36,423 nt of DNA from an uncultured Synergistales bacterium. GTDB lineage: Bacteria; Synergistota; Synergistia; Synergistales; Aminobacteriaceae. Location: positions 1 to 36,423 of the forward strand of contig CAJOGI010000012.1 of assembly GCA_905234075.1 (NCBI GenBank), read 5' to 3'. Shown here one piece after another: positions 1 to 36,423 of the stretch (positions are counted from its first letter, which is position 1; every line of letters begins with the position of its first letter). A model generated the notes under the pieces. That model did no database searches and had not been told where the DNA came from. It saw only the letters and a list, made by a program, of their open reading frames with translations. Made by a program: the position numbers and the translations under genes.

Positions 1-233
1 AGCCGAAAAAATCTAGCTCTAAATCTAAAGCTAAGGCCGAAGCTCCTAAAGCTGAAGAAGTGAAAGCTGAAGAGGCAGCTCAAGTCGAGGCTGTAGTTAC
101 TGCTCCTGTTGAAGAGCCTGCGCCGGCCGTTGAGCCCGAAGTTAAAGAGGCAAAACCTAAAAAAACAGCTTCAAAACCTAGAGCAAAAAAAGCCAAGACA
201 CATACGACTAACGAAACAAACAACAATGAATAG
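1..233 (+). CDS. rpoA: RNA polymerase alpha subunit, C-terminal tail (5' truncated)
   Basis: An open frame enters from the left edge (first whole codon at base 3) and stops at TAG 231-233. The visible 76 residues are a low-complexity tail rich in Lys, Ala, Glu and Pro, ending in an Asn/Thr-rich stretch. No folded domain is visible. The assignment to RpoA rests on position: rpoA lies directly upstream of rplQ in most bacteria, and only 15 bases separate this stop from the rplQ start. The stop codon is part of the rplQ Shine-Dalgarno (AGGAGG at 232-237), so the two genes are probably translationally coupled. Such a long charged tail after the alpha C-terminal domain is not universal, so another upstream gene is possible. 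Confidence 0.6.
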   Translation, partial: PKKSSSKSKAKAEAPKAEEVKAEEAAQVEAVVTAPVEEPAPAVEPEVKEAKPKKTASKPRAKKAKTHTTNETNNNE

Positions 234-248
234 GAGGTGCAATCTTAA

Positions 249-632
249 TTGAGACATCATGTTGACCACAGAACACTCGGACGTTACGGAAGTCATAGAA
301 AGTTAATGCTCGGAAATATGGCCGCCAGTTTATTTCTTAACGGAAATATCACGACGACTGTTACACGCGCAAAAGAGCTCCGCAGAGTTGCTGAAAAATT
401 AATCACGCGTGCAAAGGGCGGAAGTGTTCATGATATTCGCGTAGTGTTCGCAAAAATGCCGCATAAGGCAGCAGCAACAAAATTATTTCAGGAAATTGCT
501 CCGAAATATAAATCTTTTGATAAAGGCGGCTACACTAGAATTGTAAAGCTCGGCGCGAGAAAAGGCGACGGCTCACCAATGGCAGTGATTGAACTTGTTG
601 AACGTGAACAAAAAGAAGAAGAACAGAAATAA
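249..632 (+). CDS. rplQ: 50S ribosomal protein L17
   Basis: 127 residues, the usual length for bacterial L17, with the family opening MRHHVDHRTLGR and the following SHRKLMLGNMAASL segment. L17 binds 23S rRNA near the peptide exit tunnel of the large subunit. The start is TTG at 249; the strong Shine-Dalgarno AGGAGG at 232-237 and the exact match of the N-terminus to the family support it. The C-terminus is a Glu/Lys tail (EREQKEEEQK). The gene follows the probable rpoA tail and its 3' end is overlapped by the downstream ECF ATPase gene in another frame. It is part of the ribosomal protein operon. Confidence 0.97.
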   Translation: MRHHVDHRTLGRYGSHRKLMLGNMAASLFLNGNITTTVTRAKELRRVAEKLITRAKGGSVHDIRVVFAKMPHKAAATKLFQEIAPKYKSFDKGGYTRIVKLGARKGDGSPMAVIELVEREQKEEEQK

Positions 633-2295
633 TACGCCGTTTCTAGGGGTACGCTCTGTTTCGTTCTCATATGACGAAAAACTTACGGGACGGGTTTTGG
701 ATTCCGTCTCGTTTTTTGTAAATAAAGGAGAAAGAATTGCAGTACTCGGTCATAACGGCTCTGGGAAATCAACGCTTGTAAAAATTTTAGGCGGCCTCTT
801 GGAACCTGACGAGGGCGCGTGTCTTATTGACGGCGTTAATATGCAGGACATGGAGTTCAGAGACCTGCGCGGCAAAATCGGAATGGTCTTTCAAGATCCT
901 GAAAATCAAATTGTTGCGGCAATGGTTGAAGATGACGCTGCATTTGCTCCGGAAAATCAGGGCCTTCCTTCAAAAGAAATTCAATCTCGTGTCGATAATG
1001 CCATTCAAAAAGTTAACATGACACATAAGCAAACATCCTCAGTCGAAGCTCTGTCGGGCGGCGAAAAACAAAGGGTCGCTCTCGCAGGCGCGTTGGCCGC
1101 AAAAGTCGAGTGCTTAATACTCGATGAAGCTACCGCTATGCTTGACCCAAAGGGGCGGCTCGACATTGAGAAAGCTCTGCGCGAACTTCATAAGGACGGC
1201 ATGACGATTATTCAGGTTACACATCAAATCGAGGCCGAAAATTTTGATGACATTGAAAGAATTATAGTTTTATCACGTGGCAAAATAATCTGGGAAGGCA
1301 GCGTCAATGATTTTTGGGAACGGGCTGAGGTTTTAGGCTTTGAGCTTCCTGACAAGTTCAAGATAAAAAAATTTTTTGATAAAAAAGGGATCGACATCGA
1401 AAACCCACTTGCCGTTTCATGGACTTCTTCCCCTTTGCATGGGGCGCATAATTCGCCGCCGTCATCAAAATTAAAATTAAAATTCAAAATCGAAAATCTT
1501 TCTTTCAGGTATGACGAAAAAAATTACGCGCTGAAAAATCTTGATGCTGAAATTTTTTCAGGGCGGTGGCTCTCAATAATCGGAAGAACAGGCAGCGGAA
1601 AATCAACGCTCGTCCAACATCTCAACGCACTATATAAAATTCAGGACGGCAATATTTTTTTTGACGGTCAGGAACTTCCTCAGAAGGGCCGTGAAGTTTA
1701 TGAGCTTCGGCAAAAAGTCGGGCTTGTCTTTCAGCACCCGGAAGATCAATTATTTTCGCCGACAGTCAAAGAAGAATTATCGTTTGCTCCAAGAAACGCA
1801 GGCTTCAGAAATTCTGAACTTAATGACGCTGTTTTATACGGGCTTGAATGTGTCGGGCTTGATAAAAAATTTCTTGAAAGAAATCCTCTAGCTTTATCCG
1901 GCGGTGAAAAAAGGTTAGTAGCTATTGCGTCGGTGCTTGCGGCACGTCCTGAGTGTGTTGTCCTTGATGAGCCGCTGGCCGGTCTTGACGCTTCGTATCA
2001 GAAAAAAATTCTCTCTATGCTAGGAAAGCTGCGCGACAACGGCAAAACTATAATAACTATAACTCATGACTTAAACACTGCTTTGAATTACAGCAACGGG
2101 ATTTTAATTTTGCGCGATGGAGAAAAAATCAAAGAGGGCGTTCCCGGCGATGTAATCGAAGAACTTATGAACATTCTTGAGCCTGAGGCTTGGCCCGACG
2201 TTTTAAGAATGTCAAACGAAATCCGAAAGACAAATAAAAATTTTCCATTGCTATATAACTACGGAGACTTCATAAAATGCTTCTCTCAAATATAA
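589..2295 (+). CDS. ecfA: Fused ECF transporter ATPase (EcfA1-EcfA2)
   Basis: About 565 residues carrying two complete ABC ATPase domains in one chain. The first has Walker A GHNGSGKST (about 54-62), signature LSGGEKQR and Walker B CLILDEAT. The second has Walker A GRTGSGKST (about 332-340), signature LSGGEKR and Walker B CVVLDEPL. Energy-coupling-factor transporters normally use two separate ATPases (EcfA1, EcfA2) with EcfT and a substrate-binding S component to import vitamins or metals. Here both are fused through a short linker near residues 278-297 (SSPLHGAHNSPPSS). The exact start is uncertain: TTG 589, TTG 595, TTG 598 and GTG 604 are all in frame, all lie inside rplQ, and none has a clear Shine-Dalgarno, which suggests coupling to rplQ. 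ecfT overlaps the 3' end. No S component is in the window, so the substrate is unknown. Confidence 0.92.
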   Translation: MNLLNVNKKKKNRNNTPFLGVRSVSFSYDEKLTGRVLDSVSFFVNKGERIAVLGHNGSGKSTLVKILGGLLEPDEGACLIDGVNMQDMEFRDLRGKIGMVFQDPENQIVAAMVEDDAAFAPENQGLPSKEIQSRVDNAIQKVNMTHKQTSSVEALSGGEKQRVALAGALAAKVECLILDEATAMLDPKGRLDIEKALRELHKDGMTIIQVTHQIEAENFDDIERIIVLSRGKIIWEGSVNDFWERAEVLGFELPDKFKIKKFFDKKGIDIENPLAVSWTSSPLHGAHNSPPSSKLKLKFKIENLSFRYDEKNYALKNLDAEIFSGRWLSIIGRTGSGKSTLVQHLNALYKIQDGNIFFDGQELPQKGREVYELRQKVGLVFQHPEDQLFSPTVKEELSFAPRNAGFRNSELNDAVLYGLECVGLDKKFLERNPLALSGGEKRLVAIASVLAARPECVVLDEPLAGLDASYQKKILSMLGKLRDNGKTIITITHDLNTALNYSNGILILRDGEKIKEGVPGDVIEELMNILEPEAWPDVLRMSNEIRKTNKNFPLLYNYGDFIKCFSQI

Positions 2296-3044
2296 ATCTC
2301 GGTCAATACGTGCCGACCGGCTCTGTAATTCATAAACTTGACCCGAGAGCAAAATTATTTTCACTTTTATTAATAATCACGGCAATATTTCCGGCAAAAA
2401 ATTTTTTTCAGATTTCTTTCTGGGCGGCGTTATTAATTGCGGTTGTGCGAGTGTCAAAAATTTCTTGGGGAGTTTTATTCAGAGCGGCGAGGCCGATTAT
2501 TTTTCTTGTTGCCTTCACTTTTATTTTTAATCTAATTTCAGTTTATACGACCGGCGATATTTTGATGTCTTTATACCGCGCCGTGTTCACGTCGATCAGA
2601 TTAATTATTCTTATGATGTTCGCGATTATGCTGCCGTTGACGACAGCTCCTTTGGAACTTGCAGACGGGCTTGACACCTTATTGAGACCTTTTGAAAAAA
2701 TCGGCTTTCCTGCTCACGAGTGTTCCATGATGATCGGAATGGCGTTGAGGTTTATTCCGTTGTTAATGCAGGAAGCTGACAAAATCATGAAGGCGCAATT
2801 ATCACGAGGAGCAAAACTTGATCAGGGAAATTTATTTCAGCGCATTATGTCATTTTTCCCCGTTTTAATTCCTTTGTTCATTATAATTTTCAGACGCGCC
2901 GATGAAATTGCGATCGCTATGGAGGCTCGCGGTTATGACGGAGGAGAAGGAAGGACGCGCCGCAAACCGTTAGCGTGGTCAATAAACGACACTAAGGCAA
3001 TTATTTTTTCAGTTTTTGCAGCAGCAATATTTTTTGTGATTTAG
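2277..3044 (+). CDS. ecfT: ECF transporter transmembrane subunit EcfT (CbiQ family)
   Basis: 255 residues with several hydrophobic segments (about 30-125 and 235-255) and the two cytoplasmic Ala-Arg-Gly-type coupling motifs of EcfT: SRGAKLDQG (about 178) and EARGYDGG (about 218). EcfT links the ATPases to interchangeable S components in the cytoplasmic membrane. ATG 2277 lies inside the end of the ATPase gene (19-base overlap), with GGAG at 2263-2266 as ribosome binding site. The order rpoA-rplQ-ecfA-ecfT is a widespread arrangement. The truA gene that often follows is absent: the next gene is on the opposite strand. Confidence 0.94.
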   Translation: MLLSNINLGQYVPTGSVIHKLDPRAKLFSLLLIITAIFPAKNFFQISFWAALLIAVVRVSKISWGVLFRAARPIIFLVAFTFIFNLISVYTTGDILMSLYRAVFTSIRLIILMMFAIMLPLTTAPLELADGLDTLLRPFEKIGFPAHECSMMIGMALRFIPLLMQEADKIMKAQLSRGAKLDQGNLFQRIMSFFPVLIPLFIIIFRRADEIAIAMEARGYDGGEGRTRRKPLAWSINDTKAIIFSVFAAAIFFVI

Positions 3045-3080
3045 GGGTTAAGAATTTTTTTCTTAGCTCCATATTTTTTC
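3044..3080 (+). terminator. Probable intrinsic terminator after ecfT
   Basis: Bases 3044-3054 (GGGGTTAAGAA) can pair with 3060-3070 (TTCTTAGCTCC) through 11 base pairs including G-T wobbles, with a 5-base T loop, followed by ATATTTTTT. It begins at the last base of the ecfT stop codon, as expected for the end of the rpoA-rplQ-ecf transcript. Confidence 0.5.
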
Positions 3081-3122
3081 TAAGACTTCAAAAAAAAAGC
3101 GTGACTCTAATTTTTCAATCAG

Positions 3123-3192
3123 CTCTATAAATTTTTATGAGCACTAAAAAATTTTAATGTTTTTGTAGTTCCCATTGTAGTCCCCAAAAAAA
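3123..3192 (-). repeat. Interspersed ~69-bp intergenic element, copy 1
   Basis: Read on the minus strand, this copy begins with T-rich sequence and GGGGACTAC, has CTAC again 12 bases later, then a 42-base A/T-rich tail with an AAAATTTTTT core and a CATAAAAATTTATAG near-palindrome. It aligns with copies at 8151-8219 (+), 18904-18972 (-) and 34186-34253 (+). From the second CTAC onward the alignment is ungapped for 42 bases in all four. This copy lies between the convergent ends of ecfT and the ACT gene. It is closest to the 18904 copy: both share the GGGGACTACAATGGG core. Confidence 0.8.
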
Positions 3193-3194
3193 TT

Positions 3195-3226
3195 TTCTCT
3201 CTGAATTTTTTTCTCTCTGAATTTTT
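3195..3226 (+). repeat. Perfect 16-bp tandem duplication
   Basis: TTCTCTCTGAATTTTT occurs twice head to tail (3195-3210 and 3211-3226), directly beside copy 1 of the interspersed element. No coding role is visible; it looks like recent replication slippage in A/T-rich spacer DNA. Confidence 0.85.
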
Positions 3227-3261
3227 GTGAACTTTGAAGAAAAATATTTTAGCATAAAATT

Positions 3262-3292
3262 TAAGAAAGCAGGAAGTTTTTTTACCTCCTGC
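3262..3292 (-). terminator. Probable intrinsic terminator of the ior/ACT operon
   Basis: On the minus strand GCAGGAGG pairs with CTTCCTGC around an A-rich 8-base loop (3269-3292), followed by TTTCTT. It lies 12 bases beyond the ACT gene stop, at the end of the minus-strand operon. The stem and the flanking CCTCCTAATTG also resemble the TTAGGAG-type repeat of this genome. Confidence 0.5.
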
Positions 3293-3304
3293 CTCCTAAT
3301 TGTT

Positions 3305-3739
3305 TTATATTTCTGAAAGCGTTGCCCTGTCCAAAATTTTTACGCCGTCTTTTTCAAGAGCTGCGGAGGCTTTTTCGTTGTCGTTCACTCTGAAAATCAT
3401 ATACGCCGTCTCTGATTTCTTATTGCCTAAAATCGCGTACATGTATTCGACGTTAATTCCGACCGAGTTAATTACGCCCAAAACTTTATTCAAGCCGCCC
3501 GGAACGTTAGGAACTTCAACCGCCAAAACGTCCGTCAAACTTGCAATGAATCCGGCATCTTTTAAGACTGTCGCTGTCTCTAAAACATCATCAACGATTA
3601 AGCGGACAATTCCGAAGTCGCTCGTCTCTGCAAGTGAAAGACCGCGCAAATCTATGTTAGCGTCCGCAAGAGCCTGCGTCATCTCGTGAAGACAGCCCGG
3701 CCTATTTTCAAGAAAAACTGAAATTTGTTTAACGCTCAT
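3305..3739 (-). CDS. Tandem ACT-domain protein
   Basis: 144 residues made of two ACT domains (about 3-68 and 71-140). The first carries the typical ligand-site pattern ENRPGCLHEMTQALADANID; the second has NVPGGLNKVLGVINSVGINVEY. ACT domains bind amino acids and control enzymes of amino-acid metabolism; no catalytic domain is present. Small double-ACT proteins are recurrently encoded beside indolepyruvate oxidoreductase and phenylacetate-CoA ligase genes, so a sensor role for aromatic amino acids in this operon is a reasonable inference. ATG 3739 has no clear Shine-Dalgarno. It is the last gene of the minus-strand operon, 74 bases after the ligase gene, with a TTAGGAG-type repeat in the gap. 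Confidence 0.9.
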   Translation of the reverse strand: MSVKQISVFLENRPGCLHEMTQALADANIDLRGLSLAETSDFGIVRLIVDDVLETATVLKDAGFIASLTDVLAVEVPNVPGGLNKVLGVINSVGINVEYMYAILGNKKSETAYMIFRVNDNEKASAALEKDGVKILDRATLSEI

Positions 3740-3774
3740 CTTTATTCAGTCAGGAATTAAGAATTTTTTTAGTC

Positions 3775-3811
3775 TTTTAACTCCTAACTCCTAACTCCTA
3801 CCTCCTAACTG
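3775..3811 (-). repeat. TTAGGAG-type short repeat array
   Basis: On the minus strand this reads as successive GTTAGGAG / GTAGGAG units (at least four GGAG cores) immediately downstream of the phenylacetate-CoA ligase stop codon. Members of the same family occur near 5141, 17941, 24062, 26091, 33225 and 34061. Confidence 0.8.
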
Positions 3812-3813
3812 TT

Positions 3814-5115
3814 TTATATTTTTCTGTTGTCGATTACTCGAACGGCTTTGCCCTCAGAGCGCACTATAGTCTTGGGCGCGACAAGAGTAACTTTAGCTTT
3901 AATGCCGAGCATTGATTTCAATCCGTCAACAAGTTCAGCCTGACGCTTATTGACTTCACCGAGATTATCCGTGAACATTTCGGGAGTCATTTCTACTCTT
4001 ACGTCAAGCGTGTCTGTATTATTGACACGGTCAACAATAATCTGATAGTTCGCAGGATAGCCCTGATTGATTAAGACCGTTTCAATCTGGCTCGGGAAGA
4101 CATTAACGCCCCTGATAATTAACATGTCGTCAGAGCGTCCCTTGAGTTTCGTCATTCTCACGTGAGTACGTCCGCACGGGCATTTTTCGTGAGTTAATGA
4201 AGTTATATCGCGTGTCCTGTAACGCATTAACGGGAAGGCTTCTTTATCAAGCGACGTGAAAACTAACTCGCCTAAACTTCCCTCAGGTAAAACTTCTCCT
4301 GTCTTAGGGTCAATTATTTCAGCGATAAAATAATCTTCGTTGATGTGCATACCGTGCTGGTCTTCACATTCAAACGCAACGCCAGGCCCGCAAAGTTCCG
4401 TCAATCCGTAAATGTCGTAGGCTTTAATTCCCATTGTTGCTTCGATGTCCCGGCGCATTGCTTCGCTCCAGGCTTCAGCACCGAAAATTCCGGCTTTCAA
4501 TGGAATATCATCGGGCTTCATTCCCATTTCTTTCATTCGTTCGCCGATGAAAGCCGCATAACTCGGAGTACAGCATAAAATCGTAGCAGATAAATCTTTT
4601 ATGAACATTATCTGCCTGTCTGTGTTGCCTGATGACGTAGGAATTGTGAGCGAGCCTAATAAATGGCTTCCTCCGTTAAGTCCCGGCCCTCCTGTGAATA
4701 ACCCGTAGCCGTAAGAAACTTGAACAACGTCCTCGTTAGTTCCGCCTGCTGCGACGATTGCACGGGCGCACATTTCTTCCCAGATGTGAATATCGTGCTG
4801 AGTGTAGAACGCAACGACGCGCTGTCCTGTTGTTCCCGAAGTTGACTGAATACGCACGCAGTCTTTTAACGGCTTGCCCATTAAACCGTAAGGATATGCC
4901 TTTCTTAAATCGTCTTTCGTCAGGAACGGCAATTTATATAAGTCGTCCTGCGATTTTATGTCGTCGGGAGTAACGCCCTTCTCCTGCATTTTTGCGCGGT
5001 AATACGGAACATTTTCCCAAACGTGCTTGACCTGCTTCAATAACTTTTCGTTTTGAAGTTCGCGGATTTTTTCGTGCGGCATACACTCAATTTCCGGCTG
5101 AAAATAATTTCCCAA
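3814..5115 (-). CDS. paaK: Phenylacetate--CoA ligase (PaaK family)
   Basis: 433 residues, the usual length. It forms aryl-acetyl-CoA from an arylacetate, CoA and ATP by way of an acyl-adenylate, or may work in the reverse direction to recover energy from aryl-acetyl-CoA. Visible motifs: P-loop-like STSGTTGQR (91-99), adenylation motif YGLTE (about 240), RYRTRD, the Cys-rich turn CPCGR, and KLKGRSDDMLIIRGVNVFPSQIE in the C-terminal region. The start is TTG 5115, supported by AGAAGG nine bases upstream; an internal ATG at codon 12 is the alternative. It lies 48 bases after iorB in the same operon, so its substrates are probably the aryl-acetyl-CoA products of IorAB. The precise aryl group cannot be told from sequence. 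Confidence 0.93.
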   Translation of the reverse strand: MGNYFQPEIECMPHEKIRELQNEKLLKQVKHVWENVPYYRAKMQEKGVTPDDIKSQDDLYKLPFLTKDDLRKAYPYGLMGKPLKDCVRIQSTSGTTGQRVVAFYTQHDIHIWEEMCARAIVAAGGTNEDVVQVSYGYGLFTGGPGLNGGSHLLGSLTIPTSSGNTDRQIMFIKDLSATILCCTPSYAAFIGERMKEMGMKPDDIPLKAGIFGAEAWSEAMRRDIEATMGIKAYDIYGLTELCGPGVAFECEDQHGMHINEDYFIAEIIDPKTGEVLPEGSLGELVFTSLDKEAFPLMRYRTRDITSLTHEKCPCGRTHVRMTKLKGRSDDMLIIRGVNVFPSQIETVLINQGYPANYQIIVDRVNNTDTLDVRVEMTPEMFTDNLGEVNKRQAELVDGLKSMLGIKAKVTLVAPKTIVRSEGKAVRVIDNRKI

Positions 5116-5140
5116 AATAAAAACCTTCTTTCTAAAAAAC

Positions 5141-5180
5141 AGTGAGGAGTCAGAAGTTATGAGTTAGGAATTAAAATTTT
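5141..5180 (+). repeat. TTAGGAG-type short repeat overlapping the iorB stop codon
   Basis: On the plus strand, GTGAGGAGT, GAGTTAGGAATT and an A/T tract follow one another. The stop codon of iorB (minus strand, 5164-5166) is formed by the complement of the repeat (AATTCCTAAC), so the last residues Phe-Asn-Ser of IorB are repeat-encoded. The repeat lies in the opposite sense to the gene here. Confidence 0.7.
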
Positions 5181-5745
5181 TTCCAAGCTCAAACGCTTTT
5201 TTGTTGAGCTCAAGAAATTTCGAGGGAACGCAGAAATCTATAGCTTCCTGCCACGCTTCTTCTTTGATGTCAGAAAAATAGCGGCTGAGCTTTCCTAATA
5301 AAACTAAATTAACTGCCTTAGAGCTTCCGGCTTCTTCGGCAAGTTTCAAACAATCAAGAGCGTCAACTTTCACTCCGGCAGCTTGAATTTTTTCAAGCAG
5401 GTTTTCCGGGTACGTCATTGCGCCCGTTAAAACGGGCATGGGATCAATCTGCTGCGTTGACGTTACAATCTGACCGCCGGGCTTGAGATATTCGAGCCAT
5501 CGCGCAGTCTCTAAAATTTCAAACGAGACAATAAAATCCGCCTCGCCTTTTTCAATTACGGGGGAAAAAACTTTGTCGCCGTATCTCACGTAAGTTACGA
5601 CGCTTCCGCCGCGCTGGCTCATTCCGTGAACTTCGGAGACTTTTACATCAAAGCCCTGAGCAGTGAATAAATGACCTAATAATTTGCTTGCAAGGACACT
5701 GCCCTGACCGCCTACACCGACAATCATAATATTTTTCGTGATCAT
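5164..5745 (-). CDS. iorB: Indolepyruvate:ferredoxin oxidoreductase, beta subunit
   Basis: 193 residues of the 2-oxoacid:ferredoxin oxidoreductase gamma-type domain: IMIVGVGGQGSVLASKLLG near the N-terminus and the EVHGMSQRGGSV motif around residues 39-50. With IorA it decarboxylates aryl-pyruvates (from Trp, Phe or Tyr transamination) to aryl-acetyl-CoA and reduces ferredoxin, in the cytoplasm. ATG 5745 has a strong Shine-Dalgarno, AGGAGGG at 5754-5760. It overlaps the coiled-coil membrane protein gene by four bases. The unusual point is that this small gene separates it from iorA. Its last codons come from a repeat, as noted at 5141-5180. Confidence 0.95.
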   Translation of the reverse strand: MITKNIMIVGVGGQGSVLASKLLGHLFTAQGFDVKVSEVHGMSQRGGSVVTYVRYGDKVFSPVIEKGEADFIVSFEILETARWLEYLKPGGQIVTSTQQIDPMPVLTGAMTYPENLLEKIQAAGVKVDALDCLKLAEEAGSSKAVNLVLLGKLSRYFSDIKEEAWQEAIDFCVPSKFLELNKKAFELGKNFNS

Positions 5746-6224
5746 GCTGTCCGCCCTCCTGCACTGTTAGTAAAATGCCTGCTTATGGCCGCGTTCACAA
5801 TGCGCTCAACATCTTCAACCGTTACGGAAGGAACAAAAATTTTTTTCAAAAAGCCTATGATAGCCGGAAGAAAAACAGCCGCTGCCAGAATGACTGCAAA
5901 GCCGCCGATACCCCAGTAGACAACATTTATAGCATTGTCAACGTGCCCCTCAAGTACTCTGACTTCTGCGCGCAAATTTTGAATATCGCCTTTCATTTCC
6001 GTGCGAAAATCATTTAATTCCGTACGCAAACTTTGAACATCACCCTTCAACTCTGTACGCAAATTTTGCATATCGCCTTTTACTCCGTTCAATGCATTGT
6101 CAACGTATGCTTTTAATTCTGTTCCGTTCTTTTCGATTAAAATTTCAAGACGATCCATGCGTGCATTAAAAACATCTTGACGGACGTATACATTTTCCGG
6201 GCTTATATTTATTGTTTCAGGCAT
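5742..6224 (-). CDS. Coiled-coil single-pass membrane protein between iorA and iorB
   Basis: 160 residues, function not recognised. Residues about 15-98 are a strongly heptad/hendecad-like coiled coil with repeated KGDxQxLRTEL units (49-59, 60-70, 78-88). Residues 101-126 are a hydrophobic transmembrane segment, and the last ~30 residues are polar (VEDVERIVNAAISRHF). It resembles small coiled-coil/TM proteins often annotated only as hypothetical. It starts two bases after the iorA stop with AGGAGGG in the iorA 3' end as ribosome binding site, and overlaps iorB by ATGA, so it must be co-translated with both. A role in membrane placement or oligomerisation of IorAB is speculation from position only. 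Confidence 0.85.
   Translation of the reverse strand: MPETINISPENVYVRQDVFNARMDRLEILIEKNGTELKAYVDNALNGVKGDMQNLRTELKGDVQSLRTELNDFRTEMKGDIQNLRAEVRVLEGHVDNAINVVYWGIGGFAVILAAAVFLPAIIGFLKKIFVPSVTVEDVERIVNAAISRHFTNSAGGRTA
5971..6077 (-). repeat. Internal DNA repeats in the coiled-coil gene
   Basis: A unit of about 20 bases recurs at 5971-5990, 6025-6044 and 6058-6077 (each begins CGCAAA and reads on toward ATATCGCC or a variant). The spacing of the last two is 33 bases, matching 11 residues. The repeats encode the KGDxQxLR units of the coiled coil, so the stalk seems to have grown by internal duplication. Confidence 0.75.
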
Positions 6225-6226
6225 TT

Positions 6227-7978
6227 TTATTCGCCCTCCTTCGCTGTGCCTTCAAAGGCATCAAATTTGCAGAGCTGTTCACACACGCCGCAGCCCACGC
6301 ACAAAGTTGAATCAACGTGAGCATGTTTATCTTTCATTGAGAGAGCAGGGCAGCCGATTTTCATACACGATTTACAGCCGATACACTTTTCAGCATTTAC
6401 TTTAAGCGGCGGATTATGCTTGACATATTTCAGCAATGCGCAGGGACGGCGCGAAATTATCACGCTTGCTTCATTCGAGGCTAACTCTTCTTTCAAAGCG
6501 TCCTCACATTCTTTCAAGTTATACGGATCAACAACTCTAACTCTATTAAATCCCATTGCCCTGCATAAATTTTCAAGATTAATTTTTCCTGCCGGGTCGC
6601 CCTTAATATTAAAACCTGTCGTGGGATTTTGCTGGTGTCCAGTCATTCCTGTTATGGAGTTATCGAGAATTATTACGACGGATTTACTTTGATTGTAGGC
6701 GATATTTGCAAGCCCCGTCATTCCTGAGTGCATGAACGTGGAATCGCCGATTACAGCGACGACTTTTTTATCTCCCTCATAATTTTCAAGGGCTTTATTA
6801 AATCCGTGAACGGCACTGACTGACGCGCCCATGCAGAGCGTCATATCCATAGCAGATAACGGCGCAACCGCTCCGAGCGTATAGCAGCCTATGTCGCCGA
6901 GCACAATGCAGTTATTTTTATTGAGCGTGTAAAAAATTCCGCGATGGGGGCAGCCTGCACACATCATCGGAGGACGCGCCGGGAGCTGCTCTTCTAATTT
7001 TATTCCCATTGACTTCGTGCGCATTATTTTTTGAGCTATTATATTTTGATTTAATTCGCCCTCAACCGGGAATAATTCTTTGCCCTCGCATTTTAGGCCA
7101 AGTGCTTTGCAATGCTCTTCTATAAAAGGATCAAGCTCTTCGACAATTATTAAACGCTTTACAACTTTTGCAAACTCTTTAATTTTTTCGTCAGGCAGCG
7201 GCCAGACCATTCCGATTTTGAAAACGGGATATAAATCTCCGCAGGCCTCTTTTACGTATTGATAGCAGGTTGACGAAGTTATTATGCCTATGGAAAGTTT
7301 TTTGCCGTCGTCAAATTTATTCATCTTTGAAAAATCAGAATAAATTCTTAATTTTCGAGTTCTCTCTTCGATTATAGGGTGGCGTTTAATCGCGTTGCCG
7401 GGCATCATGACATACTTAGCAATATTTTTTTCATAAGGAACGTCAATATCGTCATCGCGTTCGCCGATTTTGACTAGTGATTGAGAGTGCGCGACTCTCG
7501 TACACATTTTAACTATAACGGGAACGTCGAACTCCTCTGAAATTTCGTAGGCTTTCTTGAAAAAATCTAATGCTTCTTGCGAATCTGACGGCTCAAGCAT
7601 CGGAAGTTTAGCGGCCCTTGCGTAGTGCCTGCTGTCTTGTTCGTTCTGCGACGAGTGCATACCGGGATCATCAGCCACGCAAATTACCATTCCTGCATTA
7701 ATTCCAGTGTATGACACAGTAAATAAAGGATCTGCGGCAACGTTTAAGCCGACGTGCTTCATTCCGCAGAAGCTGCGTTTTCCTGCGAGGGCTGCTCCGA
7801 AAGCCGTCTCCATTGCAACTTTTTCATTAGGTGCCCATTCGCAGTAAATATCATCAAATTTTGCGGCCTCTTCTGTAATTTCTGTGCTGGGTGTTCCGGG
7901 ATAACTCGATGCCACACAACAGCCGGCCTCATAAAGTCCGCGAGCAGCTGCGGTGTTACCCTGCATCAGTTGTTTCAT
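6227..7978 (-). CDS. iorA: Indolepyruvate:ferredoxin oxidoreductase, alpha subunit
   Basis: 583 residues. The N-terminal half is the pyrimidine-binding part of thiamine-diphosphate 2-oxoacid oxidoreductases (MQGNTAAARGLYEAGCCVASSYPGTPSTEI). The second half has the ThDP/Mg region GDIGCYTLG and AVIGDSTFMHSGMTGL...LDNSITGMTG. The C-terminus holds two [4Fe-4S] sites: Cys 532, 535, 538, 543 with the C-x4-C spacing seen in IorA proteins, and Cys 560, 563, 566, 570. It pairs with IorB to oxidise aryl-pyruvates and reduce ferredoxin. ATG 7978 is preceded by AGGGGGA. It is the first gene of the minus-strand operon iorA-(coiled coil)-iorB-paaK-ACT. Confidence 0.96.
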   Translation of the reverse strand: MKQLMQGNTAAARGLYEAGCCVASSYPGTPSTEITEEAAKFDDIYCEWAPNEKVAMETAFGAALAGKRSFCGMKHVGLNVAADPLFTVSYTGINAGMVICVADDPGMHSSQNEQDSRHYARAAKLPMLEPSDSQEALDFFKKAYEISEEFDVPVIVKMCTRVAHSQSLVKIGERDDDIDVPYEKNIAKYVMMPGNAIKRHPIIEERTRKLRIYSDFSKMNKFDDGKKLSIGIITSSTCYQYVKEACGDLYPVFKIGMVWPLPDEKIKEFAKVVKRLIIVEELDPFIEEHCKALGLKCEGKELFPVEGELNQNIIAQKIMRTKSMGIKLEEQLPARPPMMCAGCPHRGIFYTLNKNNCIVLGDIGCYTLGAVAPLSAMDMTLCMGASVSAVHGFNKALENYEGDKKVVAVIGDSTFMHSGMTGLANIAYNQSKSVVIILDNSITGMTGHQQNPTTGFNIKGDPAGKINLENLCRAMGFNRVRVVDPYNLKECEDALKEELASNEASVIISRRPCALLKYVKHNPPLKVNAEKCIGCKSCMKIGCPALSMKDKHAHVDSTLCVGCGVCEQLCKFDAFEGTAKEGE

Positions 7979-8016
7979 TTTTATTTTTCCCCCTTAAAAT
8001 TCACAATGATTTTAAC

Positions 8017-8022
8017 ATTATA
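8017..8022 (-). promoter_or_regulatory. Candidate -10 element for iorA operon
   Basis: TATAAT on the minus strand, about 40 bases upstream of the iorA start codon. No good -35 hexamer lies 16-18 bases upstream, so the assignment is weak in this A/T-rich spacer. Confidence 0.35.
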
Positions 8023-8150
8023 AATTATTTATTCAGTATCTCATTATTAACTTGTGAGCGCGTAAATGTAATGATAAAATTTTTCAACGCTAGCAAAATT
8101 TTTTTATGTTAAAATATTTTAATTCCACTCATAAATTTTTCAGAAGAAAA

Positions 8151-8219
8151 TTTTTTTGCAACTACGTTTACACCTACAGAAAGTTTAAAAATTTTTAATA
8201 CCCTCAAAAATTTATAAAG
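8151..8219 (+). repeat. Interspersed ~69-bp intergenic element, copy 2
   Basis: T7, GCAACTAC, eight bases, CTAC, then the 42-base A/T-rich tail with an AAAAATTTTT core and AAAAATTTATAAAG end. It is nearest to the copy at 34186-34253: both share TTTTGCAACTAC and TTTACACCTACA. It sits in the 357-base divergent spacer between iorA and the HEPN-S1-ankyrin gene, ending 116 bases before that gene's ATG and in its sense. The rest of the spacer holds only a weak iorA promoter and the A-tract array. Confidence 0.8.
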
Positions 8220-8324
8220 AAAAAATTTTTAATAAGTCTTCAAATTTTTTTCGCGTCAAAAATTTTTTATCCATGTCAAAATTTTATTGAATATATTAAA
8301 ATTTTAATCACATCAAAAATTTCA
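8186..8324 (+). repeat. Array of phased A/T tracts upstream of the HEPN-S1-ankyrin gene
   Basis: A-run/T-run junctions fall at about 8191, 8210, 8225, 8244, 8262, 8281, 8301 and 8319. Six of the seven steps are 18-20 bases, close to two helical turns. Several units share TCAAAAATTTT (at 8204, 8240, 8256, 8276 and 8313). Such spacing is expected to give intrinsically curved DNA or a row of sites for an A/T-binding nucleoid protein. The start of the array coincides with the end of element copy 2. The ribosome binding site AGGAG follows at 8323-8327. Confidence 0.6.
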
Positions 8325-8335
8325 GGAGAAAAAAA

Positions 8336-10903
8336 ATGCAAAGCAGGTTTGAATTTCTTGAGGAACAATTCCCCAAACTTGCAGGCTACGGGGAAAAAGC
8401 AGAGGAGGCGTTAAACGCTGACAGCAATATTTGCCTGCTTAATCTTGGAAGAATAGCCGAGACTGTTATAGAAAATTTATGCCGAGTAAATCATTTGAAT
8501 GAAAAATTAAAAACTTCAGAAGCCGTTGAAGAATTAGCGCGGCTTGGAGTCCTTGACGGGGACACGGAAAGAAAAATTAACTCGCTCTTAGAAATTAAAG
8601 ACGAGGCCGCAGAAGAAGAATATAATTCCGAGATGGCCTGCGCGAGACTTTTAACGACAGCTAAAGAATTATGCGAATGGTTTGTGTTAAAGCACGGCGA
8701 GAGTAAATTCAGCTTTCTTGCTGATTTATTTTTGCCCGGCCGTTTTGTGCCGCCGCTTGCAAACTTGGCTGAGATCGGTCGCGAGGCTGAAGAAAATTTA
8801 TACTCGAACACGCGCTATTGTTTAATATGCTTGGGCGACATGGGCGAGGCTATAGTTGACTACCTAATGAACACAAATAATATTGAAACTCATGAGCGCG
8901 ATCAGATGTACAGAATTGACAGCCTCTTCACAAATTACGTCATAAATGACGAAATAAAAGACGCTCTTCATGATTTAAGAATGGCGCGTAATAAAGCAGT
9001 CCATGAACGTTACGACAACACCTACACTTCAGAAGAAGAAGGAAAAAGACTGCTCGATGAAGTCTTGAAATTATGCGAATGGCTTTTCAAACTTATTTTG
9101 AAGCCGGGCTATATAGTTAAAGGCAGAATTTCTGACATTGAAGAAAATTTTATATCAGTATTAATCGGCGCAATCCCGGCAACGGTGCCTTTTGAAGAGA
9201 TCCCTTTGAAAGAGGACGGCACTATAAAAAATTCGTACGTAAAGGGAAAAAAATATATTTTCAAGGTCGTTGAGAAAACGAGCGAAAAAATTACGTTAAG
9301 CCTGCGCCAAGCCGACGAAGATTATAATTTGAACGTTGCCCAGCAATATTCAAAATATAAAATCGGTCAGGACGTTCGGGTTTTAATTAAGAGAATTAGT
9401 AATTCTTCGGGTGCACTTGTCGAATTGAAAGACGGCCTTCTTGCTCAAATACCGCCGTCGGAAATCGGCCGAAGGCTTTATGATTATGACGACACGAACG
9501 AAAAGCAGATTAAATATGAAGTTACAGCGCGCGTAAAATGGTTCAGCCAAACTCAATATCCGCCGATGCTGCTTTCAGTTAAAGATATTGAAAACGAACA
9601 CAAAGCCGAAGCAGAACGCTCAAAGCCTACGAAGTGGGAGCAGATAAAAATTCCGCCGAAAAAAAATTCTATGCGTGATGTTAATTTCAGAACATTCGTA
9701 AAAACTGCGACGTTTGACAAAATTCTTGAGGCCCTCGACAGCGGAGCAAACCCTAACGCAAAAAATAATAACAAAACCACAACTTTAATGAACGCTGCTC
9801 AGTCCAATCACGACCCGAAAGTTGTCGGGGCACTTTTGGACGCAGGGGCGGAGCTTGAAGCAAGAAATCATAAAGGCAACACCGCTCTTCACTTTGCCGC
9901 AATGGAAAATATTCCGGCGGTAGTTAAATTACTTATTGAAAGGGGCGCGGACATTGAAGCCCTTAACCACGATAAAAAAACGCCGCTCGACTACGCACGG
10001 AGCAATAAAAATCTGAACGGCACGGAAATAATAAGCCTCCTCACGCCGCAGTCAGAAAAGCCGGAAAAGCCGGAACCTCAAAAAATTTCCGGGTCGGCGA
10101 AAAATAAAAAGCATAAGCCTAAAATTCCTGACGATATAAATTTCCGTCTGCTTGATTTATGCAAGTCCGGAACGGAGCAGGAAATTTCAGCGTTAATAGA
10201 AGACGGAGCAGATGTCAACGCAGTCAGCCACAACAAGACAACGCCGTTAATGACAGCTGCGCAATATAATTCACTCGAAGTAGTTCAGCTCCTGTTAAAT
10301 CATCAAGCCGACGTGAACGCAAAAAATAAAATGGGCAACACAGCTCTTCACTTTGCCGCGATTTATAACAATCCCGAAGTCGTCAGCGCACTTATAAACG
10401 CCGGTGCTGCTGTTGATGCTGTAAATGACAAAGGAAAAACTCCGTTCGATTCCGCGCAGGATAATCAAAGATTAAAGGGGTCTGAAGCTATGGAACTTTT
10501 AGAGAAAAAAGAAATTAATATTGATTTTAAGAAAGAATTTTTAAGAATATGCCGCTCCGGCAGCGAAGAAAAAATTTTGCAGGCTATTAACGCCGGCGCG
10601 AAAATAAATTCAAAGAACAAGGCCCTTTCTACCGCATTAATGTTCGCCGCAAGGGACAACACCGCCGAAGCCGTAAATATTCTCGTGAAGTCCGGCGCAT
10701 ACGTTGACGCTCAAGATATTTACGGGAACACCGCGCTGATTTATGCGGCGTATCACAATAATGAAGACGTTGTAGAAATTCTCATCGATGCGGGAGCGGA
10801 CGTGAGCCTTACAAATACTTCGGGGTACACGGCTTATGACTACGCGAAACAAAATTACAGGCTTGCGGACACGGAGGCGTTAAAAAAATTAATAGGTGCT
10901 TGA
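8336..10903 (+). CDS. Tandem HEPN/DUF4145-like, S1-like and ankyrin-repeat protein
   Basis: 855 residues, no named family recognised for the whole. Two homologous N-terminal helical domains (about 1-118 and 145-254) both end in an LCEW segment and resemble DUF4145/HEPN domains. The second has R218-N-K-A-V-H223, which fits the HEPN RNase motif (Arg, four to six residues, His, with Asn after Arg); the first has lost it. Two S1/OB-like domains follow (about 257-327, ending ITLSLRQ, and 340-420, ending MLLSVKD). Then come three ankyrin blocks of about 125 residues (from 446, 598 and 730), each with GADVNAxxxxxxTxLMxAA and TALHFAA-type repeats and a closing NxxLxxxE helix. No signal peptide or TM segment, so it is cytoplasmic. 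AGGAG lies nine bases before ATG 8336. Domain logic suggests RNA recognition or cleavage with a protein-binding scaffold; this is inference. Confidence 0.85.
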   Translation: MQSRFEFLEEQFPKLAGYGEKAEEALNADSNICLLNLGRIAETVIENLCRVNHLNEKLKTSEAVEELARLGVLDGDTERKINSLLEIKDEAAEEEYNSEMACARLLTTAKELCEWFVLKHGESKFSFLADLFLPGRFVPPLANLAEIGREAEENLYSNTRYCLICLGDMGEAIVDYLMNTNNIETHERDQMYRIDSLFTNYVINDEIKDALHDLRMARNKAVHERYDNTYTSEEEGKRLLDEVLKLCEWLFKLILKPGYIVKGRISDIEENFISVLIGAIPATVPFEEIPLKEDGTIKNSYVKGKKYIFKVVEKTSEKITLSLRQADEDYNLNVAQQYSKYKIGQDVRVLIKRISNSSGALVELKDGLLAQIPPSEIGRRLYDYDDTNEKQIKYEVTARVKWFSQTQYPPMLLSVKDIENEHKAEAERSKPTKWEQIKIPPKKNSMRDVNFRTFVKTATFDKILEALDSGANPNAKNNNKTTTLMNAAQSNHDPKVVGALLDAGAELEARNHKGNTALHFAAMENIPAVVKLLIERGADIEALNHDKKTPLDYARSNKNLNGTEIISLLTPQSEKPEKPEPQKISGSAKNKKHKPKIPDDINFRLLDLCKSGTEQEISALIEDGADVNAVSHNKTTPLMTAAQYNSLEVVQLLLNHQADVNAKNKMGNTALHFAAIYNNPEVVSALINAGAAVDAVNDKGKTPFDSAQDNQRLKGSEAMELLEKKEINIDFKKEFLRICRSGSEEKILQAINAGAKINSKNKALSTALMFAARDNTAEAVNILVKSGAYVDAQDIYGNTALIYAAYHNNEDVVEILIDAGADVSLTNTSGYTAYDYAKQNYRLADTEALKKLIGA

Positions 10904-10928
10904 CAAAAAAAAGAGCTAAGTATAAAAT
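10900..10928 (+). promoter_or_regulatory. Promoter of the tRNA operon
   Basis: TTGACA (10900-10905), 17 bases, TAAAAT (10923-10928): a near-consensus housekeeping promoter about 18 bases before the first tRNA. The -35 box overlaps the stop codon (TGA 10901-10903) of the preceding gene. Confidence 0.8.
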
Positions 10929-10946
10929 TCTCTTCGTGCTTACGCG

Positions 10947-11021
10947 GGGCGGATAGTTCAGCGGTAGAACACCTGCTTTACACGCAGGGGGTCGTAGGTT
11001 CGAACCCTGCTTCGCCCACCA
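10947..11021 (+). tRNA. tRNA-Val (anticodon TAC)
   Basis: Cloverleaf: acceptor GGGCGGA/TTCGCCC, D arm GTTC/GAAC, anticodon stem CCTGC/GCAGG with loop TTTACAC (anticodon TAC), T arm GTAGG/CCTGC with loop TTCGAAC, and an encoded CCA at 11019-11021. It is the first of four tandem tRNA genes. Confidence 0.97.
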
Positions 11022-11039
11022 GGATTTGACGACACATGC

Positions 11040-11117
11040 GGGGTCGTAGCTCAGTCGGTTTAGAGTGTCGGCCTGTCACGCCGAAGGTCGCGAGTTCAAG
11101 TCTCGTCGGCCCCGCCA
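11040..11117 (+). tRNA. tRNA-Asp (anticodon GTC)
   Basis: Acceptor GGGGTCG pairs with CGGCCCC; D stem GCTC/GAGT; anticodon stem TCGGC/GCCGA with loop CTGTCAC (anticodon GTC); T arm loop TTCAAGT; encoded GCCA end. Second gene of the tRNA cluster. Confidence 0.97.
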
Positions 11118-11153
11118 TTAAAAATTTATTTAGTCGTTAGGTCTGGAACGTTG

Positions 11154-11229
<76 letters not shown>

Positions 11230-11256
11230 TGAAAAAGTTAAACAAGTTTGCGAATT

Positions 11257-11331
11257 GCGGAAGTAGCTCAGGGGTAGAGCACAACCTTGCCAAGGTTGGG
11301 GTCGCGGGTTCAAATCCCGTCTTCCGCTCCA
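11257..11331 (+). tRNA. tRNA-Gly (anticodon GCC)
   Basis: Acceptor GCGGAAG/CTTCCGC, D stem GCTC/GAGC, anticodon stem CAACC/GGTTG with loop TTGCCAA (anticodon GCC), T arm GCGGG/CCCGT with loop TTCAAAT, encoded TCCA end. Last gene of the cluster, followed by a terminator. Confidence 0.97.
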
Positions 11332-11355
11332 AAAAATAATTTATCGAAAATAACG

Positions 11356-11385
11356 GCTCTGAAGGAAAAACTTTGGAGCTTTTTT
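11356..11385 (+). terminator. Intrinsic terminator of the tRNA operon
   Basis: GCTCTGAAG (11356-11364) pairs with CTTTGGAGC (11371-11379) through nine pairs including two G-T wobbles, with a GAAAAA loop and six T residues (11380-11385). It lies 25 bases after tRNA-Gly. Confidence 0.8.
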
Positions 11386-11399
11386 GTTATCCTTTGCGC

Positions 11400-11405
11400 T
11401 ATAAT
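11400..11405 (+). promoter_or_regulatory. -10 element of the ABC-F gene, suggesting a leaderless mRNA
   Basis: A perfect TATAAT ends only six bases before ATG 11412. Transcription starting the usual ~7 bases downstream would begin at or next to the A of the ATG. No Shine-Dalgarno lies in front of the ATG, and no strong -35 hexamer is seen at the usual distance. Confidence 0.5.
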
Positions 11406-11411
11406 CTATTC

Positions 11412-13331
11412 ATGATAGACATAAAAAATTTAACACTCTCATTCGGCGAAAAAATAATTTTCAAAAATTTAAGCCTCCGCATAGCTGACAATGCCCGTAT
11501 AGGATTAGTCGGGGCGAACGGCGCAGGCAAGACTACTCTGCTTCGGGTTTTAATGAATGAAACTGACTTCGACGGCGGTGCGGTGGAACGCTCAAAAAAT
11601 TTGACTGTCGGCTATCTTCCGCAGGATTTAATAGAGTTAGAGCCGGTACCTTTGATGCAATACCTGAAGGACAAGGCAGGAATTTCAAAAATCGAGACAA
11701 AACTCAGAAATATCGAAGAAAAATTATCGCAGATCATAAATGAAAAAAATGAAGACCACAAAGAATTATTAGACGAACATTCGAGGCTTGAAAGACGCTT
11801 TGAAAATTCCGGCGGCTTTGCTTTTGAGTCGATGGCCATGAAAGTTCTTCACGGCTTGGGATTCAAAAAGGGCGATGAAAATAAAAACTGCCGTGATTTT
11901 TCCGGCGGCTGGAAAATGAGAATAACTATGGCGGCACTCTTGCTGTCGTCGCCTGATGTTTTACTGCTTGATGAACCGACTAACCATCTTGATACTGAAA
12001 GCATGGAATGGCTCGAAGGCTGGCTCAGGACTCACAGGGGAGCGGTCTTGGCCGTCTCTCATGACCAGAGATTTTTGGAGAACATTGCCGAAAATATTGC
12101 AGAGCTTGAGCGCGGCGCAATAACTTTATATCCGTACAGCTATGACGAATATTTAGAAGTGCGCGAACAAAATAAAGAGCTGCTCGAAAAAGCTTTTATT
12201 CAACAGCAAAATAAAATTCAAAAAATAGAATCTTTCATAACGCGCTTCAGATACAAGGCAACGAAGGCTGCGCAGGTTCAAAGCCGGATAAAACAGCTCG
12301 AAAAAATCGAACGCATAGAGCTTTCTTCTGAAAATAAAACCGTGAAAATAAAAATTCCCGAAGCTCCTCCAAGCGGCTGGGAGGTTTTGAAAGCAAGCGG
12401 GCTTGCAAAATTTTATGACGATCTAAAAGTTTTTGAGGACGTTAATTTTATGATTAACCGCGGCGAGCGTGTAGCCCTTGTCGGAGTAAACGGTGCAGGA
12501 AAATCGACGCTGTTAAGACTTTTAAGCATGAATGAAGAGCCCACGTCAGGAAATATAAAACTCGGACATAACGTAAAATTTGCGTACTATTCCCAAGAAA
12601 GCGCGATGAACATAAATTATTCTCACACTGTCTGGGAGGAGGCGCGTTCTGTATCTTCAAAATTAAATGACGTTGAACGCAGAAATTTACTCGGAGCGTT
12701 TCTATTTTCCGGCGACGATATCTATAAATCCGCTTCAGTTTTATCCGGCGGCGAGAAAGCAAGATTAGCTCTTTATAAATTAATGCTTGAGGAGACAAAT
12801 TTTTTAATTCTCGACGAGCCGACTAACCATTTAGATCAAAACACACGCGAAATTGTTGAGAGGGCATTATTAAAATATCAGGGGACTTTGTTAATTGTCT
12901 CGCACGATCGGCATTTTCTTGACGTTCTAGCCGAAAGAGTTTTAGAGATCCGGGACGGCGTTCTGTATGACTATCCCGGCAATTATTCGTGGTTTTTGGA
13001 GAAGCGCGAAGAAAATTTAGAGCAGCAAATTTCTACGGGGGCTTCGTCCCCCCTGCGCAAGGGGGGAATTAAAGGGGGGCCGCCTCAAAAAAATAATAAT
13101 AAGCTCGAAATCAAAGAGACGAAAAAATTAATTGCTCAATGCGAGAAAAAAATTTCAGACTCTGAAACGAGGCTCGGAGAAATTGACGCGGCTTTGTGCG
13201 ACCCGAAAACGCTTGCACTCTCAAACAGGATTAAAGAATTAATGATTGAGCGAAATAATCTCGAAAAAGAAATAAAAGAGTTATATTCAAACTGGGAGGA
13301 GCTCAATGAAAAACTTGAAGAACTTTTATAA
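11412..13331 (+). CDS. ABC-F family ATPase
   Basis: 639 residues from ATG 11412, where the protein begins MIDIKNLTLSFGEK as expected. Frame-open sequence further upstream overlaps the tRNA terminator and is unlikely to be translated. Two ABC domains without membrane segments: Walker A GANGAGKTT and GVNGAGKST, signatures FSGGWKMR and LSGGEKAR, and LLLDEPTNHLD / LILDEPTNHLD Walker B motifs. A charged linker about residues 235-300 (PtIM-like) joins them. The C-terminus is a coiled coil (ETKKLIAQCEKKISDSETRL). ABC-F proteins act on the ribosome E site in translation quality control or antibiotic protection; which subgroup this is cannot be decided. A G/C-rich repeat is inserted in frame before the coiled coil. 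Confidence 0.92.
   Translation: MIDIKNLTLSFGEKIIFKNLSLRIADNARIGLVGANGAGKTTLLRVLMNETDFDGGAVERSKNLTVGYLPQDLIELEPVPLMQYLKDKAGISKIETKLRNIEEKLSQIINEKNEDHKELLDEHSRLERRFENSGGFAFESMAMKVLHGLGFKKGDENKNCRDFSGGWKMRITMAALLLSSPDVLLLDEPTNHLDTESMEWLEGWLRTHRGAVLAVSHDQRFLENIAENIAELERGAITLYPYSYDEYLEVREQNKELLEKAFIQQQNKIQKIESFITRFRYKATKAAQVQSRIKQLEKIERIELSSENKTVKIKIPEAPPSGWEVLKASGLAKFYDDLKVFEDVNFMINRGERVALVGVNGAGKSTLLRLLSMNEEPTSGNIKLGHNVKFAYYSQESAMNINYSHTVWEEARSVSSKLNDVERRNLLGAFLFSGDDIYKSASVLSGGEKARLALYKLMLEETNFLILDEPTNHLDQNTREIVERALLKYQGTLLIVSHDRHFLDVLAERVLEIRDGVLYDYPGNYSWFLEKREENLEQQISTGASSPLRKGGIKGGPPQKNNNKLEIKETKKLIAQCEKKISDSETRLGEIDAALCDPKTLALSNRIKELMIERNNLEKEIKELYSNWEELNEKLEELL
13037..13082 (+). repeat. G/C-rich palindromic repeat inserted in frame in the ABC-F gene
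   Basis: Alternating runs GGGGG, CCCCCC (13048-13053), GGGGGG (13061-13066) and GGGGGG (13074-13079) can form competing hairpins, one with a CTTCG-type loop. The run composition is unlike the A/T-rich neighbourhood. In frame it encodes SSPLRKGGIKGGPP, located between ABC domain 2 and the C-terminal coiled coil. Peptides of this kind are known translations of dispersed palindromic repeats in several bacterial genomes. Confidence 0.8.
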
Positions 13332-13382
13332 ATTTTTATTGTGTTAGATTTATAAAACATGTGCATAGCTGATTTTGTGTGC

Positions 13383-13388
13383 TATAAT
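13383..13388 (+). promoter_or_regulatory. Candidate -10 element for the ferredoxin gene
   Basis: TATAAT lies 80 bases before the ferredoxin ATG, in the 136-base gap after the ABC-F gene. TGTGCA at 13360-13365 is a weak -35 candidate (17-base spacer). Confidence 0.45.
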
Positions 13389-13467
13389 TCATTCATTCAT
13401 TAGGAAGCATGAGGGGCTTTCTGAGAAAAATTAAAACGATCGATTTTAGAACGAGGAGGAAAATAAA

Positions 13468-13644
13468 ATGGCAAAGGCAGTAGTTAATCAGGACGCATGT
13501 GTAGGCTGCGAGAGTTGTGTAGGAGCTTGCCCGGTCTCAGCAATTTCAGTAGACGGCGGCAAAGCAAAGGTTGATCCTGATGCTTGCGTTGAGTGCGGAA
13601 CATGCGTTTCAACGTGCCCGGTAGGAGCAATTTCACAGGACTAA
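13468..13644 (+). CDS. 2[4Fe-4S] ferredoxin (small gene)
   Basis: 58 residues, a classic clostridial-type ferredoxin. The two cluster motifs are CVGCESCVGACP (Cys 11, 14, 17, 21) and CVECGTCVSTCP in the second half, related by internal duplication. Its job is low-potential electron transfer in the cytoplasm, and it is a plausible partner of IorAB encoded at 5164-7978. GAGGAGGA at 13453-13460 is a strong ribosome binding site for ATG 13468. It is a single-gene unit: own -10 element upstream and a strong terminator downstream. Confidence 0.96.
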   Translation: MAKAVVNQDACVGCESCVGACPVSAISVDGGKAKVDPDACVECGTCVSTCPVGAISQD

Positions 13645-13674
13645 TTAATTTTTTAATTTAATTTTAGAATTTTC

Positions 13675-13710
13675 ACTGGCAGGGTTTTTGCAGGCCCTGT
13701 CAGTTTTTTT
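13675..13710 (+). terminator. Intrinsic terminator of the ferredoxin gene
   Basis: ACTGGCAGGG (13675-13684) pairs with CCCTGTCAG(T) (13695-13704) with one G-T wobble, followed by a run of seven T residues. The T run supplies part of the stop codon of the convergent MATE gene (TAA on the minus strand, 13709-13711). Confidence 0.85.
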
Positions 13711-15079
13711 ATTGCAGCTGCCTGCTGAAATGATAATAAGCCCAGAGCGTGGCAACGCTGGCTATAAGCCAAGAGACTGGATAAACGTCCATTAATATTG
13801 CAAAATCCGGATAAAAATAAAAAACCGTACTGCACCAGATTATTCTGAATACACAGCAGCCGATTAATACGATTACAGTCGGAAGCGTTGCGTGTCCCAT
13901 TCCGCGCAGAGCACCGCCTGGAATTTCGTAGAGGTTGCACATCCATAAAAAAGCTACGGCGTGCAGCATTCGGACTTCGGCATAATACAAAACTTCCGGT
14001 TCGCTCGTGTAGAGACTCATAATTTCCGTCTTCCATATCGCGCATACGGCACAGGCCGCGCCCGTGAAAAATAATCCTGAAAGCATAGAGAGGTTGAAAA
14101 CTTTTTTACAGCGTTCAAAATTTCCTGCGCTGAAGTTTTGTGAGGTGAAGGTAACCGCCGCTTGAGTGAACGCTCCGACAAAATAGTAAGTAATGAAATC
14201 GAAATTTATTGCCGCCGCGCTTCCTGCAGAAGCAAACGAGCCAAGAGAATTTATTGCGGTCTGTATAGTTACGTTTGAGATTGAGAATAACATTCCCTGA
14301 AGTCCTGCCGGGACTCCGATCTTTAACATTTGAACGGCATAAACTTTTTTCAGCGATAAATTTCTAAAGTTTAGAGTGAACGGAGCTTCTTCTTTCAGTA
14401 AAAAATACACAATCATTAACGCGCTGACTACGTTTGAAATTACAGTAGCAAGGCCAACGCCTACGACGCTCCACTTAAAAATTATCACGAAGATTAAATT
14501 TAATATTACGTTGATAACGCCACCGAGTGCCAAGCTCCATAGTGGGCGGTAGCTGTCCCCTTTGCTTCTTAAAATTGCCGAGCCGAAGTTGTAAAGCATT
14601 ATAAAAGGCATACCGAAAAAATAAACTCTAAAATATGTAACGGCCAAGTCTATAACATCGTCGGGAGTGTTCATTAAAATTAAAATAGGCCGTGCGATAC
14701 ACAAGCCCCAGATTAATAATAAAACTCCGCTGACTAAGGCCATAGCTATCGAGGTGTGAACTGCATCTTGAATTTTAGAAATTTCATTTTTACCGATATA
14801 TTTCGCCACGACAACGTTAGCTCCGATTGAAAGTCCGACGAAAAGATTTACCATTAAATTTATTGCCGCGCCGTTGCTTCCCACTGCGGCCATAGCTTGA
14901 TGACTGTCAAAGCGTCCGACTACGGCAACGTCAGCTGAATTAAATAATTGCTGCAGTATCATGCTTATGGCTAAGGGCAGAGAAAAAATTAAAATTTTAT
15001 CAAGCAGAGAGCCGTGAAGCATGTCAATCTGATGCGATTTATCGTGCTTATGATGATAGTGAAAAAATTTTTTTAACAT
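13709..15079 (-). CDS. MATE family efflux transporter
   Basis: 456 residues with about 12 hydrophobic segments. The N-terminus after a His-rich cytoplasmic start (HYHHKHDKSHQIDMLHGSLLDKILIFSLPLAISMILQQLFNSADVAVVGRF) is typical of MATE/MOP exporters, which expel drugs or metabolites using Na+ or H+ gradients. Internal features such as AAAINFDFITYYFVGAFTQAAVTFTSQNFSAGN and ALRGMGHATLPT match the DinF/MATE pattern. ATG 15079 lacks a well-placed Shine-Dalgarno; AAGGAG lies about 18 bases upstream, farther than usual. The gene is convergent with the ferredoxin gene and divergent from the HAD/PTS operon. The substrate is unknown. Confidence 0.92.
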   Translation of the reverse strand: MLKKFFHYHHKHDKSHQIDMLHGSLLDKILIFSLPLAISMILQQLFNSADVAVVGRFDSHQAMAAVGSNGAAINLMVNLFVGLSIGANVVVAKYIGKNEISKIQDAVHTSIAMALVSGVLLLIWGLCIARPILILMNTPDDVIDLAVTYFRVYFFGMPFIMLYNFGSAILRSKGDSYRPLWSLALGGVINVILNLIFVIIFKWSVVGVGLATVISNVVSALMIVYFLLKEEAPFTLNFRNLSLKKVYAVQMLKIGVPAGLQGMLFSISNVTIQTAINSLGSFASAGSAAAINFDFITYYFVGAFTQAAVTFTSQNFSAGNFERCKKVFNLSMLSGLFFTGAACAVCAIWKTEIMSLYTSEPEVLYYAEVRMLHAVAFLWMCNLYEIPGGALRGMGHATLPTVIVLIGCCVFRIIWCSTVFYFYPDFAILMDVYPVSWLIASVATLWAYYHFSRQLQ

Positions 15080-15115
15080 AGCTTAAATTTTATAAAACTC
15101 CTTAATTAAAAAAAA

Positions 15116-15144
15116 TTGCCTAAGAAAATTTTTGATATTATAAT
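15116..15144 (+). promoter_or_regulatory. Promoter of the HAD-PTS operon
   Basis: TTGCCT (15116-15121), 17-base spacer, TATAAT (15139-15144). It lies about 68 bases upstream of the HAD gene ATG. No operator palindrome or antiterminator-type stem-loop is evident in the short leader. Confidence 0.65.
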
Positions 15145-15212
15145 TCTTTCATTCACAGATTTTTTCAACTTTAACAACCTGAAATAAAAATTAATCGAAG
15201 GAGTTTTTCCTA

Positions 15213-16043
15213 ATGAAATTAATATTCCTTGACATTGACGGAACTTTGACAGCTCCAGGCGAAAACACTCCGCCTGACAGTGCTGTAGAAGCTATAGAAA
15301 AGACAAGGGCAAAGGGCAATAAAGTTTTTCTCTGCACAGGAAGAAATCCCGACATGCTCAGGCCGTTATTAAAATATAAATTTGACGGCTTTATTTCATG
15401 CGCGGGCGGTTATGTGGCTGTCGGAGAAAAATACGACGAAATTTTATACGACCACCCCATGACGAGCGAGCAGCGCGACTTGGCCCTAAAAGTCTTGCAT
15501 AAAAACGGCGTTTTCTGCACGATTGAAGCTGAGGGCGGCTCATGGGGCGATGAAAATTTAGGAAGTTTTTTAAATTCTCAGGGCGAAGGCAACAGCGAGA
15601 TCGAACGCTGGCGCAAAGCTCTCTCTTCAAACTTAGGCATTAAACCCATGAGCGAATATGACGGCTCGCCTGTTTATAAAGTCGTCATTATGTGTCTGGA
15701 CATGGCACAGCTTGACGAAGCTAAGAAAGCACTCGGAAATGAATTTAATTTCGTTTTGCAGGAACTCAAAGCTCCGGCCAAGTGCATCAACGGCGAAATA
15801 ATCAACAAAGAATTTAACAAGGGCTTAGGCGTTGAAATAATCTGCAAAAAATTCAACGTCCCCATTGAAGATACTGTGGGCTTCGGCGACAGTATGAACG
15901 ATTTAGAAATGATACAGACAGTAGGCTACAGCGTCTGTATGGCGAACGGCTCGGAAAAGCTGAAGGAACTTGCTGACATGGTCTGCCCGTCAGTGAGCGA
16001 GGACGGACTTGCGAGAGCGTTTGCAAAATTAAATTTAATTTAA
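15213..16043 (+). CDS. HAD-IIB (Cof-type) phosphatase
   Basis: 276 residues. HAD motif I LDIDGTLT (Asp7, Asp9), motif II region LCTGRN, and motif III/IV GDSMNDLEM (about 225-233) mark the Cof subfamily of the haloacid dehalogenase superfamily, Mg-dependent phosphatases of sugar phosphates and other small phosphate esters. AAGGAG at 15198-15203 precedes ATG 15213. The PTS gene follows after 25 bases, so the two form an operon. A role in dephosphorylating the PTS-imported sugar phosphate, or relieving sugar-phosphate stress, is a contextual inference. No glycosidase is encoded nearby. Confidence 0.88.
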   Translation: MKLIFLDIDGTLTAPGENTPPDSAVEAIEKTRAKGNKVFLCTGRNPDMLRPLLKYKFDGFISCAGGYVAVGEKYDEILYDHPMTSEQRDLALKVLHKNGVFCTIEAEGGSWGDENLGSFLNSQGEGNSEIERWRKALSSNLGIKPMSEYDGSPVYKVVIMCLDMAQLDEAKKALGNEFNFVLQELKAPAKCINGEIINKEFNKGLGVEIICKKFNVPIEDTVGFGDSMNDLEMIQTVGYSVCMANGSEKLKELADMVCPSVSEDGLARAFAKLNLI

Positions 16044-16068
16044 TATTTTTTAGGAGGTTTTTTTCAAA

Positions 16069-17931
16069 ATGGCATTAGACTACAGAAAATGTGCGGAAGA
16101 AATTGTCTCCCACATCGGCGGACGTGAAAATATCGTCCAGGCTGCGCACTGCGCTACACGTTTGAGGCTCGTCATCAAAGACAACGCAAAAGTTGACAAG
16201 AAAGCTCTTGAAAATGTTGACGGCGTTAAAGGCATGTTCGAGAACAACGGACAGCTTCAATTAATCATCGGCACAGGTACAGTCAACAAAGTTTACGCGG
16301 AATTTTTGAGCGTTACAGGAATGACAGAGGCCACGAAGGACGATGTTAAAGCCGCCGCAGCAGCAGGCCAGCCTATTTGGAAGAGAATGTTAAAGGCCGT
16401 CGGAGATGTTTTCGTCCCGATACTTCCTGCCATCGTTGCTTCAGGTCTTATGATGGGCTTCGTAGAGGCAATGGGCAAAGTTTACCCGGAATTTGCAAGC
16501 ACATCATGGTACGACTTCTTAGACATGGTAGCGAACACTGCGTTTGCATATTTGCCCGTTATCGTTGCAATTTCAGCGGCCAGAGTTTTCGGCGGAAATA
16601 CTTTCTTGGGCGCGGTCATCGGTCTCGCCATGATACACGCGAATTTAGTAAACGCTTGGGTAGTCGGCGGCCTTGAGACAATTCCCACATGGAATTTTAA
16701 TATTCTTAACTTCGTCATCAACGTTCAGAAGGTCGGCTATCAGGGACACGTTATCCCCGTCATTATTGCAGTGTGGCTGATGTGCACGATTGAGAAATGG
16801 CTTCACAAACACACGCCCGAAATGATTGACTTATTCGTCGTTCCTTTCACGACAGTTCTCGTAACAACTTTCTTGACGTTCACGATTATTGGGCCGATTT
16901 TCTCACAGCTTGAGTCATGGGTTCTCGCAGGAGCGCAGATACTTGTTAAAAATCCCTTCGGCTCGGCGGTCATGGGAGCTATTTATCCTTGGACGGTCGT
17001 TATGGGTCTTCACCACATGTATAACGTCATTGAGGCCGGTATGCTTGCGGTCGAGGGCGGCTTAAATACATGGATGCCTATAGCGTCGGCGGCAAACTTC
17101 GCACAGTTCGGAGCGTGCTTGGCAGTCGGTTTCAAGGCTAGACAGCAGAGAACAAAAGTTGTGGCTATCCCGTCATCACTTTCAGCGGCACTCGGAATTA
17201 CAGAGCCTGCGATTTTCGGTATTAACCTTCGTTTCTTCAAGCCCATTCTTGCCGGTATGATCGGCGGAACTGTCGGAGCTTTCTACGGAGCTTTCTCAGG
17301 CATCGGCGCGGCGGCTTACGGAGTTACAGGTATTCCGGGCTATTTGACAATTCAGCAGCCCGTTCAATATTCGATCTTATTAGCAATTTCCGGCGGCCTT
17401 GCTTTCATTCTTTCGTGGATCATGTGGAAAGAGGACGAGCCCGAAGCAGAGGCTGCTCCTGCTCCTGAAGCAATGCCCGAAAAAGTTATGGAGTTCGCAA
17501 CCGTAATCAGCTCATCAGCAGGCGAAATAGCTCAATGCACCGCAGGAAAAGTCATTCCCTATACTGAAATTCCCGACCCGACTTTTGCCGCAGGGACTTT
17601 AGGGCAGGGCGTGGGCATTGTCCCCGAAGATGATGTTGTTTATGCTCCTATCGACGGCGAAATTTCTTCAGTGGCTGAGAGCAAACACGCTATCGGAATC
17701 AGCGGCGAGAATGACATGGAAGTTTTAATTCATGTCGGTGTTGACACTGTCGAAATGAAAGGCGACGGCTTTGAAGATTTTGTCAAAGAGGGCGACAAAG
17801 TTAAGAAGGGTCAGAAATTAATGAAGTTCAACCGCGAAAAAATCAAAGCGGCCGGACACCCGGACACAGTCGTTTTACTCCTCACGAACAGCGACGACTA
17901 CGAAAACGTGAAATTCGGAGCGAACGCATAA
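16069..17931 (+). CDS. PTS system EIIBCA, sucrose/trehalose/beta-glucoside type
   Basis: 620 residues containing a full sugar permease. EIIB is at 1-85 with phosphocysteine Cys28 in AAHCATRLRL. EIIC, about 100-465, has many membrane segments and the MGLHHMYNVIE motif. EIIA, about 475-620, has His540 (KHAIGI) and the phospho-accepting His555 (LIHVGVDTV), spaced 15 apart as in EIIA-Glc. It imports and phosphorylates a sugar using phosphate from HPr. The order B-C-A and the EIIC type point to a disaccharide or beta-glucoside, but the exact sugar is open. AGGAGG at 16052-16057 lies 11 bases before ATG. PTS uptake is not the typical picture for amino-acid-fermenting Synergistota; neither EI nor HPr is in the window. 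Confidence 0.92.
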   Translation: MALDYRKCAEEIVSHIGGRENIVQAAHCATRLRLVIKDNAKVDKKALENVDGVKGMFENNGQLQLIIGTGTVNKVYAEFLSVTGMTEATKDDVKAAAAAGQPIWKRMLKAVGDVFVPILPAIVASGLMMGFVEAMGKVYPEFASTSWYDFLDMVANTAFAYLPVIVAISAARVFGGNTFLGAVIGLAMIHANLVNAWVVGGLETIPTWNFNILNFVINVQKVGYQGHVIPVIIAVWLMCTIEKWLHKHTPEMIDLFVVPFTTVLVTTFLTFTIIGPIFSQLESWVLAGAQILVKNPFGSAVMGAIYPWTVVMGLHHMYNVIEAGMLAVEGGLNTWMPIASAANFAQFGACLAVGFKARQQRTKVVAIPSSLSAALGITEPAIFGINLRFFKPILAGMIGGTVGAFYGAFSGIGAAAYGVTGIPGYLTIQQPVQYSILLAISGGLAFILSWIMWKEDEPEAEAAPAPEAMPEKVMEFATVISSSAGEIAQCTAGKVIPYTEIPDPTFAAGTLGQGVGIVPEDDVVYAPIDGEISSVAESKHAIGISGENDMEVLIHVGVDTVEMKGDGFEDFVKEGDKVKKGQKLMKFNREKIKAAGHPDTVVLLLTNSDDYENVKFGANA

Positions 17932-17939
17932 AAAATTTT

Positions 17940-17975
17940 TCTAACTCCTAACTCCTAACTCCTCATTCTTTTCTA
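17940..17975 (-). repeat. TTAGGAG-type repeat forming the WhiA C-terminus
   Basis: On the minus strand this reads AATGAGGAGTTAGGAGTTAG and continues in the same pattern into an A/T tract. It supplies the last codons of whiA (NEELGVRS) and its stop codon, and lies nine bases after the PTS stop on the other strand. Confidence 0.8.
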
Positions 17976-18810
17976 TTTCCATGAAGTTTTTAATTTTATT
18001 CAAATAATATTTCACTGTCGATTTTTTTACAGGCGGTGTTAATTTTTCTCCGAGCTCTTCAAGCGTGTCATGCGGATTATTTATACGGAGTTCGGCAATT
18101 TCTTTTAAGTTTTTCGGAAGATCTTTAACATTTTTCAGCGATAAAAATTTTTCTGCAATAATTAACTGCTCGCGTGCGGCTTTCACTGAACGTGCGATAT
18201 TTGCGGCCTCGTAATTTCTTATGACGTTCGCATGATTTTTTATTAAACGCATCATAACTGTCTCATCAAATTTTAATGCCGTCCCCGTCATTCCGGCGTT
18301 GCATAAAAAAGTCATAATGTCGTCGTGATTTCTAAGAGTAAATTCATTTTTGCGGACGTTCCACGACAAGCCCGTGAGCTCGACAGCCTTTGATGTCAAT
18401 TCAAAATTTTTTTCGCCGGAAATTATCAGCGTCAAATAATAGCCCGTCTTAGGAAAATAAAGCCCCCCTGCGCTCCCCCACAGACCTTTAAGCCATGCCC
18501 AAGAGCCTCGAAGATTTTTCGGGAACTTTAATATTTTTTCGGGCAGCGTAATTTTTACTCTGGGCTTGTGATTTTTTTGAGTGATTAAAGAAATTGCCGG
18601 AGTGAAATTAAATTTTTCATAATATGACGTAGAAGGCCACAGCCTCATTAAACGCCGCGCCGTCCGTAATCTGTTCGTGTGAAAAATATTGCCGGCGTGC
18701 CTCATTCCTGTTAAAAGTCCGCAAATTTCAAAATCAGCTTGAGTCCGTGAACTGCTTTCAGCCGTCAGCCACTCGTCCCAAAGTTTTCCAAGACGCAATT
18801 CCTTTTCCAT
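17941..18810 (-). CDS. whiA: DNA-binding regulator WhiA
   Basis: 289 residues, slightly shorter than typical WhiA (about 310-325). WhiA combines a degenerate LAGLIDADG-homing-endonuclease fold with a C-terminal helix-turn-helix. The conserved ANIARSVKAAREQLIIAEKF and LPKNLKEIAELRINNPHDTLEELGEKLTPPVKKSTVKYYLNKI segments are clear. WhiA acts in developmental gene control in Streptomyces and in cell division or chromosome segregation in Firmicutes. The usual yvcJ-yvcK neighbours are absent. ATG 18810 has no Shine-Dalgarno; TTG at codon 7, preceded by AAGGA, is an alternative start. The C-terminal NEELGVRS is encoded by a dispersed repeat, so the original end was probably different. Confidence 0.9.
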   Translation of the reverse strand: MEKELRLGKLWDEWLTAESSSRTQADFEICGLLTGMRHAGNIFHTNRLRTARRLMRLWPSTSYYEKFNFTPAISLITQKNHKPRVKITLPEKILKFPKNLRGSWAWLKGLWGSAGGLYFPKTGYYLTLIISGEKNFELTSKAVELTGLSWNVRKNEFTLRNHDDIMTFLCNAGMTGTALKFDETVMMRLIKNHANVIRNYEAANIARSVKAAREQLIIAEKFLSLKNVKDLPKNLKEIAELRINNPHDTLEELGEKLTPPVKKSTVKYYLNKIKNFMEIEKNEELGVRS

Positions 18811-18903
18811 TTTTTATTTTTATTTTGAGTGAACTTGAAAAATTATAATCAAAAAAATTTTCAATGAAGCAGAAAAAATTTTATACATTAAGAAAAAAAT
18901 TAT

Positions 18904-18972
18904 TGTCGTAAAATTTTATGAAAGCTAAAAAATTTTAGTGCTTGCGTAGTCCCCATTGTAGTCCCCAAAATT
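18904..18972 (-). repeat. Interspersed ~69-bp intergenic element, copy 3
   Basis: On the minus strand: TTTTGGGGACTAC, eight bases, CTAC, then the 42-base A/T tail with AAAATTTTTTAG and CATAAAATTTTA. It lies between the second MATE gene and whiA, and ends 94 bases before the whiA start codon in whiA's sense. It is closest to copy 1 (3123-3192). Confidence 0.8.
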
Positions 18973-19043
18973 AACTCTTCCCGAAATTTTTAGAACTCTC
19001 TGAAATATTTTATCATAAGTTTTTTTTGAGTGAGATTTTAATT

Positions 19044-20399
19044 TTAATTAATGCCTAATTTTTTCTCCCAGCCGCTCCGCTTTATATGAAGAAGTATCAG
19101 CGCACAGCAGACGATCCAGCCGACCGGGTAGCCCAGTGCTATAAAGTGCACGGTGCTTGTAATTCGTGAGATTATGAATAAATAAATCTGCCTGAACACG
19201 ACGAACGAGCCAAGCATTATTAACATGGGCGTTCTTGAATCTCCGACACCGCGCAGAGCTCCTGCATGAGTTTGATTTAATACGTTGAACGGATCAAAAA
19301 CACAGTTGAGCCGCAAAAATAAAACTCCGTAGCGCAAAACTTCAGCGTCCCTGTTAAAAAGCGACACTATGAACGGCGCAAAGAAATAAATGAAAATTAT
19401 TATAGTTATCGAGATAGCCAAAGAAATTTTTTTGCACGCCCTGAGCCCATCGCGGATACGGTCGGGCCTTTTTGCTCCGGCGTTCTGTCCGACGAAGGTT
19501 GTTATCGACATCGACATGCTTTGAGTAGAAAGAGTTACGAATGCATCGACACGTGCATATATTCCCCAGCCCGCAGTGCTTGCTGCTCCGTAAGCGTTGA
19601 TATATGCTTGAACGAAAACGTTTGAGAACGAAGTAAGAGCCATTTGAAAACCTGCCGGGAATCCGATTTTTATTATGCGTTTTAGAATTTCAGCGTCAAT
19701 TTTCATTTCGCTCCATGATAAGCTGTGGACTTCGTTGCTCTTGAAAAGCCTGTAGAATATTGCGAGCCCGGAAATTAACTGCGCTAAAATCGTAGCGTAG
19801 GCAACTCCTGCGACACCGTAATTAAATTTAATCACGAATAATAAATCTAAGAATATATTAAGAATTGAAGCAAAGATTAAATAATACAACGGCCTCTTTG
19901 AATCTCCGACGGCCCTCAAGATCGCCGCGCCCATGTTGTAAAGCATAAGGCCGCCGAGCCCTAACGAAAATATTTGCAGATAAACGACGGCCTCTTTCAA
20001 GACGCTTGCAGGCGTGTTCATCATCACGAGCATATAAGGCGTGGCGTAATATCCTATCGCTGAAATCATAAGAGATAAAATTATAGTAGAGACTACTGCG
20101 GTGTGCGTGGATTTTCGCAGGTTAGTTACGTCTTTTGCTCCGAAGTATTGAGAGATAACGACGCTGGAGCCCATTGACATTCCGACAAAAGCTCCGATTA
20201 AAGTCAAAACTATCGGGACCGTCGAAGTTACCGCGCCAAGTGCGTCAGCTCCGACAAAATTTCCGACGACCACGCTGTCGACGGTGTTATAAAGCTGTTG
20301 AAATATATTCCCGACAAATAAAGGGAACGCGAAATTAATTAAATGCCGCCATATTATTCCCTCTGTCATGTCTCTTACTGTTGATGAATTTTCCGACAA
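19044..20399 (-). CDS. MATE family efflux transporter (second)
   Basis: 451 residues from TTG 20399 (MSENSSTVRDMTEGIIWRHL). This start is chosen because GGGAG (20405-20410) lies about five bases upstream. A TTG five codons earlier (20414) is in frame but has no such site. About 12 membrane segments; ALPLFVGNIFQQLYNTVDSVVVGNFVGADALGAV-like N-terminus, AAILRAVGDSKRPLYYL and ALRGVGDSRTPM repeats mark the two MATE halves. It exports cationic compounds or metabolites by ion antiport; the substrate is unknown. It is not a recent duplicate of the MATE at 13709-15079, since the two differ through most of their length. Confidence 0.9.
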   Translation of the reverse strand: MSENSSTVRDMTEGIIWRHLINFAFPLFVGNIFQQLYNTVDSVVVGNFVGADALGAVTSTVPIVLTLIGAFVGMSMGSSVVISQYFGAKDVTNLRKSTHTAVVSTIILSLMISAIGYYATPYMLVMMNTPASVLKEAVVYLQIFSLGLGGLMLYNMGAAILRAVGDSKRPLYYLIFASILNIFLDLLFVIKFNYGVAGVAYATILAQLISGLAIFYRLFKSNEVHSLSWSEMKIDAEILKRIIKIGFPAGFQMALTSFSNVFVQAYINAYGAASTAGWGIYARVDAFVTLSTQSMSMSITTFVGQNAGAKRPDRIRDGLRACKKISLAISITIIIFIYFFAPFIVSLFNRDAEVLRYGVLFLRLNCVFDPFNVLNQTHAGALRGVGDSRTPMLIMLGSFVVFRQIYLFIISRITSTVHFIALGYPVGWIVCCALILLHIKRSGWEKKLGIN

Positions 20400-20439
20400 G
20401 ATGCTCTCCCACAATCAGAATAAAAACTTTAACAAAAAT

Positions 20440-20449
20440 ATTATATAAT
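20440..20449. promoter_or_regulatory. Divergent overlapping -10 elements
   Basis: ATTATATAAT holds TATAAT on both strands: 20444-20449 on plus, toward nnrE, and 20440-20445 on minus, toward the MATE gene. Neither has a convincing -35. The shared position would make the two promoters mutually exclusive. Confidence 0.4.
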
Positions 20450-20484
20450 AAAAATAATTGAATATCACAAGGAGAGAGAATATT

Positions 20485-21201
20485 TTGCCGCCTGATTTCG
20501 ATAATGAACTTGAATATTTCTACGACCCCGAAGAATTTCATAGAGAAGTCGTTTATGTCGGCGTGAAGTCCCCCGAAGCCGTTTCACGAGAACAGGCACG
20601 GGCGGCTGATAAACGCGCCATTGAAACTTTTGGAATACCCAGCATTTTATTAATGGAAAATGCCGCGCTTGCTGTCATTCAGCAGGTGAAAGAGTACGCT
20701 GTCTTTGCCATTGTCTGTTCGCCGGGAAATAACGGCGGCGACGGTCTTGCGATAGCGCGTCATCTCTGCGTAATGGGAAAGGACGTTAGAGTTTACATTG
20801 TCGGCGATCCCCGAAAAGGCAGCGAGGACTTCACGAAAAATCTAAAAATCATGAGCAAGTTAGCTCCTGAAGTTTTGAACACTATCAACGAAGAAAATTT
20901 TGATGAGTTCGAGTCTGCTCTCAAGGGCTGCGAGGCCTGCATAGATGCAATTTTCGGCACAGGGTTAAATCGTCCGGTCGAAGGAATTTTTAAGCGCGTC
21001 ATTGAAGCAATGAATAAATTTGCCACGCACATAGTGGCCGTTGATATTCCTTCGGGACTTGACTGCGACACAGGCGAAGAGCTTGGCGCGGCAGTTCATG
21101 CTACACAGACCGTAACTTTTCATAGAATGAAAAAGGGCCTCGACATTTCGCCTCAATACGGCGGAGACGTGGCAGTGTCCTATATCGGTATTCCGAATTA
21201 A
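20485..21201 (+). CDS. nnrE: NAD(P)H-hydrate epimerase
   Basis: 238 residues of the YjeF N-terminal domain, which epimerises damaged NAD(P)HX so that the dehydratase can repair it. Visible: VSREQARAADKRAIETFGIPSILLMENAA, the nucleotide-site motif GNNGGDGLAIARHL, FGTGLNRPVEG and VDIPSGLDCDTGE (catalytic Asp region). TTG 20485 is the likely start: AGGAGAGAG at 20470-20478 is correctly placed for it, whereas an upstream TTG (20458) would put this site inside the coding region. About 30 extra residues precede the domain core. The C-terminal NnrD dehydratase domain, often fused, is missing and not encoded nearby. Confidence 0.92.
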   Translation: MPPDFDNELEYFYDPEEFHREVVYVGVKSPEAVSREQARAADKRAIETFGIPSILLMENAALAVIQQVKEYAVFAIVCSPGNNGGDGLAIARHLCVMGKDVRVYIVGDPRKGSEDFTKNLKIMSKLAPEVLNTINEENFDEFESALKGCEACIDAIFGTGLNRPVEGIFKRVIEAMNKFATHIVAVDIPSGLDCDTGEELGAAVHATQTVTFHRMKKGLDISPQYGGDVAVSYIGIPN

Positions 21202-21229
21202 ATTTTACATCGGGAGATGAGATTTTTTT

Positions 21230-24157
21230 ATGCGCAAAAAATTTTCGGCGTTGATTTTAATTTTTTTGCTGGCCGTGTGTTCGGCTTCATACGCCGCTAC
21301 AACTGACAACACTAACACAAATTACACTAACTACAGCAATTCCGACCCGTTTCACCTTTCTTTAGGCCGAGCCTCCGGGAATATCATAAGCCAAGATGTT
21401 GCGGATTATATCCATTCGCTTTACGGCTACGGAGACACGGACTTTTTTTATCAGTTACGAGACATAACGGGCGCGAGCAGGACTTCAAAAGTTGCGGGTC
21501 CCCAATGGTTTGCTACGGTCTATGAAAATTATTCGTCGCTCTTTCCGACAGTAACGACTACGACCACGACGACTTATAACACGACGAGAAAGCGTAATAA
21601 CACCGATTCAACAACTACGAGAGGACCTTATCGGCGCACGATGGGCGGAGAGATTGACGAAGTTCCTTTTTCGGCTATAGGCGATCTGCTTGACGGATTT
21701 AATTTTGTTTTTGCCGAAGAGCCTGAACCTTATCAGGCGTGGCTCAATAGAAATATAATTGACAGCCGCGACTATGACGTGTTCCCGGATCCTTTAGAGA
21801 CTTTGTGCGTAATCACGAGCAACGGCAGAGCAGCTTTCAACGTAAAATTTGCAAATCCTTTTGCGCGTCATTTTCCTTTCTGGTGGAACTGGAAGCCGAC
21901 AACCCTCGCCAAAAGAGGCTACTGGTGGCAGAATAATTACAACTGGCGCGACACGGGATTTTATACTGTTGAGCCGGTCGCGTATATTTATGACACGACT
22001 GACAAAGAAATTATGACACGCGGCTCTACAGGGCTATATGAAAAAATTTACGATGTCGTAACTTCTTACGATGTAGTCTCCGGCGACAACACGAACTACC
22101 GCTATCTTATCAATGACACGTCGGGAAATACTTTATATACTTCGTCAGGCGATATTAGCAGCGACTATTATTTAATCGTTTCGGGCGATACTGTTGCGTG
22201 TATTGTGTCGGGCGATGAAATTTATGACGCTTCTAAAAATTTGCTTTACACTCAGGAAAAAACATTAGCGAGCGGCGGAACGACCGACAGCAGATATATT
22301 TATCTCTGCGAGGTCCGAAGCATTGCCGAGATAATTACGATTGACGGCCTCAATGATTATGATTACACCGTCAGAATTACACCGACAACGGAGCGCGAGG
22401 TTGCCTCAAATAATTATCTCAATGCTAAGATAAATATATTAACTGACAGCGAAAATTTCGGCAGCACTCTCGGCTATATAACTTTCAAGCAGAGAGCAAG
22501 TTTTATGCCGGGCTATACAAATTTCCGCGAGGCCTCACCGATACCGTTTGTTATTGCGAATGTCTCTGACGGAAACGCCGCCGATAATCCTTTAATTTTC
22601 GACATGACAGTCTTTGACCCGGAAAATAACAACAGGCCCGTTAAACGCATAAAATTTGAATGGGACGCTCAGACCGACAAGCCCGACCAGGATTTAGGGA
22701 CGTTCTTCACGATGACCCCTATAAACGCGACGACAACAAAAATTTATAACCTTGAGACTAAAATTACGAACAGGACGGGCACACGCTACGAGCTCTACCG
22801 CTACGACAGAATAACGCCGGGCAGCGGAAGTTTTGTCAGCATTCTTCCAAAGTGCTGGAAATTTGATTTAACGCCGGATATTTATGGAACACTGCCGGAA
22901 AGTTTTTTGCTTGACGCTCACAGCCAGATAGCTCCGGGACTTGTTACTGTTTACGATGAAAGCATCGGGCCTGGCTACGGAAATATTGACATGGCAAGCG
23001 ACACAAGCGCGTCTTTCAGGCTCTACGAATATGAAAGCGCGAACCCGAAATCTTTGAGGCTGAATTATAAACGTGTTGCCGGTATGCAGGTCGCAGGCGG
23101 TTATGTTTCAAGAGTCATGCCGAATACAACGCTTAATACTGCGGCCGACGAAGAAGAGGTTGTAACAATTAGCGATGACCTTGTAAGCGTTCAGACTTTC
23201 TCGATGTATTTTACTGACGTAATAAATAATCAGGATCAGACGGAACAAGAAATTAAATCGCTTACCGGGAAAACTCCCGTTATGGCAGATTACAGGGTGG
23301 ACGGCACAATAACACCCCGTTATACTTACATAAATTCTTCAGCTTTGAATGCGTTTTCAATAAGTCAGGCCGTGCCGGGCGACGAGACTGGAGTTAATTC
23401 TTACCTTCTCGCTAACCGTGTGTCTTATGACGAAATCGCAATTTACGCGGAGACAGAAAGCGGCGATGTAGATTCATCTGACATTGTCGAAGTGAAATAT
23501 ACGACAGATTCATCTAACAATATGGCCGTTCAGCCGATCTCAGTCCGAATGAAAATTTCAAGAGAGAGCCAGCTCCTTAGCGGCATATGGGAAGAACTTG
23601 ACGCAGCGGAAAATTCTCAAGCCCTCTTTGATACTTTTGCGAAGGCCGGAACCGTCTTTGTACGCTCGTCAGCAACTTCGGAATACGACGCGGATTTATT
23701 CAAGGCAATTTCTAACAAAGGCAGCTCGCTCGGAGTTACTCCTAAAGACTGCGTGAACATGTTTATATACGAAGATTATTTGTATATTGATTTTATGATT
23801 TTCATGGCGGACGCTGTGAGCAAGAACACGGGCAAAACGGCTTTTGTAGAAATTTTTGAAGATGACGGAGTTCCCTATATTCTCATCGGCGACGGCAACA
23901 TTGACAAACGTTTTGAACTTACGTTTTATGTATCATCGCCGAATGTCAATACGGGCGGTTCTTCTTACACTACGCAGAGCACAGCAGGCACGACGGGCAG
24001 AACAACAACGACAACGACAAAAACTTCATCGGGGCTGGGCGGCAGCGGCGGAGGCTGTGATTTAGTTAGGAGTGAGGACTTAGGAGTTAGGAATTTTTTA
24101 TTTTTGTTATTGCTCCTTTATTTTTCTCTCAGCTCTAAGGTTTTAAGAAAGAAATAA
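21230..24157 (+). CDS. Large secreted protein with Synerg-CTERM-like sorting tail
   Basis: 975 residues. A signal peptide (1-22, basic start, hydrophobic core, cleavage after SYA) precedes a Thr-rich stretch (about 105-125) and a Trp/aromatic-rich segment (FPFWWNWK, GYWWQNNYNW, about 218-245). A long beta-rich-looking region follows with repeated VSGD/SSGD motifs (about 283-335). A second Thr-rich linker leads to GGSGGGC (Cys943), a hydrophobic segment (about 953-968) and a basic end (KVLRKK). Glycine-rich GGGC plus TM plus basic tail is the pattern of the Synerg-CTERM sorting signal of Synergistota, so it is probably surface-exposed. The function is unknown. GGGAGATGAG at 21211 precedes ATG. 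A TTAGGAG-type repeat is translated inside the sorting signal. Confidence 0.85.
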   Translation: MRKKFSALILIFLLAVCSASYAATTDNTNTNYTNYSNSDPFHLSLGRASGNIISQDVADYIHSLYGYGDTDFFYQLRDITGASRTSKVAGPQWFATVYENYSSLFPTVTTTTTTTYNTTRKRNNTDSTTTRGPYRRTMGGEIDEVPFSAIGDLLDGFNFVFAEEPEPYQAWLNRNIIDSRDYDVFPDPLETLCVITSNGRAAFNVKFANPFARHFPFWWNWKPTTLAKRGYWWQNNYNWRDTGFYTVEPVAYIYDTTDKEIMTRGSTGLYEKIYDVVTSYDVVSGDNTNYRYLINDTSGNTLYTSSGDISSDYYLIVSGDTVACIVSGDEIYDASKNLLYTQEKTLASGGTTDSRYIYLCEVRSIAEIITIDGLNDYDYTVRITPTTEREVASNNYLNAKINILTDSENFGSTLGYITFKQRASFMPGYTNFREASPIPFVIANVSDGNAADNPLIFDMTVFDPENNNRPVKRIKFEWDAQTDKPDQDLGTFFTMTPINATTTKIYNLETKITNRTGTRYELYRYDRITPGSGSFVSILPKCWKFDLTPDIYGTLPESFLLDAHSQIAPGLVTVYDESIGPGYGNIDMASDTSASFRLYEYESANPKSLRLNYKRVAGMQVAGGYVSRVMPNTTLNTAADEEEVVTISDDLVSVQTFSMYFTDVINNQDQTEQEIKSLTGKTPVMADYRVDGTITPRYTYINSSALNAFSISQAVPGDETGVNSYLLANRVSYDEIAIYAETESGDVDSSDIVEVKYTTDSSNNMAVQPISVRMKISRESQLLSGIWEELDAAENSQALFDTFAKAGTVFVRSSATSEYDADLFKAISNKGSSLGVTPKDCVNMFIYEDYLYIDFMIFMADAVSKNTGKTAFVEIFEDDGVPYILIGDGNIDKRFELTFYVSSPNVNTGGSSYTTQSTAGTTGRTTTTTTKTSSGLGGSGGGCDLVRSEDLGVRNFLFLLLLLYFSLSSKVLRKK
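24062..24101 (+). repeat. TTAGGAG-type repeat inside the sorting signal
   Basis: GTTAGGAGTGAGGACTTAGG continues into GAGTTAGGAATTTTTTA. Translated in frame it gives LVRSEDLGVRNFL, placing about ten charged or polar residues between GGGC and the hydrophobic segment. A fragment of the family in the reverse sense follows the stop codon (24160-24177). Confidence 0.85.
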
Positions 24158-24202
24158 AATCCTCCTTCCTAACTCTAAAAAATTTCTCGTTATTTTTTCG
24201 CA

Positions 24203-24230
24203 TTCACATAAAAAAATCATGCTGTATAAT
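24203..24230 (+). promoter_or_regulatory. Promoter of the lipoprotein gene
   Basis: TTCACA (24203-24208), 16-base spacer, TATAAT (24225-24230). It lies in the 164-base gap after the Synerg-CTERM gene and about 92 bases before the next ATG. Confidence 0.6.
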
Positions 24231-24321
24231 GCAAGAGAGTTTTTATTTAATTCATAAATTTTTCACCCATCGGTAATTTTTTCATGAAGGCAAAAATTTA
24301 CAAACGAAAGGAAATTTTGAA

Positions 24322-25080
24322 ATGCTGCGAAAAAAGATTTCAGCGTTATTAGTTTTATTTTTCTCGTTCATTTTGATTACTTCGTGCGAGGCAGCGAGCA
24401 AAGCACCTGAAGACCCGGTACTCAAGGCATGGTCTCACGAGAATGAATATACTACCGAAGACCAGTCGCTCAAATTAAAAATTACGTATTATTCAAACGA
24501 ATACGTCGAGGCTCTTATCAATTCCGAAGCAGAAAGAAATTTGTGGACGAATGATGAAATGGAAAACTATAAATATACGCTCCTGAAAAATCTAAATCTT
24601 GCGGAGTCAATCCCTTTTCATGTCGATATGTACGTCAGGGGAATACCGATGTACGCAGGCCCTTTTGACAAGCATATAACAATGATGGTAGGCAAGAAGA
24701 AATATGAGCCGATCGATTACGAAAAGCGTTTTAATTTCAAAATAATCGGCCAGCGCGACGGCATGGTATTTTTTCCGCGCTATGACCCTAAGACCGGCAA
24801 AGAAGTTCTTGAGGGCGCAAAGGACGTAAGAATAGTTTTTGACAGTGCAGTAAGCCACGCACTTGACACAGGGACCGATGTAGTTTACATCTGGGATTTG
24901 AATAAAGACAGGGGCAAAATTTCTGCTGGGAAGGCCGTGAACAGGCTTGAGGCTGACAGATTAATTAAAAGGTCTGATAAACTTAAAGCTGAACGAGAAG
25001 CACTGCAAAAGCAGATTGACGCACTTAATAAAGAATATGACGAAGTAAATTCGCGCATCGACGAATTACAAGCGCAATAA
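24322..25080 (+). CDS. Putative lipoprotein with C-terminal coiled coil
   Basis: 252 residues, family not recognised. A basic N-terminus and hydrophobic core end in LITSC, a good lipobox, so Cys22 is probably lipidated and the protein anchored to a membrane. Residues about 30-205 form a mixed domain containing MYVRGIPMYAGPFDKHITMMVGKKKYEPIDYEKRFNFK. The last ~40 residues (KLKAEREALQKQIDALNKEYDEVNSRIDELQ) form a coiled coil. AAAGGA precedes ATG 24322. The pfkA gene follows after 36 bases, so co-transcription with pfkA and rho is possible, but no functional link is evident. Confidence 0.8.
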   Translation: MLRKKISALLVLFFSFILITSCEAASKAPEDPVLKAWSHENEYTTEDQSLKLKITYYSNEYVEALINSEAERNLWTNDEMENYKYTLLKNLNLAESIPFHVDMYVRGIPMYAGPFDKHITMMVGKKKYEPIDYEKRFNFKIIGQRDGMVFFPRYDPKTGKEVLEGAKDVRIVFDSAVSHALDTGTDVVYIWDLNKDRGKISAGKAVNRLEADRLIKRSDKLKAEREALQKQIDALNKEYDEVNSRIDELQAQ

Positions 25081-25116
25081 AAGCAGTAATAATAAAGAAA
25101 GGGAGTAGTTATTATT

Positions 25117-26082
25117 ATGATCAAGATGGATCGTATCGCTGTACTAACGAGCGGGGGAGACTCGCCCGGCATGAACGCCGCAATACGTGCGGTTGCCCGC
25201 ACCTGCATGTTCAACGATAAAGAGTGCATCGGCGTGAGACGCGGTTATGAGGGTCTAATTGAAGGCGATTTCATACCTTTGGACCGTGCGGCAGTCGGCG
25301 GCATAATTCATCACGGCGGAACAATTCTCAAGACGGCACGCTCTGAACGTTTCAAAACACCAGAAGGGCGCGAAGAGGCTCTCGAAAAAATGAAAGAGGC
25401 CGGGATTGACGGTCTTGTCGTAATCGGCGGCGACGGTTCTTTTCACGGCGCAAAGGCTCTTCACGATTTAGGCTTCCCGACAATCGGAATACCCGGAACA
25501 ATCGACAACGACATCACCGGCACTGACGAGACAATAGGCTTTGATACTGCGGTCAATACGGCTCTCGATGCTATCATGAAGCTGCGCGACACCGCCTCAA
25601 GCCATGAAAGATTGTTTGTCGTCGAAGTCATGGGACGCAACGCAGGATTTTTAGCCCTCGAAGTCGGAGTAGCTACGGGCGCGGAATATGTCGTCGTCCC
25701 GGAACTTCCGTTGAGCATCGGAGAATTGACAAAGCGTCTTAAAAGTTCATACGCCGAACACAGAAGCCACACGCTTATAATTTTGGCTGAAGGTGTCATG
25801 ACAGCGGCCGAAATGCGCGAACAGCTCCAGGACGCGGGCGGCTATGACGCAAGAGTTACTGTTTTGGGCTACATTCAGCGCGGCGGACACCCAACGTCTT
25901 TTGATGTTGTTCTTGCTACGAGAATGGGCGCGTTTGCCACTGAAAATTTAATGATTGGCAAGTCCGGCATGATGGTCGGAAATATAAATCACAAGCTCGT
26001 TTTGAGTCCTCTTGAAAGAGCTTGGAGCGAACATAAATCATTAAGCCCGGAAATGTTGAGCTTAATGAACAAGATGAATTAA
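25117..26082 (+). CDS. pfkA: ATP-dependent 6-phosphofructokinase
   Basis: 321 residues, the standard length of bacterial PfkA. It phosphorylates fructose 6-phosphate to the 1,6-bisphosphate in glycolysis. TSGGDSPGMNAAIR (11-24) binds ATP phosphates. GGDGS (104-108) and PGTIDND (126-132) carry the two glycines that mark ATP use; pyrophosphate-dependent forms have GGDD and PKTIDND. The Asp of TID is the catalytic base. GRNAG and the C-terminal LGYIQRGGHPTSFD are also conserved. GGGAG lies 11-13 bases before ATG 25117; ATG 25126 is an alternative start. It follows the lipoprotein gene and is ended by a hairpin at 26088-26136. Confidence 0.97.
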   Translation: MIKMDRIAVLTSGGDSPGMNAAIRAVARTCMFNDKECIGVRRGYEGLIEGDFIPLDRAAVGGIIHHGGTILKTARSERFKTPEGREEALEKMKEAGIDGLVVIGGDGSFHGAKALHDLGFPTIGIPGTIDNDITGTDETIGFDTAVNTALDAIMKLRDTASSHERLFVVEVMGRNAGFLALEVGVATGAEYVVVPELPLSIGELTKRLKSSYAEHRSHTLIILAEGVMTAAEMREQLQDAGGYDARVTVLGYIQRGGHPTSFDVVLATRMGAFATENLMIGKSGMMVGNINHKLVLSPLERAWSEHKSLSPEMLSLMNKMN

Positions 26083-26087
26083 TAACA

Positions 26088-26136
26088 AGCAGGAGTTAGG
26101 AGTTAGGAATTTTTCCTGCTCTTAATTCTTTTTTCT
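26088..26136 (+). terminator. Hairpin terminator after pfkA with TTAGGAG repeat in its loop
   Basis: AGCAGGA (26088-26094) pairs with TCCTGCT (26114-26120). The 19-base loop is two repeat units (GTTAGGAGTTAGGA plus TTTT-rich sequence). A T-rich stretch (26127-26133) follows. Stem and position suit a terminator; the long loop is unusual. Confidence 0.55.
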
Positions 26137-26175
26137 ATTCAAATATTTTTATTTTTATATCAAAGGAATGTTTTA

Positions 26176-27729
26176 ATGCCAAGAAAAGCACTATCAAAAG
26201 AAGAAGAATTTGAACAGCAGCATATTGATTACGATGACGTGGAGCCCGATTCATCTCTCTCTGAGGACGATTTAAGAGAAGAAGTTGACGAGATCCAAGA
26301 CGAGAATTACGACATCGAAGAGAACGAAAACGAAAACAGCTACAACGATGTTGATGATGATGTAGAGAGCGAAGAGGAAGATAGCGAAGAAGTCCCTGAA
26401 AGCGACAGCACGGCTGCGGACAGCAGAGGCAGAAACGTTTATAAAAACAAACGCGATGCTAGTCAGCAGCACCCTAAGCCGAAATATACTTATGCTATGC
26501 TCTCATTAAGAAGCATTACGGACTTGAAAAAACTCGCCAAAGAATTTGAAATTAATCTTCCTGTCTCGATACGCAAGGACGATTTAATAATTCTTATTCT
26601 CAAGGCTCAGGCTGAAAAAATGAATTACCGCTTCGGTGGAGGTACGCTAGAAATTTTGCCGGAGAACTTCGGATTTTTACGTCCAAAAGGAATGCTCCCG
26701 ACCGATAGCGACGTTTATTTATCGTCATCGCAGATTAGACGCTTCGGTCTTAGAAACGGCGATGTAATATGGGGCTTGATACGGCCGCCGCGAGATCAGG
26801 AACATTACGAGGCATTATTGAGGGTTGAGACGGTCAATTTCTCTGACCCTGAGCACTCAAGAAAACGTGCAGTATATTCGCAATTAACGCCGATATTCCC
26901 TAATTCAAGATTAAGTCTTGAGTATGACTCTAAAGACTTGGCAACGAGGCTCGTTGATATGTTTGCACCTATAGGCTTGGGACAAAGGGCTCTGCTTGTG
27001 TCGCCGCCGAAGGCCGGAAAAACTACTTTATTAAAACGAATAGCAAAAGCAATCTCGGCGAACTCTCCTGACGTTATCATCATGGCTCTTTTAATTGATG
27101 AACGCCCCGAAGAAGTTACGGATATTTCGCGCTCAATCGACGGCGAAGTCATAGCCTCAACGTTCGACAGACCTGCCGACGAACATATAAGAGTTGCAAA
27201 TTTGGCTCTCGAAAAAGCAAAGAGGCTTGTCGAAGCAAAAAGGGACGTTGTTATTTTGCTTGACTCTATAACGAGGCTCGCACGTGCTTCAAACTTGACG
27301 GTGCCTCCTTCAGGAAGGACTTTATCGGGCGGACTTGACCCTTCAGGATTATATTTCCCTAAAAGATTTTTCGGAGCTGCGAGAAATTTTGAAGAGGGCG
27401 GAAGCCTCACGATAATCGGCACGGCTCTGACTGATACGGGCAGCAGAATGGACGATGTTATTTACGAAGAGTTCAAAGGCACGGGCAATATGGAGCTGCA
27501 TTTATCGAGAAAGCTCGCGGATTTAAGAGTCTTTCCGGCCATAGACATTACTAAATCCGGAACGAGACGCGAAGAGTTATTAATTCCCGAAGAAGAATTA
27601 AAACGGCTCTGGATTTTAAGGAAAAGAATTGCCGGAGTTGATGAGGCCGGCGCACTGAATTTAATTTTAGATAAACTGAAGCAGACAGAAACAAACGCGG
27701 AGTTCTTAAACGCAATAAAACTAGCGTGA
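26176..27729 (+). CDS. rho: Transcription termination factor Rho
   Basis: 517 residues, longer than the ~420 of E. coli Rho because of an acidic, disordered N-terminal extension (about 1-95, mostly Glu, Asp, Asn and Ser). The rest is canonical: the Rho N-terminal helical domain ([14 protein letters not shown]), the cold-shock-like RNA-binding domain (about 150-220, ENFGFLRP), Walker A PPKAGKTT (277-284) and Walker [14 protein letters not shown]. The C-terminal RecA-like ring domain ends in [18 protein letters not shown]. Rho is a hexameric RNA helicase that ends transcription. AAAGGA lies eight bases before ATG 26176. The gene follows the pfkA terminator; its own promoter is not clear. Confidence 0.97.
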
Positions 27730-27767
27730 AATTAATTCATTATATAGAAAATTTTTAGAAAGGCAGG

Positions 27768-29006
27768 TTGTTAGACTTGCGCGGAAAAATTTTGTCCCAA
27801 GCTGAAAAACTTGAGGGCTTAATGATTGATACACTGACGCGTCTTTGCAAAATTCCCGCAATTTCTCCTCACAACGGAGGAACGGGCGAGGACGCAAAAA
27901 TCGCAGAGCTTGAGAAAATTATTCACGAGCTTGGCTTAGATGAGAAAGCTAAAATAAAAATCGAGTACGTTGACGACGAAAAAGCCGTAAGTAAAAAAAG
28001 GCCGTCATTATTTCTTGAATATCCCGGCAAAAAATTACAGCGGCTTTGTATTCTCACTCACGTTGATATAGTTCCAGAAGGCGACAGAAATTCTTGGACG
28101 CTCGATCCTTTTCAGCCGGAGATCAGGGGCTCAAGGCTCTACGGGCGCGGTGTCAGCGACAACGGCACGGGCTTGGTCTCGTCATTATTCGCGCTGAAGG
28201 CTTTATTAAATGCCGGCGTTGAACCTGAATACACTGTTAATTTAGCGTTCGTTGCCGACGAAGAAATGGGAAGTCATTACGGGCTTGAGGCATTGCTTGA
28301 GAGAAATTTATACAGGTCTGATGATTTGGTCGTTGTGCCTGACAGCGGAAATGATGCTGGAGATTTTATCGAGATAGCAGAAAAAGCCGACTGGAAATTA
28401 AAATTTACCGTGATCGGAAAACAAGTCCACGCGGCCCTGCCTCATACGGGAATTAACGCCTGTCGGGCTGCCAACATTCTCGCTTATGAAGTTGATGAAG
28501 CACTGCACAAAGCATTTCCCGAAGAAGATAAAACTTTTGCCCCTCCGTTCTCAACTTTTGAGCCTACCCGGAGATTTGCCAACGTTCCTAACACGAACAC
28601 AGTACCGGGCCGGGAAGTTTTTGAATTTGACTGCCGCGTTCTGCCGAGCGTGTCGCTTGACGAAGCATTTAACATTGTCGAAAAAATCCGCAAAGATACA
28701 GAAATAAAGACCGGCGCAAAAATTGAATTAACCGTGAGCCGCAATGACGCTGCACCCGTTACAAGCCCGGACAGTGAAGTCGTGAAACTTTTAGTAAAAA
28801 GCATTAACGAAGTTCTTAACATTGAACCTAAAACCGGCGGCATAGGCGGAGGAACTTTCGCGGCACTTTTCAGACGCAAGGGGATTCCTGCGGTCGTGTG
28901 GAGCCAAGAGTGCGGCGGCGTTGCTCATCAGCCCGACGAGTTCACAGAAATAAACTACATCGTAAATAATGCAAAAGTTTTTGCTTTAATGATGATGGGA
29001 ATGTGA
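27768..29006 (+). CDS. M20 family metallo-hydrolase (peptidase/deacylase)
   Basis: 412 residues of the M20/DapE/ArgE superfamily, cytoplasmic di-zinc enzymes that cleave small peptides or acyl-amino acids. Metal-site motifs: LTHVDIVPEG (His), GRGVSDNGTG (bridging Asp), FVADEEMGSHYG (catalytic Glu-Glu pair), VVPDSG, and the C-terminal CGGVAHQPDEF (His). The dimerisation domain lies between about residues 205 and 320. The start is probably TTG 27768, with AAAGG at 27759-27763; TTG 27777 is an alternative. It could be a peptidase in amino-acid catabolism or a desuccinylase. It is convergent with the Hsp70-like gene, only five bases away. Confidence 0.88.
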   Translation: MLDLRGKILSQAEKLEGLMIDTLTRLCKIPAISPHNGGTGEDAKIAELEKIIHELGLDEKAKIKIEYVDDEKAVSKKRPSLFLEYPGKKLQRLCILTHVDIVPEGDRNSWTLDPFQPEIRGSRLYGRGVSDNGTGLVSSLFALKALLNAGVEPEYTVNLAFVADEEMGSHYGLEALLERNLYRSDDLVVVPDSGNDAGDFIEIAEKADWKLKFTVIGKQVHAALPHTGINACRAANILAYEVDEALHKAFPEEDKTFAPPFSTFEPTRRFANVPNTNTVPGREVFEFDCRVLPSVSLDEAFNIVEKIRKDTEIKTGAKIELTVSRNDAAPVTSPDSEVVKLLVKSINEVLNIEPKTGGIGGGTFAALFRRKGIPAVVWSQECGGVAHQPDEFTEINYIVNNAKVFALMMMGM

Positions 29007-29011
29007 AATTT

Positions 29012-29986
29012 TTAGCTCTCGTTCCTGATTTCTTTTATAAGATTTTCCATGAGGGTGATTAGAGCCGGATCGTTTGTGAAAATTCCTTCGGCCTTCTTGA
29101 AAAGAAAATATAGTCTGTCTTTTTGTCTGCGCGTCAATAACTCCTCAAGCTCAATTAATTTTCCGCGCAGCTCCAAAATTTTTGAAGCCGCCGCAGTTTT
29201 TTCTGCTCTCCTGTTTTCGGGGAACGAACGCGCCTTCAACGCCGCTCCGTGTGCAATTAAATCAGCATTGAACTCCGTATGAATATTTAATCCGCTGAAA
29301 ATTTTTTTTATCAGTGGAATTTCAGAACAGCCGCCGGTCATAATAATTTTCTTAGGGCTATAGCAGTCTATAAACCTCTCGACCGTATGCAGAGCACGCT
29401 TGACGGTAAAATATATCAGCCTCTCAAAATCATCGCGCATTATGCAAATATCGCGCCATATTACGAAGTCGTTAAAAGAAAGATTGATTTTTATTTTCTC
29501 GGCATGGCAGAGCAAAATTTTTTCTTCGATTAAATTCAGCGTAAATCTTTCAGAGAGCCACTGCGCGAAAACGTCATCAAATTTATTTCCAGAAATGTCA
29601 TTAAAAACTTCGTTGTCTAAAATTTTTTTATTCTCGTCAAAAATTATTATGTCGCTCTTTGACGCGCCGAAATCATACACGATCACACGGGCATTTTCAT
29701 TAAGGGCACCGGCCATAGCCTCGTGAGAAGTTATTAAATCAATTTTTTTGAAGCCGGATTTTTTAGCGTCAAAAATAATATCGCCGTGCTGTTTGCCCGT
29801 GAGGTTTTCAGGGAGTGCAATAACGCAGGAAAAAACAGGCTCGTCAAAAAAAACTTCGCTCTCTTCACGAAGTTTCAGAAGGTTAAAACCTTCAAGCCCT
29901 GCGATTTTTTTGCCGCCGTAAGAAATTTTAGAAGTATGGCTTCCGGCATCAATCCCGACGCTTGCATTCAAGTCTGTCATAGACAC
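29012..29986 (-). CDS. Hsp70-like ATPase without substrate-binding domain
   Basis: 324 residues in the actin/Hsp70 fold: phosphate-1 loop VGIDAGSHTSK (10-20), phosphate-2 loop VYDFGASKSDIIIF (103-116), ISGNKFDDVFAQWL (131-144, like the GGxDFD segment of DnaK) and adenosine motif IIMTGGCSEIPLIKK (about 213-227). After the ATPase only a short helical tail (EKTAAASKILELRGKLIELEELLTRRQKDRLYFLFKKAEG) remains; the beta-sandwich substrate-binding domain of DnaK is absent. The start is GTG 29986 or ATG 29980; both lie inside the end of mtaB (up to 38-base overlap), so translation is probably coupled. A specialised chaperone or assembly ATPase is likely; its client is unknown. Confidence 0.82.
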   Translation of the reverse strand: MSMTDLNASVGIDAGSHTSKISYGGKKIAGLEGFNLLKLREESEVFFDEPVFSCVIALPENLTGKQHGDIIFDAKKSGFKKIDLITSHEAMAGALNENARVIVYDFGASKSDIIIFDENKKILDNEVFNDISGNKFDDVFAQWLSERFTLNLIEEKILLCHAEKIKINLSFNDFVIWRDICIMRDDFERLIYFTVKRALHTVERFIDCYSPKKIIMTGGCSEIPLIKKIFSGLNIHTEFNADLIAHGAALKARSFPENRRAEKTAAASKILELRGKLIELEELLTRRQKDRLYFLFKKAEGIFTNDPALITLMENLIKEIRNES

Positions 29987-31238
29987 AGTTAAAAACCTTC
30001 GCTTTCACAATTTCGTTATTATCTCCGTCGCATTGAGCTTCAATATAATGCCTCGTGTGGCCCTTGCCGTCCTTCTCGATTAGAATTTCAACTTCGCAGC
30101 CCTTAAAATTTTTTACGTAATTATTATAAAGTTTTCTGCCAAGAGCGATTACTTCGGAAGTTCTCCTAATTTTTTTATCGTGCGGGACCTGTCCGGGCAT
30201 CTTTGCGGCTAGAGTTCCGCTGCGCTGCGAATAAGGGAACACGTGAACGCGGCCAAGCCCGGCATCTTTCATGATTGTTAATGTATTTTGAAAAGCGTCG
30301 ATGTCCTCGCCGGGAAAACCGATAAGAATGTCGCTCGATATGTGAATGTCATCAGCGATTTTTTTTCGGGCATCATTGCAGACTTTTACAAAATCTCTTG
30401 CCGTATAGCCGCGCCGCATAGCTTTTAATATTTCATCGTCGCCGCTCTGCAAGGGTAAATGCAAATGAGGACAGAAAGCCTCGCACCCGCTCAAAGCGTC
30501 AAGCAGATTTTCATCAAGGCAGAAAGGTTCAAGCGAGCCTAAACGAAATCTCTTCAGAGCATGAATTTTTGACACTTCCAAAATTAATTCAGACAGTGAA
30601 GAATTAATATCGCGCCCGTAAAGTCCCAAGTGAATACCCGTAAAAATTATTTCTTTTGTGCCGTTGTCAATCAGCCTTTTAATTTCTTCAATGATTTTTT
30701 CTTTCGGTCTGCTGACGGGCCGTCCGCGCAGGAACGGAATTATGCAATACGTGCAGAAATGATCGCAGCCGTCCTGAATTTTCATGAAAGCTCTTGAGTG
30801 CATGACCGGAGAATTAATTTCAAGCTCTTCCCATTCTGATTCTGACGGCGAAAAAATATCCTGCGTTCTTAAATCTAAAAAATCGCGCCCGTTATCTAAC
30901 ATTTTCATAAAAATTTCGGGCAAAATATTTTTACCTTTTGAGCCGGATAAAATGTCAATGCCTAGATAACGCGCTGAAAGCTCATCGAGCCCTTGAGCCC
31001 AACAGCCGCAGACAGCTAAAATCCCTTCGTCTCCTAAAAGCTTTCTAAGCCTCCTTACCGCCTGACGGCACTTTCTGTCGGCCTCTTGAGTAACGGAACA
31101 GGTAACAAGAACGGCGGCGTTAAATTCCTCGTGAATGTCCTCAGTTATTTCAAGCCCGTAAGATTTCAAAGCTCCTGCTATGTATTCGCCCTCGCAGAGG
31201 CTTGAGCGGCAGCCGAACACATGAATAAAAACCTTCAT
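29949..31238 (-). CDS. mtaB: tRNA (t6A37) methylthiotransferase MtaB-like
   Basis: 429 residues of the MiaB/MtaB radical-SAM methylthiotransferase family, which converts t6A37 of tRNA to ms2t6A37. The N-terminal UPF0004 domain supplies cluster cysteines Cys10, Cys47 (VTCSVT) and Cys79 (VCGCWAQ). The radical-SAM motif is GCDHFCTYC (Cys158, 162, 165), followed by PFLRGRPVSRP and FTGIHLGLYGRD. A TRAM-like C-terminal region (about 365-425) follows. FGCRSSLCEGE at the N-terminus departs from the more usual GCKVNQYE pattern. ATG 31238 lies eight bases after prmA, and the 3' end overlaps the Hsp70-like gene. The target tRNAs are probably ANN decoders. Confidence 0.92.
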   Translation of the reverse strand: MKVFIHVFGCRSSLCEGEYIAGALKSYGLEITEDIHEEFNAAVLVTCSVTQEADRKCRQAVRRLRKLLGDEGILAVCGCWAQGLDELSARYLGIDILSGSKGKNILPEIFMKMLDNGRDFLDLRTQDIFSPSESEWEELEINSPVMHSRAFMKIQDGCDHFCTYCIIPFLRGRPVSRPKEKIIEEIKRLIDNGTKEIIFTGIHLGLYGRDINSSLSELILEVSKIHALKRFRLGSLEPFCLDENLLDALSGCEAFCPHLHLPLQSGDDEILKAMRRGYTARDFVKVCNDARKKIADDIHISSDILIGFPGEDIDAFQNTLTIMKDAGLGRVHVFPYSQRSGTLAAKMPGQVPHDKKIRRTSEVIALGRKLYNNYVKNFKGCEVEILIEKDGKGHTRHYIEAQCDGDNNEIVKAKVFNCVYDRLECKRRD

Positions 31239-31246
31239 CTTTTATT

Positions 31247-32194
31247 TTAGCCCCATGATTTTACGGCACGGCAGCCCCACCAGTCGCCTATTTTTAATTC
31301 TTTGTCAACGGCAAGGCCGGAAGAGTTTAACACCGAAAGAAACATTGAACTTTCTACGCCCGTCATGCCGGAAAAAATTGCGAAGCCTTTAGGCTTTAAC
31401 ACTCGGCGAACGTCAGGAAGCATTGCTACGTTAGGATTTAATAAAATATTTGCCGTGAGAATATTAACTTGACGCGAGAAGCCTTTTAATAAGTCGCCCT
31501 CGTAAAGTTCGCAGACTTTCGGATTAATTCCGTTTAGATTCATGTTACGCTTGGCCTCTTCGAGAGTTGCAGGGTCGATGTCGCGTGCGATTGCTCTGTC
31601 AGCTCCGAGCTTCAAGGCAGAAATGAATAAAATTCCCGTGCCCGTTCCGATGTCTAAAATTTCATCGCCGGATTTTACGACCTCTTCCAAGAGTGAAAGA
31701 GCTATCTGCGTGCTCTCGTGATAGCCCGTGCCGAACGCACTGGCCGGATAAATATAAATCGGTATGCGTCCGGGCAAAATTTCTTCTTTCTCATGCCACG
31801 GTGCCATGACAACAAGACTTTTTCCGACGTTCAGCGGCGGGAATGCGTCATAGTGCTGAGTCTCCCATGGCTGATTGCTGGTCTTGTAACAGCGCGACAG
31901 ATTTACTTCTTTGAAGGCCGGGTCTTCTAAAATATGTTTAACTTTGAATAAAAGTTCGTCGATCCCCTCTGAGCCGTCGTAGTCAGCCCGTAAAAATAAT
32001 CTTTTGCGTCCGTTCTCGTCGTTCTCAGTGAAAACAAAAGCTCCGAGCGAATCTGAAAGAGCCGCGACCGTGCTTAAAATTTCTTCGTTGCGTGCCATGC
32101 TCTTTTCAGAAACGGGCGTGCTAAATTCTATTGTCCACCAGAAATCGTTTTTTTCGTCCTGATTTTTTAAGTAGTTTTGTAATTCGTCCTGCAT
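31247..32194 (-). CDS. prmA: Ribosomal protein L11 methyltransferase
   Basis: 315 residues from ATG 32194. A TTG at 32206 would add four residues and overlap the upstream stop codon; neither start has a clear Shine-Dalgarno. The N-terminal ferredoxin-like substrate domain (FWWTIEFSTPV) is followed by the SAM-dependent methyltransferase core: GTGYHESTQIAL, motif I DIGTGTGILFISALKLGA, then ARDIDPATLEEAKRN, TANILLNP and the C-terminal GDWWGC. PrmA trimethylates L11 in the cytoplasm. It lies in the tight minus-strand run membrane protein-LUD-prmA-mtaB-Hsp70-like; prmA next to a radical-SAM tRNA or rRNA modification gene is a common pairing. Confidence 0.94.
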   Translation of the reverse strand: MQDELQNYLKNQDEKNDFWWTIEFSTPVSEKSMARNEEILSTVAALSDSLGAFVFTENDENGRKRLFLRADYDGSEGIDELLFKVKHILEDPAFKEVNLSRCYKTSNQPWETQHYDAFPPLNVGKSLVVMAPWHEKEEILPGRIPIYIYPASAFGTGYHESTQIALSLLEEVVKSGDEILDIGTGTGILFISALKLGADRAIARDIDPATLEEAKRNMNLNGINPKVCELYEGDLLKGFSRQVNILTANILLNPNVAMLPDVRRVLKPKGFAIFSGMTGVESSMFLSVLNSSGLAVDKELKIGDWWGCRAVKSWG

Positions 32195-32195
32195 G

Positions 32196-32834
32196 TTAAT
32201 ACCCAAAATTTTCGCCGATGATTATGACGTGATATTTGCGGCCCTTTACGGCCTGATTAAGAATTAAAATCGCCCTGCACATGCTCTCGTCATTGAGGCA
32301 GTTGACGCAGTGCCCGGCTTTTACGCAGGCTGTCTCGACATTTTGTCTTATGGCGTTTGGAATTGTAGCGGCCTTTGCGCGTTTTAATCCGTCCGCTAAA
32401 TCAAAAGCAAGTTTGTTAATTCCGATTACGAACAAGACAAGCCCCCTGCCCCATGCCATGCCGGCGACCCTGTTGCCTGTTCCGTCGATGTTGATAATTT
32501 CGCCGTCGCGTGTCAAAGCGTTCGCGCTCGTTAAAAACACGTCAGCCTCGTTTTCTTTGAAGCGTGCCTCTCTCATTTCCTGCGGTGTCATTTTTCCCCA
32601 GTGCTGATAAATAACATTGCCGCGCTCCTTCAAAGCCTCTAATGCTCCGATGTCCCTGACTGTAACGGTGCCGGGTATTCCGACAGACGCATCAGGCGGA
32701 ATAATTTCTAAAATTCTTTTTAATGCGGCTTGGCCCGTCGGCACGTATTCAGCCTCAAAGCCTCTGCAGTTTAATGCTTTTACAACGTCGCCGCCGATAA
32801 TTTCATTAGCTTTTATAACGTTCTCGTGCTCCAT
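32196..32834 (-). CDS. LUD-domain (LutC/YkgG-like) protein
   Basis: 212 residues of the LUD family (lactate utilisation, DUF162). Recognisable segments: ALNCRGFEAEYVPTGQAALKRILEIIP, SVGIPGTVTVRDIGALEAL, ADVFLTSANALTRDGEIINIDGTGNRVAGMAWG and VFVIGINKLAFDLADGLKRAK. The family includes LutC, a part of lactate oxidation complexes, but stand-alone members such as this are of unknown function. The C-terminal cysteines (CVKAGHCVNC, MC) might bind metal. ATG 32834 uses GAGGGAG, which overlaps the end of the upstream gene, as ribosome binding site. No lutA or lutB is nearby. Confidence 0.87.
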   Translation of the reverse strand: MEHENVIKANEIIGGDVVKALNCRGFEAEYVPTGQAALKRILEIIPPDASVGIPGTVTVRDIGALEALKERGNVIYQHWGKMTPQEMREARFKENEADVFLTSANALTRDGEIINIDGTGNRVAGMAWGRGLVLFVIGINKLAFDLADGLKRAKAATIPNAIRQNVETACVKAGHCVNCLNDESMCRAILILNQAVKGRKYHVIIIGENFGY

Positions 32835-32840
32835 AAAAAT

Positions 32841-34004
32841 TTACGCTCCCTCTAAAATTTTTAGCATGACTTCAACTGTTATGTTTCTCTTAAATCTTCG
32901 CTTGGCCTCGTCCAAAATTCTTTTTGAATCAAAATACATTCCCTTCGCCCGATAAGCCGCAGCAAGTCCGATATAGGCTCGAATGTCGCTGCCGTTCAGC
33001 TCCGTTGCCTTAAAAAAATTAATAACCGCCATATTATATAAGCCTAAATTATAAGAGTTATTGCCCTCGTTTAGAAAATCATCAAAAGTTACCGGGATTT
33101 TTATTTCTTCTTCGGGCTCTGTTTTAATTTCAGCTTTTATTTCTTCGATGTCTTCTGAAATATTCACGTCCTCTGAATCTGAAATATTCTTGACTGTGAA
33201 ATTATCACTACTGATTATTAAATCCTCGCTAACTTTCAATTCCTCATTGCTAATTCCTAATTCCTCATTGCTTTTTAATGCCTCATGCCTAATTTTTAAT
33301 CTTTCCGGCAGCCAGTTTTGAACGACCCACAACGCCGCGCAGGCAAAGCCGAGCACCATTAACATAGTCGAACATAGAATAATTATGCGCGTTCTGTATG
33401 GGTGATTATTCTTTTTTCCTTTTTCCTGTTCGCGTTCAATCTCCGCTTTTTTTTGACGGCCCCTCAGCGTGTGATGCAGGCGTTCAGTAAAATTTGTGCG
33501 CTGTTCGCGCTTCCTGACATATGCAGCCCCTTGAAGGCTCATGCCTTGCTCGTATTCGATTTCGTCATCGTCGTCGCTGTCATACTCTCCGATTCTTGTC
33601 CAGAGTTCCGGCGGAGGTTCGTCGAGGCTCAAATTTAAATCGGCCGCTTTTTCCTGCCAAGCCTTTTGAATGTCGGTATCCTCTTCGATATTTATTTCTA
33701 CTTCATTTTCATTTATCTGACCGCCCTGTAACGGCTGCTCATCTAAAGAATTTTGAAGTTCTTTAACAGTTTTATGAAGTTCTAAAATTTCCGCAGATAA
33801 TTCTTCGACGGGATTTTCAAAATTTTCCGGGCTTTCCGGATTTTCATTTTCATTTTCAAATTTAGCTAGCTCTTCAATATCAGGCGTTGGCTCATGCGCA
33901 GGCTCGGAGCTCACAGGCACAACCAGCAGACCTGTTTCGTCCGAACTAAATTTTTTTTCATCATTGTTATCCGCAGTAAGCCAGTTTATAAAATCCTGAT
34001 TCAA
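32841..34004 (-). CDS. Single-pass membrane protein with acidic N-terminus and TPR-like C-terminus
   Basis: 387 residues, function not recognised. Residues 1-165 are acidic, low-complexity and probably disordered (EENENENPESPENFENP, EYDSDDDDEIEYEQ). A basic stretch (166-205) precedes one transmembrane helix (206-228). A linker follows (235-300), partly encoded by the TTAGGAG-type repeat (SNEELGISNEELK), then a TPR-like domain (about 310-372: FLNEGNNSYNLGLYNMAVINFFKATELN, YIGLAAAYRAKGMYFDSKRILDEA). The orientation is probably N-in by the positive-inside rule. TTG 34004 is the start, with GAGGTG at 34014-34019. It is the first gene of the minus-strand cluster down to the Hsp70-like ATPase; a partnership between a TPR membrane protein and that ATPase is possible but unproven. 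Confidence 0.82.
   Translation of the reverse strand: MNQDFINWLTADNNDEKKFSSDETGLLVVPVSSEPAHEPTPDIEELAKFENENENPESPENFENPVEELSAEILELHKTVKELQNSLDEQPLQGGQINENEVEINIEEDTDIQKAWQEKAADLNLSLDEPPPELWTRIGEYDSDDDDEIEYEQGMSLQGAAYVRKREQRTNFTERLHHTLRGRQKKAEIEREQEKGKKNNHPYRTRIIILCSTMLMVLGFACAALWVVQNWLPERLKIRHEALKSNEELGISNEELKVSEDLIISSDNFTVKNISDSEDVNISEDIEEIKAEIKTEPEEEIKIPVTFDDFLNEGNNSYNLGLYNMAVINFFKATELNGSDIRAYIGLAAAYRAKGMYFDSKRILDEAKRRFKRNITVEVMLKILEGA
33225..33299 (-). repeat. TTAGGAG-type repeat translated in the membrane TPR protein
   Basis: On the minus strand, AGCAATGAGGAATTAGGAAT and a second AGCAATGAGGAATTGAAAG follow an upstream GCATGAGGCATTAAA unit. In frame they encode residues 236-260 (RHEALKSNEELGISNEELKVS), just after the transmembrane helix. 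Confidence 0.8.
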
Positions 34005-34030
34005 AATAAAATTTCACCTCTATTTGAGTG

Positions 34031-34036
34031 ATTATA
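34031..34036 (-). promoter_or_regulatory. Candidate -10 element for the membrane TPR operon
   Basis: TATAAT on the minus strand, about 27 bases upstream of the TTG start codon at 34004. No good -35 hexamer is seen. Confidence 0.4.
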
Positions 34037-34060
34037 TAACACGCCGGCAAAGAATGAAGA

Positions 34061-34105
34061 ATTGAGTTAGAAGGTAGGAGTTAGGAGGTAGGAGTTAGGA
34101 GGCAA
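34061..34105 (+). repeat. TTAGGAG-type repeat, intergenic copy
   Basis: Two exact 14-base units GTAGGAGTTAGGAG (34074-34087 and 34088-34101) preceded by a partial unit, in the 359-base divergent spacer between the membrane TPR gene and fliW. The complement of the array at 3775-3811 carries the same GTTAGGAGGTAGGAGTTAGG order. An AATTCCTAATTCC piece follows at 34110. Confidence 0.85.
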
Positions 34106-34185
34106 AAGAAATTCCTAATTCCCACCTGACAAATTAATGATATAATTTTTTCAACCGTTCACAAAAATTTCCAGAGACCCCAAAA

Positions 34186-34253
34186 ACTTTTGCAACTACT
34201 TTTACACCTACAAAAATCTCAAAAATTTTTCGAGCTTATAAATTTTTATGAAG
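34186..34253 (+). repeat. Interspersed ~69-bp intergenic element, copy 4
   Basis: CTTTTGCAACTAC, then CTAC 12 bases on, then the ungapped 42-base tail with AAAAATTTTT and the near-palindrome CTTATAAATTTTTATGAAG. It lies 110 bases before the fliW GTG start, in the sense of fliW, much as copy 2 lies 116 bases before its gene. The remaining spacer up to fliW is A/T-rich, with TATAAA near 34331 as a weak -10 candidate. Confidence 0.8.
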
Positions 34254-34363
34254 AAATTTTTTTTAATAGAGTCAAAAAATTTTCAGACCCTCAACAAAAA
34301 AATAAAAACGTAAATTTTTTCTGCTATCATTATAAAAAGTAAAAACAAAAAATTTGAAAGCAC

Positions 34364-34858
34364 GTGAAAAAAATGTCAAATATGAAAATAAATACAGAAC
34401 GCTTCGGTGAGATTGAATACAGCAGGGAAGATATATTATTTTTTCCGAGAGGTATCCCGGCGTTTGAGAAAGAACACGAATGGATTTTGGCCGGCAGCGA
34501 TGACAGCGCGATACGCTGGCTTCAGTCCGTCAATGATGAAAATCTCGCGCTGCCTGTAACTTCGCCGGACGCTGTGCAATCCGATTACAACGCACGAATA
34601 CCAGAGGACGATTTGAAACTTGTCGGCTCTGTAAATCCTGCGGACTTGGCATTATTAATCGTCGTAACAATTCCTGAGTCTGCTCCGTGGGACATGACTG
34701 CAAATTTACGAGCACCGATTTTAATTAATATAAAGTCGCGCAAGGCTGTTCAGGTCATCGCGCTCAATGAAGAATACCCCGTCAGGCACATAGTTTTTTC
34801 TGATGAAGTCCGCGAAAAATTAAAGGCTTCCGCAATGAAGGACGGAGGGGATCAATAA
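34364..34858 (+). CDS. fliW: Flagellar assembly factor FliW
   Basis: 164 residues from GTG 34364; the family start MKINTERFGEIEY corresponds to ATG 34382, and ATG 34373 is also in frame. None of them has a clear Shine-Dalgarno, so the start is uncertain. FliW binds flagellin and also CsrA, so that free flagellin controls CsrA activity and thus its own translation. Conserved segments: FPRGIPAFEKEHEWIL, LQSVNDENLALPV and NLRAPILINIKSRKAVQVIALNEEYPVRH. csrA follows with a one-base stop-start overlap (TAATG), the classic arrangement. Its presence implies that the organism has flagella, although no flagellin gene is in the window. Confidence 0.95.
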   Translation: MKKMSNMKINTERFGEIEYSREDILFFPRGIPAFEKEHEWILAGSDDSAIRWLQSVNDENLALPVTSPDAVQSDYNARIPEDDLKLVGSVNPADLALLIVVTIPESAPWDMTANLRAPILINIKSRKAVQVIALNEEYPVRHIVFSDEVREKLKASAMKDGGDQ

Positions 34859-35139
34859 TGTTAGTTCTAAGCAGGCGCGTGAATGAGAGTATTCAGATAG
34901 GAACTGACGTTGAAGTCATGATTATTGACGTTCGCGGCGACATTGTCAGAATAGGAATAACAGCTCCGCAGTCAACGCAGATATGGCGGAAAGAACTTTG
35001 GGACACAATAGTGCAGGAAAACAAAACAGCCGCAAAGGGCGCAAAATCTGCCGGACTCAAAGACGCTCCACAGCTGCCGCTCTCGACGTTCTCGAAGCTC
35101 TCAAAAATTCCCACCGTTCATATAAGCAGTGAGGAGTGA
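34858..35139 (+). CDS. csrA: Carbon storage/translational regulator CsrA
   Basis: 93 residues. CsrA dimers bind GGA motifs in mRNA leaders, often in hairpin loops, and block or promote translation. MLVLSRRVNESIQIGTDVEVMIIDVRGDIVRIGITAP (1-37) is canonical. The RNA-contacting end of the core is STQIWRKELWDTI (39-51) instead of the more usual VxVHREEV, and an unusual tail of about 35 residues (KGAKSAGLKDAPQLPLSTFSKLSKIPTVHISSEE) follows, as also seen in some FliW-dependent CsrA proteins. Start ATG 34858 overlaps the fliW stop, so the two are coupled. The 3' end GTGAGGAGTGA provides the ribosome binding site of purE. Confidence 0.95.
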   Translation: MLVLSRRVNESIQIGTDVEVMIIDVRGDIVRIGITAPQSTQIWRKELWDTIVQENKTAAKGAKSAGLKDAPQLPLSTFSKLSKIPTVHISSEE

Positions 35140-35146
35140 AAAAAAT

Positions 35147-35638
35147 TTGAAGACCGCAATAATTTTAGGAAGCGACAGCGACATAAGAATCGCTGAAAAA
35201 AGTATAGAAGTCTTAAAAAAGCTCGGCCTCGAATTTGAAATTAATATAATTTCCGCTCACAGAACGCCGGAAACTGCGAGAGACTTTGCAATTCATGCAA
35301 GAGAAAATAATTTCGGAGTGATAATCGCGATTGCAGGGAAGGCGGCGGCTTTGCCGGGAGTTTTGGCGGCTCACACCCGTGTCCCGGTTATCGGCGTGCC
35401 CGTGAGTTCTCAGGACTTAGGGGGAATGGACGCTCTTTTATCGACTGTTCAAATGCCTTCGGGCGTTCCTGTAGCTTGCGTGGCGATTGACGGAGGAGCC
35501 AACGCTGCGTGGCTTGCGGCGAGAATTTTAGCTCTCAATGATAAAGAATTAGCAAACAAACTTGAAAGCGAAGCTCTTAAAATGGCCGAGAAGGTAGAAC
35601 AAAAAAATCATGAAATCAGAAAAAAATTCAGTCAGTAA
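35147..35638 (+). CDS. purE: N5-carboxyaminoimidazole ribonucleotide mutase PurE
   Basis: 163 residues from TTG 35147 ([12 protein letters not shown]), chosen because GAGGAG at 35130-35135 is placed before it; an upstream in-frame GTG would put this site inside the gene. PurE moves the carboxylate of N5-CAIR to make CAIR in purine synthesis. Family motifs: GSDSD, SAHRTPE (catalytic His) and [27 protein letters not shown]. The usual AGGAAHLPG of class I enzymes reads AGKAAALPG here: the His is replaced by Ala. The gene follows csrA after seven bases and overlaps purM by 29 bases, so fliW-csrA-purE-purM look co-transcribed. Confidence 0.93.
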
Positions 35639-36423
35639 AAATTATAAAGAGTCGGGCGTTGACGTTCAGGCCGGTTATGACGCCGTGAACTTAATGAAAA
35701 AACACGTGGCCCGCACAAAAATTCCCGGCGTGTTTTCAGATTTGGGAGGCTTCGGCGGAATGTTCGCGCTTGATGAAAATTTGAAGCAGCCGATTTTAGT
35801 CAGCGGCACTGACGGTGTAGGAACAAAGTTAAAAATTGCCTTTGCCCTAGATAAACATAATACGGTCGGTATTGACTGCGTTGCCATGTGCGTTAATGAC
35901 GTGCTTTGCTGTGGAGCAAGGCCGTTATTTTTTCTTGACTATATCGCCGTCGGAAAAAATTATCCCGAAAAAATTGCTTCGATAGTTTCGGGAGTTGCTG
36001 AAGGCTGTGTGCAGTCAAACTGTGCTTTAATCGGCGGAGAGACGGCAGAGATGCCGGGCTTTTATCCTGAGAATGAATATGACATAGCGGGATTTTGTGT
36101 CGGAGTTGTCGAGCGCGGAAAAATTTTGAGCCCCGAAAAAGTTTCGGCAGGAGATTTAATTATCGCGCTGCCCTCATCAGGAGTTCACTCGAACGGATTT
36201 TCTTTAGTCCGAAAGATTTTCGCTGATAAAAATTTTCATGAGTATGTTAATGAATTAGGCAAGACACTGGGCGAGGAGTTATTAACCCCGACAAAAATTT
36301 ATGTCCGCGAAGTTCTGCCGTTAGTCTCAAAAATTAAATCAATCGCTCACATAACGGGCGGAGGCTTTTACGAGAACATACCGCGAGCAATTCCCAAAAA
36401 TCTCACGGCTGAAATAGAGCTTT
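35610..36423 (+). CDS. purM: Phosphoribosylformylglycinamidine cyclo-ligase PurM (3' truncated by window)
   Basis: 271 residues are visible from ATG 35610 to the window edge, with no stop; the full family length is about 340. PurM closes the imidazole ring of AIR, using ATP. Conserved: [36 protein letters not shown] (ATP site), [59 protein letters not shown]-like segment and [13 protein letters not shown]. The start codon is inside the end of purE (29-base overlap, different frame), and no separate Shine-Dalgarno is needed for coupled translation. Confidence 0.95.

What the first reader, a model, noticed from the sequence alone, without database searches (positions are those of the whole stretch)
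8336..10903. HEPN-HEPN-S1-S1-ankyrin protein: candidate new RNA-targeting effector
Seen: two homologous N-terminal helical domains, the second with R218-NKAV-H223 and the first with this site lost; two S1/OB-like domains; three ankyrin blocks of about 125 residues. Known: HEPN domains (DUF4145 belongs to this superfamily) with an Arg-x(4-6)-His motif are metal-independent RNases common in toxins, CRISPR effectors and anti-phage systems; S1 domains bind RNA; ankyrins bind protein. Inference: one chain joins a possible RNase, an RNA-binding module and a recognition scaffold. An active/inactive HEPN pair on one chain could form the two-fold site. The gene sits beside a tRNA operon and behind an unusual curved-looking leader.
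Basis: partly seen in the sequence, partly recalled or inferred. Interest (0 to 1): 0.78.

Follow-up and report, generated by a model that had tools for sequence, protein, structure and literature searches.

The report
Genus-specific HEPN–S1–ankyrin RNase candidate
A rumen bacterium of the Synergistales carries a stable chromosomal gene for a probable RNA-cutting enzyme (one intact and one dead HEPN domain) fused to ribosomal-S1-like domains and ankyrin repeats; the combination looks new and is kept throughout one genus, but it is not in an anti-phage setting and no activity has been tested.

Summary
The 855-aa ORF at 8336-10903 has tandem HEPN (DUF4145) domains, two bS1-like S1/OB domains and three ~125-aa ankyrin blocks. 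R218-N219-x-A221-x-H223 is invariant in 29/29 homologues; the aligned His is absent from the first HEPN in all 29. AlphaFold2 gives two five-helix HEPN folds whose best solved matches are HepT-type HEPN toxins. The closest sequence kin of the HEPN unit is the N-terminal HEPN of type I restriction subunit HsdR. The family occurs in 37 of 43 genomes of one ruminant-gut Synergistales genus, in none of 145 other Synergistota searched and in no viral contig. It is syntenic (24 of 31 loci keep divergent iorA) and under purifying selection (dN/dS 0.08 to the nearest sister): a vertically inherited core gene, not a mobile defence or toxin-antitoxin gene. The tRNA operon and A-tract leader are local features. 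Canonical RNA-contact residues are lost in both S1 domains, so 'S1 binds RNA' is doubtful. Best reading: a latent chromosomal HEPN endoribonuclease, probably active through HEPN2-HEPN2 dimers and controlled by the pseudo-HEPN and ankyrin array. Activity, substrate and trigger are unknown. New architecture of a known superfamily.

The parts
8336..10903 (+). Gene for the 855-aa HEPN-HEPN-S1-S1-ankyrin protein
   Evidence: family in 37 of 43 genus genomes; dN/dS 0.084 against closest sister
8336..8701 (+). HEPN1 (residues 1-122): pseudo-HEPN, R-x4-H site lost (K88...E93 at the aligned positions)
8711..9097 (+). HEPN2 (residues 126-254): intact HEPN, DUF4145
   Evidence: (HsdR model, E 7e-26)
8987..9004 (+). 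R218-N219-K-A221-V-H223 predicted catalytic motif at the end of HEPN2 helix 4
   Evidence: R, N, A, H invariant in 29/29; helix 205-223
9098..9307 (+). S1 domain a (residues 255-324)
   Evidence: RNA-contact aromatics/His mostly absent
9347..9589 (+). S1 domain b (residues 338-418)
   Evidence: missing in several diverged members
9677..10060 (+). Ankyrin block 1 (residues 448-575)
10136..10513 (+). Ankyrin block 2 (residues 601-726), in the part whose length varies between species
10514..10900 (+). Ankyrin block 3 (residues 727-855), a terminal block kept at the very C-terminus of most complete members
   Evidence: no amino acid change to closest sister

Best explanation
It is a cytosolic, vertically inherited HEPN endoribonuclease of one Synergistales genus. 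An HsdR-type HEPN domain was duplicated; copy 1 lost its catalytic residues and copy 2 kept them; bS1-like OB domains and an ankyrin array were added. Likely mechanism (inferred): the enzyme is latent; the ankyrin array binds a protein partner or signal, the pseudo-HEPN and S1 domains position or restrain HEPN2, and activation lets HEPN2 domains of two chains come together to form the composite R-N-H site that cuts RNA without metal, as a regulated stress or RNA-turnover enzyme. Shown: domains, predicted fold, motif conservation, loss in HEPN1, synteny, purifying selection, genus restriction. Inferred: RNase activity, dimer mode, gating by ankyrins, physiological rather than defence role, direction of the domain's origin from HsdR.
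For: HEPN fold predicted at pLDDT 85-86 with HepT/HEPN toxins as best solved matches (probability 0.96-0.99, TM up to 0.73 of target). R218, N219 and H223 invariant in 29/29, the same R-N-x3-H pattern as the active site of TtCsm6 (PMC4748810). HEPN1 lacks the His in 29/29 and forms one side of the HEPN tree at 100/98 support, so the pair is old and stable. dN/dS 0.084 overall, 0.041 in HEPN2. iorA upstream and divergent in 24 of 31 loci; AMP-ligase downstream in 15. No relative in viral contigs; phage and plasmid records give only HsdR.
Against: No experiment. Foldseek E-values for the HEPN model are not significant on their own (0.6 and above); support rests on probability and TM-score plus sequence. 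The HEPN1-HEPN2 arrangement is not confidently predicted (pTM 0.58). About 20% of DUF4145 HEPNs lack the motif and some HEPNs are thought to act without catalysis (PMC3710099). Six genus genomes lack the gene, so it is dispensable. Nothing identifies ligand or substrate.
Confidence: 0.5

Rival explanations
1. Abortive-infection or phage-defence effector: the ankyrin array recognises a phage protein and releases HEPN2 to cut host or phage RNA.
For: Kin of the HsdR HEPN and of PADLOC candidate PDC-M16A; HEPNs are common in defence (PMC3710099); ankyrin middle varies in length between species; single-HEPN relatives fused to ankyrin or to OB plus membrane segment exist.
Against: Conserved chromosomal position beside metabolic genes, near-universal in the genus, low dN/dS including in ankyrins, absent from plasmids, phages and viral contigs at the sensitivities used.
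Confidence: 0.2
2. HEPN1 and HEPN2 of one chain form a mixed two-fold site that is active with a single R-N-H set.
For: The two domains are adjacent homologues on one chain; HEPN1 is retained under purifying selection (dN/dS 0.16).
Against: Described HEPN RNases juxtapose two intact motifs (PMC4748810); the pair is not confidently packed in the model.
Confidence: 0.15
3. Non-catalytic regulator: HEPN and S1 domains bind RNA or protein without cleavage, as proposed for the inactive HEPNs of MtlR-type repressors.
For: HEPN1 is already dead; S1 contact residues are lost; MtlR precedent (PMC3710099).
Against: Invariance of R, N and H in HEPN2 across sequences down to about 32% identity is what catalysis predicts.
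Confidence: 0.2
4. Toxin of a toxin-antitoxin pair.
For: HEPN toxins are the best fold matches.
Against: No small partner gene beside it; iorA is divergent and downstream genes are housekeeping or tRNAs; size and architecture are unlike HepT-MntA.
Confidence: 0.03

Closest known systems
N-terminal HEPN (DUF4145) of type I restriction subunit HsdR (NCBIfam PRK11448, PADLOC PDC-M16A)
   Same: Nearest relatives by sequence; same N-terminal start (xSxFxFL...FPxL...G..AE) and RN.AVH motif
   Different: No nuclease or helicase domains here; HEPN duplicated, first copy dead; S1 and ankyrin attached
HepT HEPN toxins (MntA-HepT, e.g. PDB 5yep, 7bxo)
   Same: HEPN fold and R-x4-H motif
   Different: Single small HEPN with a nucleotidyltransferase antitoxin; none here
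Csm6 HEPN RNase
   Same: R-N-x3-H active site; weak fold match (PMC4748810)
   Different: CARF sensor for cyclic oligoadenylate; no ankyrin or S1
RNase L
   Same: Ankyrin repeats plus HEPN (KEN) RNase in one chain (PMC3710099)
   Different: Pseudokinase and 2-5A ligand; no S1; no specific sequence kinship shown; analogy only
Ribosomal protein bS1 tandem S1 domains
   Same: Two consecutive S1 domains matching bS1 at E 3e-23, also by fold
   Different: Canonical RNA-contact aromatic/His positions mostly lost

Membership tests
HEPN superfamily (DUF4145 branch) | Sequence match to PF13643 above the curated cut-off | tested here: met
   36.9 bits against 23.1 for residues 1-255
HEPN superfamily (DUF4145 branch) | Five-helix HEPN fold | tested here: met
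   matches to HEPN structures (predicted model)
HEPN superfamily (DUF4145 branch) | R-x4-6-H motif | tested here: met
   HEPN2 29/29; HEPN1 0/29
HEPN superfamily (DUF4145 branch) | Metal-independent RNase activity through a dimeric composite site | not testable with these tools
   needs biochemistry or a complex structure
Type I restriction HsdR | Nuclease and SF2 helicase domains; hsdM/hsdS neighbours | tested here: not met
S1 domain family (bS1-like) | S1/OB fold and sequence match | tested here: met
S1 domain family (bS1-like) | RNA-contact residues (aromatic pair and His; defined from my own knowledge of PNPase/bS1 S1 domains) | tested here: not met
   His position is Pro in 20/29 (domain a) and 26/26 (domain b); aromatics mostly absent
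Anti-phage defence system | Patchy, mobile distribution or defence-island context | tested here: not met
Toxin-antitoxin system | Adjacent cognate antitoxin gene | tested here: not met
RNase L | KEN-type HEPN with pseudokinase and 2-5A-binding ankyrins | tested here: not met
   no kinase domain found

The most novel reading that the evidence does not exclude
A bacterial, non-mobile counterpart of RNase L in logic: an ankyrin receptor array gates a HEPN RNase built from one dead and one live HEPN, serving as a core stress or innate-immune switch of a gut bacterial genus.
Probability: 0.2. Interest if true: 0.7.

Novelty: new variant of a known kind. Interest (0 to 1): 0.45.

Why it matters
DUF4145 HEPNs are catalogued mainly in restriction and conflict systems (PMC3710099). 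Here one appears to have been taken out of that setting, duplicated, split into a live and a dead copy and fixed as a core gene of a genus. If active, it would be a natural pseudo-HEPN/HEPN RNase with a protein-recognition array, and would make the role of a dead HEPN copy directly testable.

Tried and rejected
Mobile or phage origin: phage, plasmid and viral-contig searches gave only HsdR or nothing. tRNA-operon link: that cluster is present only in window and closest sister and has its own promoter-like site. Leader as a conserved element: the count of A-tract sites varies from 0 to 15 between members; Rfam finds only tRNAs. HEPN kin among solved structures by sequence: none. A weak second DUF4145 hit in the genome (C18, E 0.33) belongs to a protein encoded next to a helicase-type restriction gene and is not a paralogue. 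An empty-site test was not possible: three genomes without the gene or with only a distant relative have other genes beside iorA. The literature search covers open-access papers only.

Full report
OBSERVATION. The ORF at 8336-10903 (+) encodes 855 aa. Pfam finds DUF4145 (two stretches when residues 1-255 are scanned alone, E 4e-9), S1 and ankyrins above their cut-offs. A profile of 29 homologues matches bS1 across residues 248-415 at E 3e-23, so both S1 domains are real. The three ankyrin blocks are 126-129 residues long and 39-46% identical to one another.

HEPN DOMAINS. HEPN1 and HEPN2 align over their whole length with each other and with the N-terminal HEPN of HsdR from Subdoligranulum and from another Synergistales; NCBIfam's HsdR model matches residues 143-254 at E 7e-26. 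AlphaFold2 gives five main helices for each (pLDDT 84.7 for 428 aa, 86.1 for 258 aa). The best high-probability solved matches of the pair are HEPN proteins, chiefly HepT-type toxins (probability 0.96-0.99; TM 0.54-0.73 of the target), with E-values that are not significant on their own. R218, N219, A221 and H223 are identical in 29 of 29 homologues, down to about 32% identity. At the aligned HEPN1 positions the R is mostly K and the H is never H. In a tree of 78 HEPN domains all HEPN1 fall on one side of a branch with 100/98 support, so the live/dead pair is old and has been kept. TtCsm6 uses the same R-N-x3-H residues in a composite site made by dimerisation (PMC4748810).

S1 AND ANKYRINS. 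In both S1 domains the positions that in RNA-binding S1 domains carry two aromatics and a histidine (from my own knowledge of PNPase and bS1) are mostly other residues; the histidine is proline in 26 of 26 for domain b. RNA binding is therefore an open question, and a protein- or ribosome-contact role is possible. Five diverged members show no S1b and one shows neither S1 domain, while the tandem HEPN and the ankyrins are constant in members that are complete. The middle of the ankyrin array varies greatly in length and holds acidic, proline-rich repeats in some species; a terminal block of about 125 residues is kept at the end of most complete members.

DISTRIBUTION AND CONTEXT. The window belongs to a Synergistales genus known mainly from ruminant-gut assemblies (titles of related records). 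The tandem-HEPN family is in 37 of 43 genomes of that genus, one of them very diverged, and in none of 145 other Synergistota, where only two single-HEPN, HsdR-like matches occur. A scan of 2.9 million viral contigs found no relative. Of 31 loci, 24 hold iorA upstream in divergent orientation, most with iorB, a CoA-ligase and ACT-domain genes behind it, and 15 hold an AMP-dependent ligase downstream, mostly followed by lgt and an HtrA-type protease (neighbours named by me from reading their sequences). Three of the other seven loci simply end at the gene. Against the closest sister dN/dS is 0.084 overall and 0.041 in HEPN2. This is the pattern of a core gene. The tRNA cluster of the window is shared only with the closest sister and has its own promoter-like site at the gene's end. 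The A-tract leader is not conserved.

MECHANISM. Shown: predicted fold, motif, loss of motif in HEPN1, age of the pair, selection, synteny. Inferred: RNase activity, inter-chain HEPN2 dimer, gating by ankyrins and pseudo-HEPN, physiological role. The models do not settle how HEPN1 and HEPN2 pack (pTM 0.58 alone, 0.71 with S1).

KNOWN KINDS. HEPN membership is met on sequence, fold and motif; activity is untested. It is not HsdR, not a toxin-antitoxin pair and not in a defence context. The 2013 HEPN survey lists DUF4145 fusions to restriction, helicase, TIR and other modules, an S1 fusion for a different HEPN family, and ankyrin with HEPN in eukaryotes (PMC3710099); I found no description of this combination, within an open-access library only.

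VERDICT. Interest 0.45.

Noticed in passing
window 10900-11331; L040 3339-3474; L048 9600-9752: In three separate genomic settings the gene lies 44-77 bp from a tRNA gene on the same strand (tRNA-Val, tRNA-Gly-CCC, tRNA-Arg); probably rearrangement at tRNA loci.
   Followed up: partly
L070 7332-8204 (-), L071 6895-7758 (-), L072 5357-6238 (+), L125 3135-3947 (-): A second genus family: single HEPN with intact RN-x-NAH motif, a tRNA_anti-like OB domain and a C-terminal hydrophobic (membrane-like) segment.
   Followed up: partly
L124 3499-5085 (-); L061 10689-11333 (+): Single-HEPN proteins fused to ankyrin repeats; the second lies directly downstream of a tandem-HEPN family member and has only a remnant repeat.
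   Followed up: partly
window 8040-8335: A-tract-rich leader (repeated AAAATTTTT) differs in length from that of the 95%-identical sister genome; looks like a lineage-specific low-complexity stretch.
   Followed up: partly
L046, L051, L061 ankyrin middles: In-frame acidic/proline-rich minisatellite-like linkers of very different length between ankyrin blocks.
   Followed up: no
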